Shown here in pieces: positions 1 to 64,000 of a stretch of 64,000 nt of DNA; the stretch's first letter is position 1, and each line of letters opens with the position of its first letter. The position numbers and the translations under genes are program-made. Source of the stretch: Sinomonas cyclohexanicum (GTDB lineage: Bacteria > Actinomycetota > Actinomycetes > Actinomycetales > Micrococcaceae). Location: NCBI RefSeq assembly GCF_020886775.1, contig NZ_AP024525.1:3844001-3908000 (forward strand). Reading direction: 5' to 3'. The notes under the pieces were generated by a model. The model was not told where the DNA came from and searched no databases. It was given only the letters and a program-made list of their open reading frames with translations.

Positions 1-1193
1 TGGCCCACCATCTCCCGCACGCGCCGCAGGGGCACCGGACCGCCCCACGCCCCGCGGAGGCCCGGCGCGAGACGCGGGCGTGGCGCATCGGTGGGCAGGA
101 GCGCGTACAGGAGGCCGCCGAGCTCGAAGGACAGCGCGTCCGGGGGCAGGCCGGGATCACCCCGGCCCGGGCTCGCGTCCAGCACCGCGAGGTACACGGA
201 CTCGGGCAGCGCGGTGTGCATCTGGTCCCCGAGGAGGCGCGCGGCGTCGTCGTGCCCGGCGAGGACCAGGGCGACGAGCATGCCGTCGCTGCGGGAGCGC
301 TCGTCCTCGGCGTGCCGCAGCGCGGCCGCCCGGTGCGCGAGCAGAGTCGACGCCGTGAGGAACAGGTGCCGCTCGGCCGGGGCGAGCTGGCCGCCGCGCC
401 CCACGGCCAGGTACGCGCCGCTCGTGCCGCCGTCCGAGACGGGGTAGAGGGCCGCCGGCCCGGAGGCCAGGTGGACGTTGGCGGTCGCGCCGCGCCCGGC
501 GGCCTGGAGGGCGCCGGCCTCTCGGTGTAGCTCGTCGAGCAGCCCCGGCGGCAGCGCGCCGGAGCCTCCGCCCGGGGCGCACGACGGCGTGCCCTCGCCC
601 CCCGGGAGGTACGCCACCCAAGTGCCGAGAGCGTGGGCGAGCTCGCGGACGATGGCGGGCTCGGCGTCGTCCTTCGCGGCAGCCCGGGTGAGCGCGACCT
701 GGAGTCCGAGCAGCGCGGTGAGCTCCGCCTCTCCCCCGCGGCGCACGAGCTCCCAGTACGCCCGCGAGACGGCGAGGAACGGCGACTCGCGCGGGACGGT
801 CAGGAGCGGGAGCCCCGCCTCGACGCACGCCTCGCGGAGCTCGTCGGGGACCATGTCATGCCCCGAACCGAGGCCGAGGCCCAGGGCGGCCACCCGGCCC
901 CCGACGAGCCTCGCCACGTAGGCGCGGGCGGCCTCGGCGCGCTCCGCCGGGCCTCCGTCGCGGCCAAGGATCTGCATCCCGACCGTGAGGAGCAGCTCGC
1001 CGCCGTCGAGGAACACGGTCGGGTCCTCGAGCTCGGAGACGTGCACGCCCGTGAGCTCGACCCGCGGGAGCGGGACGGGCCAGAAGGGGACGAGGTCGCC
1101 TTGGGCGGCGTCCGCGAGCTGCGCGAGCGTGATCACCAGTGGCCTCGGGCCGAGGTCGTCGAGGATTGTGCATTGAGTCCCATCGACGCCCAT
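1..1193 (-). CDS. PucR-family transcriptional regulator (3' end outside window)
   Basis: The reading frame stays open from 1193 to the left edge, giving about 397 residues without a stop. The N-terminus matches the PucR sensing domain: VHVSELEDP at about residues 50-58, followed by GGELLLT. The middle resembles the GGDEF-like part of the family (GGLLYALLPT). The C-terminal PucR helix-turn-helix would lie beyond base 1, so DNA binding is inferred from the family. The start could be the ATG at 1193 or an in-frame GTG at 1136; the latter begins closer to the conserved domain. It is divergent from the gabT cluster with a palindrome between them, which suggests it controls that cluster, as PucR-type proteins often do for nitrogen-compound catabolism. 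Confidence 0.82.
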   Translation of the reverse strand, partial: MGVDGTQCTILDDLGPRPLVITLAQLADAAQGDLVPFWPVPLPRVELTGVHVSELEDPTVFLDGGELLLTVGMQILGRDGGPAERAEAARAYVARLVGGRVAALGLGLGSGHDMVPDELREACVEAGLPLLTVPRESPFLAVSRAYWELVRRGGEAELTALLGLQVALTRAAAKDDAEPAIVRELAHALGTWVAYLPGGEGTPSCAPGGGSGALPPGLLDELHREAGALQAAGRGATANVHLASGPAALYPVSDGGTSGAYLAVGRGGQLAPAERHLFLTASTLLAHRAAALRHAEDERSRSDGMLVALVLAGHDDAARLLGDQMHTALPESVYLAVLDASPGRGDPGLPPDALSFELGGLLYALLPTDAPRPRLAPGLRGAWGGPVPLRRVREMVG

Positions 1194-1237
1194 TATGGGC
1201 CAGATCATCCAAGGACGGGAGGGCCACACGACCCTAC

Positions 1238-1253
1238 TGTGGTCTCAACCACA
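1238..1253. promoter_or_regulatory. Palindromic operator candidate between pucR and gabT
   Basis: TGTGGT and ACCACA form perfect 6-bp arms around the spacer CTCA. It sits in the 85-bp divergent region, 25 bp upstream of the gabT start. A role as the binding site of the adjacent PucR regulator is inferred from position and symmetry. Confidence 0.5.
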
Positions 1254-1278
1254 TCACTTCACCTCCTGGGAGGACCCC

Positions 1279-2742
1279 ATGACCGCCACGACCGACGCCG
1301 CCGCCGTCGCCCCTTCCGCCGATCCCACGGCCGTTCCCCAGCGCGCCCGCCGGCTCGCGACTTCACTGCCCGGGCCCCGCTCCCGCGAGCTCGAAGCCGA
1401 GCGCCGCCGCCACGTCACCGAGGGCTTCGGCGTGACGCTGCCGGTGTTCATCGACCGCGCCGAGGGCTCGCTGCTCGTGGACGTGGACGGCAACCGCATC
1501 ATCGACTTCGCGTCCGGCATCGCCGTGACGAGCGTGGGCGCAGCGAACCCGCGCGTGGCCGAGCGCGCCGCGGCGCAGCTGGCCCGCTTCACGCACACGT
1601 GCTTCATGGTCACGGAGTACTCGTCGTTCACCGAGGTCTGCGCGTGGCTCAACGAGCACACGCCGGGTGACTTCGAGAAGCGCACGGCGCTGTTCTCGAC
1701 CGGCGCGGAGGCCGTGGAGAACGCGGTCAAGATCGCCCGCTCCGCGACCCGCCGCCCCCACGTCCTCGTGTTCGACGACGCCTACCACGGCCGCACACAG
1801 CTCACCATGGCCATGACGGCCAAGGTGAACCCTTACCGGCTCAACTTCGGCCCGCTGCCGGGCTCGGTGTTCCGAGGCCCGACGGCGCCCGCGCACCTCG
1901 CGCCGGCCGATCCGGCTGGTTCCGCCGCCTTCGTCGCGGAGGCCCTCGCCGGCGTCGAGGCGGTCCTCGCCGAGGCCGGTCCCGAGACGTTCGCGGCCAT
2001 GGTCATCGAGCCGATCCAGGGCGAGGGCGGGTTCGTGGTCCACGCTCCCGGCTTCCTCGCTGGACTGCGCGAGATCGCGACACGGCACGGGATCGTGCTC
2101 GTGATCGACGAGATCCAGGCCGGCATGGGACGCACCGGCGCCCTGTTCGCCTCCGAGCACGACGGCATTGCCGGGGACATCACCCTCTCGGCGAAGGCGC
2201 TCGGCGCGGGCCTGCCGCTCTCCGCGGTGACCGGCCGAGCCGAGCTCATGAACGCCGTCCACGCGGGTGGGCTCGGCGGCACGTACGCGGGCAACCCCGT
2301 AGCGTGCGAGGCCGCCCTCGCGGTGTTCGAACTTCTCGAGGACGGTTCGCTGCTCGCGGGGGCGCGAGCCGTCGAGAAGGCGGTGCGGGAGCGCTTCGAG
2401 CCGCTTCTCGCGCACGACGGCGCCGGGCGGACTCCCGCGGGGAGCGTCGCCTCGGGCAGCGTCCCTGCCAGCAGCGTCCCGGCCAGCAGCGTCCCGGCGG
2501 GCATCGTCTCCGTCCGGGGACGGGGCGCCATGATGGCCATCGAGTTCGGTGACGCCTCGGGCCCGCGTCCGGACATCGCGAAGGCCGCTGCCGCCGCCGC
2601 GAACGCCGCCGGCGTCCTCACCCTCACATGCGGCACCCACGGCAACGTCATCCGCCTGCTCCCGCCGCTTGTCATCGAGCCCGAGGTCCTCGAGGAGGGA
2701 CTCGACGTGCTCGAGGCCGCCATCCGCGGGGCGCTCTCGTGA
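1279..2742 (+). CDS. gabT: 4-aminobutyrate (5-aminovalerate) aminotransferase
   Basis: A 487-residue class III PLP aminotransferase. It transfers the amino group of GABA, or of 5-aminovalerate, to 2-oxoglutarate. Visible motifs are FSTGAEAVENAVKIAR, DDAYHGRT, the cofactor-site VIDEIQAGMGRTG, and the Schiff-base lysine in SAKALGAG (about Lys306). The ATG at 1279 is chosen because GGGAGGA lies just upstream; the open frame continues to 1195 but without family-like sequence. Residues about 390-414 hold a low-complexity insert with repeated SVPAS units, absent from typical GabT of about 450 residues. It heads the run gabT, CoA-transferase, glutaryl-CoA dehydrogenase, aldehyde dehydrogenase, which favours a 5-aminovalerate/glutarate role alongside GABA. 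Confidence 0.93.
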   Translation: MTATTDAAAVAPSADPTAVPQRARRLATSLPGPRSRELEAERRRHVTEGFGVTLPVFIDRAEGSLLVDVDGNRIIDFASGIAVTSVGAANPRVAERAAAQLARFTHTCFMVTEYSSFTEVCAWLNEHTPGDFEKRTALFSTGAEAVENAVKIARSATRRPHVLVFDDAYHGRTQLTMAMTAKVNPYRLNFGPLPGSVFRGPTAPAHLAPADPAGSAAFVAEALAGVEAVLAEAGPETFAAMVIEPIQGEGGFVVHAPGFLAGLREIATRHGIVLVIDEIQAGMGRTGALFASEHDGIAGDITLSAKALGAGLPLSAVTGRAELMNAVHAGGLGGTYAGNPVACEAALAVFELLEDGSLLAGARAVEKAVRERFEPLLAHDGAGRTPAGSVASGSVPASSVPASSVPAGIVSVRGRGAMMAIEFGDASGPRPDIAKAAAAAANAAGVLTLTCGTHGNVIRLLPPLVIEPEVLEEGLDVLEAAIRGALS

Positions 2743-4082
2743 GCTCCTCGCGGGACACCAGGCCACGCGGCGGGGCGGCGGGCGGCGGGGCGGCGGCGGG
2801 CGGGGGGCCCACGGGCGGCGACCACGCGCCGTCGCCCGCCGCGAGCCCCGAGAACACCGCCACTTCTGGACAAAACCTCCGTCTACGGCAGGGGGTATTG
2901 TCCACAACGCGTGGCATTCCCGCCGGCACGGCCCCGCTCGAGGGGATCCTCGTGGCGGACTTCTCCCGCGTGCTCGCAGGGCCGCTGGCCTCGATGACGC
3001 TCGCGGACCTCGGGGCGCGGGTGGTGAAGGTCGAGCGGCCCGGCGCCGGGGACGACACGCGGCATTGGGGGCCACCGTTCTCTGCGACGGGGGCAACCTA
3101 CTTCGAGAGCGTGAACCGGAACAAGGAGTCGGTCGAGCTGGACCTGGCCGACCCCGAGGACCTCGCGCTCGCACGGGAGCTCGCGCTGCGGGCGGACGTG
3201 CTTGTGGAGAACTTCAAGCCCGGCGGCCTCGAGAAGCTGGGCCTCGGGTACGAGGCGCTCGCGGCGGAGAACCCGGGGCTCGTGTACGCGTCGATTTCGG
3301 GGTTCGGATCCGCGGGCGGACGGGACCTGCCCGGGTACGACTTCATCGTCCAGGCCCTCGGCGGGCTCATGTCCATCACGGGCCACCCGGACACGGTGCC
3401 GGGCGGCGGACCGGTCAAGGCCGGCGTCGCGCTCGTGGACGTGCTCACAGCGAAAGACGCGACGATCGGCATCCTCGCAGCCCTCGCCGAGCGGGCCCGC
3501 ACGGGCCGCGGTCGGCGAGTCGAGGTGAACCTGCTCTCCTCCTTGCAGGGGGCGCTGGCGAACCAGGCCCAGGCACACCTCGGCGCTGGGGTCACGCCGG
3601 GCCGGATGGGGAACGACCACCCCTCGATCGTGCCGTACCAGCTCCTCGCGACCGCCGACGCGCCGCTGGCCGTGGCCGCCGGGAACGACGGGCAGTTCGC
3701 CCGGCTGTGCGAAGCGATCGGCGCCCCCGAGCTGGCCGCGGACCCGCGGTTCGCCACGAACAAGGCGCGCGTGGCGCACCGGGCAGAGCTGGTCCCGCTG
3801 CTCGAGGCCGCGCTGGCCACCGCCAGCGCAGAGGTGTGGCAGGACAAGCTCACCGGACTCGGGATCCCGTGCGGCCGGGTCGCCGGGATCGGGGAGGGCA
3901 TCAGCTACGCGGAGTCCCTCGGCCTCGAGCCGACCATCGAGGTCCGCGACCGCTCCGGGGCCGCGGTGGGCCGGCAGGTCCGCCACCCGATCACGTGGAC
4001 CCCGCCGCTGCCGCCCCGCACCCAGGCCCCGCCCGCGCTGGGAGCCGACACGGCCGACGTCGTGCGCTGGCTCCGCGAGTAG
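2739..4082 (+). CDS. CaiB/BaiF class III CoA-transferase, probably glutarate CoA-transferase
   Basis: A class III CoA-transferase that would move CoA from a donor such as succinyl-CoA to a dicarboxylate. The conserved core begins near residue 66 (ADFSRVLAGPLAS), and the likely nucleophilic aspartate is in ALVDVLTAKDA (about Asp234). Its place directly before glutaryl-CoA dehydrogenase points to a SugCT-like role activating glutarate; that substrate is an inference. The GTG at 2739 overlaps the gabT stop (GTGA), implying coupled translation, but it adds about 65 glycine-rich residues to a family normally near 400. A TTG at 2898 behind a purine-rich stretch would give a more typical length. The start is therefore uncertain; the end is firm. 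Confidence 0.85.
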   Translation: MSSSRDTRPRGGAAGGGAAAGGGPTGGDHAPSPAASPENTATSGQNLRLRQGVLSTTRGIPAGTAPLEGILVADFSRVLAGPLASMTLADLGARVVKVERPGAGDDTRHWGPPFSATGATYFESVNRNKESVELDLADPEDLALARELALRADVLVENFKPGGLEKLGLGYEALAAENPGLVYASISGFGSAGGRDLPGYDFIVQALGGLMSITGHPDTVPGGGPVKAGVALVDVLTAKDATIGILAALAERARTGRGRRVEVNLLSSLQGALANQAQAHLGAGVTPGRMGNDHPSIVPYQLLATADAPLAVAAGNDGQFARLCEAIGAPELAADPRFATNKARVAHRAELVPLLEAALATASAEVWQDKLTGLGIPCGRVAGIGEGISYAESLGLEPTIEVRDRSGAAVGRQVRHPITWTPPLPPRTQAPPALGADTADVVRWLRE

Positions 4083-4115
4083 CCGCACCGCCCGCTCCCC
4101 CACCACCCCTCCTGT

Positions 4116-4219
4116 GTTGCGGGGTCCCTGGCGGGGCGTTGCGGGGTCCCTGGTCACGACCAGCGACCCCGCAAGCGGCCGCCAAAGACCCCGCAACCAG
4201 CTGACAGAGACCCCACAAC
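4116..4219. repeat. Phased 22-bp repeat cluster with an internal long hairpin
   Basis: Two copies of GTTGCGGGGTCCCTGG lie at 4116 and 4138. Three inverted copies (GACCCCGCAA or GACCCCACAAC) lie at 4165, 4187 and 4209. All same-strand neighbours are 22 bp apart. The copies at 4138 and 4165 face each other across TGGTC-AC-GACCA and form a nearly continuous stem. The cluster fills the gap before the glutaryl-CoA dehydrogenase gene. It could be an operator array or a mobile-type intergenic repeat; no T-run argues against a simple terminator. Confidence 0.75.
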
Positions 4220-4235
4220 GTGAAAGGACCCACCG

Positions 4236-5471
4236 ATGACTGCCACCGCTAGCCTTGCGGGCATGGACACTGCCGCAGGCACCAACAGCACCGACCGCAC
4301 CCCCGACCCCGCGGACCTGATCTCGTTCGACTCCCTCCTCACGGACGAGGAGCTTGCCCTGCGCGACCGCGTCCGGGCATTCGTCACTGCCGAGATCAAG
4401 CCGAACATCGCCCGCTGGTACGAGGAGGCCCGCTTCCCGCTCGAGATCGTGCCGGAGATGGCGCGGCTCGGCCTGCTCGGCATGCACCTGAAGGGCTACG
4501 GCTGCGCTGGCCGCTCGGCGGTCGAGTACGGCCTGGCCGGTGCCGAGCTCGAGGCCGGCGACTCCGGCCTGCGCACCTTTGTCAGTGTGCAGGGCTCGCT
4601 CGCGATGTCCGCGATCTACAAGCACGGCTCCGAGGAGCAGAAGCAGGAATGGCTCCCGCAGATGGCGGCCGGGGAGGCGATCGGCTGCTTCGGCCTCACC
4701 GAGCCCACCGCAGGCTCCGACCCCGGGTCGATGACCACCTACGCCCGCCGCGACGGCACCGGGCCCACCGCGGACTGGATCCTCACCGGCAAGAAGCGCT
4801 GGATCGGCTTGGCCAACGTCGCCAAGGTCGCGGTCATCTGGGCGATGACCGACGACGGCGTGCGCGGCTTCGTCGTGCCCACAGCCACCCCGGGCTACAC
4901 GGCCACCCCGATCGAGCCCAAGCTCTCCATGCGCGCGTCGATCCAGTGCGAGATCGAGCTCGACGAGGTCCGCCTCCCCCACGACGCCGTCCTGCCGAAC
5001 GTCACCGGCCTCAAGGGTCCCTTCTCGTGCCTGAACGAGGCCCGCTACGGCATCATCTGGGGCTCCATGGGCGCCGCCCGGGACGCCTTCGAGGACGCCC
5101 TGGCCTACTCCAAGGAGCGCCTCCAGTTCGGCAGGCCGCTCGCCGGCTACCAGCTCACGCAGCAGAAGCTCGTGGACATGGCCCTGGAGATCAACAAGGG
5201 CTTCCTGCTCGCCCTGCACCTCGGACGGCTCAAGGACGCCGGGAAACTCCAGCACCACCAGATCTCCGTGGGCAAGCTCAACAACTGCCGTGAGGCCATC
5301 GAGATCGCCCGCGAGGCCCGCACCATCCTCGGGGGCAACGGCATCACTCTCGAGCACTCGCCCCTGCGCCACGCCAACAACCTCGAATCCGTGCGCACCT
5401 ACGAGGGCACCGACGAGGTCCACACCCTCATCCTCGGCCAGAAGCTCACCGGAGAGGCGGCCTTCCGGTGA
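4236..5471 (+). CDS. gcdH: Glutaryl-CoA dehydrogenase
   Basis: A 411-residue acyl-CoA dehydrogenase fold that oxidises and decarboxylates glutaryl-CoA to crotonyl-CoA. Family hallmarks are GMHLKGYGCAG near residue 87, the FAD-binding CFGLTEPTAGSDPGSM, the arginine in NEARYGIIWG, and the catalytic glutamate in RTYEGTDEVH (about Glu390). The TYEGT context is characteristic of the glutaryl-CoA members rather than short-chain dehydrogenases. The ATG at 4236 follows a GAAAGGA ribosome site; an internal ATG at 4263 is possible. It is followed by the aldehyde dehydrogenase through a GTGA overlap, so the two are translationally coupled. Confidence 0.93.
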   Translation: MTATASLAGMDTAAGTNSTDRTPDPADLISFDSLLTDEELALRDRVRAFVTAEIKPNIARWYEEARFPLEIVPEMARLGLLGMHLKGYGCAGRSAVEYGLAGAELEAGDSGLRTFVSVQGSLAMSAIYKHGSEEQKQEWLPQMAAGEAIGCFGLTEPTAGSDPGSMTTYARRDGTGPTADWILTGKKRWIGLANVAKVAVIWAMTDDGVRGFVVPTATPGYTATPIEPKLSMRASIQCEIELDEVRLPHDAVLPNVTGLKGPFSCLNEARYGIIWGSMGAARDAFEDALAYSKERLQFGRPLAGYQLTQQKLVDMALEINKGFLLALHLGRLKDAGKLQHHQISVGKLNNCREAIEIAREARTILGGNGITLEHSPLRHANNLESVRTYEGTDEVHTLILGQKLTGEAAFR

Positions 5472-6964
5472 CCGCGGCAGTAGAGACCGCGCACGACGGC
5501 GCTCTGGTCGCCCCAGGCGCGGACGCCCCCGTGGCGCTGCGCCTCCTCATCGGCGGCGAATGGGTGGCCGGCAGCGGCGCGCCGCTCGTCTCCCGTAACC
5601 CGGCCCGACCCCAGCAGGTGGTGGCGGAGGGCACCCAAGCCGTTCCGGCCGACGTCGTGCGTGCCATGAGCGCCGCCCGCGCCGCACAGCGCGAGTGGGG
5701 TCTCACGCCGATCCACGAGCGCGGCGCCGTCCTGGCCCGCGCGGCGGCCGCGCTCGAGGCTCGCGCGGACCAGTACGGACTCGAGCTGGCCCGCGAGGAG
5801 GGCAAGACCCTCGCCGAGGGCCGCGGCGAGGTGCTGCGCGCGGCGCAGATCCTGCGCTACTACGCCGGCGAGGGCGACCGCACGGCCGGGGAGCACTTCG
5901 CGTCCCCGCGCCGCGGCGAGCGGATCATCGTCACGCGCAAGCCGCTGGGGGTGGTGGGGATCGTGACCCCGTTCAACTTCCCCATCGCGATCCCGGCGTG
6001 GAAGATCGCCCCCGCGCTCGTATACGGGAACGCGGTGGTGTGGAAGCCGGCGTCGACCGTGCCGCTGCTCGCGATGCGGTTCGCGGAGGCCCTCGTGGAA
6101 GGCGGGCTGCCCGCCGGGGTGCTCAACCTGCTCATCGGCCCGGGCGCGCTCGGGACCGAGCTCGTGCGGCACGCGGACCTGGACGGGCTCTCCTTCACCG
6201 GCTCGACCGGCGTGGGCCGCACCCTCGCGGGGGAGGCCGCCTCGCGCGGCGTCCCGTTCCAGGGCGAAATGGGCGGGAAGAACGCGGCGATCGTGCTCGC
6301 GGACGCGGACCTGGACCTCGCCGCCGAGCAGGTCCTGTTCGGGGCCTTCCGCTCGACGGGGCAGAAGTGCACCGCGACGTCGCGGCTCGTGCTGGCCGAC
6401 GAGATCGCGGACGAGTTCCTCGCCAAGCTTGCGCTGCGGCTCGACGCGTGGCGCGTGGGCGACCCCAGCGACCCCGGGACACACATGGGCCCGCTCGTGA
6501 CCGAGGCGGCCGCGGCGGGCGTACGCGACGCCGTCGCCGCCGCAGAGGCCGACGGCGCCCGGGTGGCCTACCGGGGCCAGGCGCCCGCGGGCGGCGCCTT
6601 CCTCGAACCGACGGTCCTCGAGATCCCGGATGCTGATGCCTCCACCAACATCGCCTGGTGCGAGGAACTCTTCGGGCCGGTGCTCGCGGTGCGCCGCGCG
6701 GCGTCGACCGAGGAAGCGTTCGCCCTCGCGGAGGACTCGGAGTTCGGGCTGACCGCGGCCCTGTTCACGCGGGACATCGCCACCGCGCTCGACGCGGTGG
6801 ACGCGCTCGACGTCGGCATCCTGCACGTCAACTCCGAATCCGCCGGCGCCGACCCGCACGTGCCGTTCGGCGGGGCGAAGAAGTCCGGCTACGGCCCCAA
6901 GGAGCAGGGCGCGGCCGCGAAGGAGTTCTTCACGCACACCACCACGGTGTACCTGCGGGGGTAA
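5468..6964 (+). CDS. gabD: NAD(P)-dependent semialdehyde dehydrogenase (succinate/glutarate semialdehyde)
   Basis: A 498-residue aldehyde dehydrogenase superfamily enzyme. It has the nucleotide-site sequence TPFNFPIAIPAWK, the general-base glutamate in GEMGGKN (about Glu267), and the catalytic cysteine in GQKCTATSR (about Cys301). The GTG start at 5468 overlaps the previous stop. Linked to gabT it would oxidise succinate semialdehyde or glutarate semialdehyde; which one cannot be read from sequence. The sequence also resembles alpha-ketoglutarate semialdehyde dehydrogenases, so the gabD symbol reflects context more than a firm orthology call. Confidence 0.85.
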   Translation: MTAAVETAHDGALVAPGADAPVALRLLIGGEWVAGSGAPLVSRNPARPQQVVAEGTQAVPADVVRAMSAARAAQREWGLTPIHERGAVLARAAAALEARADQYGLELAREEGKTLAEGRGEVLRAAQILRYYAGEGDRTAGEHFASPRRGERIIVTRKPLGVVGIVTPFNFPIAIPAWKIAPALVYGNAVVWKPASTVPLLAMRFAEALVEGGLPAGVLNLLIGPGALGTELVRHADLDGLSFTGSTGVGRTLAGEAASRGVPFQGEMGGKNAAIVLADADLDLAAEQVLFGAFRSTGQKCTATSRLVLADEIADEFLAKLALRLDAWRVGDPSDPGTHMGPLVTEAAAAGVRDAVAAAEADGARVAYRGQAPAGGAFLEPTVLEIPDADASTNIAWCEELFGPVLAVRRAASTEEAFALAEDSEFGLTAALFTRDIATALDAVDALDVGILHVNSESAGADPHVPFGGAKKSGYGPKEQGAAAKEFFTHTTTVYLRG

Positions 6965-6990
6965 CCCGGGCCGCGCCGTCGTCCTCCACC

Positions 6991-8268
6991 TCAGGCCCCC
7001 TCGGTGCGCCTCCGGCGGAGCACGACGGCGCGCCCCGCCAGCCCTATCGCGAACATCACCACGCCCGCGACGACGGACTGCCAGGGCAGGGTCGCGACGA
7101 GCGCGAGGCACCCGAGCGCGCCGAGGACGTTGAGCGCGCGCGGCCACCGCCTGTCCGCGGCGGGCTGGGTGAAGGCCGAGGCGTTCGCGACCGCGTAGTA
7201 CACGAGCACCCCGAACGACGAGAAGCCGATGACCCCGCGCAGGTCTGTGGCCAGCAGGAGCACGCTCACGACGACGGCGAGGGCCATCTCGGCGTGGTGC
7301 GGCACCTTGTGCACGGGGTGGACGGCACCGAGCCAGGCGGGCAAGTCCCGCTCCCGCGCCATGGCCAGGCTCGTACGCCCGATCCCGGCGATGAGCGCCA
7401 GCAGCGCGCCGAGGCTCGCGACCGCGCCCCCGATCCGCACCACCGGTCCGAGCCCGTCGAGGCCGACAGCGTGCGCGGCGTCCGCGAGCGGCGCGGCGGA
7501 CGCCGCGAGGCCGGCTGGCCCGGCGGCCGCCAGTGCTGTGACACCCACCGCCGCATAGACCACAACGGCGATGCCCAGCGCGAGCGGGATGGCCCGCGGG
7601 ATGGTCGTGCGCGGGTTCCGGACCTCCTCGCCCATCGTCGCGATCCGCGCGTAGCCGGCGAAGGCGAAGAACAGCAGCCCGGCGGCCTGCAGGACCCCGT
7701 ACACGCCGCCGGATCCCGCCGGCTCACCGGATGCGGAGGCGATAACCCCGAGGCCTGCGTGCCCGCTCGCCCAGAGGCCGATCACCAGCACGGCCAGTGC
7801 CGCGAGGGTGATCGTCACGAGGATCCGCGTCAGCTGCGCGGTGCGCGTCACGCCCCGATAGTTGAGCGCCGCGAGCGCGAGGACGGCGGCCACCGCCACG
7901 AGACGCTGGAGCCATTCCGCACCCGGCACCGCATAGCTGGCGAAGGTCAGCGCCATGGCCGCGCACGAGGCGGTCTTGCCGATCACAAACCCCCACCCGG
8001 CAGTGAACCCCCACCCGGGCCCGAGTCGCTCGCGCCCGTAGACGTACGTCCCGCCCGAGGTCGGGTAGGCGGCCGCGAGCTGCGCGGAGGCCACGGCGTT
8101 GCAGTAGGCCACGACGGCGGCGATCGCCAGGCCCAGGAGCAGCCACGACCCCGCGGCACGGGCAGCCGGCCCGAACGCCGCGAACACGCCGGCACCGATC
8201 ATCGAGCCGAGGCCGATCACAACGGCGTCGGCGAGCCCGAGCCGCCGGTCAAGCTGGGGATGAGTCAC
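6991..8268 (-). CDS. APC-superfamily amino acid/amine permease
   Basis: A 425-residue, almost wholly hydrophobic protein with about 12 predicted membrane helices. The first helix carries the APC signature GLGSMIGAGVFAAFGPAA near residues 19-36, used for binding substrate carboxyl and amino groups. It should import an amino acid or amine across the cytoplasmic membrane; the substrate is not readable. The GTG start at 8268 lies 12 bp after the stop of the PucR gene on the same strand, so the regulator and transporter are likely co-transcribed. Its 3' end converges with the semialdehyde dehydrogenase gene, leaving 26 bp between them. Confidence 0.88.
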   Translation of the reverse strand: MTHPQLDRRLGLADAVVIGLGSMIGAGVFAAFGPAARAAGSWLLLGLAIAAVVAYCNAVASAQLAAAYPTSGGTYVYGRERLGPGWGFTAGWGFVIGKTASCAAMALTFASYAVPGAEWLQRLVAVAAVLALAALNYRGVTRTAQLTRILVTITLAALAVLVIGLWASGHAGLGVIASASGEPAGSGGVYGVLQAAGLLFFAFAGYARIATMGEEVRNPRTTIPRAIPLALGIAVVVYAAVGVTALAAAGPAGLAASAAPLADAAHAVGLDGLGPVVRIGGAVASLGALLALIAGIGRTSLAMARERDLPAWLGAVHPVHKVPHHAEMALAVVVSVLLLATDLRGVIGFSSFGVLVYYAVANASAFTQPAADRRWPRALNVLGALGCLALVATLPWQSVVAGVVMFAIGLAGRAVVLRRRRTEGA

Positions 8269-8280
8269 AGTGCATGTATA

Positions 8281-9864
8281 TCAACGCGGGATGGCAGCTC
8301 CGGCGCGCGCTTCCTCGATCTCCTTCCTCAGCGACAGGTACAGGTTCGCCACCACTGCCGCGTCGGTCAGGGGGCCGCCGAGCATCTCGCCCGCCTTCCG
8401 CAGCCTGTACCGCACGGTATTCCCGTGCACGTACAGCACGGCGGCGGTCTGTGCGACGTCCATGCCCAGCGCGAGGTACCGGACCACGGTCGCGAGCACG
8501 TCCGGATCGCGGCGCAGCGTGTCCCCGTACCGCGCCACCTTGTCCCTGTCCCGCTGCGAGCGGCGCCGCGCGAGCAGCCAGGAGGCGGGGTCGACGTCGT
8601 CGATCCTCACCTGCGCCCCGGTGACGCCGGGGCGGAGACGTTCGACGGCGATTTCTGCCGCCGCTTCCGCCTCGCCGAACGCGTCGGGAGCTGCGGAGAG
8701 GTCAGTGAACGGCTCGGAGAGGCCGAGCGCGGAGCCGTCCGACGCCGCCGCGACCCATGCTTCGAGCCCGGGAGCATCGGCGACGAGAGCCGTGAACCCC
8801 GGCGGGGCCGAGGGCGTGCGGGTGCTCTCCGCGAGCAGGAGCCCGAGCGTGTGCTGCTCGGCGCCCGAGAGGAGCCCCTGGACCGAGTCGCCGTCGAGGG
8901 CCCGGCCGTTCACGCTGCGGGCGAGGACGGCCCGCACGGGGAGGAAGGGCCTGAAGAGGAACGGCTCGAGCCGCTCCCAGTACCTCTGCTCGCGCCCGAT
9001 CGGGATGCCGTCCTGGAGGTCCGTCAGGAGCTGGACGCCCTCGTGGCGTTGGCGGGAGACGGCGAGCCGATTGATCGCGTTGATCCCGCCGAGCAGGCGT
9101 TGGGTCGTCTCGAGGAGCACCGGGCCCAGATCGGCGACCGCCCCCGGGTTGCGGCTCGCGATGGCCACGACGTATGTGTTGCCGCGGAGGCCGACCGAAC
9201 GGCCCATGACGGTCCACCGGCCGATCTCGAACGCCGGCCCCGACCAGCGGCGCTGCTGCAGCTCTGCCCAGATCAGCTGGAGCGGTCCCGCCCCGGTCGA
9301 CTCGACCGTTCGCCCCGTCGGCCCGTAGAGGACGGCCGTGCCGCGGCACAGCGACGCGAGCCTCGCGATGAGCGCCCTGGTGGGCTCCTCGCTCGAGAGC
9401 GACTCGACCAGCTCGTTGGTCAGCCGCATGGCGCGTCGCAGCTGGTACGCCTCCGGGGCGCCCGCGGACGCGTTGATGAAGTTCTCCACCCGGTAGAAGG
9501 GCACCTCGGCGCCCACGGTGTAGAGCGGGAGGCCCGCCGCGCGGCACGCCGCCACGAGAGTGGCCGGCACGTGGGCGAAGTTGACCCCGGCACCGAAGAA
9601 GAGCGCGACGACGCGTGCCCGCCTCAGGCCCTCGACGAGCGCCTCCGCGAGGCGGCGGTCGGTCTCGTGCCCCACGAGCCGCAGCCCGGTGGTCAGCATG
9701 ACCGACTCGGGCTCAAGCCAGCGGCCGGGGTCGTCGATCTCGCTCGAATGCGCGGAACGCACGGCGAGCGAGGTGTCGCCAGGGACGATCGCGGTGAGGT
9801 CCAGGTCCGCTTGCGCGACCACGTCCCCCAGGGTCACGGACGGTCGGGGAGCGTCGTCGGCCAT
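8281..9864 (-). CDS. PucR-family transcriptional regulator of the hydantoinase region
   Basis: A 527-residue regulator with PucR layout: an N-terminal purine-catabolism-type sensing domain (SSEIDDPGRWLEPESVMLTT), a central region, and a C-terminal helix-turn-helix including VAQTAAVLYVHGNTVRYRL, about 40 residues before the end. The ATG at 9864 is preferred over an upstream in-frame start because it begins just before the conserved domain and follows GAAGGGA. It is divergent from hyuA and upstream of the APC permease. A perfect 8-bp-arm palindrome lies 33 bp upstream of its start, so it probably regulates both directions in response to the cyclic amide or its product. Confidence 0.9.
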   Translation of the reverse strand: MADDAPRPSVTLGDVVAQADLDLTAIVPGDTSLAVRSAHSSEIDDPGRWLEPESVMLTTGLRLVGHETDRRLAEALVEGLRRARVVALFFGAGVNFAHVPATLVAACRAAGLPLYTVGAEVPFYRVENFINASAGAPEAYQLRRAMRLTNELVESLSSEEPTRALIARLASLCRGTAVLYGPTGRTVESTGAGPLQLIWAELQQRRWSGPAFEIGRWTVMGRSVGLRGNTYVVAIASRNPGAVADLGPVLLETTQRLLGGINAINRLAVSRQRHEGVQLLTDLQDGIPIGREQRYWERLEPFLFRPFLPVRAVLARSVNGRALDGDSVQGLLSGAEQHTLGLLLAESTRTPSAPPGFTALVADAPGLEAWVAAASDGSALGLSEPFTDLSAAPDAFGEAEAAAEIAVERLRPGVTGAQVRIDDVDPASWLLARRRSQRDRDKVARYGDTLRRDPDVLATVVRYLALGMDVAQTAAVLYVHGNTVRYRLRKAGEMLGGPLTDAAVVANLYLSLRKEIEEARAGAAIPR

Positions 9865-9897
9865 GCTTCGGGTTCCCTTCGGGGCGTCCCGCAGGGT

Positions 9898-9916
9898 CCT
9901 TGTGAGAATCACAAGG
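9898..9916. promoter_or_regulatory. Perfect palindrome, operator candidate for the PucR regulator
   Basis: CCTTGTGA and TCACAAGG are perfect inverted arms around GAA. It lies between the divergent pucR and hyuA genes, closer to pucR. A second weaker symmetry (GTGAC...GTCAC) lies at about 9944-9963. Function is inferred from symmetry and position. Confidence 0.55.
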
Positions 9917-10011
9917 AGGGACGCTTCGCTCTTCAATTCTGCCAGTGACAGAGGACACAGTCACAGCGGATTCTGGGATGCATCCCCTCTCCCCTTCTGG
10001 AGGAATTACAG

Positions 10012-12072
10012 ATGACCAACGTACGAGTTGCCGTTGACGTCGGCGGAACGTTCACCGATGTCTGCATCTTCGACGAGACCACTCGGACCATGCGCGTCAC
10101 CAAGGTCCCCTCCACGCCGGCAGACCCCATGGTCGCGGTCATGAACGGCGTGGCCCGGGCGGAGATCGATCTGGCGGATGTCTCGCTCTTCTCCCACGGG
10201 ACGACCGTGGCAACGAACGCCCTCATCACGCGGAACTTCCCAGCGGCGGCGATGGTGACGACCCGCGGATTCCGGGACGTCATCGAGATCCGCGACGGCA
10301 CCAAGGACGATCTCTGGGACGCATACAACGACGTGAGCGGTCCCTACATCCGCCGCCGCGACCGGTTCGAGGTGGCCGAGCGCGTCGACTACGAGGGCAA
10401 GGTGATCACGCCGCTCGACGAGGAGGAGGCCCGCGCGCTCGCGAGGCTCCTCCGGCGGAGGGGCGCCACGACGATCGCCGTCTGCTTCCTCAACTCCTAC
10501 GCCAACCCGGCCAATGAGATCCGGATGCGCGAGATCCTCGAGGAGGAGCTGCCCGAGGCGACCGTGTCGACGTCGGCCGAGATCCTGCCCGAGATGTTCG
10601 AGCACGACCGCTTCAACACGGCGGTCTCCAACGCCGTGCTCGCGCCGCTCGTCACCGGCTACGTCGACCGGCTCTCCGAGCAGCTCGCCGAGGGCGGCTA
10701 CGCCGGAGACCTCCTGCTCCTGCACTCGGGCGGCGGATCGATGACGCCGCGGATGGTCCGCAAGTACCCCGTCCGCCTCGCCGCCTCAGGGATCGCGGCA
10801 GGCGCCATCGCGGCCAAGCACATCGCCCAGCAGTGCGGGTACGACAACGCCGTGGGGCTCGACATGGGCGGGACCTCGACAGACATTGCGCTCGTCTCGG
10901 GCGGCGAGCTCCGCGTCACGAAGGAGTGGCAGGTCGAGTACGGCCACCCGATCGTCTTCCCGAGCATAGAGGTCCTCACCATCGGTGCCGGCGGAGGGTC
11001 CCTCGCCCACCTCGACATCGCCGGCTCGCTGCGCAACGGCCCCCAGTCCGCGGGCGCCGACCCGGGTCCGGCCTGCTACGGGATGGGCGGCGACCAGCCC
11101 ACCAACTGCGACGCGAACGTTGCGCTCAACCGGCTGGGCATCACCCTCGCCGGTGGCGCGAAAACCCTGGACCGCGAGCTCTCGCGGCGGGCGATCCGCT
11201 CGGTCATCGCCGAGCCGCTCGCCCTGAGCGAGGAGGAGGCCGCGCACGCGATCCTGGCGGTCGCGAACGCGAACATGGCCGACGCCGTCCGGCTCATCTC
11301 GATCCGGCGCGGCTATGACCCCCGCGACTTCGCCCTCATCGCCTTCGGCGGGGCGGGCGCGCTCCACGGCGCCGAGGTGGCCCGGGAGCTGAACATCCCC
11401 ACCGTCGTCGTGCCCCCGAGCCCGGGCGTCACGTCCGCGCTCGGCTGCCTCCTCGTGGACATCCGCCACGACCTCTCCACGATGTACACCGCGATGGCGG
11501 CCAGCGCCGACCCGGACGACCTCGAGTCGGCCTTCCGGGCCCTCGAGGGGGATGCCCGCGGGCGCCTCCGGCACGAGGGCGTCGCCGAGGAGGACGCCGT
11601 CCTGCAGCGGCTCATCTCGATGCGCTACCACGGCCAATGGCGGTCCCTCGCCGTGCCCATGGGGTCCGGCCCCGGCGCCCTCGAGGCCGCCGTCGAGACC
11701 TTCCACGAGCAGCACGAGCGCGAGTTCGCGTTCCGGCAGGACGATCAGCCGGTTGAGATCTACCAGCTCCAGCTCACGGCGGTCGGCAAGACGCCCAAGC
11801 CGAGCTTCCGGCCGGCCACCGAGCTCGTCCCGGATCCCGGCGCCCCGGCCTCCCGCCGGCCCGTCTACTTCGGCGCGGAGGGCTGGGTGGACACCCCGGT
11901 CTACGACCGCGCGGTGCTGCCCGCCGGCGCGACCTTCGCGGGCCCGGCCATCGTCGAACAGCTCGACTCCACCACGGTGGTTCCCCCGGGAACGGTCGCC
12001 GAGATCGACGAGTGGCTCAACATCCGCATCCACCTCAACACCAGCGGAATCAACCCCAGCCAGGAGGCCTGA
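10012..12072 (+). CDS. hyuA: Hydantoinase/oxoprolinase-type subunit A
   Basis: A 686-residue HyuA-type subunit. The ASKHA-fold ATP site is seen at the N-terminus (VAVDVGGTFTDVCIFD, residues 5-20), with NALITRN and the later LDMGGTSTDIALV and GGAGALHGAEVA segments of the second half. Such proteins pair with HyuB for ATP-dependent hydrolysis or carboxylation, for example N-methylhydantoinase, 5-oxoprolinase, caprolactamase and acetophenone carboxylase. TCTGGAGGAAT precedes the ATG at 10012. HyuB follows after one base. Substrate is unknown; the NCS1 permease nearby suggests a hydantoin- or pyrimidine-like ring. Confidence 0.9.
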   Translation: MTNVRVAVDVGGTFTDVCIFDETTRTMRVTKVPSTPADPMVAVMNGVARAEIDLADVSLFSHGTTVATNALITRNFPAAAMVTTRGFRDVIEIRDGTKDDLWDAYNDVSGPYIRRRDRFEVAERVDYEGKVITPLDEEEARALARLLRRRGATTIAVCFLNSYANPANEIRMREILEEELPEATVSTSAEILPEMFEHDRFNTAVSNAVLAPLVTGYVDRLSEQLAEGGYAGDLLLLHSGGGSMTPRMVRKYPVRLAASGIAAGAIAAKHIAQQCGYDNAVGLDMGGTSTDIALVSGGELRVTKEWQVEYGHPIVFPSIEVLTIGAGGGSLAHLDIAGSLRNGPQSAGADPGPACYGMGGDQPTNCDANVALNRLGITLAGGAKTLDRELSRRAIRSVIAEPLALSEEEAAHAILAVANANMADAVRLISIRRGYDPRDFALIAFGGAGALHGAEVARELNIPTVVVPPSPGVTSALGCLLVDIRHDLSTMYTAMAASADPDDLESAFRALEGDARGRLRHEGVAEEDAVLQRLISMRYHGQWRSLAVPMGSGPGALEAAVETFHEQHEREFAFRQDDQPVEIYQLQLTAVGKTPKPSFRPATELVPDPGAPASRRPVYFGAEGWVDTPVYDRAVLPAGATFAGPAIVEQLDSTTVVPPGTVAEIDEWLNIRIHLNTSGINPSQEA

Positions 12073-12073
12073 G

Positions 12074-14074
12074 ATGAACCACACCACCCTGGCCCCCGCG
12101 CCAGCAGCCAAGCAGGCGGAGAAGGCAGTCCGCCTCGACCCCGTGACCTTCGAGGTGCTCAAGAACGCGTTCGCGACGAGCGTGGACTTGATGAGCGAAC
12201 AGATCCTGCGGACCTGCTACTCGTTCGTGATCTACTCCCGGGACTTCTCCTCCGCCCTGTGCGACGCCCGCGGCAACACGGTCATGCAGGGCAGCGGCGA
12301 CATCGCCGTGCACGTCGGCACGCTGCACTTCCAGTGCCAGGCCGTGCTCGAGGAGTTCAAGGACGACATCAACCCGGGCGACGTCTTCGCGATCAACGAC
12401 CCGTACCGCGGCGGGACCCATTTCAACGACGTCAGCTTCATCCGACCGGTCTTCGCCGACGGGCAGATCATCGCCTTCGCGCAGAACAAGGGCCATTGGG
12501 CGGACATCGGCGGCAACGTCCCCGGCTCCTTCGACGTCAACGCCAAGGAGCACTTCGGCGAGGGCCTGCGGATCACCCCTGTGCGGATCTGGCGGGAGGG
12601 CGTTTTCCTGCACGACGTCGCCCAGCTCCTCGTCTCGAACACGCGTGCCCCGCAGCAGGCCATGGGCGACCTCCACGCGCAGTCGGAGGCCACCGCCGTC
12701 TGCGAGCGCGAGGTGCTCCGCCTCGTCGCCAAGTACTCGCGCGAGACGGTGGTCGAGGCCATGCAGGAGACGCAGGACTACGTCGAGCGGACGGTCCTGA
12801 AGAAGCTCGAGTCCCTCCCGCGGGGCACGTGGGAGACGGTCGACTACATCGATTTCGACCCGGGCAAGCCCGAGGGGCTCGTGCCGATCCGGATCAAGCT
12901 GACCCTCGACGGCGAGGGGATCCACTACGACCTCGCCGGATCGGCCCAGGCCGTGGACACGTTCCTCAACTCCGGATACGGGACCACGTTCTCAGCGATC
13001 TATGCCGGAACCAAGACGTTCTTCCCGGACGTGCCGCTCAACTCGGGCTTCTACGCTGCGGTCACCGCGGACATCGGCCCCGAGGGCACCGTGGTCAACG
13101 CGGGCTGGCCGCATGCGGTGACGGGCTTCTGCTCCGGTCCGTACGAGAAGCTCATGAACGGGATCTTCGAGCTGTGGTCGCAGGTCATGCCCGAGCGCGC
13201 CATGGCGTGCGCGTTCAACCTCGAGTACCTCCTCGTAGGCGGCAAGGACGCCCGGCAGCCCAAGAGCCCGTACTTCATGTGGTACGACTGGATGGCCGGC
13301 GGCTGGGGCGGCCGTGCCACGAAGGACGGCGCCGGAGCGACCGCGCCGGTCTTCGGACCGGGCCTCGCGGTCCAGCCCGTGGAGGGCCAGGAGCGGCTCT
13401 CCCCGGTTCTCACCACAATGCACGCGATCGCCACCGACTCGGGCGGCCCCGGGCGGTTCCGCGGGGGCTGCGGCATCGAGAAGGGCGGCATGCTCACGGA
13501 CGCGTCGTCGACCGTCATGAGCTACTGCTGCGACCGCGCCCGCTCCATCACGTGGGGCATCGAGGGCGGACTGCCGTCCATCCCGCACGGCGTGTGGCTC
13601 AACAAGGGCGCCGCGGACGAGCGGTTCCTCGGCTCCAACTTCTCCTCCGTCCCGATCGGCCCTGGGGACTCGTTCACCCGCCCCTCGGCCGGCGGCGGGG
13701 GCTTCGGCGACCCCCTCGAGCGCGAGCCCGGGGCCGTGCGCGAGGACGTCATCGACGGGTATGTCTCGATCGAGCGGGCGGCGAAGGACTACGGCGTCGT
13801 GATCCGCGAGGTGGACGCCGAGCTGGACCAGTACGAGATCGACGACGACGCCACGCAGGCCGCGCGCGACGCGATCCGCTCGCAGCGCCGCGGCTGGCTC
13901 GAGGACGACGCCGCCGACGTCGCCTTCCGCTACCGCAGCGGCGAGCTCCCCCTCCTCGATGTGATCCGCCGCTACGGCGTGATCCTCGACTGGGGCACCG
14001 GGGAGCTCTTCCCCGACACGACGGCGCAGTTCCGCGCGCTCATGCAGCGGCGCTCCGCCGCGTCCTGGGCCTGA
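12074..14074 (+). CDS. hyuB: Hydantoinase/oxoprolinase-type subunit B
   Basis: A 666-residue partner of the preceding HyuA. Typical HyuB stretches are VLKNAFATSVDLMSEQILRT, NTVMQGSGDIAVHVG, FAINDPYRGGTHFNDV and the glycine-rich SAGGGGFGDPLEREP near the C-terminus. These proteins form the second half of the ATP-dependent amidohydrolase or carboxylase complex in the cytoplasm. The ATG at 12074 follows the hyuA TGA by a single base, so the two are coupled. No acetophenone-carboxylase accessory subunits are present, which favours hydrolysis over carboxylation; this is an inference. Confidence 0.9.
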   Translation: MNHTTLAPAPAAKQAEKAVRLDPVTFEVLKNAFATSVDLMSEQILRTCYSFVIYSRDFSSALCDARGNTVMQGSGDIAVHVGTLHFQCQAVLEEFKDDINPGDVFAINDPYRGGTHFNDVSFIRPVFADGQIIAFAQNKGHWADIGGNVPGSFDVNAKEHFGEGLRITPVRIWREGVFLHDVAQLLVSNTRAPQQAMGDLHAQSEATAVCEREVLRLVAKYSRETVVEAMQETQDYVERTVLKKLESLPRGTWETVDYIDFDPGKPEGLVPIRIKLTLDGEGIHYDLAGSAQAVDTFLNSGYGTTFSAIYAGTKTFFPDVPLNSGFYAAVTADIGPEGTVVNAGWPHAVTGFCSGPYEKLMNGIFELWSQVMPERAMACAFNLEYLLVGGKDARQPKSPYFMWYDWMAGGWGGRATKDGAGATAPVFGPGLAVQPVEGQERLSPVLTTMHAIATDSGGPGRFRGGCGIEKGGMLTDASSTVMSYCCDRARSITWGIEGGLPSIPHGVWLNKGAADERFLGSNFSSVPIGPGDSFTRPSAGGGGFGDPLEREPGAVREDVIDGYVSIERAAKDYGVVIREVDAELDQYEIDDDATQAARDAIRSQRRGWLEDDAADVAFRYRSGELPLLDVIRRYGVILDWGTGELFPDTTAQFRALMQRRSAASWA

Positions 14075-14211
14075 CGGTCCTCGTCCGAGCCGCGGCTCAC
14101 CCCTGAGACCGGGGTGCGGGGTCCGTTCCCCCGCACCCCTCCTCGGCCCCGTCCTTTCGCCCCCCTCTCCCCAGAATCTCTCTCCCAGAATCCCTAGATG
14201 TGGAGACCCCC

Positions 14212-15573
14212 ATGTCCGCTTCACCGATCCAACAGTCCACTCCGTCCCCCACCGTCCCCGACACCCGCATGCGCCGCGGATCCCTCGCCATGGCCTGGTA
14301 CGGGCTCGTGAGCGCGATGTTCTTCGTCTACATCGGCGCCGCCCTGGCCCTCGCGTACGGCACGGTCGACGCACTCATCGGGCTCGCCCTGACCATCGTG
14401 GTCTATGGAGCGGTCAACAAGGTCCTGTCCGCCTACGCCCTCCGGCACGGGCTGACGGTCCACCAGTTCTCGAGGACCCTTCTGGGCCGGGCGGGGGCGC
14501 TCCTGGCAACGCTCATCTTCGCGGCGACCGCGATCTACTACGCCGTCTTCGAGGGCTCGATCCTCGCGTTCGCCTTCCAGGCCCAGTTCGGAGGGAGCAT
14601 GGCCCTGTGGTCGGCCATCGTCGTCCTCTACACCACTCCCCTCGTCTCCGGAGGCATCCAGCGGCGCCTCGACAAGGTCAACGGCCTCCTGCTGCCGCTC
14701 TACTGGGGCGGGCTCGTGGTCGCCGTCGTGTGGGCCGGCCTCGCGTACGGGTTCTCGGGCGACTGGCTCGCGCACGCCACGGCGTTCCTCCCCGTGGCCT
14801 CGGGCGGACCCGGTTGGCTCGCCTGCTTCGCCGCGTACATGGGCGTGTGGATCATGATGATGTACACGATGGACTTCGCCGCCCTCGGCCGGCCCCACGA
14901 CGTCGCCTTCCACAGCCGCTGGACGTTCGGGTGGCTCTTCTACACGCTCGCGTTCGGCCTCAACGCGGTGGTCGGGATCTTCCTCACGTTCACCATCCCG
15001 GGTGTCCAGACCACGGAGACGGGGGTCGCCGCCGGTCTCGTGACGATGATGGGCCCCCTCGGCCTCCTGCTGGTCTTCGTCTCCCAGACGCGCATCAACA
15101 CCGCGAACTACGCACTCGGCGCCTCCAACCTGCGTGAGTTCGCGGAGCGGACCCTACGCCTCCGCCTCCCGCGGCTCGCCTGGGCGATCATCACCTCGGC
15201 GATCATCTTCACCCTCATGCTCCTGCCGGTGGTCCAGTACCTGCTCGTGGCGCTTGCCTGGCAGGGCGCCCTCGTGACGGGTTGGGTGGGGATCGCCCTC
15301 ACCCACCTCGTCATGGATCGCTTCTCGGGGCGTGGCGCGGACCACGCGGGCCTGCCGGATGCCAACTTCCGCGCCGTCTCAGTCCCCGGCGTCACGGCGT
15401 GGGTGGTCTCGGCCGCCGTCGGCATCGGTCTCATTGAATCCGGCCAGCCGTGGGGCGCCACGTGGGGCACCCTCGTGACCCCTGTTCTCGCGGCGGCCAT
15501 CTACGCGGGCTTGCGCGTCGGGATGCGCCGGGACACGGCGCTCGTCCGCGGGCCCGTCGACGCCACGGCCTGA
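14212..15573 (+). CDS. NCS1-type cytosine/hydantoin permease
   Basis: A 453-residue membrane protein with about 12 helices, related to CodB and other NCS1 carriers of pyrimidines, purines and hydantoins. The start of the first helix is in LAMAWYGLVSAMFFVYIGAA, and FAALGRPHDVAFHSRW lies in the central region. The ATG at 14212 has GGAG six bases upstream; a GTG at 14200 is an alternative. It lies 137 bp downstream of hyuB on the same strand and probably imports the hydantoinase substrate. A strong hairpin follows the gene. Confidence 0.87.
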   Translation: MSASPIQQSTPSPTVPDTRMRRGSLAMAWYGLVSAMFFVYIGAALALAYGTVDALIGLALTIVVYGAVNKVLSAYALRHGLTVHQFSRTLLGRAGALLATLIFAATAIYYAVFEGSILAFAFQAQFGGSMALWSAIVVLYTTPLVSGGIQRRLDKVNGLLLPLYWGGLVVAVVWAGLAYGFSGDWLAHATAFLPVASGGPGWLACFAAYMGVWIMMMYTMDFAALGRPHDVAFHSRWTFGWLFYTLAFGLNAVVGIFLTFTIPGVQTTETGVAAGLVTMMGPLGLLLVFVSQTRINTANYALGASNLREFAERTLRLRLPRLAWAIITSAIIFTLMLLPVVQYLLVALAWQGALVTGWVGIALTHLVMDRFSGRGADHAGLPDANFRAVSVPGVTAWVVSAAVGIGLIESGQPWGATWGTLVTPVLAAAIYAGLRVGMRRDTALVRGPVDATA

Positions 15574-15606
15574 GGCACACCGGGCCCTGTCCTGCAGGCG
15601 TACGTG

Positions 15607-15633
15607 GTGGGCTCCCCCGTCGGGGGAGCCCAC
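15607..15633. terminator. Bidirectional terminator hairpin
   Basis: A perfect 12-bp stem (GTGGGCTCCCCC against GGGGGAGCCCAC) closes a GTC loop. It sits exactly between the convergent permease and TetR genes. There is no long T-run, as is common in high-GC actinobacteria. Confidence 0.75.
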
Positions 15634-15655
15634 TGCTCTGCTGTCTCTCGCTGAC

Positions 15656-16321
15656 CTATCCCCGCGTCCCCACGTCTGGCAGCGCCGCGAGCACGCTCGG
15701 ATCCGCCCCCAGCCCTGCGAGCCGGGCCTCGATCGCCGCCCGGGCCCGCACGTAGGGGACGTCCGTGCCGAGCAGGAGAGATCGGTTGTTGGCCTCGTTG
15801 AACACTGCATCGATCTCGAACGCGAGCTGCGCGGCGTCGTGCAGGCCGGGCAGCTCACCGAGGTCCATCGCGGTCTGGACCGCATGCGCGAGGTACGAGT
15901 CCCAGTCCCGCAGCGCCGCCGCCAGTGCGTCCCGCACGGGACCGGGACGGGCGTCGAACTCGACGGCCGTGGACTGGAAGAAGCAGCCTCCGGCGAAGAC
16001 CCGGCGGCGAGAGTAGTCGAGCCATAGACGCACGACGGCGCACAGTCGCCTCAGGCCCCTCGCCTCGCCGCGCGCGGCGGTGATCACGTGCTCCACGAAG
16101 ATCTGGCGGGCCGCCTCGACGGTCGCCAGCTGGAGGCCCTCCTTGGTTCCGAAGAGCGCGCCGACCCCGCTCTTGCTGGCCCCGACCGCCGTTGCGAGTC
16201 GCCCGATCGTGAGCCCCTCGAGCCCCTCGACGGATGCGAGGTCAACGGCCTCGGCCAAGACAGCCCGACGCGACTGCTCTCCGCGGGCCCGGCGCCCATC
16301 GATGCGTTCCTGGATCTCCAC
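15656..16321 (-). CDS. TetR/AcrR-family regulator
   Basis: A regulator of about 221 residues with an N-terminal TetR helix-turn-helix: AVDLASVEGLEGLTIGRLA then VGASKSGVGALFGTKEGL at about residues 20-60. The C-terminal half is a ligand-binding helical domain with FAGGCFFQSTAVEFDARPG, typical of the TetR_C group found near hydrolases. The GTG at 16321 is preferred because AAGGTGGAG lies just upstream; a GTG at 16348 would add nine residues. It is divergent from the alpha/beta hydrolase, and the space between holds two matching operator-like sequences, so it likely represses itself and the hydrolase. Confidence 0.88.
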   Translation of the reverse strand: MEIQERIDGRRARGEQSRRAVLAEAVDLASVEGLEGLTIGRLATAVGASKSGVGALFGTKEGLQLATVEAARQIFVEHVITAARGEARGLRRLCAVVRLWLDYSRRRVFAGGCFFQSTAVEFDARPGPVRDALAAALRDWDSYLAHAVQTAMDLGELPGLHDAAQLAFEIDAVFNEANNRSLLLGTDVPYVRARAAIEARLAGLGADPSVLAALPDVGTRG

Positions 16322-16363
16322 CGCACTCCACCTTTCCGGCCCTTGCACCCCGTCAGGTTAAGC

Positions 16364-16409
16364 GTACGATCGTCCGTATAGAAATAAATATGAACGACCG
16401 TCCGTATAG
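16364..16409. promoter_or_regulatory. Tandem TetR operator sites
   Basis: Two near-identical sites ending in CGTCCGTATAG lie at 16364-16381 and 16392-16409, 28 bp apart, in the AT-richer gap between the divergent TetR and hydrolase genes. Each has partial dyad symmetry around TACG...CGTA. Control by the adjacent TetR is inferred. Confidence 0.65.
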
Positions 16410-16446
16410 ATTATCCTCTCCTCTGATCCCATCTCGGGAGGCCGCC

Positions 16447-17346
16447 ATGCTCAGCCAGTCCACCGTCGTCGTGCGCCGCGACCGCCTGCCGGCCCCGGGC
16501 ACTCCCGCAGCCCCGCTGCTGCGTGCAATCTCGCTCCTCCCGCCCAGCGTCGCCGCGGCGGCAGCCTTCCCCCTGTTCATGCGCGTCGGCCCGCGGCGGG
16601 CGGTGAACCCGGACGAGGAGCAGACACACCTCGCCGCCGACTGGTCGCGGGTCCCCGTGCCCGGCCTGCACGGGCATGGCGGCAGCGCGGTCACGTACCG
16701 GTGGGGGTCCGGCGAGCGCCCGGTGCTCCTCGTCCACGGCTGGGGCGGCCGCGCCTCGCAGTTTGCGCCGCTCGTGCGGGAGCTGCGCTACGCCGGGCTC
16801 ACCGTTGTCGCGTTCGACGCCCCGGCCCACGGCGAATCCCCGGGGCGCGGCACGTTCATCCTCGACTTCATGGGCGCGATGCGCGAGCTCGAGCGCCTGC
16901 ATGGGCCGTTCGGGGCCGTCGTCGCCCACTCTTTCGGCTCCCTCGCGACGCTTGTCGCGGTCGCGGAGGGACTCGGCGCGGGCCGCGTCGCAACCGTCGC
17001 GGGGATGGCCGACGCCGGCCACCTCGTCGCGTCGTTCGCCACCGCGACCGGGCTCTCGGCCCCGGCGGCGCACGCGCTCCGGGGCCGGTTCGCCCGGCGC
17101 GTGTTCCCCACGGAGCCGGACGTCTACGGGCGCTTCTCCGCCGTGAGCCACCCCCTCCCGGCGGCGGTTCCGCTCCTCGTGGTGCACGACGCCGGTGATC
17201 GCCGCGTGCCGGCCACCGAGGCCGGGCGTCTGGTCGCGGCCAACACCGGCCACGCGCAGTTCCTTCAGACCAGCGGCCTCGGCCACCAGCGGATCCTCGG
17301 CGACGCCGGAGTACTCGCCCGGATCACGGAGTTCGTCGCCGGCTGA
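16447..17346 (+). CDS. Alpha/beta-fold hydrolase
   Basis: A 299-residue alpha/beta hydrolase. The oxyanion loop is in VLLVHGWGGRASQFAPL (near residue 95). The nucleophile is Ser162 in VVAHSFGS, the acid is probably Asp251 (or Asp248) in VVHDAGDRRVP, and His280 lies in GLGHQRIL. The alanine before the nucleophile's histidine makes the elbow slightly unusual (AHSFG). The ATG at 16447 follows CGGGAGG. Its substrate is unknown. It is divergent from a TetR gene with shared operators, and its last 23 bases overlap the convergent amidotransferase gene. Confidence 0.85.
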   Translation: MLSQSTVVVRRDRLPAPGTPAAPLLRAISLLPPSVAAAAAFPLFMRVGPRRAVNPDEEQTHLAADWSRVPVPGLHGHGGSAVTYRWGSGERPVLLVHGWGGRASQFAPLVRELRYAGLTVVAFDAPAHGESPGRGTFILDFMGAMRELERLHGPFGAVVAHSFGSLATLVAVAEGLGAGRVATVAGMADAGHLVASFATATGLSAPAAHALRGRFARRVFPTEPDVYGRFSAVSHPLPAAVPLLVVHDAGDRRVPATEAGRLVAANTGHAQFLQTSGLGHQRILGDAGVLARITEFVAG

Positions 17347-18109
17347 GGGGAGTCCGGGATTCCGCCCGTTCACCGGCCGCTGCGACGAAGGCGCCGAGGA
17401 TCGCCTCGAGCTGGCCCGGAGCCGCCGTGCGGGTCTGGGCGTCCTCGGGATGCCACTGGACCGCGACGATCCAGGAGTCGGAGTCTCTGGCCTCGAGCGC
17501 CTCGACGACCCCGTCCGATGCCGTGGCGCAGACCCGCAGGGGGTCGGCAACGCGCCCCACGGCCTGGTGGTGCCCAGACACGACCCGAGTAGTCGTACCG
17601 GTGGCCCCCAGCAGTGCGGCAAGCCGCGTGCCGGGCGTAAGGCGGACGTCGTGGAGGGGCATCGGCGCCCTGGGGTCGTCGTGGTCGCGGTGCATTCCGC
17701 GCCCCAGGTCCTCGATGAGGGTGCCGCCGAGTGCGACGTTGATGAGCTGGAGCCCGCGGCAGATCCCGAGGACCGGGCGGCGCGCGGCGAGCGCGTCGCG
17801 CACGAGGCGCGCCTCGGCGTCGTCCGCGCGGCGGTCCACCCCCGAAAGGGTGGGGTGCGCCGAATCGCCGCCGTACAGCGCGGGGTCCACGTCGCCGCCT
17901 CCCATGACCAGCACGCCGTCAAACGCCTCCGCGGTCGGCAGCTCGTCCGCCGCGGAATCCAGCACGACGGCGATCGCGCCCGCCGCTTCGAGGGCCGCCG
18001 CCGCGTTCGCGGTGAGGGTGGCGAGCTCCTCGTGGAACTCCGGGGTGTGCGAGGGCGCGGTGTCTGCCCACGTCACTGCGATCCGAGGGCCCGGGGCTGG
18101 AGTGCTCAT
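17324..18109 (-). CDS. puuD: Gamma-glutamyl-GABA hydrolase-type class I amidotransferase
   Basis: A 261-residue peptidase C26 protein. The nucleophile is Cys117 in GICRGLQLINVALGG, and the histidine/glutamate pair is in QWHPED (His220, Glu222). The N-terminal GGGDVDPALYGG supports the PuuD/gamma-glutamyl hydrolase group. In puuD-type pathways it releases GABA from gamma-glutamyl-GABA, which would feed the gabT cluster 15 kb away; other gamma-glutamyl amides are possible. A GTG at 18124 overlapping the upstream stop (GTGA) would add five residues. The 3' end overlaps the convergent hydrolase by 23 bp. Confidence 0.83.
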   Translation of the reverse strand: MSTPAPGPRIAVTWADTAPSHTPEFHEELATLTANAAAALEAAGAIAVVLDSAADELPTAEAFDGVLVMGGGDVDPALYGGDSAHPTLSGVDRRADDAEARLVRDALAARRPVLGICRGLQLINVALGGTLIEDLGRGMHRDHDDPRAPMPLHDVRLTPGTRLAALLGATGTTTRVVSGHHQAVGRVADPLRVCATASDGVVEALEARDSDSWIVAVQWHPEDAQTRTAAPGQLEAILGAFVAAAGERAESRTPLSRRRTP

Positions 18110-18120
18110 GGCGCGTTCGC

Positions 18121-19215
18121 TCACGGTGCCAGCGGGTAGAGCGGGTTGTGCCCGGCCGCGACCCGTTCGCCGGCGGGCGGCGGTCCGGGCGGGGTACCGT
18201 CGCCGAACGGACGGCCGCCGAGGGCCTCGCGGCCATGGGGGGTGAGCCAGTTCGCCAGGTCCGGGCCGGCCGGGACGATCTGGGTCGGATTGATGTCCTC
18301 GTGGACGATGTAGTAGTGCTGCTTGATCTGCACGAAATCGATCGTGTCGCCGAATCCGGGCGTCTGGAACAGGTCGCGCGCGTATGCCCAGAGCGCCGGC
18401 ATCTCGATGAGCTTGCTCCGGTTGCACTTGAAGTGCCCGTGGTAGACGGGGTCGAAGCGCGCGAGCGTGGTGAAGAGGCGGACGTCGGCCTCGGTGATGG
18501 TGTCGCCGACGAGGTAACGCTGGCTGGTCAGGCGGTCCTCGAGCCAGTCCATCGCGTCCCAGAGCCGCGCGTAGGCACGGTCGTAGGAGGCCTGCGAGCC
18601 AGCGAAGCCACAGCGGTAGACGCCGTTGTTGACATCCTTGAACACCCGCTCGTTGACCTCGTCGATCTCGGCGCGGAGGGCCTCGGGGTAGAGGTCGGGG
18701 GCGCCCTCGCGGTGGAAGACGGTCCACTCGAGCTCGAAGTCAAGGGTGATCTGCGGGTAGTTGTTGGTCACGACGGCGCCGCTGGCCACCTCGACGATGG
18801 CCGGCACGGTGATGCCGCGCGGGTAGTCCGGGAAGCGCCGGAAGTACGCTCCCTGGAGCCGCTCAATGCCGAGGACGGGGTCGCGGCCGTCGGGGTCAAG
18901 GTCGAAAGTCCAGGACCGCACGTCATGGGTCGGGCCCGGCAGCCCCAGCGAGATCGCGTCCTCGAGCCCGAGGAGCCTGCGCACGATCACCGTGCGGTTG
19001 GCCCACGGGCACGCGCGCGCCGCGACCAGGCGGTACCGGCCGGCCTCCGCAGGCCAGGCCTTGGCTCCCTCCGGCGCGGGGGTGCCGGGCGGGAAGGTGC
19101 CGTCACGGGTGATGCGGTCCTCGATGTAGTTCGTGTCCCGCGTGAATTCCTCACCCGTGTGCACGTAGGCGCCCTTGGTGCTGTACGTGCTGGTCACGTC
19201 GCGTTCTCCGGCCAT
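18121..19215 (-). CDS. Glutathionyl-hydroquinone reductase-type GST (Xi class)
   Basis: A 364-residue protein of the EcfG/YqjG family. The catalytic cysteine is Cys69 in RACPWANR, the Xi-class signature, followed by the long RDPVLGIERLQGAYF region and a C-terminal GST helical domain (DRLTSQRYLVGDTITEADVRLF). These enzymes remove thiol adducts from hydroquinones. Actinobacteria use mycothiol rather than glutathione, so the physiological substrate may be a mycothiolyl-quinol; this is an inference. Its stop overlaps the possible upstream GTG of the amidotransferase gene. Confidence 0.87.
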   Translation of the reverse strand: MAGERDVTSTYSTKGAYVHTGEEFTRDTNYIEDRITRDGTFPPGTPAPEGAKAWPAEAGRYRLVAARACPWANRTVIVRRLLGLEDAISLGLPGPTHDVRSWTFDLDPDGRDPVLGIERLQGAYFRRFPDYPRGITVPAIVEVASGAVVTNNYPQITLDFELEWTVFHREGAPDLYPEALRAEIDEVNERVFKDVNNGVYRCGFAGSQASYDRAYARLWDAMDWLEDRLTSQRYLVGDTITEADVRLFTTLARFDPVYHGHFKCNRSKLIEMPALWAYARDLFQTPGFGDTIDFVQIKQHYYIVHEDINPTQIVPAGPDLANWLTPHGREALGGRPFGDGTPPGPPPAGERVAAGHNPLYPLAP

Positions 19216-19356
19216 GCGGCCAGCCTAGCGCGGGCCACCGACAGCACTCGACGACGCGCTCCTCATCCCGGAGCGCCCGATGGCGCCGAGCGCCGACGCC
19301 GCCGTGCTCGCCACCGGCGCACCGCGCATCGGCGGCCGGGAGGTTGCGGGCGCGGG

Positions 19357-21390
19357 TCAGAAGGGTGGGGGTGGCGGCGCGTAGTCGGGAGGTGGACGGT
19401 AGTCGGCGGGCGGTGCGGTGGTGTAGGTGCGCCCGAGCGGTGAGGTCCAAGTGATCGCGCCCGTGGCGGGATCCTGCTCCGCGGCCCAATAGCCGAGGGT
19501 CTTGAACCGGTGGTGCTGGGCGCACAGCAGCGCCAGGTTGGCGGAGTCCGTGGCCCCGCCGCGGGCCCACTCGAGCGTGTGGTCGGCCTCGGTGTGCGGG
19601 TGCGGCAGATCGCATGCGGGGAACCGGCAGCCCACATCCCGCAGGGCCAGGTACCGGCGCAGCGCAGCCGGCGGGGTGTACCGTGTCCGGCCCAGCGCGA
19701 GCGGCGCGCCGGTCTCCTCGTCCGTCAGCATCCGCAGCCACGTCGCCGCCCCCGCCGCCAGACGCCGCGCCGCCTCCGCCGGGATCAGCCCATAGCCGAG
19801 GATCTCCCCCGGCGCGTCCGCGAATCCCGGACCGCCCGGCGGCCCATTCTCCCAACCGCCGCCGGGATCGCCCCCCTCCGAGCCAGACCGGCCACTCTCG
19901 TGATCGGCGGGCGGCCCATTCTCCCGACCGCCGCCGGGATCGCCCCCCTCCGAGCCAGACCGGCCACTCTCGTGATCGGCGGGCGGCCCATTCTCCCGAC
20001 CGCCGCCGGGATCGCGCGCGTCCGGATCGCGGGCACCGGCTTCAGCCGCCCCGTCAAGGTCAGGGCCCCGAGGAGCGGGGCCGCTGGCAGCGCTGGCCGC
20101 GCGGCCCGTCAAGGGCGCCGGGGCCGATTCCGGGCCGGTGGCGCCGGGCGAGGAAAGAGCCGTGGGAAGGGTCGCGGGGACGAGGGTGGTGTGCGGGATG
20201 GTCACGACGAGCTCCATCCGCACCCCGCCCCGCGGGACCCCCGGCCTCGGACCAACAGGCCCCGTTCCAACAGCCCGCGTTCCAACAGGCCGCGAGGCCC
20301 CAACCCTCGTCGCCCCATCCCCTCTCGCACCGGCGCCGGTCGCCCCCTCGGCGGGCGCACCGTAGGCGGGCGCCGCGCCGGCGCTGGGCACGGGGGCCAG
20401 AAGCAGGGCGGTGAACGCGTCCGCGCGGCGCTGGGAGACCGTCCGCGGGTCCCCCGCCGGTTGGGCCCGAGCGATCGCCTGGAGCCGCGTATCAATCAGC
20501 GCCCCGTCCTCCAGCGCGACGTACGCGCTCACCTGGCACATCCCGTCATCCCCGGGCTCCACATCCACCCGCCGATGCCCCCGGGCCGCCCGTGCCCGCA
20601 CCGACAGCGACTCCGCCGCATGCTCCCGCGCCAACCGCCGCAAGGACCGGGCCAGCGCCCCCGCCGACGGCCCCACCACACGCGCGGCATCGTGGCCCAG
20701 GCCTTCGGGGCCCTCGCTCTCGGGACAGGCCACGGCAAGGGCTCCCGCAATGAAGGCAGGAGTCGCGCCCGCGGGCACCGACGCCGCGGCATGCAGCACC
20801 ACCCTGGCACCCTCCCGGTCCAGCCGTCCCGCGTCCAGGCACCCCATCACCGGCGCCGCCCACGGCTCCGTCAACGCCAGGCACTCCGCCACCAGCGCCC
20901 GCGCCGCCCGCGGGCCAAGACAGAGCTCCGCCGCGACCTCCGCCGCCGCCAGCGACGGCGCCAACGACCTCTCCACCGCACTCGACGAATCGGCCCCCAG
21001 CAGCACCGCGATCCGCCGCACCGCCCGCGCTCGATCCGCATGCGCCCGCGCCTCCGCCGCCCGTGCTCGGGACAGGCCGCCCACGAGCCACTCGACCTCC
21101 CACACCCGCTCCGCCGCCCGCCAGGCCGACTCGGACAGCGCCACCGTCCCACGGTCGTCGAGTCCGGCTGCCGCCAGTTCCTCCACCGTCGGTCCCCAGC
21201 CTCCGGCCATTTGGGCCTCGAAGTCCGCCCGACCCGGGTCTGCGCCCGGGTCATCCAAGAACGCCGGATAAGGAAATGCCTCCGCCCACGCCCCAGCCTC
21301 GGGAGCGTCGGGACATGGCGCGTCCAACGGCTCCGGCGCCCACCCGCCGTCGTCCGCACCCCCAGCCCCGAGACCCCCGGACCCCTCCAT
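19357..21390 (-). CDS. 13E12-repeat family protein with HNH nuclease domain
   Basis: A 677-residue protein with an N-terminal DUF222-type alpha-helical region and a C-terminal HNH motif. The HNH part has the zinc-binding CRFPACDLPH, the catalytic DHTLEW, the conserved asparagine in SANLALLCAQHH, and the final HHRFKTLGYW. All key HNH residues are present. Between the domains, three near-identical 24-residue units (DPGGGRENGPPADHESGRSG type) come from a 72-bp DNA tandem repeat. The tail is proline-rich (DYAPPPPPF). Such proteins are abundant, often repeated, in actinobacterial genomes; their role is unsettled. The ATG at 21390 is favoured over a TTG at 21402. Confidence 0.88.
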   Translation of the reverse strand: MEGSGGLGAGGADDGGWAPEPLDAPCPDAPEAGAWAEAFPYPAFLDDPGADPGRADFEAQMAGGWGPTVEELAAAGLDDRGTVALSESAWRAAERVWEVEWLVGGLSRARAAEARAHADRARAVRRIAVLLGADSSSAVERSLAPSLAAAEVAAELCLGPRAARALVAECLALTEPWAAPVMGCLDAGRLDREGARVVLHAAASVPAGATPAFIAGALAVACPESEGPEGLGHDAARVVGPSAGALARSLRRLAREHAAESLSVRARAARGHRRVDVEPGDDGMCQVSAYVALEDGALIDTRLQAIARAQPAGDPRTVSQRRADAFTALLLAPVPSAGAAPAYGAPAEGATGAGARGDGATRVGASRPVGTRAVGTGPVGPRPGVPRGGVRMELVVTIPHTTLVPATLPTALSSPGATGPESAPAPLTGRAASAASGPAPRGPDLDGAAEAGARDPDARDPGGGRENGPPADHESGRSGSEGGDPGGGRENGPPADHESGRSGSEGGDPGGGWENGPPGGPGFADAPGEILGYGLIPAEAARRLAAGAATWLRMLTDEETGAPLALGRTRYTPPAALRRYLALRDVGCRFPACDLPHPHTEADHTLEWARGGATDSANLALLCAQHHRFKTLGYWAAEQDPATGAITWTSPLGRTYTTAPPADYRPPPDYAPPPPPF
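19839..20030. repeat. 72-bp tandem repeats inside the 13E12/HNH gene
   Basis: Three copies of a 72-bp unit, marked by GCGGCCCATTCTCCC at 19839, 19911 and 19983. Copies two and three are essentially identical and the first carries a few changes. The unit keeps the reading frame, so copy number can vary without breaking the gene. Confidence 0.9.
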
Positions 21391-21523
21391 ACCCCCAGCC
21401 AACCAGAGGGGTCCGACATTTCTCGAAGGACCGTTCCGTGAGACTCAGTTTCACAAACTGGACGCACCCACTAGCGTGGACTGCACAGCACAATGGCCCA
21501 CCATCAACGGCGAGGACGTGACC

Positions 21524-22351
21524 ATGACCGCCAGCACCCCCGATCTCGGCAGCTACGAGACCCTCGAGCTCGACCTCACGGACGGCGTCCTGACGCTCAC
21601 CGTGAACCGCCCGCACGCGCTCAACGCGCTTTCCCAGCAGGTCGTCTCGGACCTGTGGAAGGCGTTCACCGCGATCCAGGACTCGTGCACGCACGACGCC
21701 GGGTGGCCGGTGCGCGGCGTGATCGTCACCGGCGCGGGGGGCAAGGCCTTCGTGGCGGGCGCGGACATCCGCGAGATGTCCTCGATGGACCCGGACACAG
21801 CCTCCGCGTACGGCAGGTCGATGCACGGCGTGACGCTGCTCATCGAGAAGATCCCCGTGCCGGTCATCGCCGCCGTGGACGGGTTCGCTCTCGGCGGGGG
21901 GTGCGAGCTCGCCCTCGCGTGCGACTTCATCTACGCCTCCGAGATCGCGCAGTTCGGACAGCCCGAAGTCAACCTCGGGCTCGTACCGGGCTTCGGCGGC
22001 TCGGTCCGCCTCCCCCAGCGCGTGGGACTCGGTCCCGCACGCGAACTCATCTACACGGGCCGCCGCATCGACGCCGCCGAGGCACTCCGCCTCGGCCTCG
22101 CCAACCGGGTCGTGCCCACGCGGGACGACCTCTTCGCCGCGGCCCGCGCCACGATCGGCGAGATCGCCGCGAAGGCGCCGCTCGCCGTCGGCCTCGCGAA
22201 GCAGTCGATCGCGGGAGCGACGGGCCGCAGCACCGCGAAGGGCCTCGACATCGAGGCGGACGCGTTCCGCGAGGCCTTCACCACCGCTGACATGCGGGAG
22301 GGCACCACCGCGTTCCTCGAGAAGCGGAAGGCCGTGTTCGCCGGGAAGTAG
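21524..22351 (+). CDS. Enoyl-CoA hydratase/isomerase family protein
   Basis: A 275-residue crotonase-fold enzyme. Oxyanion-hole segments are GADIREMSS (near residue 78) and ALGGGCELALACD, and the second catalytic region is PEVNLGLVPGFGGSVRLPQRVG. The aspect FGQPEVNLGLVPGFGG carries the catalytic glutamates expected of true hydratases. The ATG at 21524 follows GAGG with an eight-base gap; the longer frame from 21476 starts without a ribosome site. It could hydrate crotonyl-CoA made by the glutaryl-CoA dehydrogenase, but it is a standalone gene, so the link is only functional inference. Confidence 0.9.
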   Translation: MTASTPDLGSYETLELDLTDGVLTLTVNRPHALNALSQQVVSDLWKAFTAIQDSCTHDAGWPVRGVIVTGAGGKAFVAGADIREMSSMDPDTASAYGRSMHGVTLLIEKIPVPVIAAVDGFALGGGCELALACDFIYASEIAQFGQPEVNLGLVPGFGGSVRLPQRVGLGPARELIYTGRRIDAAEALRLGLANRVVPTRDDLFAAARATIGEIAAKAPLAVGLAKQSIAGATGRSTAKGLDIEADAFREAFTTADMREGTTAFLEKRKAVFAGK

Positions 22352-22396
22352 GTTTCGACGGCGCACACCCTCCCCACCCTCCCCACCCTCGCTCAG

Positions 22397-22408
22397 TTGA
22401 GAGTTCAA
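22397..22408. promoter_or_regulatory. TTGA-GAG-TTCAA palindrome upstream of the flavin operon
   Basis: TTGAGAGTTCAA, extended to GTTGA...TCAAC arms, lies 66 bp upstream of the first gene of the flavin electron-transfer operon. It closely matches the palindrome before the luciferase-like oxidoreductase at 32164. Such sites resemble MarR-type operators. Confidence 0.45.
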
Positions 22409-22474
22409 CAGATGCAGGGCTGAGGGCAAGCCCGACCACAGCAAAACCAAAGGCGGGCTCGGGAGAGTAGAGCC

Positions 22475-23917
22475 ATGACGGCAACACTCCCCACCCCGCA
22501 ACCCCCTACCGAGGCGCTCCGGCCGGTGATCCGGCGCGCGGCCCTCGGGCGCGAACTCGAGGAGCGGGGACGACGTCGTCTGCTCGGTGCCGACCTGCTC
22601 ACGGTAGCGGCGTGGGGCTCGGCGGCGGCGGCCGTCGCGCTCTACCTTGCGGACGGCGCGGCCGGACAGTTCGGCACCGTGCCCCAGGCCCTTACGGCGA
22701 TCGGGGTCATCTCCGGGCTCATCGGCACCGACCTCGTGCTCGTGATGCTGCTTCTGGCCGCGCGCCTGCCCTGGATCGACCGGGCCATCGGGCACGACCG
22801 CGCGATGGCGGTCCACGGGAGCCTCGGCAAGCCCGCGCTGTACCTGCTCCTGGCCCATGGGCTCTTCATCCTGCTCGGATACGCGGCCTCCGACGGCATC
22901 AACCCGATTGCCGAGATCGTGGCCCTGTGGAACCTCGGTTCGGACATGTGGCTCGCGTACCTCTCGATCGGACTGTTCATCGCGGTGGTCGTGACCTCGC
23001 TCGTCGCAGTGAGGCGCAAGATGCCGTACGAGTTCTGGCACGCCATCCACCTCCTGACGTACGCCGCCGTCCTCACTGGCCTGCCGCACCAGTTCAGCGT
23101 CGGCTCGCTCTTCGCCGAGGGCCACTGGCAGCGGCTGTACTGGGAGGTCTTCTACTGGGGCGTCGTCCTCGCGCTCGTCTGGTTCCGCGTCGTCACTCCG
23201 CTCGTCCGCACGTGGCGGCACCAGCTCACGGTGACGCGCGTGGTCGAGGAGGCGCGCGGCGTCGTGAGCATCGAGATGACGGGCCTGCGCCTGAACGAGC
23301 TCACGGGCGAGGGCGGACGGTTCTTCATCTGGCGGTTCCTGGCCCCGGGCCTGTGGTGGCATGCACACCCGTTCAGCCTCTCCGCCGAGCCACGCGGGAC
23401 CGGGATCAGGATCACCGTCCGCAACCTCGGCCGCGGCAGCGCTGCACTCATGCGGCTTCGCCCGGGCTCCAAGGTGGCACTCGCCGGGCCGTACGGCAAC
23501 TTCGCCCACTCGTCCCGCACACGGCCGGGACTCGTGCTCATCGGCTCGGGCATCGGGATCACGCCGATCCGCGCGCTCCTCGAGCGCGCCGAGTTCGCCC
23601 CCGGTGACGCGACCGTGATCCTGCGGGCCGGTGCCCAGAACCGGCTCTACCTGCGCGATGAGATCGCCGACCTCTGCCGGGCCCGCGGCGCCGTGCTCTA
23701 CGAGCTTGTGGGGCACCGCTCGCGAAGCTCGTCCTGGCTCCCCCGTCATCAGGCGGGCCTCCATATCGCCGACTACCTCCCCGCCGGTGCACCCCCGCTC
23801 GCCGACTCCGACGTCTACGTCTGCGGGCCGCGCGAGTGGTCCGACGCCGTCCTGGCAGACGCGAAGGACGCCGGCGCCACGGATGCCCAGCTCCATCGAG
23901 AAAGGTTCGACTGGTGA
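22475..23917 (+). CDS. Ferric-reductase-like transmembrane flavoprotein
   Basis: A 480-residue protein with about six membrane helices in the first 250 residues, then a ferredoxin-reductase-like FAD/NAD module. Histidines in the helices (AMAVHGSLGKPALYLLLAHG, FWHAIHLLTYAAVLTGLPHQ) are placed to bind haem. The FAD site is in HAHPFSLSAEP, the NAD site in LIGSGIGITPIRALLER, and the C-terminal DVYVCGPREWSD is typical. It probably takes electrons from NAD(P)H across the membrane. The next gene overlaps it by four bases and encodes an FMN-binding protein, giving an electron relay. Confidence 0.9.
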   Translation: MTATLPTPQPPTEALRPVIRRAALGRELEERGRRRLLGADLLTVAAWGSAAAAVALYLADGAAGQFGTVPQALTAIGVISGLIGTDLVLVMLLLAARLPWIDRAIGHDRAMAVHGSLGKPALYLLLAHGLFILLGYAASDGINPIAEIVALWNLGSDMWLAYLSIGLFIAVVVTSLVAVRRKMPYEFWHAIHLLTYAAVLTGLPHQFSVGSLFAEGHWQRLYWEVFYWGVVLALVWFRVVTPLVRTWRHQLTVTRVVEEARGVVSIEMTGLRLNELTGEGGRFFIWRFLAPGLWWHAHPFSLSAEPRGTGIRITVRNLGRGSAALMRLRPGSKVALAGPYGNFAHSSRTRPGLVLIGSGIGITPIRALLERAEFAPGDATVILRAGAQNRLYLRDEIADLCRARGAVLYELVGHRSRSSSWLPRHQAGLHIADYLPAGAPPLADSDVYVCGPREWSDAVLADAKDAGATDAQLHRERFDW

Positions 23918-24444
23918 GAACACGAGCAGCGGTCTCCGCGTCACTCGCTTCCCTCGGCATCCTCGCCGTCGGCTGGCAGGCCGGCGCACAGGCCCTCGAG
24001 GCCCAGGCCGCCGGCACGGCAAGCACAGGAAGCACGACGACGACCGGCACCTCGGGCGCCTCTGGCACCTCGGGTTCCGGCGCCTCGGGCGGGTCGGGCT
24101 CGTCGGCCGCCGGCACCTCCGGAACGGCCTCGGGCTCCAGCTCGGCCGCCGGAGCCCAGGCGAAGGCCCAGACCACCTACGCCGGCAAGACGGTCTCGAC
24201 CCGCTACGGCGACGTCCAGGTGCAGATCACCGTGCAGTCCGGCAAGGTCACCGAGGTCACGGCCCTGCACCTCACGGACGCCGAGCGGCGGTCCCAGATG
24301 ATCAGCGCGCAGGCCGCGCCGATCCTCCGCGGCGAGGTGCTCCAGGCTCAGTCGGCCAACGTCCAGACGGTCAGCGGCGCGACGATCACCTCCGATGCCT
24401 ACCTCACGTCCCTCCAGGCGGCCCTCGATGCAGCCCACCTCTGA
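23914..24444 (+). CDS. FMN-binding domain protein, flavinylation target of ApbE
   Basis: A 176-residue exported or membrane-anchored protein. An N-terminal hydrophobic segment (AAVSASLASLGILAVGWQAG) is followed by a serine/glycine/threonine-rich linker (about residues 32-78) and an FMN_bind domain. The covalent FMN site is the threonine of VSGATITSDAY (about Thr157), the standard S-G-A-T flavinylation motif. The GTG start overlaps the upstream stop, and its 3' end overlaps apbE by 17 bp. It should carry electrons from the membrane reductase outside the cytoplasmic membrane. Confidence 0.9.
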   Translation: MRTRAAVSASLASLGILAVGWQAGAQALEAQAAGTASTGSTTTTGTSGASGTSGSGASGGSGSSAAGTSGTASGSSSAAGAQAKAQTTYAGKTVSTRYGDVQVQITVQSGKVTEVTALHLTDAERRSQMISAQAAPILRGEVLQAQSANVQTVSGATITSDAYLTSLQAALDAAHL

Positions 24445-25288
24445 GTCCCCTGCCCCTGTGCCCCCTGCCCCTGAGCTGAGGGCCCGCACCTTCGAGTGCA
24501 TGGGCACGGTCGTGAGCCTCACGGTCCCCTCGACCACCGATCGGCTCGAGGCGGCCGCCACCGCCGTCGAAGACCAGTTCCGCGCGCTGGACGAGCAGTT
24601 CAGCCTGTTCAAGCCGGCCTCCGAGGCGAACCGGATCGCGCGCGGCGAGCTCAGCCTCATGGAGTCGAGCGCGCTCATGCGTGGCCTGTACGCGGATGCG
24701 GTGCGGTGGCGCCGCAGCACCGACGGCGCCTTCACGCCGGAGCGGCCCGACGGCGCGCTGGACCTCAGCGGCCTCGTCAAGGGGTACGCGATCGCGGAGG
24801 CCGGCAGGTCCCTCGCCGCGCTCGGCCTGGCCGACTGGTGCCTCAACGCGGGCGGCGACGTGCTCGTTTCCGGTTCCCCCACGCCGTCGGCCACTCGGTC
24901 CGGATCCCGGCCGGGGCAGCCTTGGCTCGCGGGGATCGTCGACCCGGCGGACAGGCGCACACTGCTGGGCGCCTACCCGCTGGGGTCGGTGCGCCATGGG
25001 GGACCTCGCCGGCTCGCGCTCGCGACGTCCGGCTCGGCCGAGCGGGGCGACCACATCTGGACCGTCGGCGTGCGGGGCCCTCGCGGGACGGGCCGCTCGG
25101 AGTTCGCCCAGGTCAGCGTCGCGGCCGCGGACATCGTCACCGCGGACGTCCTGGCCACGGCGATCGTCGCCGGCGGCCGCGCCACCTTGGACGCGGTCAC
25201 CTCTCGCTGGGACGTGGATGTCCTCACCGTAGCGCACGACGGCGCGCTGCTCGCCACCCCCGGGTTCCGCGCCACGAGCGCGGCGTAG
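24428..25288 (+). CDS. apbE: FAD:protein FMN transferase
   Basis: A 286-residue ApbE-family enzyme that transfers FMN from FAD to a threonine of target proteins. Conserved stretches are FECMGTVVSLTVP, LDLSGLVKGYAIAEAG (FAD site), LNAGGDVLVSG, and ALATSGSAERGDHIW, with the magnesium-binding region ADIVTADVLATAI near the C-terminus. No signal peptide is obvious, so the modification may occur in the cytoplasm. The ATG at 24428 lies inside the end of the FMN-binding gene, its likely substrate. Confidence 0.92.
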   Translation: MQPTSESPAPVPPAPELRARTFECMGTVVSLTVPSTTDRLEAAATAVEDQFRALDEQFSLFKPASEANRIARGELSLMESSALMRGLYADAVRWRRSTDGAFTPERPDGALDLSGLVKGYAIAEAGRSLAALGLADWCLNAGGDVLVSGSPTPSATRSGSRPGQPWLAGIVDPADRRTLLGAYPLGSVRHGGPRRLALATSGSAERGDHIWTVGVRGPRGTGRSEFAQVSVAAADIVTADVLATAIVAGGRATLDAVTSRWDVDVLTVAHDGALLATPGFRATSAA

Positions 25289-25302
25289 GGCCCGGGCGAG
25301 CG

Positions 25303-25746
25303 TCAGTGCCAGTCGCTGATCGCCAGGTCGTCCGGGTCGGGGGCGCCGGTGCCGGTCTCGAGCAGCTGCTTGAGGCTGAGCAGGTACGTGGCCCACTTGG
25401 TGCTGCAGTGGTGCATGAACTCGACCGGCTCGGCCCAGCCCTGATGCGCGAACAGCACGATCGTGTAGTCCCCGGACTGGCTGAGGTCCCACGTGACATG
25501 GGTTCCGATCCACTCGGCGGGCCCGTCCACGACCTCCCATTCCACGCGTTTGCCCGGAACGAGCTCGATGACCTTCATGTCGAAGCCTCCCGGGACGAAC
25601 CGGAACGCGATCACGCCGCCCACGTCCGCGGATCCCGCCGTGTTGCGGGCCCACCAGCAGGAAAGGCCGTCGATCGTAGTGAGCGCCGCGTAGACGTCGT
25701 CCGGTGATGCCTTCGCAACGCCGATGCGGTGCAGGATGTCAACCAT
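25303..25746 (-). CDS. SRPBCC/AHSA1-type protein
   Basis: A 147-residue START/Bet v1-like protein. The N-terminus (ILHRIGVAKASPDDVYAALTT) and the central GLSCWWARNTAG and HVTWDLSQSGDYTIVLFAHQGW are typical of the AHSA1 group, which often binds small hydrophobic ligands. The ATG at 25746 follows AAAGGA. It is the third gene of an ArsR-led operon, but 85 bp separate it from the gene before. It ends 14 bp from the convergent apbE gene. Confidence 0.82.
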   Translation of the reverse strand: MVDILHRIGVAKASPDDVYAALTTIDGLSCWWARNTAGSADVGGVIAFRFVPGGFDMKVIELVPGKRVEWEVVDGPAEWIGTHVTWDLSQSGDYTIVLFAHQGWAEPVEFMHHCSTKWATYLLSLKQLLETGTGAPDPDDLAISDWH

Positions 25747-25775
25747 TGTTCTGTCCTTTGCTCTGGTGGGAGCGC

Positions 25776-25831
25776 CTACTCCCGTGCCTCGAGGATCTGC
25801 TTGATCCGCGCGAGGTCGGGTGGTGGAAGGC
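25776..25831 (-). other. Possible displaced C-terminal tail of the upstream SRPBCC fusion gene
   Basis: After the stop at 25832, another minus-strand frame reads about 20 protein-like residues (including PPDLARIKQILEARE) to a TAG at 25778. It may be the original end of the upstream protein shifted out of frame, or chance. The upstream protein ends abruptly in VAFTGRVPSRG. Evidence is weak. Confidence 0.25.
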
Positions 25832-26863
25832 TCAGCCACGGGACGGCACCCGCCCCGTGAAGGCGACGAGTCGGTGCAGAGCGTGCGCGGATTCGTCAAC
25901 GAGCTCGGCCTCGGCGAAGGAGCCGTTCGCACGGACCGACTCCGTGATGGTCTCCTGCGCGAGCCCCAGGACGTACTCGGACAGCGCGTCGGAGACCTCG
26001 AGCTCCCGCCCCAGGGCCGTCGCATAGTCCCACGCGTGGACCAGCAGCTCGAGGTTGAGGATGTTGGCCACGAGCGGAACAGGCAGGACGGCGAAGCCCA
26101 TGTCCGCCGTTCCGCCGAGTCCACGCCGCGCGAGCGCCTCAAGCGTGGGTTGGAGCACGACAGCGATGCGCGCCGCCGGCGACAGGCCCCGCGGACCCGC
26201 CTGCGACATCCGGACCTCGGCGGCGTCCTCCGCGGGGGCCGCTTCTGGAGCCGGGAGTGCGGCACCGATGGCGGTGCCGATGCCCACGATGCTCCCGTGC
26301 AGGTGGTCGGTGAGCGCCGCGATGTCGAAGTCCTCGCAGGGCGTACGGCGCGCAGAGTCCTCAGGCGCCACTGCCGTCAGGATCCGGTCGAGGACTGCGT
26401 AGGACGCGTCGGCGGACGTGATCTGATCGAACGGCTCGGGGGTTCCCCAGACGTCGAGGCCAGGGTCGCCGTCCTCGACGAGGGTCGTGAGTCGGCCGAG
26501 ATAGTGGGTCCAGCCTTCGGCGTGTTCCTTCTCCCGTTGCGCGCTGAGCCCCACGTGGACGAGCGTCAGGCTCGTTCCGCCGTCAGCCGGCTCGAGCGTG
26601 ATGGTGAGGTCGGAAGACCCGGGCGGGACCTCGGCGTCGCCCTCCCAGCCGAAGGCGAAGGAGATGCTACGGCCAGGTTCCACTTCTGTCACGGTGCCTG
26701 CGGCGTACCCACCTGGGACCACCGTCCAGCGGAAGTCGCCGCCGGCGCGCACGTCGATGCGTGCAGAGAGGGCCATCCAGCGTCGCAGGCGCTCAGGCTG
26801 GGTGACGAGGCCGAACGCCTCATCAGGGGTGACGGGCAGGAAAACGGTCTGGGAGAACGTCAT
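25832..26863 (-). CDS. Fusion of AHSA1-type SRPBCC domain with TIGR03086-like metal-binding domain
   Basis: A 343-residue two-domain protein. Residues 1-140 are an SRPBCC domain (ALSARIDVRAGGDFRWTVVP, WTHYLGRLTTLVEDG). Residues about 160-340 match the TIGR03086/DinB-like fold, with PCEDFDIAALTDHLHGSI providing the first metal-binding histidine and LVHAWDYATALG a second. Fusion of the two is uncommon compared with separate genes. The ATG overlaps the ArsR stop (ATGA), so the two are coupled. ArsR-SRPBCC pairs are often autoregulated stress units; the ligand is unknown. The C-terminus may be frameshifted. Confidence 0.8.
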   Translation of the reverse strand: MTFSQTVFLPVTPDEAFGLVTQPERLRRWMALSARIDVRAGGDFRWTVVPGGYAAGTVTEVEPGRSISFAFGWEGDAEVPPGSSDLTITLEPADGGTSLTLVHVGLSAQREKEHAEGWTHYLGRLTTLVEDGDPGLDVWGTPEPFDQITSADASYAVLDRILTAVAPEDSARRTPCEDFDIAALTDHLHGSIVGIGTAIGAALPAPEAAPAEDAAEVRMSQAGPRGLSPAARIAVVLQPTLEALARRGLGGTADMGFAVLPVPLVANILNLELLVHAWDYATALGRELEVSDALSEYVLGLAQETITESVRANGSFAEAELVDESAHALHRLVAFTGRVPSRG

Positions 26864-27201
26864 GGCGATCCTTTGGGTGGGTCCTGCGGGTTCGGGGCCC
26901 GCGAAGCGGCAAGCGCGTGGGCGTCGGCGACGAGGATGGTGAGCTCATCGGTCCAGAAGACGGCGACCTGCTCGTGCAGGCGCGCCATGCCCTCGGGCGA
27001 CAGGCGGTAGAGCCGGTTGCGGCCCTCCTTGCGGGCCTCCACGAGGCCCACCTCCGCGAGGAGCAGGAGGTGCTGCGAGATGGCCGAGCGGGACACCGTG
27101 AAGTGCTCCGCGAGCGGCGTCACCGAACTCTCACCTGCCGCGAGCAGCTGGAGGATGCGGCGGCGCGTCGGCTCCGCGGCAACTTCCAGAAGATCGGGCA
27201 T
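26860..27201 (-). CDS. ArsR-family winged-helix regulator
   Basis: A 113-residue ArsR protein. The wHTH covers most of it: EPTRRRILQLLAAGESSVTPLAE, the recognition helix HFTVSRSAISQHLLLLAEVG, and the wing EARKEGRNRLYRL. No metal-binding cysteine motif is present, so it is the non-metal, SRPBCC-linked type. The ATG at 27201 is only a few bases from a predicted transcription start, implying a leaderless mRNA. An inverted repeat overlaps the promoter just upstream. Confidence 0.9.
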   Translation of the reverse strand: MPDLLEVAAEPTRRRILQLLAAGESSVTPLAEHFTVSRSAISQHLLLLAEVGLVEARKEGRNRLYRLSPEGMARLHEQVAVFWTDELTILVADAHALAASRAPNPQDPPKGSP

Positions 27202-27207
27202 GCAGAT

Positions 27208-27237
27208 ACGTTAGTCTTCGCTAACGCATTAAGTCAA
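27208..27237 (-). promoter_or_regulatory. arsR promoter with overlapping operator
   Basis: On the minus strand TTGACT and TAACGT are 18 bp apart, a plausible -35/-10 pair that would start transcription at the arsR ATG. Between and over them, CGTTAG and CTAACG (27209-27226) form a 6-bp inverted repeat with a 6-bp spacer. Autorepression by ArsR is inferred. Confidence 0.6.
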
Positions 27238-27288
27238 TGGCTCCGCCAGCGCGGACCACGAGAGGCCGGAACAGGCGGAGAAGCCGGG

Positions 27289-28056
27289 CTAGAGACGGAC
27301 GAGCTCCGGGTACTTGGGGCTCAGCCCGTCGCCTGAGGAGCGCCCAGTGAGCCGGCGCATGACCCACGGGCCCGCGAACTCGCGCACCCACACCGCGTTG
27401 GCCCGAGCCTGCTCGGCCCTGCTCAGCACCGGCAGGGGCGGGACGTCCGGAACCTCGGCGACGCCCTCGTGCTCGAGGACGCCGAGCACTCTGTTGGCCA
27501 TCGTGGCGTGCCCGAGCGAGGACATGTGCATGCGGTCGACGTCCCACATGCGCCAGTCCTGGAACTCGTGGAAGCGCCAGTAGTCCACGAGGGCAGCGCC
27601 CCGGCGCTCGGCGATCCAGCGGACCTGCTCGTTGTAGATCGCGGTCCGGCCGCGCATCGCGCCGAAGACCTTGGACGCGCCCGCGTCGAAGCCCGTGAAC
27701 AGGAGCACCCGGGCCCCCGAGTCCACGAGGCGGGCCACGGCGGCGTCGTAGTCCTCGAGCAGGCCGTCGATGTCCACCGTGGGCCGCAGGATGTCGTTGG
27801 CCCCCGCGTACAGGGTCACAATCGTCGGGCGCAGGGCCAGCGCCGGCTCGATCTGCTCCGCGAGGATCGCGCGGATCTTGCGGCCGCGGATGGCGAGGTT
27901 CGCGTAGCCCGTGTCAGGGTCGGCGGCCTGGAGCTGCTCGGCCACGCGGTCGGCCCAGCCACGGACCCCGTTGGGCCGCGCGGGGTCGGCGTCGCCCACG
28001 CCCTCGGTGAACGAGTCGCCCAGTGCCACGAAGCGGGTGGTGAAGTCGCCGCTCAC
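27289..28056 (-). CDS. SGNH/GDSL-family hydrolase
   Basis: A 255-residue SGNH esterase/lipase. Block I is FVALGDSFTEGVGD with nucleophile Ser15, block III is YAGANDI, and block V is DRMHMSSLGH with Asp174 and His177. It lacks a signal peptide, so it probably acts in the cytoplasm. The GTG start overlaps the MarR stop (GTGA). A close paralogue lies at 44790-45641 with the same motifs and a similar C-terminal extension of about 60 residues. Confidence 0.88.
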   Translation of the reverse strand: MSGDFTTRFVALGDSFTEGVGDADPARPNGVRGWADRVAEQLQAADPDTGYANLAIRGRKIRAILAEQIEPALALRPTIVTLYAGANDILRPTVDIDGLLEDYDAAVARLVDSGARVLLFTGFDAGASKVFGAMRGRTAIYNEQVRWIAERRGAALVDYWRFHEFQDWRMWDVDRMHMSSLGHATMANRVLGVLEHEGVAEVPDVPPLPVLSRAEQARANAVWVREFAGPWVMRRLTGRSSGDGLSPKYPELVRL

Positions 28057-28616
28057 GGTGCGACCCCGGCGTCGTGCGCGGCCTCACCCTCGCGAACCGC
28101 CGGGCTCTCGCGCTCCGCCGCCACGATCGCGCTGCGTGAGGGGTCGCGGAAGATCCAGTTGTCCTCCTGGAGCCGCGCCACGACCTTCTCGCCGATCTCG
28201 GCCAGGCGGCCCACGTCCTCGGGATCGAGGGCGTCGAAGACAAGCTGCCGCACGCGTTCGACGTGGTCCGGAGCGAGGTCCACGATGGTCTCCCACCCGG
28301 CGTCGGTGAGGTGGGCAGTGGTGACCCGAGCATCATCGGGCGAGGGCTGCCGGTCGATCCAGCCACGCGCCTGCAGCTTCGTCACCACGTGGGAGAGCCG
28401 CGAGAGCGACGCCGACGTGCGCGAGGCGAGCTCCTTCATGGGCAGCATGCGTCCCTCGGCCTCGGAGAGCATCGCGAGCACGTTGTAGTCGAAGAGGGAG
28501 AGCTTGTTCAGCTGCGTCAAGTGCGCGTCGAGGGCGGCGGGCAGCAGGGTGTTCACGCTCAGCAGGGCGAGCCAGGCCCGTCGTTCCTGCGCGGTGAGCC
28601 AGCGGGGTTCCGTCAC
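28053..28616 (-). CDS. MarR-family regulator
   Basis: A 187-residue MarR protein. The winged helix includes LSLFDYNVLAMLSEAEGR, the recognition helix region SASLSRLSHVVTKLQARGW, and the wing RQPSPDDARVTTAHLT. The GTG at 28616 is chosen because longer upstream frames read into the divergent yciI gene and lose all family similarity. The divergent gap is only 24 bp, so the regulator probably has a leaderless transcript. It is coupled to the SGNH hydrolase by a GTGA overlap. Confidence 0.88.
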   Translation of the reverse strand: MTEPRWLTAQERRAWLALLSVNTLLPAALDAHLTQLNKLSLFDYNVLAMLSEAEGRMLPMKELASRTSASLSRLSHVVTKLQARGWIDRQPSPDDARVTTAHLTDAGWETIVDLAPDHVERVRQLVFDALDPEDVGRLAEIGEKVVARLQEDNWIFRDPSRSAIVAAERESPAVREGEAAHDAGVAP

Positions 28617-28640
28617 GGATACCAAGCATAGGCTGTAGGG

Positions 28641-28925
28641 ATGCTCATCGTTTCGCTCACCTACCAGGTGCCCATGGACGTCGTCGAGACCCATCTCGAG
28701 GCGCACCGCACGTGGCTTCGCGACGCCGTCGATCGAGGCCTCGTCTCGGCGGCCGGCCGCAAGAACCCGCGCACCGGGGGGATCCTGTTCTCGCTCGCGC
28801 CGCGCGCCGAGCTCGAGGCAGCCATCGCCGAGGACCCCTTCTCCGTCCACGGCGTGGCCGGCTTCGAGATCACCGAGGTTGACCTCACGACGGCGGCACC
28901 CGGCTTCGAGTCGCTCCTCGCCTGA
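28641..28925 (+). CDS. YciI-family protein
   Basis: A 94-residue YCII-related protein with the ferredoxin-like fold. The conserved histidine is in LEAHRTWLRDA and the aspartate in AEDPFSVHGVAG, the His-Asp pair seen in this family. Function of stand-alone members is unknown; some resemble muconolactone isomerase or dehalogenase-like enzymes. The ATG follows TAGGG. It is divergent from the MarR gene. Confidence 0.85.
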   Translation: MLIVSLTYQVPMDVVETHLEAHRTWLRDAVDRGLVSAAGRKNPRTGGILFSLAPRAELEAAIAEDPFSVHGVAGFEITEVDLTTAAPGFESLLA

Positions 28926-28989
28926 GGCAGGGGTCCGGGCTTAGCCTGTCCTCGTCAGGCTCCATTGCCGCGCGGCGGAAGGATCGGCC

Positions 28990-30318
28990 ATGGCTTCAGG
29001 ACTCGCGGGCATCGACCACATCGTGGTGCTGATGCTCGAAAACCGCTCTTTCGACCACATGCTCGGGTACCTCTACCATTCGTCGGGCAACGCCTCCCCG
29101 AGTGGGGCGCCGTACGAGGGCCTCACGGGCACTGAGAGCTGCCCGGGCCCGGGCGGCGCGCCGGTCAGCGTCTACCCCATCACCCCGACCACGCCGGACG
29201 CCTACTTCATGCCCGGCGCCGACCCGGGCGAGGGGTTCGCCAAGGCGAACAACCAGCTCTTCGGCACCACGAATCCGGCACCGGGCGCGGCCCCCACGAT
29301 GACCGGGTTCGTGACCGACTACGCCCAGGCCATCAAGGACAACCAGGCCAAGAAGTGGTACGTGGTCCCCGGCACGGCGCCGAGCTGGATCATGGGGTGC
29401 TTCGCGCCGGAGACACTGCCCGTGCTGAGCGGCCTCGCGAGGGGCTTTGCCGTGTGCGACCACTGGTTCAGCTCGGTTCCTACGGAGACGATGCCGAACC
29501 GGGCCTTCACCTGCGCCGGGACGAGCCAGGGCCACATGGACGACGTCACGAAGTCCTACACCGTGCCGAGCATCTTCGGGGCACTCGGCCAGCACGGGGT
29601 GGCCTGGAAGATCTACGGGTACAGCAAGCCGCCGCTCACGCGGCTCAACTTCCCCGACACGCAGAAGGCGCCCGCAGCGAACATCGGGCTCTTCAAGGAC
29701 TTCCAGGCGGACGCCGCCGCAGGCAAGCTGCCCGGGTTCGCCTTCGTCGAGCCGAGCTGGAGTTCCACGGGGAACAGCCAGCACCCGAACTACAGCATGG
29801 CCGCTGGGGAACAGCTCATCCTCGACACCTACCGCGCGCTGCGCTCTGGGCCCGGGTGGTCCAAGACCCTGCTGGTCGTGACCTACGACGAGCACGGCGG
29901 CTGCTACGACCATGTCCCGCCGCCCTCGGGCGCGACGCCGCCGGACGACTCCCCGGGCGAGTTCGGCTTCGACTTCACGCGCTTCGGCCCGCGTGTGCCC
30001 ACCGTCCTGGTGAGCCCGCTCATCCCCGCCGGGACCGTGTTCCGCGTGCCGTCCGGCTCGACCCCGCTCGACCATACGAGCATCCTCGCCACCGTGGAGC
30101 ACCGGTTCGGGATCCCGCCCCTCACCCGCCGGGATGCGGCCGCGCCCGACGTCGGCGCCGTCCTCACGCTCTCGGCTCCCCGCACGGACGACCCGCTCGC
30201 GGGAGTCTCGGCGCCCACGATTCCGCCCATCCCGGCGGCGCTGGCTGCGCAGCCCTCGCACCTCGCCGATGTACGCGACGAGCTCGCAGCGCGGTTCGTA
30301 CCGCCTCAGGGATATTAA
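28990..30318 (+). CDS. Phosphoesterase-family (phospholipase C/acid phosphatase-like) protein
   Basis: A 442-residue member of the phosphoesterase family PF04185. The metal-site start is DHIVVLMLENRSFDHMLGYL at residues 9-28, and later motifs are VCDHWFSSVPTETMPNRAF and VTYDEHGGCYDHVPPP. Relatives are secreted phospholipases C or AcpA-type acid phosphatases. Here no signal peptide precedes the first motif, which is odd for the family, so it is either cytoplasmic or exported by another route. GGCGGAAGGA precedes the ATG at 28990. Confidence 0.86.
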   Translation: MASGLAGIDHIVVLMLENRSFDHMLGYLYHSSGNASPSGAPYEGLTGTESCPGPGGAPVSVYPITPTTPDAYFMPGADPGEGFAKANNQLFGTTNPAPGAAPTMTGFVTDYAQAIKDNQAKKWYVVPGTAPSWIMGCFAPETLPVLSGLARGFAVCDHWFSSVPTETMPNRAFTCAGTSQGHMDDVTKSYTVPSIFGALGQHGVAWKIYGYSKPPLTRLNFPDTQKAPAANIGLFKDFQADAAAGKLPGFAFVEPSWSSTGNSQHPNYSMAAGEQLILDTYRALRSGPGWSKTLLVVTYDEHGGCYDHVPPPSGATPPDDSPGEFGFDFTRFGPRVPTVLVSPLIPAGTVFRVPSGSTPLDHTSILATVEHRFGIPPLTRRDAAAPDVGAVLTLSAPRTDDPLAGVSAPTIPPIPAALAAQPSHLADVRDELAARFVPPQGY

Positions 30319-30611
30319 ATCCAACGACTTGACTTACTCATTCGGCTCCCGTACGGTATCTGATATCGGCCTCTCAGGCCGGACACCGCAGGTCCAGCGC
30401 ACCACTCGGACCTGAGCCGTACTGCTGGGGAACGGCGGCCTCGTACCGCCGAGCACAGGGCTCAACCCACCGCTCGCAAGAGGGCGCATCCGCGCCCGTC
30501 GGGGCCTCACTCTGCCCGCATGCCCGCACATCGCCGGCATGCATGTCGCAGCATGCACCTCGCACCCACCACTGCCGCGCCGCCGTGCGCCGCCGCAGGA
30601 AAGAGCCATCC
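30319..30611 (+). promoter_or_regulatory. Promoter and long leader of the serine protease gene
   Basis: No gene is seen in these 293 bp. TTGACT at about 30330 with TACGGT 17 bp later is a plausible promoter. Transcription from there leaves a leader of about 245 nt, unusual in this window of short leaders. The leader holds inverted segments such as GGCGG...CCGCC around 30436-30450. It may be structured and regulatory, but no known riboswitch class could be identified with confidence. Confidence 0.4.
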
Positions 30612-32051
30612 ATGAGCGCGTCCACCCGCACCCGCCCCGCCCACGCACATCCCGCTACGCCACCTTCAGCCCACTCACGCCCACGCCTCGCGGCCGTCGC
30701 CGCCATGGGCGCCCTGGCCGCCGCGCTGTTTGCCCCCGCGGTCGCCGCCCCCGCCCAGGCCTCCACGACCACGGACGCCGAGAAGTCCATCGTGTACCTC
30801 GACGTCACGTTCGAGGGCACCGTCAAGGTCCCCTTCACGGACGGGACAGAGACCTACACGGCGAGCGTCGGCGCCGGCTGCACCGGCTGGTTCGCGAGCC
30901 AGCAGGCCCACATCGTCACCGCCGCGCACTGCGTCGAGAAGAGCGACGACGTCAAGCTCGCCGTCCTCCAGAAGGTCCTGACGACGCTCGGCTACGGCGA
31001 GTACGCGCAGCGCGGGCTCGACGAGAACTGGGCGACCGTGACCGGTGTGGCCGTGCGGGCGTACCAGCCCCAGGGCGTGGCGGGGGCCGTCCCGGCGCTG
31101 CAGTCCACCGGCCTCACGGCGCAGCTCGTCGACGCCCAGACGTTCGACAACGGCGACCTGGCGCTCCTCAAGATCGCGGACCTCGACGGCACGCCGGCCC
31201 TGCCCGTCGCGGCGAAGTCGCCCGGGATCGGCGAGCGCGTCACGTCCGTCGGGTTCGCCAGCGCCGTGACCAACGTCAGCGACGCCTCCCGCCAGCGGGC
31301 CTCGTTCAAGACCGGCACCGTGTCCTCGCGCCAGGTCACCACCACGGGCGTGCCGATCACCGAGATCGACGCCGCGGTCACGCAGGGCATGTCCGGCGGT
31401 CCCACGCTCGACCAGGACGGCCGCGCCGTCGGCATCAACAGCTTCAAGGTCCGCGGCGAGTCCCAGGCGTTCAACTTCGTGACCGACACCGGCGCGCTCA
31501 CCGCGTTCCTCGGCCGCAACGGCGTGACCGTCGCCGCACCGACGCCGTCCGCGCAGTCCTCCGGCGCCGCCTCGGCGGGAGCGACGGGAGCCGCCGCGGC
31601 CCCCGCCGCATCGACTGACAGCAACCTGCCGCTCATGCTCGGAATCGGCGGCGGCGCGGTGGCCGTGATCGCCCTGGGGGCCGTGCTGTTCGTGATGCTC
31701 GGCAAGCGCAGGGCCTCGGGGCAGGCTGGCGCAGGCACGGGCGCAGGGTCGCCGGCGCCCGCCATGCCGGGACAGGGACCAGCGCAGGCACCGGCACAGG
31801 CAGCACCGCAGCACGCGGCGTTCGCCCAGGCCCCTGCCGCAGACGGTACCGCCGAGGGCGGCCAGCAGGCTCCGCAGTACGGCCAGCAGGTCCCGGCCGG
31901 CTTCCAGCCCACGCCGCAGCAGTTCGCGGGCCCACAGCAGTTCACGGGCCCGCAGCAGTTCACGGGCCAGCAGCCTCCGGCCGGGCAGTCGTACTACACC
32001 GCACCCGCCGTCCAGCCCGGAGACCCGGCCCAGCAGTACCCCCGGGCGTAA
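30612..32051 (+). CDS. Membrane-anchored trypsin-like serine protease with Q/P-rich tail
   Basis: A 479-residue protein with, in order: a signal peptide (about 1-50, ALAAALFAPAVAAPAQA); a chymotrypsin-fold protease domain; a helix at about 340-363 (LMLGIGGGAVAVIALGAVLF); then a cytoplasmic tail rich in Gln, Pro and Ala. The triad is His106 in VTAAHC, Asp182 in NGDLALLKI and Ser261 in TQGMSGGPTLD. The tail contains repeated QQFxG units near its end. The protease domain would face outside the membrane. Target and trigger are unknown. AGGA lies 11 bases before the ATG. Confidence 0.88.
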   Translation: MSASTRTRPAHAHPATPPSAHSRPRLAAVAAMGALAAALFAPAVAAPAQASTTTDAEKSIVYLDVTFEGTVKVPFTDGTETYTASVGAGCTGWFASQQAHIVTAAHCVEKSDDVKLAVLQKVLTTLGYGEYAQRGLDENWATVTGVAVRAYQPQGVAGAVPALQSTGLTAQLVDAQTFDNGDLALLKIADLDGTPALPVAAKSPGIGERVTSVGFASAVTNVSDASRQRASFKTGTVSSRQVTTTGVPITEIDAAVTQGMSGGPTLDQDGRAVGINSFKVRGESQAFNFVTDTGALTAFLGRNGVTVAAPTPSAQSSGAASAGATGAAAAPAASTDSNLPLMLGIGGGAVAVIALGAVLFVMLGKRRASGQAGAGTGAGSPAPAMPGQGPAQAPAQAAPQHAAFAQAPAADGTAEGGQQAPQYGQQVPAGFQPTPQQFAGPQQFTGPQQFTGQQPPAGQSYYTAPAVQPGDPAQQYPRA

Positions 32052-32092
32052 TCCCCGGGCCAGCCTCGCACCCTGGCTCCACCTCGCACCCA

Positions 32093-32127
32093 GCGCGCCC
32101 CGCCGGCACAACGCCGACGGGGCGCGC
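32093..32127. terminator. Strong terminator hairpin after the protease gene
   Basis: GCGCGCCCCGCCGGC pairs with GCCGACGGGGCGCGC as a 15-bp stem with one mismatch around the loop ACAAC. It lies 42 bp after the protease stop. Confidence 0.75.
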
Positions 32128-32163
32128 GCATGTTCGCGCCCTCCTCGGGAATGGACAGCGATA

Positions 32164-32177
32164 CTTGAATGTTCAAG
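32164..32177. promoter_or_regulatory. Perfect CTTGAATGTTCAAG palindrome before the oxidoreductase
   Basis: A 14-bp sequence with CTTGAA and TTCAAG arms, five bases upstream of the ATG at 32183. It matches the MarR-type operator style and resembles the site at 22397. A TTG start would lie inside it, so the downstream ATG is the likelier start. Confidence 0.55.
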
Positions 32178-32182
32178 CAGTC

Positions 32183-33253
32183 ATGGACTTCGGCATCTTC
32201 ACCTTCGGCGAGCTCACTCGAGACGCCACCGGCAACGCCCGCACGGCGGCACAGCGCATCGACGAGACCATCCGGCTCGCCAAGCTCGCGGACGAGGCGG
32301 GGCTCGACGTCATCGGCCTCGGCGAGCACCACCGGCACGACTTCGCGTTCTCCGCACCGGAGATCGTCCTCGCAGGCATCGCGCGGGAGACGAAGAACAT
32401 CCGGCTCACCACGGCGGTGACGGTCCTCTCGACAGCGGACCCCGCCCGGGTCTTCGAGCAGTTCGCCACCCTGGACACCATCTCGGGCGGGCGCGCCGAG
32501 ATCCTCGCCGGCCGCGGCGTCTTCCCCGAGTCCTTCCCGCTCTTCGGCTACGACCCCGCCAACTACGATGCCCTGTTCGAGGACAAGTTCGAGCTCCTCC
32601 TGCAGATGCGCGATGCGGCCGCAGTGAGCGAACACCCCACCGTCACGTGGCCCGCGGCCGACGCAGCCAACAGCGGGCAGCGCGCCCACCACGCCCTGCA
32701 CGACGCTGCGATCGCGCCGCGGCCCATCCAGGAGCACCTGCCGATCTGGCGCGGAGTCGGCGGCACGCCCGCGAGCTTCGTCCGCGCGGGGCAGGCCGGG
32801 GTCCCCCTCTTCCTCGCGCTCCTGTCGGGGCATCATCACTTCGAGAGGCTCGTCCAGCTCTACCGCACCGCCGGCACCCAAGCCGGGCACGCGGCGTCGT
32901 CCCTCAAGGTCGGCACCGGGAGCCACTTCTTCGCCGCCCGCACGTCGCAGGAGGCTCGCGACACGTTCTACCCCCACTACGCCGCGTACATCGAGCAGAA
33001 CATGCCCCGCCCGGCCGGTTCGTTCCCGCGTGAGAACTTCGAGGCGTGGGCCGGGCCCGGCGGCGGGTTGCTCGTGGGGAGCCCCGCGCAGATCACGGAG
33101 CGGATCCTCGCCACGCACGAGGCCCTCGGCACGAGCCGGTTCATGGCCCAGGTGGGCCTCGGCACGCTGCCGTTCGCCGAGACCGCGGCGTCCGTGGAGC
33201 TGCTGGCCACCGAGATCGTGCCGGCAGTGAGGAAGGCGATCGGGGAGGAGTGA
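32183..33253 (+). CDS. LLM-class flavin-dependent oxidoreductase (CE1758-like)
   Basis: A 356-residue luciferase-like monooxygenase fold. Family stretches are GLGEHHRHDFAFSAPE near residue 50, RLTTAVTVLSTADPARVFEQ, and DTISGGRAEILAGRG. The EHH segment and ISGGRAE are typical of the FMN-dependent CE1758-type subgroup rather than F420 enzymes. Substrate is unknown. The ATG at 32183 follows a palindrome with no ribosome site, suggesting a leaderless mRNA. A TTG at 32165 is an alternative start. Confidence 0.85.
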   Translation: MDFGIFTFGELTRDATGNARTAAQRIDETIRLAKLADEAGLDVIGLGEHHRHDFAFSAPEIVLAGIARETKNIRLTTAVTVLSTADPARVFEQFATLDTISGGRAEILAGRGVFPESFPLFGYDPANYDALFEDKFELLLQMRDAAAVSEHPTVTWPAADAANSGQRAHHALHDAAIAPRPIQEHLPIWRGVGGTPASFVRAGQAGVPLFLALLSGHHHFERLVQLYRTAGTQAGHAASSLKVGTGSHFFAARTSQEARDTFYPHYAAYIEQNMPRPAGSFPRENFEAWAGPGGGLLVGSPAQITERILATHEALGTSRFMAQVGLGTLPFAETAASVELLATEIVPAVRKAIGEE

Positions 33254-33272
33254 GGCGGCTAGCCTTGACCGC

Positions 33273-34235
33273 ATGACCTCTGGCGCGGGCCGCTTCGCCC
33301 CCAGTCCCTCCGGCGAGCTGCACGTGGGCAACCTGCGCACGGCACTGCTCGCGTGGCTCTTCGCGCGGTCCACGGGACGGCGCTTCATCCTGCGCGTCGA
33401 GGACCTGGACCGGGCCCGCGCGGGAGCAGAGGAGGTGCAGCTGAGGGACCTCGCCGCCGTCGGCCTCGACTGGGACGGGGAGGTGGTCCGCCAGACCGAG
33501 CGCGGCGGGCTGTATGAGGACGCGATCGCCCGACTCACCGCCGCCGGCCTCACCTACGAGTGCTTCTGCACGCGCCGCGAGATCCAGGAGGCGCCGAGCG
33601 CCCCGCACGCACCGCAGGGCGCGTACCCCGGAACGTGCCGCGACCTCAGTGAGGCGGAGCGCGCACGACGCCGCGCGGAGCGCCCGGCGGCGATCCGCCT
33701 CCGCGCCTCGGTCACCGAGTGGGCCGTGACGGACGCGCTGCACGGGCGGTATGCGGGGATCGTGGACGACTTCGTGCTGCGGCGCAACGACGGAGTCGTC
33801 GCGTACAACCTCGCGGTGGTCGTGGACGACGCCGCCCAGGGCATCGACCAAGTGGTCCGCGGGGACGACCTCCTGCCCTCCACCCCGCGCCAGGCGTACC
33901 TGGCGGGACTGCTCGGCGCCCGGGTGCCGGAGTACGCGCACGTGCCGCTGGTGCTCAACCGCGCCGGGCGGCGGCTCGCGAAGCGCGACGGCGCCGTCAC
34001 CCTCGCCGCGCTGGCCGAGGCCGGGGTGCCGGCGGAACGGGTGACGGCGCTGCTCTTGGGCTCGCTCGGGCTGCCGGACACGCCGCCGGAGGCGCTCGCG
34101 GCGTTCCGCCCCCAAGAGCTCCCGCGCGCCCCGTGGGTCCTCGACCCGCGGGAGCTGACCCCCAGCATGGGGGCGCCGCCTGCGGGGCGCACCGTGGTGC
34201 GCGAAGGTTCTTCGAACCTTCGCGTCAGAAGGTGA
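33273..34235 (+). CDS. gluQ: Glutamyl-Q tRNA(Asp) synthetase
   Basis: A 320-residue truncated glutamyl-tRNA synthetase that attaches glutamate to queuosine in tRNA(Asp). It has the HIGH-equivalent in PSPSGELHVGNLRTALLAW and the KMSKS-equivalent in LAKRDGAV, and lacks the anticodon-binding domain. Zinc ligands are in CFCTRREI and YPGTCRD. It begins 19 bp after the oxidoreductase stop. The last codons (VVREGSSNLRVRR) are encoded by a perfect 10-bp hairpin, so the C-terminus may have been extended by an inserted repeat. Confidence 0.92.
   Translation: MTSGAGRFAPSPSGELHVGNLRTALLAWLFARSTGRRFILRVEDLDRARAGAEEVQLRDLAAVGLDWDGEVVRQTERGGLYEDAIARLTAAGLTYECFCTRREIQEAPSAPHAPQGAYPGTCRDLSEAERARRRAERPAAIRLRASVTEWAVTDALHGRYAGIVDDFVLRRNDGVVAYNLAVVVDDAAQGIDQVVRGDDLLPSTPRQAYLAGLLGARVPEYAHVPLVLNRAGRRLAKRDGAVTLAALAEAGVPAERVTALLLGSLGLPDTPPEALAAFRPQELPRAPWVLDPRELTPSMGAPPAGRTVVREGSSNLRVRR
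34201..34223. repeat. Perfect hairpin at the end of gluQ
   Basis: GCGAAGGTTC and GAACCTTCGC are perfect 10-bp arms around TTC. The hairpin is within the last dozen codons of gluQ. It could act as a terminator placed before the stop, but no T-run follows. Confidence 0.7.
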
Positions 34236-34247
34236 CTCCCGGATGTG

Positions 34248-34317
34248 CGTCTGAAAGTCAGCTCCTGGGGGTCAGCTTCTGAAGGGCGGGTCCTGAGGGT
34301 CAGATCGCGTGGGTCAC
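34248..34317 (+). repeat. Array of five degenerate 14-bp tandem repeats (left)
   Basis: Five consecutive 14-bp units, for example CTCCTGGGGGTCAG at 34262 and GTCCTGAGGGTCAG at 34290. The consensus is near CTYCTGRGGGTCAG. The array lies between gluQ and the flavin monooxygenase and covers the latter's stop codon. A matching array in inverted orientation is at 36735-36790. Confidence 0.8.
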
Positions 34318-35483
34318 GCCTGCATCGTGAACCGCGCCGCCGTGCGGGCGCCGAGGCCCGGCACGCGGTAGAGCGCGCGGAACGCAGCGTTCCGGGCTGC
34401 CATGACCGGCGCCGGGAGGGCCCGGCCGAGGGCCATGTTGAGCCGCGCCTGCCCTGCCGCGAGGCGGGCCGCGGCGAGGCGGTCGCGCTCGGCCACTGCC
34501 CACACCTCGGGCCACGCTGGGTCTGGTCCCCCGGACGGCCCCCGGCGCACGTCTGCGGCGATGAGCGGCACGAAGGCCTCGGCGTCGAGCCACCCGAGGG
34601 TCATGCCCTGGCCGCCGATCGGGCTGACCTCGTGCGCGGCGTCGCCCGCGAGGACCACCCGCCCCACCCGCATGCGCGCGGCGATCCGCTCCGTGACGCT
34701 GAACGCGCTCAGCATCGTGCACGACGCCGGGTCGACCCGCGCTCCCGTCCGCTCGGCGATGAGCTGCGCGAGGTCGCGGGCCGACGGGTCGACCGCCGGC
34801 TCGTCCAAGTGCGCGACCCAGCGCCGCACCCCGCCCGGCAGCGGGAACGACTCGACGATCCCCTCGGATTCGAGGCGCAGCACGGCGAGCGCACCGTCGC
34901 CCGTTGTGTCCGTGAAGTCGCCCATGAGGTACGCGTCCGGCAGCGCGCGCTCGCGCACGGGGACGCCGAGGCTCGAACGCAGCGGCGACCGCGCGCCGTC
35001 GGCCGCCACCACCCAGCGCCCAAACTCGCCGCCGCCCTCGGCACCCTCCCAGCGCACGACGGCGCCGCCCTCCGCCCGCTCGGCCCGCGCCGCGCGCACG
35101 CCCCGGCGCAGGGACCCGGGCGCGAGCTGCTCGAGCCGCGCCGCGAGGGCCTCTTCGGTGCGCCACTGCGCCACGGCGAGCACGGGCGGATCGAAGCACA
35201 GGCGCGCTACATCCTCGGTACGCCCCGACGCGCGGGACCGGGCAACCCCCTCGACAATCCGCACGCCCTCGGCGAGCAGCGTATCGGCGACGCCCGCCCG
35301 CCCCAGGACGCGGAGACCCGGCGGGTGAATGCCGATCGCGCGCGTGTGCCGGGTGCGCCGGGCCCGGGCCTCCAGCACCACGACGTCGACCCCAGCCTGC
35401 GCGAGCAGCACCGCGAAGCACAGGCCGACGGGGCCCGCGCCGACCACCACGACCTCGTGCCCCTCAAGCGGTCCGGGCGCCAC
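34314..35483 (-). CDS. FAD-dependent aromatic monooxygenase
   Basis: A 389-residue PHBH/UbiH-type flavoprotein. It has the Rossmann FAD motif VVVGAGPVGLCFAVLLAQAG (residues 11-30), a central substrate domain with WVVAADGARSPLRSSLG (the DG motif), and the second FAD motif VVLAGDAAHEVSPIGGQGM. It would hydroxylate an aromatic ring using NAD(P)H and oxygen. The GTG start is 9 bp after the stop of the type III PKS gene, matching the SrsA/SrsC pairing for phenolic lipids. The SrsB-type methyltransferase is absent. Confidence 0.87.
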   Translation of the reverse strand: MAPGPLEGHEVVVVGAGPVGLCFAVLLAQAGVDVVVLEARARRTRHTRAIGIHPPGLRVLGRAGVADTLLAEGVRIVEGVARSRASGRTEDVARLCFDPPVLAVAQWRTEEALAARLEQLAPGSLRRGVRAARAERAEGGAVVRWEGAEGGGEFGRWVVAADGARSPLRSSLGVPVRERALPDAYLMGDFTDTTGDGALAVLRLESEGIVESFPLPGGVRRWVAHLDEPAVDPSARDLAQLIAERTGARVDPASCTMLSAFSVTERIAARMRVGRVVLAGDAAHEVSPIGGQGMTLGWLDAEAFVPLIAADVRRGPSGGPDPAWPEVWAVAERDRLAAARLAAGQARLNMALGRALPAPVMAARNAAFRALYRVPGLGARTAARFTMQA

Positions 35484-35492
35484 TCCCCCGCC

Positions 35493-36644
35493 TCAGGGGA
35501 GCACGCGGGTCATGAGGGCCGTCTCGACCGTGAGTCCCGGCCCGAATGCCATGGCGCAGATGCGCTCGGCGCCCGGCCCAGCGCCGTCGTGCGCTTCCGC
35601 CACGGGGAGGCCGAGGATCCGCTCGAGGACGAACATGACCGTCGCGCTGGACATGTTGCCGAACTCGCGCAGGGTGTCGTAGGCGGGGGCGGCCTGCGCG
35701 TCCGTGAGGGCGAGCCGCGCGGCGACCTTGTCCACGATGCTGCGTCCGCCCGGATGGATGGCCCAGTGCTCGATGTCCGCGTGCGGGCGGCCGGCCAGAG
35801 CGGCATCCCGGGCGAGCAGAGGCTCGAGGGCGCCGGTGATGTGGTCGTCGATGATGTGCGGGACGTACGTGCCGAGGACCATCTCGAAGCCGTGGTCGCC
35901 AACATTCCAGGCCATGGTCTCCTCGCCGACGGGGGTGAGAGTGGTTTCGAAGGCGTCGAGGCTCAGGGACGGGCGGGTCACGGGGAGGTCCCTCGCGGTC
36001 ACGATGGCGGCCGCCGCGCCGTCGGCGAAGAGGGACGCGCCCAGGATCGTGTCCGGGTCGTTGGAACTGCGCACGTGCAGCGAGCACAACTCGACAATCG
36101 CAACCAGCACCACGGCGTTCGGGTCGGCGTCGCAGAACGCCTTGGCCATCCGCAGGGCGGGGAAGGCCGCGTAGCAGCCCATGAAGCCGAGGTGGAAGCG
36201 CTGAACCGACGGGTTCAGGCCGAGTTCCCGGACGATCCGGTAGTCCGGCCCGGGGTTGAAGAAGCCCGTACAGGACACGGTCACCACGTGGGTGACGTCC
36301 TCGGCGGCGATGCCGTCGGCGCCCTCGAGCGCGCGGCGAGCGGTCTGGGTGAACAGTGGAGTGCCCTCGCGCGCAAACAGGTCGTTGCGCGTCTTGGTGC
36401 TCGGGGTCAGCAGGGTACCCGTGGAGGAGTCGAAGAAGTCGGGGCTGTGGTCGGGGCGGTCCCACGAGAACTCGGCGACGGCCGAGTAGCGGGTATCGAT
36501 CGCCGCGGCGTCGAAGCACGTCTTGACGAGGCGCTGGCCCAACCGGGTCAGCCCCTCCTGCGCGGCGAACACGTCCCGGGCCTCGGGCTGCTTGAGCACG
36601 GTGGTGGGGACAGAGGTTTCGAGGGACCTCACGAGGACAGCCAT
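35493..36644 (-). CDS. Type III polyketide synthase
   Basis: A 383-residue chalcone-synthase-fold enzyme that extends an acyl-CoA with malonyl-CoA. The triad is Cys157 in GFMGCYAAFPAL, His297 in WAIHPGG and Asn330 in FGNMSSATVMF. The YAAFPAL context resembles alkylresorcylic/alkylpyrone synthases. The ATG at 36644 follows GGGGGAAG; an ATG at 36707 would add 21 residues without family similarity. With the following monooxygenase it should make hydroxylated phenolic lipids, probably for the membrane; the acyl starter is unknown. Confidence 0.92.
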   Translation of the reverse strand: MAVLVRSLETSVPTTVLKQPEARDVFAAQEGLTRLGQRLVKTCFDAAAIDTRYSAVAEFSWDRPDHSPDFFDSSTGTLLTPSTKTRNDLFAREGTPLFTQTARRALEGADGIAAEDVTHVVTVSCTGFFNPGPDYRIVRELGLNPSVQRFHLGFMGCYAAFPALRMAKAFCDADPNAVVLVAIVELCSLHVRSSNDPDTILGASLFADGAAAAIVTARDLPVTRPSLSLDAFETTLTPVGEETMAWNVGDHGFEMVLGTYVPHIIDDHITGALEPLLARDAALAGRPHADIEHWAIHPGGRSIVDKVAARLALTDAQAAPAYDTLREFGNMSSATVMFVLERILGLPVAEAHDGAGPGAERICAMAFGPGLTVETALMTRVLP

Positions 36645-36734
36645 GGGCCATTCTTCCCCCGAAACCGGGTGGCGAATCAAGGGGCGGGGCAGTGCGTTCA
36701 CCATCACTGCCGTGACGGCGCCTCGGCTTCGGAG

Positions 36735-36790
36735 CGGACCCGCGGGAGATGACCTCCAGAAGCTGACTCCCAGGAGATGCCCCCCAGAAG
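36735..36790 (-). repeat. Array of four degenerate 14-bp tandem repeats (right, inverted)
   Basis: Read on the minus strand, four 14-bp units run from 36790 to 36735: CTTCTGGGGGGCAT, CTCCTGGGAGTCAG, CTTCTGGAGGTCAT and a more diverged one. They match the left array at 34248-34317, with 19 of 20 bases identical over one stretch, in opposite orientation. The two arrays bracket the PKS/monooxygenase cassette. Confidence 0.8.
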
Positions 36791-36797
36791 AAGGGGG

Positions 36798-37892
36798 TTA
36801 GAGGATCCCCGCCTTCTCGAGCTGAGCCGCCAGGCCCGCCCCGTCCGGGGCCGAGGCCCAGGGGACGTCCGAGCGGGGGGTGGCCGAGTCGCCGTCGTGC
36901 GTGGTGCCGCCTGAGAACACCGCCTGTCCCGGCGAGAGCTGCCGGATCGCCACGGCGCCGACGGACTCGGGGTGCTCGGCGGCGAACTCGGCGTAGATCG
37001 ACTCGTCATGCTGGCCGTTGTCCCCGATGAGGAGCCAGCGGATGCCCGGGAACTCGGCCGAGAGCCGGGCCAGGTTCTCCTGCTTGTGCTCCCGGCCCGA
37101 GCGGAACCAACGCTCCGGCGTCATGCCCCAGTCCGTCAGCAGCAGCGGCCCGGACGGGTACAGGTTGCGGCCCAGGAAGCGCTGCAGCGTCGGCGCGGCG
37201 TTCCACGGCCCGGTCGAAAGGTATACGACCGGCGCCTCCGGATGCTCCGCCGAGAGCCTATCGAGCAGCACCGACATCCCCGGCGTGGGCGTGCGCGCCC
37301 GCTCGCTCAGCACGAACGTGTTCCACAGCGCGAGGAATGGGCGCGGCAGGGCGGTGACCATGACGGTGTCGTCGATGTCGGACACGATCCCGAACCGCGC
37401 TCCGGGCTCCACGATCCGCACCCGCGCCGTCGACGGCTCGGCACCCTCGGCACTCATCCGCACCTCGTGCCATCCGGGCTCCAGCTCCACGTCCACGAGT
37501 GCGTCCACGACGCCGCCGCCGTCCGCATGGACGACGGCGCGGCTCGCCCCGATCTCGACCGTCACCTCGGCGTGCTGGATCGGCACGGACGTGAAGGACA
37601 CCCAGCCGCGGAAGTTGTTGAACGCATCCGCCGCACCGTGGAGGCCGGGGCGCGAGTACAGGACCCGGCCCAGCACGCGCACCCGCGTCGTGGAGCCGTA
37701 TCCCTGGTACGCGACCACCTGCGCCACGTAGTCGCCGCGCTTGGCCTGCCGGGTCCGGAGGTCGTTCCAGCCCTGCGCGACGCGTTGGGCCACCCGGAAC
37801 AGCGGCTTGAGGCGCGGGGAAGCCGGGCTGCACGTGCCCGCGGTGTCGGGATGCTCAGTGCTCTCGACGGTCCTGAGGTACTGCGCGGTCAT
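36798..37892 (-). CDS. APP1-type phosphatidate phosphatase domain protein
   Basis: A 364-residue protein with a C-terminal APP1 catalytic domain of the HAD type (formerly DUF2183). The nucleophile motif is GIVSDIDDTVMVTALP, with the later STGPWN and GDNGQHDESIYAEFA supplying the other HAD motifs. The N-terminal half (about 50-180) resembles a beta-rich domain common in these bacterial members. It may dephosphorylate phosphatidate or a similar lipid phosphate. The ATG at 37892 is chosen because it starts near the family N-terminus. The right 14-bp repeat array begins 8 bp past its stop. Confidence 0.87.
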   Translation of the reverse strand: MTAQYLRTVESTEHPDTAGTCSPASPRLKPLFRVAQRVAQGWNDLRTRQAKRGDYVAQVVAYQGYGSTTRVRVLGRVLYSRPGLHGAADAFNNFRGWVSFTSVPIQHAEVTVEIGASRAVVHADGGGVVDALVDVELEPGWHEVRMSAEGAEPSTARVRIVEPGARFGIVSDIDDTVMVTALPRPFLALWNTFVLSERARTPTPGMSVLLDRLSAEHPEAPVVYLSTGPWNAAPTLQRFLGRNLYPSGPLLLTDWGMTPERWFRSGREHKQENLARLSAEFPGIRWLLIGDNGQHDESIYAEFAAEHPESVGAVAIRQLSPGQAVFSGGTTHDGDSATPRSDVPWASAPDGAGLAAQLEKAGIL

Positions 37893-37964
37893 GGGACAAC
37901 TCTCCCACGCCGAGAGGGGGCAGATCACATCGGCGGCACAGCCGAGTCACAGGTTGCTGCCACG

Positions 37965-39311
37965 TCAGGCCCTGGCGAGCTCCTCGATGTCCTCGAGGAA
38001 CGCCGCCGCGACCTCGTCGCTCACGGTCGTCTTCGTCTCGCCGATCGCCTCGAGGTAGTCCTCCGTGGTGGGCCCGCGGCGGGCAGGGCTCTCGGCGGAG
38101 CGTCTGGCGGCGGCCGGGGACCCGCCGTCGTGCGCCGTGTCTGTCGCGGCCGCATCCCCGGTGTACACCGCCTTCTCGAGCGCGCGCTGCGACGCGGAAC
38201 GCGCTGCGAACTCGATGTCCGCCGGCGAGAAGCCCTCTGTGCGTGCCACGAGCTCCTCCACGTCGACCTCTGGCAGCACGGCCTCGGGGATGAACCGCTC
38301 CCACATGGACCGGCGGGCCTCGGCGTCCGGGAGCCCGATCGGGATGACGTAGTCGAAGCGGCCGTGCCGCAGGAACGCCGAGTCGAGGGCACGGATGAAG
38401 TTCGTCGCGCACACAAGGAGCCTGCCCGACTGCTCGCGGAACGCGGGGATGATCTTGAGCAGCTCGTTCGTGACGCCCTGGTTGGGGCTCGGCGGGTCGC
38501 CGGCGCGGTGCGAGGCGATCTCCTCGACCTCATCGAGGAACACGACCGCGTGCTCGAGCTCGGCGATCTCCGTGAACGTCCGGCGCAGCGCGCCCGCGAG
38601 GCCCTCCGCGTCCCCGGCCAGGCGGGACGGGAACACCTCCACGAACGGCCACTCGAGCCGCGAGGCAATCGCCTTGGCGAACGTCGTCTTGCCGGTCCCG
38701 GGCGGGCCGAACAGCACGACGGCGCGCGGCGGCACCACCCCGAACTCGTCCGCGAGCTCTGCCTCGGCGAGCGGCAGGACGAGCCGGCGCTCGAGCAGCT
38801 GCTTCTCGCGCTTCATGCCCGCCACCCTGTCCCACAGGTCCCGGGGCAGCACCCGGCCGCCCAGCTGGGCGAGCGGCTCGAGCTCGGTGCGCTGGACCGG
38901 GATCTGGCGTTCGAAGAAGCGCAGGTTCTGCACGTCCTTGAAGCCGCGCGCCGTGAAGGCGTCGACGCGCGTCTCCGTGTCCGGCATGATGGCCGAGAGC
39001 TTCGTGAGGCCCAGGGGCGCCATCCGGTTCTCGAGGGCCGCGAGCAGCGCCGTGCCGATCCCGCGCGAGCGCCACTCCGGCAGGGTCGCCACGAACACGA
39101 TCCACCCCTGCTCATGCGCCGCCCGGCCCACCGCGGCGCCCACCACGTCGTCGCCGTGCAGCGCCACGACGGCCACGTCCTTCTGGCAGCTCGCGAGCAC
39201 CTCGGACAGCGAGTACACCGGCTCGATCCCCGAGTCCGTCATGGCGGTCCACAGGTGCAGGATCCCGTCCAGGTCCGACGGGTGGAAATCCCTGATCCGC
39301 CAAGTGGTCAT
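37965..39311 (-). CDS. GNAT acetyltransferase fused to AAA+ ATPase
   Basis: A 448-residue two-domain protein. Residues 1-135 are a GNAT domain: the acetyl-CoA pyrophosphate loop is in WRSRGIGTALLAALE (80-94), followed by GFKDVQNLRFFER. Residues about 150-400 are an AAA+ module: Walker A GPPGTGKTT (202-210), Walker B AVVFLDEVEE (255-264), sensor-1 asparagine in VCATNF, and FDYVIPIGLPD with the arginine-finger region. The C-terminus has a linker and helical tail. AAGGAG precedes the ATG at 39311. The sequence shows intact ATPase residues; what it acetylates or remodels is unknown. Confidence 0.88.
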   Translation of the reverse strand: MTTWRIRDFHPSDLDGILHLWTAMTDSGIEPVYSLSEVLASCQKDVAVVALHGDDVVGAAVGRAAHEQGWIVFVATLPEWRSRGIGTALLAALENRMAPLGLTKLSAIMPDTETRVDAFTARGFKDVQNLRFFERQIPVQRTELEPLAQLGGRVLPRDLWDRVAGMKREKQLLERRLVLPLAEAELADEFGVVPPRAVVLFGPPGTGKTTFAKAIASRLEWPFVEVFPSRLAGDAEGLAGALRRTFTEIAELEHAVVFLDEVEEIASHRAGDPPSPNQGVTNELLKIIPAFREQSGRLLVCATNFIRALDSAFLRHGRFDYVIPIGLPDAEARRSMWERFIPEAVLPEVDVEELVARTEGFSPADIEFAARSASQRALEKAVYTGDAAATDTAHDGGSPAAARRSAESPARRGPTTEDYLEAIGETKTTVSDEVAAAFLEDIEELARA

Positions 39312-39501
39312 CGGCGTGCTCCTTCGCATCGCGGCGTGCCGCGTTTGGTGTGTGGTGTGCTGCGCCGAGTCTAGCGAGGCGCACGTGGCATGGGCGTTGC
39401 GCGATTCTGCTCAGACTCGGCCGCTTGACCGGCCGGCAGGCGCGAAACGACGGCGTCGCGCGGGCCCGCCCCGCGCGACGGTGAGCAGAACCGCACGGGT
39501 C

Positions 39502-40284
39502 CTACCTCAGCCACGCCCCGACGGCGGTCCCGATGAGCGTGAGGGCACCTCCTGCGGCCCACGCGAGGCGGCGCCCGTGCGCCCGCACCACCGCGGTGTG
39601 CAGCGCGCCGAAGGACATCCTCGTCGCGGAAGGGTCCTCGGCGGGCGCCTGCTGGTGACCCCACGTGGCGGGTTCCGCGGCGACGGCGGCCAGCCGGTCG
39701 GCGTCGTGCGGCTCAAGGGTCTTCGCCTGTTTGGTGAGCCAGCGGCGCAGCTGTCCGTCTGTGACCACGGCCGCACCCTCGGCGAACCGCCGGATCGTCA
39801 CCTTGCGCGGCGCAACGAGCACGACGGCGGCCCGCACCGGAACATCCCGACCCGCCGCGGCGCTGAGGTGCTTCGCGGCACGGGAGGCCTCGTGCGCGGA
39901 ATTGCGCAGGTACCGCTGGTGCTGGCCGTTGACCATGACCACGCTGCCGGCCACCCAGACGTCCTTGCCCGCATGGTTCTTCGTGTTGAGCGTGAAGACG
40001 CCGCCGGGGCCGATCACGAGGTGGTCGATGTCCGCGCCACGCGTGCCCACGGGGATCGAGTGGAGCACGTGCCACTCGGGGCCCAGCTTGGCCAGGGCGC
40101 GGGCCACGCGCATCTCCCCCACCGCGCCGGAGTACCAGCTGCGGGCCTCGGGGGCGAGCGGGTTCGCGCCGAACAGCCGGGCGAGCCCGCGCCGGCGGGG
40201 CGTACCGGACTGGAGCCGCAGCGTCTCAACCATGACGGCCTGACCCGCGACGCGTGACCTCAGCGGGCCGGTCATGAAATCCAC
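39502..40284 (-). CDS. NERD-domain (nuclease-related) membrane protein
   Basis: A protein of about 260 residues with a NERD domain: YSGAVGEMRVARAL, then GTRGADIDHLVIGPGGVF and TLNTKNHAGKDVWV, which carry the D...(N/E)-x-K nuclease-like residues (here TLNTKN, with Asn where Glu is more usual). A C-terminal hydrophobic stretch (LAWAAGGALTLIGTAVGAWL) suggests a membrane anchor with the NERD domain inside. The GTG at 40284 follows AAGGGGA; an ATG at 40275 is possible. Whether it cuts DNA is uncertain because of the residue change. Confidence 0.82.
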   Translation of the reverse strand: MDFMTGPLRSRVAGQAVMVETLRLQSGTPRRRGLARLFGANPLAPEARSWYSGAVGEMRVARALAKLGPEWHVLHSIPVGTRGADIDHLVIGPGGVFTLNTKNHAGKDVWVAGSVVMVNGQHQRYLRNSAHEASRAAKHLSAAAGRDVPVRAAVVLVAPRKVTIRRFAEGAAVVTDGQLRRWLTKQAKTLEPHDADRLAAVAAEPATWGHQQAPAEDPSATRMSFGALHTAVVRAHGRRLAWAAGGALTLIGTAVGAWLR

Positions 40285-40410
40285 GGTGGTCCCCTTCGCC
40301 GTGCCGCCGCGCCCCCATGACGCGGTCCCGGACCAGCGTAGCCCGTCAGGTGAGGCGCCAGACTGCGGCGTCATGTTCAGGCGGCGGCCAGTGTGACCTG
40401 CGAGGATCGG

Positions 40411-40827
40411 CGCATGAGCATTGTGAAGATCAACGCCATCACCGTCCCCGCCGACTCCGGCGACGAGCTCGCCCGCCGCTTCGCCGCCCGCGCCGGCGCC
40501 GTGGACGGCGTCCCGGGGTTCGAGGGCTTCGAGCTGCTGCAGCCCACCGACGGACGCAACGTCTGGCTCGTCGTGACCCGCTGGGCCGATGAGGAGAGCT
40601 TCGAGGCGTGGCGGAACTCGGCCTCATTCGGCCAGGGCCACGGGCGGCATGGCGGGGCCGCGGACGCTGCTGGTGCGGGTGCCGAGGGCGCCGCTGCGGC
40701 GGACGGCGGCACCACGAACCACGGCGCCGCTGCGGCGGACGGCGGCCACTCGCCTGCCGGCGCACAGCGCCCCGTGGGCGTCTCCGCCGAGCTGTGGAGC
40801 TTCACCCCCGCCGATCTGGGCCAGTAG
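40411..40827 (+). CDS. Antibiotic-biosynthesis-monooxygenase-type protein with low-complexity insert
   Basis: A 138-residue ABM-fold protein related to haem-degrading or quinol monooxygenases. Residues 1-75 give the fold (KINAITVPADSGDELARRF, GFEGFELLQPTDG, VVTRWADEESFEAW). A segment of about 48 residues rich in Gly, Ala and His (about 77-122) then interrupts the domain before the last strand (VSAELWSFTPADLG). GAGG precedes the ATG at 40411. The function of the insert is unknown; histidines in it might bind metal or haem. Confidence 0.82.
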   Translation, partial: RMSIVKINAITVPADSGDELARRFAARAGAVDGVPGFEGFELLQPTDGRNVWLVVTRWADEESFEAWRNSASFGQGHGRHGGAADAAGAGAEGAAAADGGTTNHGAAAADGGHSPAGAQRPVGVSAELWSFTPADLGQ

Positions 40828-40869
40828 GGCGCCGCTCCCCGCCCTCACCGCGGCGCGCCCGCAGCGAGG

Positions 40870-40914
40870 CCCGGTGAACACGCGTTTACTTCGAGGGTGA
40901 ACGCGTGTTTACTT
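40870..40914. promoter_or_regulatory. Tandem operators upstream of the MFS/TetR operon
   Basis: GTGAACACGCGTTTACTT (40874-40891) and GTGAACGCGTGTTTACTT (40897-40914) share the form GTGAAC-RCGY-GTTTAC, a near palindrome, 23 bp apart. They lie directly before the MFS start at 40920. Repression by the TetR encoded at the end of the operon is inferred. The preceding CCCGGTGAACAC also occurs twice at 61 kb. Confidence 0.65.
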
Positions 40915-40919
40915 GACAG

Positions 40920-42824
40920 GTGAGAACCCGCCCCTCCTGGCTCCTGACCCTCGTCCTGTCCCTGTCCGGCACACTCGTGGCGCTGCAGCAGACGCTCGTC
41001 GTCCCGCTGCTGCCCGATTTCCCCAAGATCCTGGGCGTCTCCTCCGACGACGCCTCATGGCTCGTGACCGCGACCCTGCTGGTCTCCGCGGTCGCGACGC
41101 CGATCGTGTCCAAGCTCGCAGACATGTTCGGCAAGAAGCTCATGATGCTGGTGTGCCTCGGCGTAATGATCGGCGGGTCCATCGTCGCGGGGATCGGGCT
41201 GGGCTTCGGGTGGGTCGTCGTCGGGCGAGCGCTCCAGGGCTTCTCGACGGCGCTCATCCCCGTGGGCATCAGCATCATGCGGGACGAGCTCCCGCCCAAG
41301 AAGGTGGGCAGCGCCGTCGCCCTCATGAGCGCGACCCTCGGCATCGGCGGCGCTCTTGGGATGCCGCTCGCGGGCGTCATCTTCGACAACCTCGGCTGGC
41401 ACAGCATCTTCTGGATCGCGGCCGCCGCGGGCGCCGCGATGTTCGCCGCGATCGCCGCCTTCATCCCGGAGTCCCGGGTCAAGACGCCCGGACGCTTCGA
41501 CCTGGTCGGCGCTGCGCTCCTCTCCGCGGCACTCACGGCGCTCCTGATCGCCGTGACGAAGGGCGGCTCGTGGGGCTGGGGCAGTCCCGGGGTGTGGGCC
41601 CTGTTCATCGGCGCCGCCGCCCTCCTCGCCGTCTGGTTCCCGTACGAGCTGAGGATCGGCGCCCCCATGGTGGACCTGCGCACGTCCGCCCGCCGCCCGG
41701 TCCTGCTGACCAACCTCGCATCCATCCTCGTGGGGTTCTCCATGTTCGCGAACCTCCTCCTCGCCGCGCAGCAGCTCCAGTTCCCCGCCGCGACCGGCTA
41801 CGGGTTCGGCCTCACGGTCCTCCAAGCCGGCCTCGTCCTGATCCCGTCGGGGCTCGTCATGGCGCTCTTCGCGCCGGTCTCGGGCGTCATGATCAACCGC
41901 CTCGGCGGACGCCTGACCCTGATGATCGGCGCCGCGATCCTCGCCGCGAGCTACGTGGTCCGCGTGTTCTTCTCGAACTCGGTGCTCGAGATCGCGATCG
42001 GAGCGACGATCGTGAGCATCGGCACCGCTATCGCGTACGCGCCCATGCCGACCCTCATCATGGGCTCCGTCCCCGTGACCGAGACCGCGGCGGCCAACGG
42101 ACTCAACACGCTCCTGCGCGCGGTCGGGACCTCCTCCTCGAGCGCGGCGGTGGCCGCGTTCCTCGCCAACGTCACGATGGAGGTCGGCGGGGTCAGACTC
42201 CCCGCGGTCGAGGCGTTCCACGGCGTGTACTGGATGGCCTGCATCGCCGCCCTCGGCTCGATCTGCCTCGTGTGGTTCGTCCCCAAGCCGGCCCCAGCGG
42301 CAACCCACGCCGCCCGCGAAGGAGGGGACGTCGTCGTGCGCGGCATGCTCCGCACCGGCGCGGAGGCCCCCGCGAGCCGCGGCCTCGTCTCCATCCTGAC
42401 CCTCGACGGCGAGCCGATGGACTGGGCGCGCGTCGACACGGACGGGGCGTTCTCGGTCGCGGTGCCCGCCGCGGGCACCTACCTCGCCGTCGCGACGGCG
42501 CCGGGGTGGGCGCCGTCGGCGCAGGTGATCCGGCTGGAGCCTGAGGTCGCGCACGAGCTGTCGCTCGGCGAGGAGCAGGCGCTCCACGGGGTGGTGCACG
42601 ACGCCGGGGGCTCGCCCGTACGCGGCGCCGTCCTGTCCGTGGTGGGCTGGGACGGGGTCTTCGAGGGCACGGCCCACACGGACGACGACGGCGCCTACCG
42701 GCTCAGGCTCCCGCCCGCGGGACGGTACGTCGTGAGCCTCCTCGACCCCACGACAGAGCAGGCCCAGGCCCGCAAGGTCAACGTCGAGACCCGGTCCCAG
42801 CAGCTCGACTGGGTGACGGCGTGA
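40920..42824 (+). CDS. DHA2-type MFS transporter fused to two carboxypeptidase-regulatory-like domains
   Basis: A 634-residue protein. Residues 1-455 are a 14-helix MFS exporter with the DHA2 features (QQTLVVPLLPDFPKILG, KLADMFGKKLMML, GALGMPLAGVIFDNLGW). Residues about 465-634 contain two transthyretin-like beta-sandwich repeats: RGLVSILTLDGEPMDW with DTDGAFSVAVPAAGTY, then GVVHDAGGSPVRGAVLS with DDDGAYRLRLPPAGRY. Such soluble domains on an MFS carrier are unusual and could bind ligand or partner. The GTG start has no ribosome site, fitting a leaderless mRNA. It overlaps the TetR gene by four bases. Confidence 0.87.
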   Translation: MRTRPSWLLTLVLSLSGTLVALQQTLVVPLLPDFPKILGVSSDDASWLVTATLLVSAVATPIVSKLADMFGKKLMMLVCLGVMIGGSIVAGIGLGFGWVVVGRALQGFSTALIPVGISIMRDELPPKKVGSAVALMSATLGIGGALGMPLAGVIFDNLGWHSIFWIAAAAGAAMFAAIAAFIPESRVKTPGRFDLVGAALLSAALTALLIAVTKGGSWGWGSPGVWALFIGAAALLAVWFPYELRIGAPMVDLRTSARRPVLLTNLASILVGFSMFANLLLAAQQLQFPAATGYGFGLTVLQAGLVLIPSGLVMALFAPVSGVMINRLGGRLTLMIGAAILAASYVVRVFFSNSVLEIAIGATIVSIGTAIAYAPMPTLIMGSVPVTETAAANGLNTLLRAVGTSSSSAAVAAFLANVTMEVGGVRLPAVEAFHGVYWMACIAALGSICLVWFVPKPAPAATHAAREGGDVVVRGMLRTGAEAPASRGLVSILTLDGEPMDWARVDTDGAFSVAVPAAGTYLAVATAPGWAPSAQVIRLEPEVAHELSLGEEQALHGVVHDAGGSPVRGAVLSVVGWDGVFEGTAHTDDDGAYRLRLPPAGRYVVSLLDPTTEQAQARKVNVETRSQQLDWVTA

Positions 42825-43414
42825 ACGCGGGCGACCCCGGCCAGCACCGAGAGCCGAGCCAGCACCGGGAGCCCGGCCAACACAGCGCACGCGACGCCAT
42901 CCTGGACGCTGCCCGGACCCTGTTCGCCGAGCGCGGCTACCGCGCCGTGACGGTGCGGGACATTGCCGCGGCGGCGTCGTGCTCGCCGGCCCTGGTCATC
43001 AAGCACTTCGGCTCCAAGGAGGGCCTCTTCGCCCAGACCAAGCCCGAGGATCCGCTCACGCACGAGCTGCGCGTGCCCCGGGCCGAGCTCGGGGAGGCGC
43101 TCGTGTTCCGCGTGCTCATGCGGGGCGAGCGCGGGCTGCCCGAGCCGTGGCTCGCCATCACCCGCAACGTCCGGGAGGCCCCCGACGCCGCCGCCGCGCG
43201 CGAGGAGGCGAGCGCCGACGTGCTCCGGTGGTCCGCCGAGCTCATCGGCGACACGACCCCAGGGAGGCGACACGCCGCCGTCGTGTGCGCGCTCATGTTC
43301 GGGCTCGCGGAGGCGGTCCGGACCATGGACCTCCTCGCACCGCGCTGGGCGTTCGACGACGTCGTGAGGCACTACGGGCGCAAGGTCCAGGAGGAGATCG
43401 ACGCCTGCGGCTAG
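42821..43414 (+). CDS. TetR-family regulator of the MFS operon
   Basis: A 197-residue TetR protein. The N-terminus has short repeats of GQHREP before the helix-turn-helix (DAILDAARTLFAERGYRAVTVRDIA, then CSPALVIKHFGSKEGLFA at about residues 50-70). The C-terminal ligand domain ends in TMDLLAPRWAFDDVVRHYG. The GTG at 42821 overlaps the MFS stop, so pump and repressor are coupled. Tandem operators before the MFS gene are its likely target. Confidence 0.87.
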   Translation: MNAGDPGQHREPSQHREPGQHSARDAILDAARTLFAERGYRAVTVRDIAAAASCSPALVIKHFGSKEGLFAQTKPEDPLTHELRVPRAELGEALVFRVLMRGERGLPEPWLAITRNVREAPDAAAAREEASADVLRWSAELIGDTTPGRRHAAVVCALMFGLAEAVRTMDLLAPRWAFDDVVRHYGRKVQEEIDACG

Positions 43415-43436
43415 CGGGATGCCAGGCGCGTGGCCG

Positions 43437-44642
43437 TCAGGCCACCTGGGCGGGCCGGCGGCTGCGGAGGGCCAGGGCGAGCGCCGCGGCGACGCCGGCC
43501 GCGACGGTCATGACCACGGCCATGGGCACGGCCGTGTGCTCCCCCGCGAGCCCGGACAGCGGCGAGACGATGGCCCCGAAGACGAACTGCGCGGCGCCGA
43601 GCAGCGCCGAGCCGCTCCCGGAGACGTGCCGTACGGCCCCGAGCGCGAGGGCCGAGGCGTTGCCCATGATGAATCCCACGCTCGTGACCGCACACCAGAT
43701 CGGGACGGCGAGGACCCACCGTGGCCCGGGCGCGAGCGCGAGGACGAGGGTGAGCAGGCAGAACACGAGCAGCAGCGGCGCGGCGACCCCGACGATCCGC
43801 TCCGGTGGGATCCGCCTGACCAGGCGCGAGGAGATGTACCCGGCGATGATGAGCCCCGCGGCGTTGAGCCCGAACAGCGCGCCGTACGCGATCGGCGGCA
43901 GGCCCATCACCACCTGGTACACGAACGGCGAGGCCGGGATGTAGCTCATCATGGCCGCGAACGCGGTCGCGAACAGGGCCGCGTACCCGAGGTAGCGGGG
44001 CACCTTGAACAGCTGGGCGAACCCGCCGACGATCCCGTGCCCGCCGCGCTTCTCGGGCGGCAGGGTCTCCCGCACCACGAATGAGACGCTGAGCATCATG
44101 AGCGCGAACAGCGCCGCCAGGGTCCACATGATGCCACGCCAGCCGATGGGGTCCTCGAGCAGGGCGCCGATCGACGGCGCGACCGCGGGCGCCACGCCGT
44201 TGACGGTCATGAGCAGGCTGAGAGTGCGGGGGGTCTCCGAGCCGTGGGTGAGGTCCACGATGATGGCCCGGGCGATCACGATCCCCGCAGCGCCGCAGAT
44301 CCCCTGGACCAGGCGGGCCCCGATGAGCACCTCGAGGTTCGGCGCGAGCGCCGCCACCACGGAGGCGAGGATCGCGCCAGCGTTGCCGACGAGGAGCGGC
44401 TTCATGCGCCCGAACTTGTCCGAGATCGACCCGAACGCGAGCTGCCCCGCCGCCATGCCGAGGAGGAACCCGGTGAGCGTGAGCTGCACCCCGGAGGCCG
44501 TCGCCGCGAACTCCTGCTGCACGCGCGGGAAGCTCGGCAGGTACAGGTCCGTGGCGAGCGGGGCGGTCATCGACAGGAATGAGAGCACCAGGAGCCACGG
44601 CGCCCTGACGCCCCCGTGGCCGTTCAGCGGGCGCAGGGGCAT
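43437..44642 (-). CDS. Bcr/CflA-family multidrug efflux MFS transporter
   Basis: A 401-residue 12-helix transporter. The first helix has the Bcr/CflA signature ATDLYLPSFPRVQQEF, followed by GQLAFGSISDKFGRMKPLLVG (motif A) and LVQGICGAAGIVIARAI (motif C-like). It should export drugs such as bicyclomycin or chloramphenicol analogues in exchange for protons; substrate is not shown by sequence. It converges with the TetR gene, 22 bp apart. An upstream cluster of 12-bp repeats lies about 100 bp before its start. Confidence 0.88.
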   Translation of the reverse strand: MPLRPLNGHGGVRAPWLLVLSFLSMTAPLATDLYLPSFPRVQQEFAATASGVQLTLTGFLLGMAAGQLAFGSISDKFGRMKPLLVGNAGAILASVVAALAPNLEVLIGARLVQGICGAAGIVIARAIIVDLTHGSETPRTLSLLMTVNGVAPAVAPSIGALLEDPIGWRGIMWTLAALFALMMLSVSFVVRETLPPEKRGGHGIVGGFAQLFKVPRYLGYAALFATAFAAMMSYIPASPFVYQVVMGLPPIAYGALFGLNAAGLIIAGYISSRLVRRIPPERIVGVAAPLLLVFCLLTLVLALAPGPRWVLAVPIWCAVTSVGFIMGNASALALGAVRHVSGSGSALLGAAQFVFGAIVSPLSGLAGEHTAVPMAVVMTVAAGVAAALALALRSRRPAQVA

Positions 44643-44741
44643 GGCGGAAGCGTGGTTGAGGCGTCAGGCACCTGCCAAGCCTACGGCGTCATCACGCACG
44701 ACGCCGCGCGGCGGCTCCCGCGTTACCCCGCCCTCCGCTGC

Positions 44742-44777
44742 GCCCACCACGGTGCCCACCACGGCGCCCACCGTGGG
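44742..44777. repeat. Three 12-bp tandem repeats
   Basis: GCCCACCACGGT, GCCCACCACGGC and GCCCACCGTGGG run head to tail. The third unit also pairs with the others to form a hairpin (CCCACC...GTGGG). They lie between the divergently placed end of the SGNH gene and the start of the MFS gene. Confidence 0.7.
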
Positions 44778-44789
44778 GCCTCGTGCAGG

Positions 44790-45641
44790 CTACCGCGCCC
44801 AGTCCGGGGTGTTCGCGAGGGCCTCGGGGTGATCTTCGACGTAGCGCCGCAGGCCTCCCTTGCGGGGGACCTTCACCGGGTCCGGCCATCGGGGCAGGAG
44901 CTGGTCGCCGAGCGTGACGCCACGGATCTTGCGCCCGATCAGCGGCACGACCCAGTCGCCCAGCCACGCGCGCTGGGCTGCGAGCCACTCGCGCGGGTTC
45001 CGCCGTGTGGGTGCCTCCCGGTCCCGCGGCTTGAGGCTCTGCGGGTAGCCGAGCTGGTCGAGGATGCGGCGGGCCAGGAACTTGTGCCCGGCCTTGGACA
45101 TGTGGAGCCGGTCGGAGTCCCACATGCGCCGGTCGGCATACTCATCGAAGCACCAGTAGTCCACGAGGACGGCGTCGAGCTCGCGCGCCAGCCTGCGGAC
45201 GCGCTCGTTGTACTGCCAGTTGCGGTGCCTGAGGGGCTCCAGGAGGGGGTTGACCCGCACGTCGTAGCCGGTGAACAGCACGAGCGTGGCCCCCGTGCCA
45301 GCGAGCGCGCGGACCAGTGCCTCGTACTCCTGGAGGAGCTGGTCCATGTCGGTGCCGAGGTCGAGGATGTCGTTGCCCCCCGCGTAGAGGGTGACCAGGG
45401 TGGGCTCCATGGCGAGGGCGGGTTCGAGCTGGTCTGCCACGATGTGGCGCAGACGCTTCGACCGGACGGCGAGGTTGGCGTACTCCCACCCCTTCTCCGT
45501 CTTCGCGAGCTTCTCCGCGACCCGGTCCGCCCACCCGCGCACGCCGTTGGGGAGCATCGGGTTCATGTCCCCGACGCCCTCGGTGAAGGAGTCGCCCAGG
45601 GCGACGAACCGCCTCCGAGGCGGTCGAACGCTAGAGGCCAC
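44790..45641 (-). CDS. SGNH/GDSL-family hydrolase (paralogue)
   Basis: A 283-residue SGNH hydrolase, closely similar to the protein at 27289-28056. Block I is FVALGDSFTEGVGDMNP, block III is YAGGNDILDLG, and block V is DRLHMSKAGHKF with the catalytic Asp and His. It has no signal peptide. The C-terminal 75 residues are basic and extended relative to the other copy. The GTG at 45641 is the start. It stands alone, between an MFS gene and an LCP gene on the same strand. Confidence 0.87.
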   Translation of the reverse strand: MASSVRPPRRRFVALGDSFTEGVGDMNPMLPNGVRGWADRVAEKLAKTEKGWEYANLAVRSKRLRHIVADQLEPALAMEPTLVTLYAGGNDILDLGTDMDQLLQEYEALVRALAGTGATLVLFTGYDVRVNPLLEPLRHRNWQYNERVRRLARELDAVLVDYWCFDEYADRRMWDSDRLHMSKAGHKFLARRILDQLGYPQSLKPRDREAPTRRNPREWLAAQRAWLGDWVVPLIGRKIRGVTLGDQLLPRWPDPVKVPRKGGLRRYVEDHPEALANTPDWAR

Positions 45642-45739
45642 GCCGGAAGCCTAGAGACGGGAGGCCACCAGCAGCCGACCTCCCGGTGAACGGCAGGCAA
45701 CGAGAGCTGCGGCCGTGCCTCACCGGTTGTGTGGCCACC

Positions 45740-47053
45740 TCACTTGACGCACGGGACCCCTCCGCCGAGGAGCGCGTCGGACCAGTCGCCGGCGTTGAAT
45801 GTCGCCGACGGCGAGGGTGATGCCTGCTGCGGCGCGGCCTGCTGCGACTGGGCGGGCGCCGGCTGGGCGGGCGCAGCGGCGTCGGACGACTGCGGCGCAG
45901 CGGTCTGCGGGGCGGACTGCGCCGGCTTGGGGTTGAGCAGGTCCGCGACCTGGGACTGGACCGCGGCCTTGTCCACGATGTTCACGGACTCGCCCGTATC
46001 GGACCAGCCGAACCCGACGATCGGCAAGGTGACGAACTTCATCTTGTTGTCCGAGAGCTGCTTCGCCTTGAGCCCGAAGTCGATGAGGTTCAGGCCCTGG
46101 TCCACTGCCATCTTGCCCTTGAGCGCGTCGAGGATGCCCGTGACCTTCCCGACGTCCGTGATCGTGCCGCGCTGCTTGAGCTGCGTGGCAAGCGAGGAGA
46201 TGAACGCCTGCTGGCGCCGGGCACGGTCGAGGTCGGTCAGGGACACCCCCGAGCCGGAGGTATCGCGCCGCTGCCGCACGAACGCGACGGCCTGCTGGGC
46301 GTCGATCTGCTGCACGCCGGCCTTGAAGTCGGCGCCGGAGTACGTGTCCTTCGTGGCCTCCTGGAGGCACACCGTGATCGGCGCGACGGCCTTCGCGACG
46401 GAGAGGAACGCGGCCATGGTCACCTCGACGAAGTGGTCGATCTTGATGTTTAGGAAGTCCTCGACCGTCTTGATCTCGGCCTTGCGGCCTGCGTCCCGGG
46501 CCTCCTGATAGATCTGGTCCTGGCTCTTGCCGCCCGGGTTCGCGGTGAGTTCCCGCATGGACTGGTCCATGGCGTACCCGTAGGCCTGCTTGACCTTGCC
46601 CTGCTTCACGCCGTCCGGGGCGCCCGCAAGGTCAACGTAGTCGTCACGCGGGATGGAGATGATCGTCGCCTGGCTGCCGTCCTTCGGCACGTGCAGCACC
46701 ATGAGGACGTTGCTGTTGTACCCGCCGTCATTCGCCGAGCCGGAGTGCAGGGCGTCGTACTCCTCCTGGCTCAGCGGCTTCCCGTTCTCGTCGAGGCGGC
46801 TGTCGAGGCCCATGAGGAGGATGTTGACGTCCTGGTCGAGGCCCGCGCCGCCCTCGAGGGCCTGGGACCGGCGGATCCCGTTCTCGAACCCGAAGTAGGT
46901 CGCGGCGGCCCAGATCCCGGCGCCGAGCACGAGCGCGACGGCGACGACCCCCGCGAAGACGGCCACGCGCCGTCGTCTGTAGATCCAGCGCCGGTCATAG
47001 GCGAGGGACTTCTGGTACAGGTTGCGATAGGGGGCGTCGTCAGACCTGCGCAT
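45740..47053 (-). CDS. LytR-CpsA-Psr (LCP) family wall-polymer ligase
   Basis: A 437-residue membrane protein that would attach anionic polymers or arabinogalactan-type glycans to peptidoglycan. A basic cytoplasmic start (YDRRWIYRRRR) is followed by one helix (VAVFAGVVAVALVLGAGIW, about 30-48) and an external LCP domain with NILLMGLDSR, the pyrophosphate-binding SIPRDDYVDL and VRQRRDTSGSG. The C-terminal 60 residues are Ala/Gln/Pro-rich. GGGAGG precedes the ATG at 47053. The 157 bp between it and the jetC stop hold no gene. Confidence 0.9.
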   Translation of the reverse strand: MRRSDDAPYRNLYQKSLAYDRRWIYRRRRVAVFAGVVAVALVLGAGIWAAATYFGFENGIRRSQALEGGAGLDQDVNILLMGLDSRLDENGKPLSQEEYDALHSGSANDGGYNSNVLMVLHVPKDGSQATIISIPRDDYVDLAGAPDGVKQGKVKQAYGYAMDQSMRELTANPGGKSQDQIYQEARDAGRKAEIKTVEDFLNIKIDHFVEVTMAAFLSVAKAVAPITVCLQEATKDTYSGADFKAGVQQIDAQQAVAFVRQRRDTSGSGVSLTDLDRARRQQAFISSLATQLKQRGTITDVGKVTGILDALKGKMAVDQGLNLIDFGLKAKQLSDNKMKFVTLPIVGFGWSDTGESVNIVDKAAVQSQVADLLNPKPAQSAPQTAAPQSSDAAAPAQPAPAQSQQAAPQQASPSPSATFNAGDWSDALLGGGVPCVK

Positions 47054-47210
47054 ACGGCGTACCTCCCGAGTGGTTGGGGCGCCCCGGAGGGCGCGCTGGC
47101 CCACCCTAGCCAGCCAGTCTCCGAGCTTGCTGGACACTGCCTGAGCGACGCCCTGACCGGCGGGCCACGCAGGCGACGGCCTTGACGGCCGAGGCCCGCG
47201 GCCCTGCGCA

Positions 47211-50200
47211 TCAGCGAAGCACGATGTCCACGGGGTTCGCCTGTGACCGCGGGCCCCCCGGATCGCTGCGTCCATCGTTTCCTGCCGGCGTCTCGATGAG
47301 GCCCGACCGGTTGGTCCGCTTGTCCCGCAGGATCTCCGTCACGGAACCGAGGTAGCGCGAGAGGTCGATGACGTTCTCGGGCGCCGCGAGCAGCAGCTGG
47401 AATCCGAACTCGTGCAGCGCCCCGATGCCCTGGCCGGCGAATTCCTCGGACGCAAGCACGAACGCCTCGTCCATCATCACGGTCCCGTAGCTCGTGAACC
47501 CCTGCTCGGCGATCCCGAGCTGGTAGCTCAGCGCCGCAGCCATGATGAACGCCGTGAAGCGCTGCCGCTCGCCGCCGGACATGCTCCCGGTGTCCGCGTG
47601 CACGAACACCTCGTCCCGCGGGCCGTCCGGCGTGCCGTTCGTGGTGTCTCGCGACACCCGGTGCTCCTTGCACGAGATGAACACGTGCGTGCGCGTGTCC
47701 AAGACCTCGGCCCGCCACCGCCGGTCCTCGGGCGTCTGCGACGCCAGCCGCTTCACGAGCGCCTCGAGGGTCTTGTAGCGGATGGTGAGCTGGTCGTCGT
47801 CGTGCTTCGCCCCGGCAGCGGCGGGTGAGCTGCCCCCGCCGGGCGCCCCCTTCCCCGACGACGGCGCGTGGCGCGCCCTGAGCGCCGAGACGATCGCCTC
47901 CTTGAACTGCTTCGCGGACGCCGGGACGGTTTGCCGGATGTCGAGCTCGAGGTACGAGCCGTCGTGGAAGTCGACGCCGGCGAGGATCGAGTTCAGCGGC
48001 AGGATGCGGGCGGCGATGCCGCGGCGCTCCTCGTCGAGCAGGTGCAGGAGCGTGGAGAACGACTCGTGCGTGCGCTGCGCGAAGAACTCCCGGAACTGCG
48101 CCTCCTGTGCCGGCAGGCCCTCGGAGACGATCTGGTGGTAGCGGGCCTCGAACGCGGCCGCGGCGCCGATCGAGGTGCCGTGGTCGGCCGAGACGACGGA
48201 GCCCCAGTCGCGCTGGAACTGCTCGAAGATGCGGGTCAGCCGCTCGGCGGCGGCCTGCCCGCGGCTCTCCGCAGCGTGGACGCGGGAGGCGAGGCGTGCG
48301 TGGACCTCGGCGGCGATCCGCTCGAGGTCGGACTGGTCCTCGGGCTGGCCGAATTCGGCGAACAGCGGAGCGAGCGTGCCGGTCGCGGCGGCCGACGGCG
48401 GCGCGTCCGCCAGCAGGGTCCGCGCGGCCTCGAGGAGCCGGTCGGCGCTGGCGAGCTGGGAGTCAAGTTGGCGGTACTCGCTCTGCAGCACGGCCGCGGC
48501 CTCGGTGGAGGCCTGGTGGTCCGCGCGGACGGCCTCGACCTTCGCGCGCAGCGGCTCGAGGTCGGTCTGCGCGGCGAGGGCGTCCTCGAGTCGCTTCTCG
48601 ATGCGGGCGAGCTCCTGGGCGGCGGCCTCGGTGGAGACGTCCTCCCAGGCCCGCTCGTCGCCGGCAACCCGGCGCAGCGCCTCGACCCGGCGGCCGTGGT
48701 CCTGGTGCGAGTCCTCACTCGCCTGGGCGGCCTCGGCGGCGCGTGCCAGAGCGGCCTCGAGCTCGAGCACCCGGGCGGCGACGAGCTCGACCTTGGAGGC
48801 GTTGTCGAAGCCGAGGACGAAGTCGGCGCGGGCCGCGAAGCGGTCGTCCTTCTCGACCGTACCTCGGCCGCGCTTCACCACGCCGCCGAGGCTCAGGCCT
48901 CGCTCGAGCCCGGCGAGCTCGTCAGGGTCCTCGACGCACCTGTACGCGAAGTCGACGGCGATCCGCTCCCGCACGTACGCACCCGCCTCGGCGTGCTCGC
49001 CGGAGTCGAGGATGTCCAGCTTGGTCAGGAGGTCCCGCCCACCCACCGATTCGAGGGCGAGCTCCGCGCCGGGGACGCGGGAGGAGAGGTCGACGGCGCG
49101 CAGTGCCCCCCGCACGGGATTCGCATCGAGCCAGCGGGTCACCGCCGCGAAATGCCGTCCGGGGACGAGGAGCGTCGTGGCGAGCGGGCGCAGGGCCCGC
49201 TCCGCCGCGGCACGCCAGGCCTCGTGGCCCTCCGCGAGGTCGATCAGCTCGCCGGCGTAGGGCAGCTCATCCTCCCCCACACCCAGCGCCCCGGCGATGG
49301 CAGCGCGGTTGGACAGGGCATGCTGGGGCAGGAGGCTCTTGCTGGCCGACATGGCCGCGAGCTCCGTGCGGGCCTCGGCGAGCTCGCGCTTCGCGGTCGC
49401 CTGGGCCTCGAACGCACCGAAGCGCGCCTCCCTGAGGGCCTCCGCGCCGCCCTCGAGCCGCGCGAGAGCCTCGACGGCCTGCCGGCGAGCGGCCGCCCAG
49501 CCCTCGGCCGAGAGCGGGAGGTCAAGGCCGGCGTCGTGCATCCCCGCCTTCGCGGCGGCCTCCACCTCGCGGCGCAGTCGCAGGCCAACGGCCGCGTTGT
49601 CGCGGGCCTGCTCGAGCGTGGAGATCTGGTTTCCGCCGGCGTTGTTGTACTCGGCCTCGAGGGAGCGCAGCTCGGCGGCGAGGGCCTCGCGGCGGTGGCG
49701 CTCGGCGGAGAGTTCCTTGGCCTTGGCCTGCGCCCGCGTCCGGATCCCGGTGATGAGCCGCTCCTGGACGGCCACGCTGTGGGCCTGGCGCACGGCGTCG
49801 AACGGCTCGTCGGCGAGGTCCCGCAGGCGCGCGGCCTCGGCCTGGGCGGCCTCGTACTCCTGGTTGAGGGCGGGGACGGGGGCCAGCTGGTCGCGCTGGA
49901 GGCGCACGTCCTCGAGCCGGCCGCGGATGGACATGAGGTTGGAGAACTCCTCGACCACCTCGTCCGCGGCGGCGAGCGTGGCGGGCGCGTCGAGGACCTG
50001 GTCGCGGAAGAAGCTGTTGACGCTCCCGCCGAGGCCCTTGCCCGACTGGATGACGCGCAGGAGCGGGAGGGCCTGGTCGCTCGAGATGCCCAGGAGACGG
50101 CGGAACCGCTCGGCGAACGTCTTGTGGACGTCGAACACCTGGGCGTCCGGGAAGAGCACCTCGAGGGCCGACTTCGTGAAGCGTCGGCTCTCTCCCTGGC

Positions 50201-50705
50201 CGGTGAGGCCCTCGACCGCCTGCACGTCCAGCGGGACGGAGTCGATGAGGTAGAACCGGCCCAGGCTCGACTCGGTGCCGTTCTTGGGCAGGTCGAACAG
50301 TGCCGAGAGGGTGTACGCGGCGCCGGCGGCGTTGCTGAACGTGAGCGCGACGGCGCTCCAGGTGGCCCCCGGGCGCTGGAACGCGCTCGCCCGTCCTTCA
50401 CCCACCGCGACGTCGCCGACCTTGCCGCGCATGTACGTGTACGTGGTGCGGCGGTCCTCGGAGGTGCCCGTGCGGGCCGCGGCCGCCTCGTTGGAGCGCG
50501 GGCGGGCGTCGAACACGCGGGCGATCGCGTCGAACAGCGTGGACTTCCCCACGCCGGAGTTGCCCGTGAGCATGGTGCCCGCCCGGTCCACGTGCATCGT
50601 GTGGGATCCGTGGAACGTTCCCCAGTTGACCACCTGGACGAGGCTCAGGCGGTACTGGCCGGGGTTGATGTCCGTGCCCAGCGGGAGCATGGCCGCGACG
50701 CTCAC
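47211..50705 (-). CDS. jetC: JetC/MukB-like SMC-family ATPase
   Basis: A 1164-residue SMC-like protein. The head is split across both ends: Walker [19 protein letters not shown] at residues about 48-65, the signature [11 protein letters not shown] and Walker [15 protein letters not shown] near residues 1040-1085. The middle is long coiled coil rich in Glu, Arg and Ala, with a hinge-like part near 480-600. All ATPase residues are intact. The GTG at 50705 overlaps the jetB stop (GTGA). In Wadjet it is the motor that extrudes DNA loops and recognises small circular DNA. No JetD nuclease gene follows; the next gene is an LCP protein. Confidence 0.9.
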
Positions 50706-51514
50706 GGGTTGACCTCCTCCTCGGTCTGTTCTTCTGGTCCTTCCCCGCCGAGGTCGGGGGATCTGTCCTCCTCGACGCCCGAGGCGAGCTGACCGCCGTC
50801 GTCGGGCAGGGCGCCGTCGTGCGCGCCTCCGGTCCGCTCCGGGCCCGCAGCGACGACGGCTTCGAGGTGTCGGGTCACGTCGCCGATGTTCTCGAAGGGG
50901 AGCGCAAGCGGGAGGGCGTTGGAGATGAGGTAGACGTCGTCGAGGGCGGTCGGGATGAGGAGGCGACGGGCCTGGAGCTTCGCGACGGCGCGGTTCACCG
51001 TGTCCGTGTCGCGGAGGGCGTCCTGCTCTTCGGCTGGCTGGTAATGGGCCACGACGTCGGCGAGCTCCTCGAGCGTGACCGTCGGCTCGGTCTGGGCGGT
51101 GACGTGCCGGTCAAGCAGGAGGCGAAGCCGCAGAAGGAGGATCGTCTCGACGCGGCTGAGGGTGCGCTGCTGCCGCAGGACCGTGGCGCGCGACGCCGTG
51201 CCCAGCAGCTCCGGATCCACCGGGCGCAGGACGGCGATCTTGCGCCCATGGTCGATCTGGAGGCGAAGGAAGAGCTCGGAGAGCCGCGAGCGAAGCACGT
51301 CCTGATGGTCAAGGAGTGTGGTCCAGGCCTTCTCGTCGCGGATGCCGTCGAGATACGGGCCCTTGAGGAGGCGGACCAGGACGTGCCGGACCTTGAGGGG
51401 AAGCACGCCCGTGTCGCCGTCGTAGAGGGCGGCGCTGGGGGCGAAGGCCCCGATCTCGGCGTCAGGGGCCCCGATCTCGGCGTCAGGGGACCCGATCTCG
51501 GCGGTGGTGTCCAC
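50702..51514 (-). CDS. jetB: JetB/MukE-like DUF4194 protein
   Basis: A 270-residue DUF4194 protein, the kite-type partner of JetC. The domain runs from about residue 30 ([40 protein letters not shown]) to 215 ([16 protein letters not shown]). The N-terminus holds three AEIG(A/S)PD repeats from a 21-bp DNA repeat, and the C-terminus is acidic. The GTG at 51514 shares its first base with the jetA stop (TAGTG), and the gene overlaps jetC by four bases, so all three are translationally linked. Confidence 0.88.
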
Positions 51515-53055
51515 TAGTTCTCCTCCTCGCGGGTCGGGATTTCCGGTTGCTCGCGGACGACGGTCGCGTGGGGGACATAGGCGGTGCGGCGCGTGCCGTC
51601 GACCTGTCCGAACTCGAGCGGTGCCCAGACACCCCGGTCAAGGCGCACGCCCTCCTGCAGCAGGTGGCCGAGAAGCGCGCGGATCGAGTTAATGTGCTGC
51701 TCCTCGGCGGGCAGCTGGGACCAGATCCCGCTGATCTCGGCGCGGCCGCGCCCTGCCTCGAGTGCCACCGCCACGGCCTCCCGAAGCGTACCGGCCCGAG
51801 CCTTCGCGGTCCGGGCGGACCGTGCGCGGTCATCGCTCCCGAAGCTGATCGGGTCCGCGAGGCGCGGCGGCGGCGCGAGCTCGTCAGGGTCGAAGAGCTT
51901 CACCATGGACAGCGATTCGAACTCGGCACCGAACAGCTCAGGAGCGGGCGCGAAACCCGACTCCTCGCGCACGTACGTCAGACGGCGCACGGCCTGCTCC
52001 GCCCGGCGGATCGCCTCGCGCAGACGGACGGACTGGCGGTAGTCGTCGCTCTGGACGTAGGTATTGAGGCTCTCGGAGAGCTTGCCGTAGATGCGCTGGA
52101 TCTGGGCGTTCGCCTCGCGCAGCTCCGCGACCAGGTTGCGGAGGGTCTCGCGCTCCTCATGGTCGAGGCCATCCGCGAAGTCCCGAGAGAGCACCTCTCC
52201 GATCGCGGCACGGAAGCGCAGCTGCTGCTCGGGGTCGTCGAGGAACGCCGTGAACGAGCGGAACGTGCGGCCCTCGCTCGAGGCCCGCAGCCGCCGGTCC
52301 GCCTCAAGGACCTGGGCCATCGTGGCGCCCTTGGTCAGCGACTCCTCGATGATCTGATTGCGCAGCTCGCCCACGGAGTCCTCGATCGCGGCGCGCATGC
52401 GCTTGAAGTCGGCGGGCACGCCGGCTGCGAGGTCCAGGATGTTCCCTGCCGCCTCGAGCGCGGTCTCATCGTCGAGGCTCCCGGACTGCTCCCCCGCCCT
52501 CAGCGCGCGCACGAGCTCGAGCCGCTCCTCGATCTCCGCCTCGAGGGCCTCGATCCGCGCGCTCGTGTCCGGGTTCGTCTCTCGGGCGAGCCGCTCGACG
52601 TCCCCGAGGAGCGTGCCGAGCCGCGAGCCGGTGAGGGTGGAGCGGTCGGAAGAGAGGGACTCGAGGAAGACGAGCACGCGGGCGCTGGCCTCGGTGAGCT
52701 CGTACACGATGCGGCCGCCCTGCGCCCGTCGGGTGAGGAACCTGCGCCGGGTCCAGTCGTCCGCAATGGCCCTCCCCCCCGCGGTTCCGGCCGTCGCGGG
52801 GGCGCCCAGCGCGGCGTCGTGCGCTCGGAGATCTGCGAGGAACCCGTCCAGTTCCTCGTGGAACTGCTCGAGCTCCACGTGGGGCCGGTTGCGGGTGAAT
52901 GCGGTCTGGAGTGCGGCGATCGTCCACGGGGCAGATCGGGTCAGGGCCCACGCCGGACCTCGATGGAGGGACTCGAGCTCTGCGAGCCTCGCGAGCGCGG
53001 CCGAGGATGGCACACCCGTTGCCGGCTGACGGGGCACGGGCTGCGGTTCTGGCAC
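51514..53055 (-). CDS. jetA: JetA/MukF-like DUF3375 protein
   Basis: A 513-residue DUF3375 protein, the kleisin-type subunit. The winged-helix N-terminus is in [22 protein letters not shown], then [14 protein letters not shown], and a helical middle ([34 protein letters not shown]) that would contact JetB and JetC. The GTG at 53055 is the start, with a possible -10 (TAGACT on the minus strand, 53064-53069) giving a leaderless mRNA. It heads the jetABC operon. Confidence 0.88.
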
Positions 53056-53369
53056 GGCAGATCAGTCTACCGGCGCGGCCCCGGAGCTCCTGAGCCGGAA
53101 TGGCCTTCTCCTTCCGTGTGGCCGATTTGGTCCCGTCGAAGGGAAGATCGGCTCCGTTCGCTGTCGGCGAGAACGCCCATGGCGCGGGGAACCTGCCGGG
53201 CACACGGTCCGTTGAAGCCGAAGAGGCTGCAGAGGGCCGGGGTACAGAACTGTCGGGGGGCCGCGACATAATGGCCGTGGCTGGTCTTGGGGGAACCGCT
53301 CCTGAAGGCTGCGCAGCCACAGATTGCCGCCCGGCACCCCGGGCCTGAACCAGGAGCTCTGCGCACCAC
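53056..53369. other. Divergent intergenic region, jetA to the Ter island
   Basis: These 314 bp hold no convincing gene. A TAGACT -10-like element for jetA lies at 53064-53069 on the minus strand. CATAAT at about 53266 may be a -10 for the terC-like gene. AGGAG at 53352 is its likely ribosome site. No repeat or RNA structure stood out. Confidence 0.5.
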
Positions 53370-54479
53370 GTGTTTCTGAGAACCTTCGGTTGGTCATTCG
53401 GCGTGAGCGCCGTTGCGCTCGTCGCGGCCTTCCTCTACGGGGGCCCGCAGGCCCTCTTCCTCTCGCTCGTCCTCGGCGTCCTCGAGGTGAGCCTGAGCTT
53501 CGACAACGCGGTGGTGAACGCCCGCATCCTCGAGCGCATGAATCCGTTCTGGCAGAAGATGTTCCTCACCGTGGGCATCGTCATCGCCGTGTTCGGCATG
53601 CGCGTGCTGTTCCCGCTGCTGATCGTGGGGCTCACCGCCAAGCTCAACCCTGTCGAGGCCGTCCAGCTCGCGCTCGCAAAGGGCCCCATCACCGAGCCCG
53701 GCAGCTACGCCTACATCCTCCACCACGCCCACCCGCAGATCGCCGCGTTCGGCGGGATCTTCCTCCTGATGATCTTCCTCGACTTCTTCTTCGAGGACCG
53801 CGAGATCAAGTGGCTCCACTGGCTCGAGATGCCGCTGGCCAAGGTCGGCAAGATGAACGGCGCCTCGCTGGTGGTCGGGCTCTTCGCACTCGGCATCATC
53901 GGCCAGCTCTCCGGCCCCGAGCTCCAGGGTGGCGTCCTCATGGCCGGCATCTTCGGCATGGTCACGTACTTCCTCGTCCAGGGGCTCGGGGAGCTCTTCG
54001 ACACGGATGAGAGCGGTGAGATCGACGCCGACGACATCCCGACCGCCGCTGGTGGAACCCACGGCAAGGGCCAGAACAAGGCGGTCCACGTGGCCGGCAA
54101 GGCCGCGTTCATGCTGTTCCTGTACCTCGAGGTCATCGATGCGTCGTTCTCGTTCGACGGCGTCATCGGCGCGTTCGCGATCACGTCCGATCCGATCATC
54201 ATCGCGCTGGGCCTCGGCCTCATCGGCGCGATGTTCGTCCGCTCGCTCACGGTCTACCTGGTCCGCCAGGGCACCCTCGACGAGTTCGAGTACCTCGACC
54301 ACGGTGCCCACTGGGCGATCGGCGCCCTCGCCGTCATCCTCCTCATCACGATCGGCATCGAGGTCAACGAGGTCGTCACGGGGCTCATCGGCGTGTTCTT
54401 CATCGGCGCGGCGTTCCTTGCCTCCATCCGCCGGAACAAGCGCAAGGCCTTAGAACCCGAGCACGCGCACACGGCGTGA
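53370..54479 (+). CDS. TerC-like DUF475 membrane protein with EF-hand-like loop
   Basis: A 369-residue protein with about nine membrane helices of the TerC/DUF475 group (VLEVSLSFDNAVVNARILERM with the conserved acidic DN, and later EVIDASFSFDGVIGAFA). Between the halves, residues 211-222 read DTDESGEIDADD, which fits the EF-hand calcium loop (D-x-D-x-S-G-x-I-x-x-x-D). TerC proteins are linked to metal export and tellurite resistance, so the loop may sense calcium. The GTG start is 13 bases after AGGAG, slightly far. It heads the Ter operon. Confidence 0.88.
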   Translation: MFLRTFGWSFGVSAVALVAAFLYGGPQALFLSLVLGVLEVSLSFDNAVVNARILERMNPFWQKMFLTVGIVIAVFGMRVLFPLLIVGLTAKLNPVEAVQLALAKGPITEPGSYAYILHHAHPQIAAFGGIFLLMIFLDFFFEDREIKWLHWLEMPLAKVGKMNGASLVVGLFALGIIGQLSGPELQGGVLMAGIFGMVTYFLVQGLGELFDTDESGEIDADDIPTAAGGTHGKGQNKAVHVAGKAAFMLFLYLEVIDASFSFDGVIGAFAITSDPIIIALGLGLIGAMFVRSLTVYLVRQGTLDEFEYLDHGAHWAIGALAVILLITIGIEVNEVVTGLIGVFFIGAAFLASIRRNKRKALEPEHAHTA

Positions 54480-54540
54480 CCAGACCGAACCGCACCAACC
54501 GCACCGCACACCTTCAGAGAGACAACGTTAGGAGCACACT

Positions 54541-55140
54541 GTGGGACTGAGCTTGCAGAAGGGCCAGGGCCTCTCGCTGACCAAGCAGGACGGCTCGGGC
54601 ATGACCCAGGTCCGCCTGGGCCTGGGCTGGGACGCCGTCGAGCAGCCGCGCAAGGGCTTCCTCGGGAGCCTGTTCGGCGGCGGCGCCGCGGAGATCGACC
54701 TCGACGCCTCGGCCATCCTGTACAACGCGGGCGGCCAGCCGCTCGACACCGTGTTCTTCAACCAGCTCGCGAGCAAGGACGGCTCGGTGCGCCACACGGG
54801 CGACAACCTCACGGGGGCCGGCGAGGGCGACGACGAGACGATCATGGTCAACCTGCCCGGAGTCAACGGCGCGGTCCAGCACATCGTCTTCGTCATCACG
54901 AGCTACTCGCAGCAGACGTTCAACCAGGTCCAGAACGCGTTCTGCCGCGTCGTGGACGATTCGGTGGCGGGCAGCCCCGAGGTCGCGCGGTACACCCTCA
55001 CCGAGCAGGGCCCCTACACGGGCATGATCATGGCCAAGCTGTCCCGCGAGGGTGCAGGCTGGAAGTTCACGGCCATCGGCCAGCCGGCGAACGGCCGGAC
55101 GGTCGGCGACCTCGTCGGGGCCTCGGCCGCCGTCCTGTAG
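54541..55140 (+). CDS. TerD-family stress protein
   Basis: A 199-residue TerD-domain protein. Family motifs are LQKGQGLSLTK at the N-terminus, LGLGWDAVEQP, the calcium-binding region EIDLDASAILYN, and GDNLTGAGEGDDETIMV. Compared with its neighbours it has a short insert (KGFLGSLFGGGAA) before the calcium site and diverges in the second half. TerD proteins bind calcium and act in tellurite, phage and general stress resistance. GTG start at 54541; 24 bp separate it from the next gene. Confidence 0.93.
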   Translation: MGLSLQKGQGLSLTKQDGSGMTQVRLGLGWDAVEQPRKGFLGSLFGGGAAEIDLDASAILYNAGGQPLDTVFFNQLASKDGSVRHTGDNLTGAGEGDDETIMVNLPGVNGAVQHIVFVITSYSQQTFNQVQNAFCRVVDDSVAGSPEVARYTLTEQGPYTGMIMAKLSREGAGWKFTAIGQPANGRTVGDLVGASAAVL

Positions 55141-55164
55141 TACACGAGAAGACAAAGGAGCACC

Positions 55165-55746
55165 GTGGCAAGCCTCACCCTCAGCAAGGGCAGCAACCTC
55201 TCCCTCACCAAGGCGGACCCTGGCCTGACCCGGGCCATGATCGGCCTCGGCTGGGACCCGCGCACCACTGCGGGCGAGATGTTCGACCTCGATGCGAGCG
55301 CCCTGCTCATCTCGGCCCGCGGCAAGGTCCGCAGCAACGACGACTTCATCTTCTACAACCAGCTTGAGGCCAAGGACGGCTCCGTCATCCACCAGGGCGA
55401 CAACCGCACCGGCGAGGGCGAGGGTGACGACGAGCAGATCCTCATCGATCTCACCAAGGTCGCGGCCGACGTCGAGAAGGTGGTCATCGTCGTCTCGATC
55501 GACCAGGCCGAGGCCCGCCGGCAGAACTTCGGCATGGTCCGCGGGGCGTTCTGCCGGGTCGTCAACGACACGACCGATCAGGAGATCGTCCGCTACGACC
55601 TCACCGAAGACGCCGCGAGCGAGACCTGCATGATCTTCGCCGAGATCTACCGCCATGGGACCGAGTGGAAGTTCCGCGCCGTCGGGCAGGGCTACGCGTC
55701 CGGCCTGCACGGCGTCGCAACGGACTTCGGCATCGTCCTCGACTGA
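55165..55746 (+). CDS. terD: TerD-family stress protein
   Basis: A 193-residue TerD protein with all canonical calcium residues: MFDLDASALLIS, NDDFIFYNQ, GDNRTGEGEGDDEQILIDL, and a C-terminal AVGQGYASGLHGVATDFG. It is very similar to the next gene throughout, so the pair arose by tandem duplication. GTG start at 55165 after AAAGGAG. Confidence 0.94.
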   Translation: MASLTLSKGSNLSLTKADPGLTRAMIGLGWDPRTTAGEMFDLDASALLISARGKVRSNDDFIFYNQLEAKDGSVIHQGDNRTGEGEGDDEQILIDLTKVAADVEKVVIVVSIDQAEARRQNFGMVRGAFCRVVNDTTDQEIVRYDLTEDAASETCMIFAEIYRHGTEWKFRAVGQGYASGLHGVATDFGIVLD

Positions 55747-55768
55747 CACCCAGAGAAGGAGCACTGAC

Positions 55769-56350
55769 ATGGCAGGACTGACCCTTTCCAAGGGCGGGAA
55801 CCTCTCCCTCACCAAGACCGACCCGGGCCTCACCAAGGCGATCGTGGGCCTCGGCTGGGATCCGCGCACGACGACGGGCGACGCCTTCGACCTCGACGCC
55901 TCGGCCCTGCTCGTGGCCGCCAACGGGAAGGTGCGCTCGGACGCCGATTTCATCTTCTACAACCAGAAGCAGACGCCCGACGGCTCGGTGGTGCACCAGG
56001 GTGACAACCGCACCGGCGAGGGCGAGGGCGACGACGAGCAGATCGCCGTCGACCTCGCCAAGGTCGCCGCGGACATCGAGCGCATCGTCGTGGTGGTGAG
56101 CATCGATCAGGCCGAGGCGCGCCGGCAGAACTTCGGCATGGTTCGCTCGGCGTACTGCCGGATCGTCAACGAGGGCACGAACGCGGAGGTGGTCCGCTAC
56201 GACCTCTCCGAGGACGCCGCCGCCGAGACGTGCATGATCTTCGCCGAGCTGTACCGCAACGCGGGCGAGTGGAAGTTCAAGGCCGTGGGCCAGGGCTACG
56301 CGAGCGGCCTGGCCGGCGTCGCCGCCGACTTCGGCGTGAACCTCGGCTGA
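55769..56350 (+). CDS. terD: TerD-family stress protein
   Basis: A 193-residue TerD protein, near twin of the preceding one (AFDLDASALLVA, DADFIFYNQ, GDNRTGEGEGDDEQIAVDL, GQGYASGLAGVAADFG). The ATG at 55769 follows AGAAGGAG. With the two upstream TerD genes and telA it forms a same-strand operon with gaps of 22-61 bp. Confidence 0.94.
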   Translation: MAGLTLSKGGNLSLTKTDPGLTKAIVGLGWDPRTTTGDAFDLDASALLVAANGKVRSDADFIFYNQKQTPDGSVVHQGDNRTGEGEGDDEQIAVDLAKVAADIERIVVVVSIDQAEARRQNFGMVRSAYCRIVNEGTNAEVVRYDLSEDAAAETCMIFAELYRNAGEWKFKAVGQGYASGLAGVAADFGVNLG

Positions 56351-56411
56351 CCGAGAACCACGGCACACCCGCCCGCTGCTAGCCCATCCACCCACCCCAG
56401 GAGCTATCGCG

Positions 56412-57741
56412 ATGTCCATCTCCCTGACCCCTCCCGACCCCACCGAGACCGAGACGCCGCCCTCGTGCTCCAGGCGCCGAGCCGGCACCCGTATCAAGGA
56501 GGAGCAGGCCCGGGCATGGTCCCGTCGCGACGAGCGCCAGCACGAGATCGCCGGCCGGCGAGGCGCGTGGCGGAGATCGCTGACCGGCAGAACCCGCCCT
56601 CGCCCACCCCGAGCCGCACCCTTATCAAGGAGGAGCAGGCCCCGGGCATGGTCCCCGTCGGCGACGAGCGCCAGCACGAGATCGCCGGCCAGGCGAAGGC
56701 GTTCGTGGCGGAGATCGCGGCGCTGGACTCGCGAAGCCCGAGTTCCAGCAGAAGGTCGAGGGCCTCAACCGGTTCGCCGGGCGGGAAATGGTGGCTTCAT
56801 CGGACGCGTCGAGCCGCATGCTCGACCGCTCGAGCACATCCATGGCGAGCGCCAAGAAGTCCGGCAACAGCGCCCAGATGTACGTGGCCTCCACGCTCGG
56901 CGAGCTCCGCACCACGGTCGAGGACCTCACCCCGAACCAGGAGCTGACGGTCAGCAAGAAGATCCTGGGCTTCGTGCCGGGCGGGAACAAGCTCGCGCGC
57001 TATTTCCAGCGCTACGAGAGCGCGCAGACGCAGCTGGACAAGATCATCAAGTCCCTCATGGCGGGCCAGGACGCGCTCATGAAGGACAACGCGTCGCTCG
57101 CCGAGGAGAAGACGAACCTCTGGGAGACGATGAAGCAGCTCTCCGAGTACGCCGTGTTCGCCCAAGAGCTCGACAAGGCCACGGTCGAGAAGATCGACGA
57201 GGTCCGCCGCAGCGGCCAGACGGAGCACGCGCAGCAGCTCGAGTCCGACGTCCTGTTCCCCGTGCGGCAACGCCGCCAGGACATCCTCACCCAGCTCGCC
57301 GTCTCCGTGCAGGGCTACCTCGCAATCGACCTGATCCGGAAGAACAACACGGAGCTCATCAAGGGCGTGGACCGCGCCCGCACGACCACGATCAGCGCCC
57401 TCCGCACGGCCGTGATCGTCGCGCAGGCGCTCGCCAACCAGAAGCTCGTCCTCGACCAGATCGACGCGATCAACACGACGACGAACAACATGATCCTGAA
57501 GACGTCCGAGATGCTGAAGGACCAGACGGCGCGCATCCACCAGCAGGCGTCCAGCTCCGGGGTGTCGGTGCAGACCCTCGAGAAGGCGTTCGCGAACATC
57601 TACCAGACGATGGACGCGATCGACACGTTCCGGTCCCAGGCCGCCAAGAACATGGAGAGCACCGTGCAGGCGCTCGAGACCGGGCTCGAGAAGTCCCGTC
57701 CGTACATCGAGCGCGTGCGCCGGCAGGAGGGGAACGCCTGA
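56412..57741 (+). pseudogene. telA: Toxic-anion-resistance protein TelA, frameshifted
   Basis: A TelA-family gene whose 5' quarter is broken. The ATG at 56412 follows CAGGAG and gives a plausible start (MSISLTPPDPTETE). An imperfect tandem copy follows (56479-56580 and 56611-56718), the first with several single-base losses. After the second copy (IKEEQAPGMVPVGDERQHEI, then EIAALDSRSP) a one-base loss near 56745 moves the frame, and the rest (EFQQKVEGLNRF, LGELRTTVEDLTPNQ, to EGNA) is in another frame up to 57741. From the ATG at 56788, 317 intact residues could still be made. TelA normally has about 380-400 residues. Sequencing error is an alternative. Confidence 0.8.
56479..56718. repeat. 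Imperfect direct duplication inside telA
   Basis: Two copies of about 105 bp (56479-56580, 56611-56718), each with ATCAAGGAGGAGCAGGCC and GACGAGCGCCAGCACGAGATC. The first copy lacks several bases relative to the second, mostly in runs of C or G. The spacer is about 30 bp. Confidence 0.85.
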
Positions 57742-57771
57742 GCCGATCCGCCTGCGTCAGGATCCGCTGGC

Positions 57772-59012
57772 TCAGGCCTCCGGTTCGCCGGCGTCCTCGG
57801 GCTCCTCGAGCACCGAGTCGTCCTCGAGGGACTCGAGGTCCTCCTCGTCGAAGTCCTCGTAGTCGCGGAGGGCCTCGAAGACGGTGTCAAGCGCGGCCAC
57901 GGGAACGGCGACCATGCCGTCGGACGTGTCGACGAGCCCGAGCGCCTCGAGCTCCTCGATCTCTGCCAGGAGCGCCGCCGAGAGGCCCTTGAGCTGCTGG
58001 CTTGCGTCCGGACCGAGCTCCTCCTCGACGCCAAGGTCCTCCTGTGGCGCCTCGGACTCGGCCCGGTCGCTTCCGAGTGATGCGACGTCCTCGAGGGGGA
58101 AGGGCTCCTGGTAGACGGCGGCGTTGAGGATCGTGGTGAGCACCGCGGCGGTCTCCCCCTCGAGCGTGCCCGGGGTGCCGTCGGTACACGCCGACGCGAC
58201 GATCTCCGTGCCGAGGAACTGCGCCTCGAGCCGCCCGAGCCCGTCCGAGTTCCCGAGGTCAACGGTGCCCTCGCCCGGACGCGCGATCGACCCGTCAAGC
58301 TCCACGACTTCGGCGTTGACCATGGCCTCCCAGAGGCGACGGGCCCGCTCCTCGGACCCGACCACGGCGGCGGCGGAGGCGAGCACTGAGGCGTCCAGGC
58401 CGGCGTCGGGCATCACCTCGCGGCCGTCTCCGAGCCACTCCAGGAGCGCGAGAGCGTGCCGTACGAACGGCGCGTTCGTCGCGAACTCGGCCGCCTCCTC
58501 CTCTCGGTCGGCTCGGGGAGCCCATCGAGGGGGCTCGAGTCGACGATGCCGCCCAAAGCCTCAGCCTGGGCATCGAGCACCTCGGCCACCGCCTCAAGCT
58601 CCTCGGGGGTGCCCTCCCAGCGGCCGGTCTCCTCGAGGAAGCTGAGCCAGTCGACGAGCGTGCCGACCACGTAGCGCTGGTCGTCCACGGCGTGCTCCTC
58701 GCTCGACGCGGCCGCCCCGACGTCCTCGAGGAAGGGCGGCAGGAAGCCGGCCACGTGGTCGGGATCGAGACGCAGCGACGGGCCGCCCTTGCCCAGACTC
58801 GAGACGATGGTGACGAACATCTTCACCACCAGCAGCTGCCCGGTGGCGAAGGCGGAGAGGTCGTCCTCCCCACGTGAGGCCCATGCGATGTAGTCGGGCG
58901 TGAGCCCGTCGATCATGAGGTCCACACGGCGGCGGCGCCGCTCGTACTCCCCCATGGACGTCGCGGTGCGCGGGCGGGTGTTCTTCGGCTTGCGCGTGCG
59001 GCTCTTCGGCAT
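57772..59012 (-). pseudogene. Conserved unknown Ter-island protein, one frameshift
   Basis: From the ATG at 59012 the frame reads about 165 protein-like residues (MIDGLTPDYIAWASRGED, LVDWLSFLEETGRWEG) to PEPTER at about 58508. There the same frame turns arginine-rich and stops at 58413, while the neighbouring frame continues sensibly (EEEAAEFATNAPFVRHALAL) to the stop at 57772. Joined, they give about 413 residues, acidic at the C-terminus. The shift occurs in GAGAGGAGGAGG. A separate GTG start at 58416 overlapping the first stop is possible but would discard coding-like sequence. No family was recognised. Confidence 0.65.
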
Positions 59013-59079
59013 ATCACGAGCCTACGCTTTCCCGCGCACGACGGCGCGGGACCGCCCCGCGCGGCTGAGCGCCCCAAAG

Positions 59080-60993
59080 CTACAGGCTGCCGGCCAGGTC
59101 CTTGAGCACGTCTCGGATGCGGGTGGGATCCGTCGCGTCGAAGTACTGTCCGCCCGAGGCCGCGGCGATCTTCTGGAGGGTCTCGGTGTCCGCCTGGGAC
59201 CCGTAGGCGAGGGTGAAGACCTTGATCCGCTTGCCCGCGGCGGTCTGCTGGGAGAGCTTGGCCACCGTGTCCTCGAGCGTGCCGGGCCGGGCGGTGTCAT
59301 TCGTGCCGTCGCTGAGCAGGATCACCGAGTTGAGCGCGTCGGAGCGGTACCCGGTCGCCACCGTGTCCACGGCGAGGCCCACGGCCTCATAGAGCGGCGT
59401 GTAGGCGACGGGCGTGAGGCCCCGCACCTTCGCGGCGATCGACTCGCGCTGCGCCTTGACACTCGCGAGCGGCTGCACGACGCCGGGCTCGAGCCCGCCG
59501 CCGTCCCTGTTGGAGAATCCTTCGATGCCCACTTGGTCGTCGTAGCCGAAGAGGGCAAGCGCGCCCTCGACCGCGTCCTTCGCGGCCTGGATCTTGGTCA
59601 CGCCGGGCTGGATCTCGTCCCGCATGGATCCCGAGACGTCCACGGCGAACAGGACGCGGGCGGGCTTGCGCACCGCCGCGAACCCCTTCTGGAGCCCGGT
59701 GACCAGCTCGGCGGAGGGCGCCTCGAGGGTCTTGGACGCTGTGCCGTAGTGGCCAGCCTCGGCCACCGCGATGTCCGCCTCGCCGCGGATGTCCCGGAAG
59801 CCGGAGGCACGCACGGCGGCCTGGCCCTCCACAGTGCGGGCGAACCGTACGAAGTCCTCGCCGGCCGCCCGCTGGGCGTCGCCCACCCACCCTGCGGAGA
59901 GGACAACAGCGGGAGAATCCGCCGTGTACACCCCGTCGGACGGGTAGTACGGCGTGAGCTGGACCTTGGGCGGGGCACCGTTGGCGAGGGTGACCCCGTC
60001 GGGGCTCGTGATGCCGCGGTTGTACTCCCACACGGACTTCTCGTCGGTGATGACGGCGGAGAGTGTGCCGGCGACCGCCTTGGTGTCGGGGGCGTCGCGG
60101 ATCGAGTTCAGGAAGTGCGCGGGCGTGCTCAGATAACTGCTCGTCGCGCTCTCGCCGAGCCGCACCTGGGAGGTCACGAAGCTCGAGGTGAGGTCCGCGG
60201 TCGTGAGCGGTCCGGCGTGGCCCGCGGCGGCGGAGTAGGCGGTCGCAAGGGCGAAGAGGCCCGAGCTGGACATGGAGGGGTTGGCCTTCGCGATCCGGAA
60301 GTACCCCCACTCGGGCTTCCCCGCACGCTCCCACCCCCGGGCGTCCGAGGCGGCCTTGTACACGTCGGCCCACGTGGGCGCCTTGGCGTCCCAGCCGAGC
60401 GCGGCGGCCATCTCCGCGGGCATGGCCACGGCCACGGCAGTGGACGCGATGCCGGGGCCCGATTCGGGGACGATCGCCGCGCCCTGCCCGCCGCCGGCCC
60501 GCGCGGTGGCGAGCCACATCGAGGCGTCGGGGATCCAGACGGCGGGCTGCTGGTCGGCGGGCGTCGACGCGAAGCCGCGCGCGGCGTCGTCGGCGGCGAG
60601 GCCCGACTTCCGAGAGGCGACCTTGACGTCCACGCAGTGCCCGCCGGCGTCGCGCGCCGAGCCACGGTACGCGTCCGCGACGGCCTGGACCATCCCGGCG
60701 TTCTCGGGCGAGGCGAGCACGTTGAGCCGCGTGCACGGGCCCGGGCCGGCGGAGCTGGGCAGGGTGTCCTCAGCCAGCGGCGCCGCGGGCTGGGTGGCGG
60801 TGAGCTTGGCCGTCGTGGCCGTCGGGATCCGATTGACCGTGAGCGACTCGTAGAACGAGGGGAGCCAGAGGATCCCCGAGAGCGCGAGCGCGGCGACCGT
60901 CCCGGTGATGATCGCGATGCGGCCCCAAGGAAGGGCTGCCCGCCGGCGGCGTGCGGCACGGCGGCTCGCGGGAGAGGTGCTTCGTCTGCCCAT
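59080..60993 (-). CDS. VWA-domain protein with solute-binding-like extracellular domain
   Basis: A 637-residue membrane-anchored protein. One helix (IAIITGTVAALALSGILWL, about 26-44) precedes a periplasmic-binding-protein-like domain (about 80-400, LNVLASPENAGMVQAVADAY, WIPDASMWLA). A von Willebrand A domain follows (about 430-630) with a complete MIDAS: DVSGSM, the later threonine in AYTPLYEAVG and LLSDGTND. VWA proteins are regular partners in Ter systems. It is divergent from the next gene, with a 33-bp tandem repeat between them. Confidence 0.88.
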   Translation of the reverse strand: MGRRSTSPASRRAARRRRAALPWGRIAIITGTVAALALSGILWLPSFYESLTVNRIPTATTAKLTATQPAAPLAEDTLPSSAGPGPCTRLNVLASPENAGMVQAVADAYRGSARDAGGHCVDVKVASRKSGLAADDAARGFASTPADQQPAVWIPDASMWLATARAGGGQGAAIVPESGPGIASTAVAVAMPAEMAAALGWDAKAPTWADVYKAASDARGWERAGKPEWGYFRIAKANPSMSSSGLFALATAYSAAAGHAGPLTTADLTSSFVTSQVRLGESATSSYLSTPAHFLNSIRDAPDTKAVAGTLSAVITDEKSVWEYNRGITSPDGVTLANGAPPKVQLTPYYPSDGVYTADSPAVVLSAGWVGDAQRAAGEDFVRFARTVEGQAAVRASGFRDIRGEADIAVAEAGHYGTASKTLEAPSAELVTGLQKGFAAVRKPARVLFAVDVSGSMRDEIQPGVTKIQAAKDAVEGALALFGYDDQVGIEGFSNRDGGGLEPGVVQPLASVKAQRESIAAKVRGLTPVAYTPLYEAVGLAVDTVATGYRSDALNSVILLSDGTNDTARPGTLEDTVAKLSQQTAAGKRIKVFTLAYGSQADTETLQKIAAASGGQYFDATDPTRIRDVLKDLAGSL

Positions 60994-61066
60994 GCCGGGG
61001 GACCTTTCGACTGCGGCGCGCGCCAGCCAGCGCTGGGGTGGTAGCTGGACGGTGGGACTGTACCGG

Positions 61067-61132
61067 CGCGACCGGACGCCCCGGTGAACACCGGGTTAAC
61101 GCGACCGGACGCCCCGGTGAACACCGGGTTAA
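61067..61132. repeat. Perfect 33-bp tandem duplication containing a palindrome
   Basis: Two identical 33-bp units (61067-61099, 61100-61132), each with CCCGGTGAACACCGGG, arms CCCGGTG/CACCGGG around AA, then GTTAA. They lie in the divergent region between the VWA gene and the next Ter-island gene. They look like tandem operators for an unidentified regulator. Confidence 0.8.
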
Positions 61133-61219
61133 CGCGAGCTGACGTCGCAGGACTGCAGGGCGTCAGCTGACGGCATAGAGGCATCCCCCGACCCAGACCC
61201 AGCGACTAGGCTGGAAGGC

Positions 61220-61750
61220 ATGGCCTCGAAGTTCTTCGGGTCGCTGTTCGGGGGCGCCGGACGCGATCCCGACCCCATCCTCGACGAGCAGCTGCCGCTC
61301 ACCCAGGCCCAGGAGCTCGAGCAGACCCGCGCCACGCTCGGTGAGCTCCGCAGCGCGATCCGGCGGGCCGGAGCGGTCCTGCCGACCCTCGCGTCCTCGC
61401 GCGTGCGCCAGACAGATGACCTCCTCGCGAACCTCATCGACTACGTGGCCGAGCATGGCGCCTCGACCGAACAGCGGGTCCTGCTCAACGCGATCATCAC
61501 CGACTATCTCCCCACGTCGCTGCGCGTCTACCGGGCCCTGCCTCCGGAGACCCACACCGACACGAGCCCCGAGTCGGAGAAGCTGCTCGAGCAGCTCGAC
61601 ATCCTGCACTCCACCGCGCTCGACCTCGACCACCAGGTCCGCACCGGGGCCATCGCCGAGCTGAGCGTCCACGGGCGGTTCCTCCAGGACAAGTTCGATG
61701 TGGGCGGCATCCGCCTCACCCCCGGCCCCGCAGAAGGAGAGACGCACTGA
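61220..61750 (+). CDS. Helical unknown protein of the Ter island
   Basis: A 176-residue protein, mostly predicted helix (LPLTQAQELEQTRATLGELR, LLANLIDYVAEHGASTEQRV, YLPTSLRVYRALPPETHTD), with no signal peptide or membrane segment. No family was recognised, though similar proteins are expected beside TerD genes. Its TGA overlaps the next ATG (TGATG), so it is coupled to the TerD paralogue that follows and probably works with it. Confidence 0.75.
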   Translation: MASKFFGSLFGGAGRDPDPILDEQLPLTQAQELEQTRATLGELRSAIRRAGAVLPTLASSRVRQTDDLLANLIDYVAEHGASTEQRVLLNAIITDYLPTSLRVYRALPPETHTDTSPESEKLLEQLDILHSTALDLDHQVRTGAIAELSVHGRFLQDKFDVGGIRLTPGPAEGETH

Positions 61751-62349
61751 TGGCCACGATGGTCGCGGGCAGCAACGCCCCGCTCACGGCGGAGAACCCG
61801 GGCCTCGCCGGGGTGATGGTGGCGATGGGCTGGCAGGTGGTCCCGAGCAACGGACCACAGTCCGAGCTGACGTCGCTTGCGATCGTGTGCGGGGAGGACG
61901 GGCGTGCCCTCTCGCCGGAGCACCTCGTCTTCTTCAATCAGCTCACGACGGCGGGCGGCGGCGTGCGCTTCGCCAGCAGCCCGAATGCCGCGCAGGGCAC
62001 AGCGCACGGCACCGGGCAGGGCACGGCGCAGGACGCCGAGCAGGTGGACGTCGAGTTCGGGCTCGTTCCGGCCGAGGTCGCCAAGATCGCGTTCCTCGCG
62101 TACGTGGACCCCGAGGTCCGCGGACCCGGAACGTTCGGGGCCGTGCGCAGCGCGTACATCAGGCTCGCGCGGCCGGACGGCTCCGAGCTCCTGCGCTTCG
62201 ACCTCCCCGAGATCCATGGCGAGAAGATCAAGGCCATGATGTTCGGGGAGCTCTACCGGCACGGCGAGCACTGGAAGTTCCGCGCGCTCGGGCAGGGCTA
62301 CGAGAACGGGCTGGCCGGGGTGGCCCGCGACTTCGGGCTCGACCTGTGA
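61750..62349 (+). CDS. Divergent TerD-family protein
   Basis: A 199-residue TerD-like protein. The framework is kept (ENPGLAGVMVAMGW, HLVFFNQLTTAGG, ELLRFDLPEIHGEKIKAMMF, GQGYENGLAGVARDFG). The usual calcium loops are altered: the DLDAS segment is replaced by ELTSLAIVCGEDG, and the GDNRTGEGEGDD segment by a Gly/Ala/Gln stretch. It may not bind calcium in the normal way. It overlaps both neighbours by a few bases. Confidence 0.85.
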   Translation: MATMVAGSNAPLTAENPGLAGVMVAMGWQVVPSNGPQSELTSLAIVCGEDGRALSPEHLVFFNQLTTAGGGVRFASSPNAAQGTAHGTGQGTAQDAEQVDVEFGLVPAEVAKIAFLAYVDPEVRGPGTFGAVRSAYIRLARPDGSELLRFDLPEIHGEKIKAMMFGELYRHGEHWKFRALGQGYENGLAGVARDFGLDL

Positions 62350-63155
62350 CGAAGGGACTCTCCGGCTCGCAGGTGCCGTTCATGACACGGCGGGTGCGCG
62401 ACGTCCCGGCAGTCGAGCGGCCCAGAGATCCCGAGCGGGCGGCCGAGCGCAGTCGAGATCCCCTCGATCTCGCCGTGCCCCAGGCCTCGAGCCCGCTTCG
62501 CACTCCTCAGCCCGTGGCGGCTCAGCCGCCCGCGGCCCTACCGCCGAGTGCCGGGCTCGACCTCTCGGCCCCTCGGGAGGCAGCTCCAGTGCGCTCCGCC
62601 CAGCCGCCGGCCGCGGGCCAACCACGAGCGGCGCTGACGCCCGAGTCGCGCCTCTACCGGGCCCCCGCGTTCGGCGGGCTGCACCAGCTCTCGGCGAGTG
62701 ACGCCGTCGTGCGCCTGAATCCGCGCCAGTCCGGGATCGGGTCGATGTTCGTCACGGGCGCGCGCGGCACCGCCTGGGAGGGCGTGGACCGCACCACCGG
62801 CGCGCAGAGTGTGCACCGAGAGCAGATCGGGACCCCGATCGCGACCCCGGGGAACCGGCCTCTCGTGAGCTTCGTTAATCGGGACGCCGTCGTTGTGCTG
62901 CGCCATGTGCGCATGCTCCGCCGCGCCCTGTTCATCGGGGCCGGTGGGACGATGACGGTCCAGACGTTCGACGGTTCGGCCATCGCCGTCCAGGGCACCT
63001 TGGGCCCCGGGCAGCGCACGGTCCTGACCGCGACCCGCATCGGTGCGCTCATCGAGCTGCGCGCCGAGTCGGTCCCGGAAGAGTGGGACGACGGCGAGAT
63101 CTGGCGCGAGTTCGCGTTCACGATGACCGTGGGTCTGGGAGCCCCGCGGCGCTAG
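62346..63155 (+). CDS. Unknown Ter-island protein with disordered N-terminus
   Basis: A 269-residue protein. The first 110 residues are Pro/Ala/Arg-rich and probably disordered; the rest (about 115-269) looks beta-rich (DAVVRLNPRQSGIGSMFVTG, LVSFVNRDAVVVLRHVRML, GTMTVQTFDGSAIAVQ). No known family was recognised, although it resembles TerD-associated beta-sandwich proteins in position. GTG start at 62346 overlaps the TerD stop (GTGA). The lyase gene follows after 25 bp. Confidence 0.72.
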   Translation: MTKGLSGSQVPFMTRRVRDVPAVERPRDPERAAERSRDPLDLAVPQASSPLRTPQPVAAQPPAALPPSAGLDLSAPREAAPVRSAQPPAAGQPRAALTPESRLYRAPAFGGLHQLSASDAVVRLNPRQSGIGSMFVTGARGTAWEGVDRTTGAQSVHREQIGTPIATPGNRPLVSFVNRDAVVVLRHVRMLRRALFIGAGGTMTVQTFDGSAIAVQGTLGPGQRTVLTATRIGALIELRAESVPEEWDDGEIWREFAFTMTVGLGAPRR

Positions 63156-63180
63156 TACCGCACCGACATCTGGGGGACCC

Positions 63181-64000
63181 GTGCTGCACTACTCATTCCT
63201 GACCGAAAGCGCCCGCGACAGGCTGTTCGCCCGGCCCCCGCAGCCGCTCGGGCGGGGCTCCGACGCGCAGTCCCTCGCGGTGGGCCTTGGCGCGACCCTG
63301 TACACACCCGGGACCCGGCCCGGCCTCGCGGACACCGTCCTCAAGCGCGCCCGGGCGGGCTGCGCGAGCGGCGTCCTGTGCCTCGAGGACGCGGTGGCGG
63401 ACGCGAGCGTGGCGGACGCCGAGGACAACGTCGTGACCGCCCTGACCGACCTCGCAGGCCGGGACGAGGCCTCGGCGGCCGGGTTCCCGCTCCTGTTCGT
63501 CCGGCCGCGCAGCCCCGAGCAGCTGCTCGAAGTGGGCCGGCGGCTCGGGCCGGCCGCGGACCTGCTGACCGGGTTCGTGCTGCCCAAGTTCGAGAACACC
63601 TCGGGCCGCGGCGAGCGGTTCCTCGACGCGCTGGACCGGCTCAACCGCGAGCTGGACACCCAGCACGCGCTGCGGGCCATGCCCATCGTCGAACACCCGG
63701 TGACAACCCACCGCGAGACCCGTTCCCGGGCGCTCCTGGCCGTGCGCGACCTCCTGCGCGCCCGCCGTGATCTGATCCTGTCCGTGCGGCTGGGAACCAC
63801 GGACATGTCTGCGGCGTACGGGCTGCGGCGCTCAAGGGACCTCACGATCTACGACGTGGCTGTGGTCGCGGAGGTGATCGCCGACGTCGTGGGCATCCTC
63901 GGCCGCGCCGACGAGGGCTGGGTCATCTCAGGGCCGGTGTGGGAGCACTACTCGAGCACCGAACGGATCCTCCGCCCGCAGCTGCGCGCCACCCCATTCA
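63181..64000 (+). CDS. HpcH/HpaI aldolase/citrate-lyase-like protein of the Ter island (3' end outside window)
   Basis: The frame is open from the GTG at 63181 to the right edge, 273 residues so far. The TIM-barrel lyase features are CLEDAVADASVADAEDN, a metal-binding acidic pair, FVLPKFENTSGRGERF, PIVEHPVTTHRE and SVRLGTTDMSAAYGLRRSRD. GGGGGA precedes the start. Enzymes of this type recur in Ter gene clusters with ATP-grasp and phosphoribosyltransferase genes that are thought to make a nucleoside-like metabolite; those partners would be to the right of the window. Confidence 0.85.
   Translation, partial: MLHYSFLTESARDRLFARPPQPLGRGSDAQSLAVGLGATLYTPGTRPGLADTVLKRARAGCASGVLCLEDAVADASVADAEDNVVTALTDLAGRDEASAAGFPLLFVRPRSPEQLLEVGRRLGPAADLLTGFVLPKFENTSGRGERFLDALDRLNRELDTQHALRAMPIVEHPVTTHRETRSRALLAVRDLLRARRDLILSVRLGTTDMSAAYGLRRSRDLTIYDVAVVAEVIADVVGILGRADEGWVISGPVWEHYSSTERILRPQLRATPF

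Follow-up and report, generated by a model that had tools for sequence, protein, structure and literature searches.

A JetD-less jetABC operon in Sinomonas cyclohexanicum and its possible role as a second condensin

The jetABC operon and the missing JetD

The jetABC operon of Sinomonas cyclohexanicum, a member of a genus of soil bacteria, occupies positions 47211-53055 on the minus strand of the window, the 64-kb stretch of DNA that was analysed. It consists of three genes arranged head to tail with overlaps of 1 and 4 bases. The first gene, jetA (51514..53055, minus strand), encodes a MukF-like kleisin subunit of 513 aa with a DUF3375 domain (297 bits, E 2.7e-88), and is followed on the same strand by jetB (50702..51514), which encodes a MukE-like KITE subunit of 270 aa with a DUF4194 domain (99 bits), and by jetC (47211..50705), which encodes a MukB-like SMC-like ATPase of 1164 aa that matches the Pfam families AAA_29 and SbcC_Walker_B. 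The PADLOC profiles JetA1, JetB1 and JetC1 score 735, 404 and 1096 bits, respectively. JetA matches the solved JetA chains 9qxt_E, 8q72_E and 8dk1_A and JetC the solved JetC chains 8as8_A and 8dk2_C; the solved JetB chains are matched by a profile of 11 JetB proteins and not by the single JetB sequence as query. The families and their order are those of Wadjet type I, which is known as JetABCD, as MksBEFG in C. glutamicum and as EptABCD in M. smegmatis. JetB stays below the cut-off of the MksE family (PF21980, 20.8 bits against 27).

The Walker A, signature and Walker B motifs of JetC are intact, including the VMMDEAF sequence, and they are kept in all 100 JetC proteins compared. The N-terminal motif L[FYW]xGDxG of JetB, or a close variant of it, is likewise found in 100 out of 100 JetB frames, at least six of which are duplicates. 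Open reading frames, Pfam, PADLOC and the motif check bear out the gene order, tight overlaps and intact ATPase motifs given in a preliminary description of this locus.

The same description noted that no JetD nuclease lies beside the three genes and that an LCP gene comes next. This is what the open reading frames, Pfam and a JetD hidden Markov model find: the gene following jetC encodes a LytR_cpsA_psr (LCP) protein, the gap between the two is too small for a jetD gene of about 400 codons, and neither JetD_C nor DUF3322 is encoded in the operon. The model, seeded with eight local JetD proteins and able to recover 12 out of 12 JetD loci (eight of them in the seed), gave a best E value of 4.3 when run unfiltered on the 64-kb window. 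The source genome is complete (one contig of 4.41 Mb, 99.93% complete), and the genome-wide search proposed earlier returned no match to JetD_C (PF09983) and nothing over the cut-off for DUF3322 (PF11795, best E 0.84), so that JetD went undetected across the whole chromosome.

It had also been considered that this might be a standard Wadjet whose jetD is encoded elsewhere or was lost by an assembly error. An orphan JetD_C protein does occur in one other Sinomonas genome (G009), far from its jetABC genes. In the one-contig genome studied here a distant JetD is rejected as far as the PF09983 profile can detect one, and 10 of the 14 JetA-bearing Sinomonas genomes are likewise without JetD, so that a nuclease supplied from elsewhere in its plain form, as JetD, is unsupported in all of these. 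Nor is the missing gene an assembly error, since it is absent from the same place in the independent assemblies of close relatives. This explanation is regarded as extremely improbable.

Conservation and inheritance of the operon

The operon is present in 14 out of 15 Sinomonas genomes. The 13 other copies have the same JetD-less form at 72-86% identity, with both flanks conserved in 11 of them and one flank in the other two. A separate JetABCD system has a patchy distribution, occurring in 3 of the 15 genomes, which also carry the JetD-less operon. The one genome without the operon (G012) retains ScpA and has no trace of jetA, jetB or jetC, which is most simply explained by a clean loss and implies that JetABC is dispensable. 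Extra contigs amount to only three (60, 82 and 203 kb), from two Sinomonas genomes, a number too small to judge any exclusion of small plasmids.

Among 80 related loci that were retrieved, for 75 of which the sequence extends 7 kb downstream, all 80 contain the same three genes and none contains JetD. In the JetC tree Sinomonas groups with other Micrococcaceae in a clade of 20 JetD-less rows with a support of 100/100; a further tree took in 18 additional JetD-less loci that were chosen deliberately, and it thus shows relationships rather than frequencies. Median dN/dS values of 0.22-0.27 are indicative of purifying selection. The divergence of jetABC tracks that of the unlinked core gene scpA (Spearman 0.85, reached in 0 of 2000 permutations, with ScpA compared by tblastn), and together with the constant position of the operon in the genus this points to vertical inheritance in the manner of a core gene. 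Only two plasmid records among 72,556 carry a JetA of at least 40% identity, both of them Arthrobacter megaplasmids. The Sinomonas operon differs from Wadjet type I in this core-like chromosomal inheritance, in its lack of JetD and in the sequence of its JetC, which shares no more than 24-31% identity with the 11 JetC proteins of JetD-bearing loci fetched from the same order.

The missing JetD could in principle mark the operon as the decaying remnant of a Wadjet system. None of the 35 listed DUF3375 matches contains an internal stop, dN/dS lies well below 1, the ATPase motifs and the set of three genes persist throughout the JetC proteins and loci compared, and the sole absence in Sinomonas left no remnant behind. 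Decay is accordingly given next to no credence, and both decay and an assembly gap were rejected in view of the complete genome, the intact frames, the purifying selection and the uniformly JetD-less loci. That the motor is also JetD-less in the relatives, by inheritance, makes it probable that JetABC has another job.

The placement next to a Ter island, remarked upon in the preliminary description, is real in that DUF475/TerC, two TerD and TelA are neighbours in the window, and TelA or Ter genes also flank jetABC in 12 of the 13 other Sinomonas. It offers no clue to function: outside the genus only one out of 75 loci (L157) has such flanks, so that a functional link was rejected and the association looks positional, a feature of the Sinomonas neighbourhood.

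A motor without its nuclease

The explanation that is favoured, with somewhat better than even confidence, is that jetABC encodes a nuclease-free SMC complex derived from type I Wadjet, inherited vertically in Sinomonas and in the lineage of Arthrobacter, which would act on chromosomal DNA as a second condensin in the manner of MksBEF. Smc, ScpA and ScpB are all present in Sinomonas, which is why JetABC would be the second such complex. Its motor would still load onto DNA and extrude loops using ATP, as is most likely given its homology to solved JetABC. Without JetD this extrusion could not end in plasmid cleavage, and the complex would instead organise chromosomal DNA beside Smc-ScpAB; the loss of plasmid cutting and the chromosomal substrate are both the most likely reading.

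The combination of kleisin, KITE and SMC subunits without a nuclease, as far as the search for JetD extends, is that of MksBEF and MukBEF. The precedent is the MksBEF of P. aeruginosa, a nuclease-free chromosomal condensin that likewise exists beside Smc-ScpAB, and MksBEF has been proposed to have arisen by the loss of JetD (PMC10586767). The Sinomonas complex differs from MksBEF in that its subunits match DUF3375 and DUF4194, families of type I, with the MksE match below the cut-off, and in belonging to the Actinomycetota. The earlier suggestion of a condensin like MksBEF is consistent with gene content, the absence of JetD and conservation. The studied actinobacterial relative, MksBEFG of C. 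glutamicum, is described as making no contribution to chromosome folding (PMC7083940), an observation that counts against a condensin role, though MksBEFG has a nuclease. The dispensability of JetABC, as seen in G012, likewise speaks against such a role.

Smc5/6 restricts extrachromosomal DNA. By analogy JetABC may sense incoming circular DNA through its complete extrusion, and then compact, silence or sequester it without cutting. The sensing of shape and size by Wadjet has been attributed to JetABC and not to JetD (PMC10586767), the JetC ATPase motifs are intact, and the N-terminal motif of JetB is kept in the JetD-less proteins compared, where it resembles that of two JetD-bearing systems. 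A JetD-docking motif, IFDR, is described at the JetB N-terminus (PMC10586767); inspection of the alignments by eye did not show it, not even in JetB proteins from JetD-bearing systems of this order, and so it does not discriminate. Plasmid silencing is nevertheless considered unlikely: the operon is inherited vertically across the genus and tracks ScpA, unlike the patchy JetABCD of the same genus, JetA is nearly absent from plasmids, and the Arthrobacter neighbours of jetABC that were scanned are metabolic genes rather than defence genes.

It is also rather improbable that a different nuclease, encoded nearby or elsewhere, has replaced JetD as the partner of JetABC. One candidate is a gene of 304-307 aa that immediately precedes jetA, in the same orientation, in 8 of the 14 Sinomonas loci. 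The N-terminus of its product is AbiEi-like, and the product also matches the MTES_1575 endonuclease domain, though weakly and below the cut-off. However, this gene is not beside jetA in the other six Sinomonas loci, including the window, nor in 75 loci outside the genus; the genome of the window holds only paralogues at no more than 42% identity, and a gap separates the gene from jetA whereas jetA, jetB and jetC overlap. A second candidate, annotated as a RecB-family nuclease/helicase, is the gene immediately preceding a JetD-less jetABC on an Arthrobacter megaplasmid. Its relative (59% identity) is located some 3 kb upstream of jetABC at another locus (L060), but a search of 134 loci recovered the RecB-like gene in 1 of them and not in the window. 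The other neighbours scanned, a part of the total, are not nucleases, and the case for either gene as a substitute for JetD is weak.

This lineage has retained the motor and dropped the nuclease, and some of its members have both versions in one cell, which offers a natural comparison for what the motor does by itself. Matches to JetABC should be taken as plasmid defence only after a check for JetD, as 86 of the 171 JetA-bearing genomes in a sample of the order are without a JetD match. Table 6 of a study of Paenarthrobacter lasiusi S21 gives one Wadjet with JetA, JetB and JetC and a separate type I system with JetD1; the three-gene Wadjet is counted as defence and its missing nuclease is not discussed in that part of the study (PMC11719660).

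JetABC and Smc-ScpAB in the order

The related MukBEF complex has apparently replaced Smc-ScpAB in enterobacteria (PMC10586767). Sinomonas differs in keeping Smc-ScpAB, and its sequences are those of JetABC and not of MukBEF. The same replacement, by JetABC, may be seen in one family of the order (f11), where 32 of 33 JetA-bearing genomes are without a ScpA match, as would be expected if JetABC can do the work of a condensin; the search for SMC in this family covered 67% of one genome only. It is tentatively suggested, at less than even confidence, that Wadjet has given rise to nuclease-free condensins on more than one occasion in this order: the JetD-less JetABC of f11, its genes already scattered, may have replaced Smc-ScpAB in an independent repeat of the step proposed for MukBEF, with the JetABC of Sinomonas and Arthrobacter as an intermediate in which both complexes coexist. 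The JetA of f11 belongs to a different JetA clade than that of Sinomonas.

The operon and the search for JetD

The jetABC operon is located at 47211-53055 on the minus strand, where the positions and strand claimed for its three genes in the preliminary description were confirmed. The kleisin JetA (51514-53055) is recognised as DUF3375 in Pfam and as JetA1 with 735 bits in PADLOC, the KITE protein JetB (50702-51514) as DUF4194 and JetB1 (404 bits), and JetC (47211-50705) by its SMC-like ATPase halves in Pfam and as JetC1 (1096 bits). The genes overlap by 1 and 4 bases, and the solved-structure relatives found for all three proteins are Wadjet chains, which for JetB were reached only with a profile. 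The same description had noted that jetC is not accompanied by a gene for the Wadjet nuclease JetD. This holds true: the gene after jetC encodes an LCP protein (Pfam), the gap between them is too small to hold a jetD, and an unfiltered HMM built from eight local JetD proteins reached a best E-value of only 4.3 in the window. The genome-wide search proposed for DUF3322/DUF2220 was carried out on an assembly that is 99.93% complete and in which the window sits in one contig of 4,413,566 bases. The JetD_C profile PF09983 gave no matches in this complete genome, with the Corynebacterium glutamicum control positive, and nothing exceeded the cut-off for PF11795 (DUF3322), a profile that scored above it in one of 14 control genomes.

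Conservation and inheritance of jetABC without JetD

DUF3375 is present in 14 of 15 Sinomonas genomes and JetD_C in four (G002, G004, G009 and G011), leaving 10 of the 14 genomes with JetA devoid of any JetD match. The JetD of G002, G004 and G011 is part of separate four-gene JetABCD loci with a JetC distant from the window type; G009 carries an orphan JetD_C protein (locus L075) with no jetABC nearby. Thirteen other Sinomonas carry the window-type operon, with proteins 72-86% identical; in 11 of these TelA/Ter genes occupy one flank and the opposite one contains MFS and GDSL lipase genes, while locus L045 keeps only the lipase/MFS flank and L054 only the TelA/Ter flank. In the sole Sinomonas genome lacking jetABC (G012), approximately 0.9 kb separate the LCP gene from terC and contain no tblastn match to jetABC, which is most simply explained by clean loss of the whole unit.

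The median dN/dS across the 14 Sinomonas is 0.22 for jetA, 0.27 for jetB and 0.24 for jetC (dS under 2 in 91/91, 85/91 and 91/91 pairs, respectively), and the five lowest-dS pairs for each gene range from 0.05 to 0.25. All 100 JetC proteins compared (duplicates counted) contain the Walker A, signature and Walker B motifs. Distances between JetC proteins follow those of the unlinked core protein ScpA, with a Spearman coefficient of 0.85 for the 14 Sinomonas and 0.93 when four further genera are added (0/2000 permutations as high in either case), and mean distances within Sinomonas are similar (JetC 0.184, ScpA 0.181), the ScpA rate being approximate since its query was a stop-to-stop frame. JetA found four matches in 72,556 plasmid records, of which only two exceed 40% identity; both are Arthrobacter megaplasmids of 1.35 and 0.75 Mb, and the stretch fetched from the latter contains no JetD.

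The 34 rows of a JetC tree (JetD absent from the same locus in 23, present in 11) include a single JetD-less clade, supported at 100/100, that unites the 14 Sinomonas with six additional Micrococcaceae; the tool warned that long branches meet at its junction with the remainder. Loci L057, L062 and L064 make up a second JetD-less group. A scan with the JetC alignment, using one genome per species and keeping the best 80 of 393 relatives, returned five Sinomonas, with Arthrobacter, Pseudarthrobacter, Paenarthrobacter and one Micrococcaceae MAG making up the others; at least six of the 80 loci come from genomes already among those fetched. In each of the 80, jetA, jetB and jetC are matched on a single strand and JetD is not matched at all. 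Of these loci 75 are fully informative, and the other five have no more than roughly 0.6 to 2.3 kb of downstream sequence. The JetD model recovered 12 of 12 control JetD loci, eight of which were in its seed.

JetA, JetD and ScpAB across the order

Counted with one profile each, DUF3375 is found in 171 and JetD_C in 89 of 396 genomes of the order sample. A JetD match is present in 85 of the 171 and absent from 86, and four genomes have JetD without JetA. The well-supported branches of a 51-row JetA tree, made by a quick method with long branches and 18 deliberately picked JetD-less rows, require at least four changes of JetD label.

The window genome encodes Smc, ScpA and ScpB. ScpA is found in all 15 Sinomonas, in 56 of a set of 58 relatives that includes these 15, and in 338 of the 396 genomes. 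In family f11 all 33 visible genomes have JetA, a count that may fall short of every f11 genome in the sample and is blind to any with neither JetA nor ScpA. A ScpA match is seen in just one of the 33, G343, which has JetD too; for the other 32, lack of a match was shown in 11 and inferred from absence among the ScpA matches in 21. The f11 genome G411 (2.39 Mb) retains the intact gene order xerD - parA - rluB - tyrA - cmk/der (L268:7656-13850) with a 4-base overlap of parA and rluB, between which the scpA and scpB that come after parA in Sinomonas are missing. A response regulator gene rather than smc comes after rnc and mutM. Across the 1.6 Mb examined, ScpA and ScpB were both without a match, and the Smc matches were all short, spanning 45 to 99 residues. 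No ftsY, which adjoins smc in Sinomonas, turned up in this part either, and smc could therefore be located in the remaining third of the genome. Some genomes of family f4 likewise have no ScpA match, which may reflect detection since f4 ScpA matches are generally weaker.

In the f11 loci L063 and L165-L169, jetA, jetB and jetC lie up to several kb apart without JetD, jetC not being found within the fetched stretches of L165, L167 and L063. Among the JetC proteins compared (window, L042-L076 and L166-L184), the JetD-less Micrococcaceae clade and the second JetD-less group share the ABC signature SGGE, which is replaced by SGGQ in f11, in the JetD-less L180, L183 and L184 and in JetD-bearing JetC with the motif in view, except for SGGA in L065; the motif of L076 is not in view.

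Proposed function and neighbouring genes

By homology with the Wadjet complex, JetABC would load onto DNA and extrude loops with ATP. With JetABCD, extruding a circular DNA to completion is proposed to result in cleavage by JetD (PMC10586767, PMC12287153); a motor without JetD would be expected to extrude loops without cutting. The core-like inheritance of jetABC favours a chromosomal job, and a chromosomal role next to Smc-ScpAB is the most likely reading of JetD-less JetABC. The review PMC10586767 names a precedent for such a role in Pseudomonas aeruginosa MksBEF. The nuclease-containing MksBEFG of C. glutamicum makes no contribution to chromosome folding according to the abstract of PMC7083940, which is a caution for the chromosomal reading. 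Titles and abstract openings of the open-licence literature contain, among the matches listed, no report of a conserved JetD-less type I JetABC. A three-gene 'Wadjet' without JetD is tabulated for Paenarthrobacter, with no discussion of the missing gene in the portion consulted (PMC11719660), and Wadjet is reported in 42% of Actinobacteria in a paper in whose main text the word JetD is absent (PMC10482375).

In Arthrobacter and kin, among the best 80 of 393 relatives, the upstream neighbours of jetABC include an acyl-CoA dehydrogenase gene (cluster in 70/80) and the downstream ones substrate-binding (cluster in 57/80) and FecCD (55/80) transport genes; none of these are defence genes. An AbiEi-like gene of 304-307 aa is located upstream of jetA in eight of 14 Sinomonas (for example L047:5280-6203). 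Its endonuclease-domain match is weak and under the cut-off, it is not upstream of jetA in the window or in 75 non-Sinomonas loci, and it is represented in the window genome only by paralogues of at most 42% identity. On the megaplasmid of Arthrobacter sp. ERGS1:01 a gene annotated as a RecB-family nuclease/helicase (L191:5172-8792) lies directly upstream of a JetD-less jetABC on the same strand. Pfam assigns it helicase domains and an RNase_H_2 domain, and tblastn found a relative in one of 134 loci (L060:16264-19722, 59% identity), approximately 3 kb upstream of jetA. An MFS protein with carboxypeptidase-regulatory-like repeats is encoded near jetC both in the window (40920-43414) and in Arthrobacter (L115:11473-14021), adjoined by a TetR regulator (Pfam) in L115 and by its clustered homologue in the window; these common neighbours are a trace of an ancestral neighbourhood.
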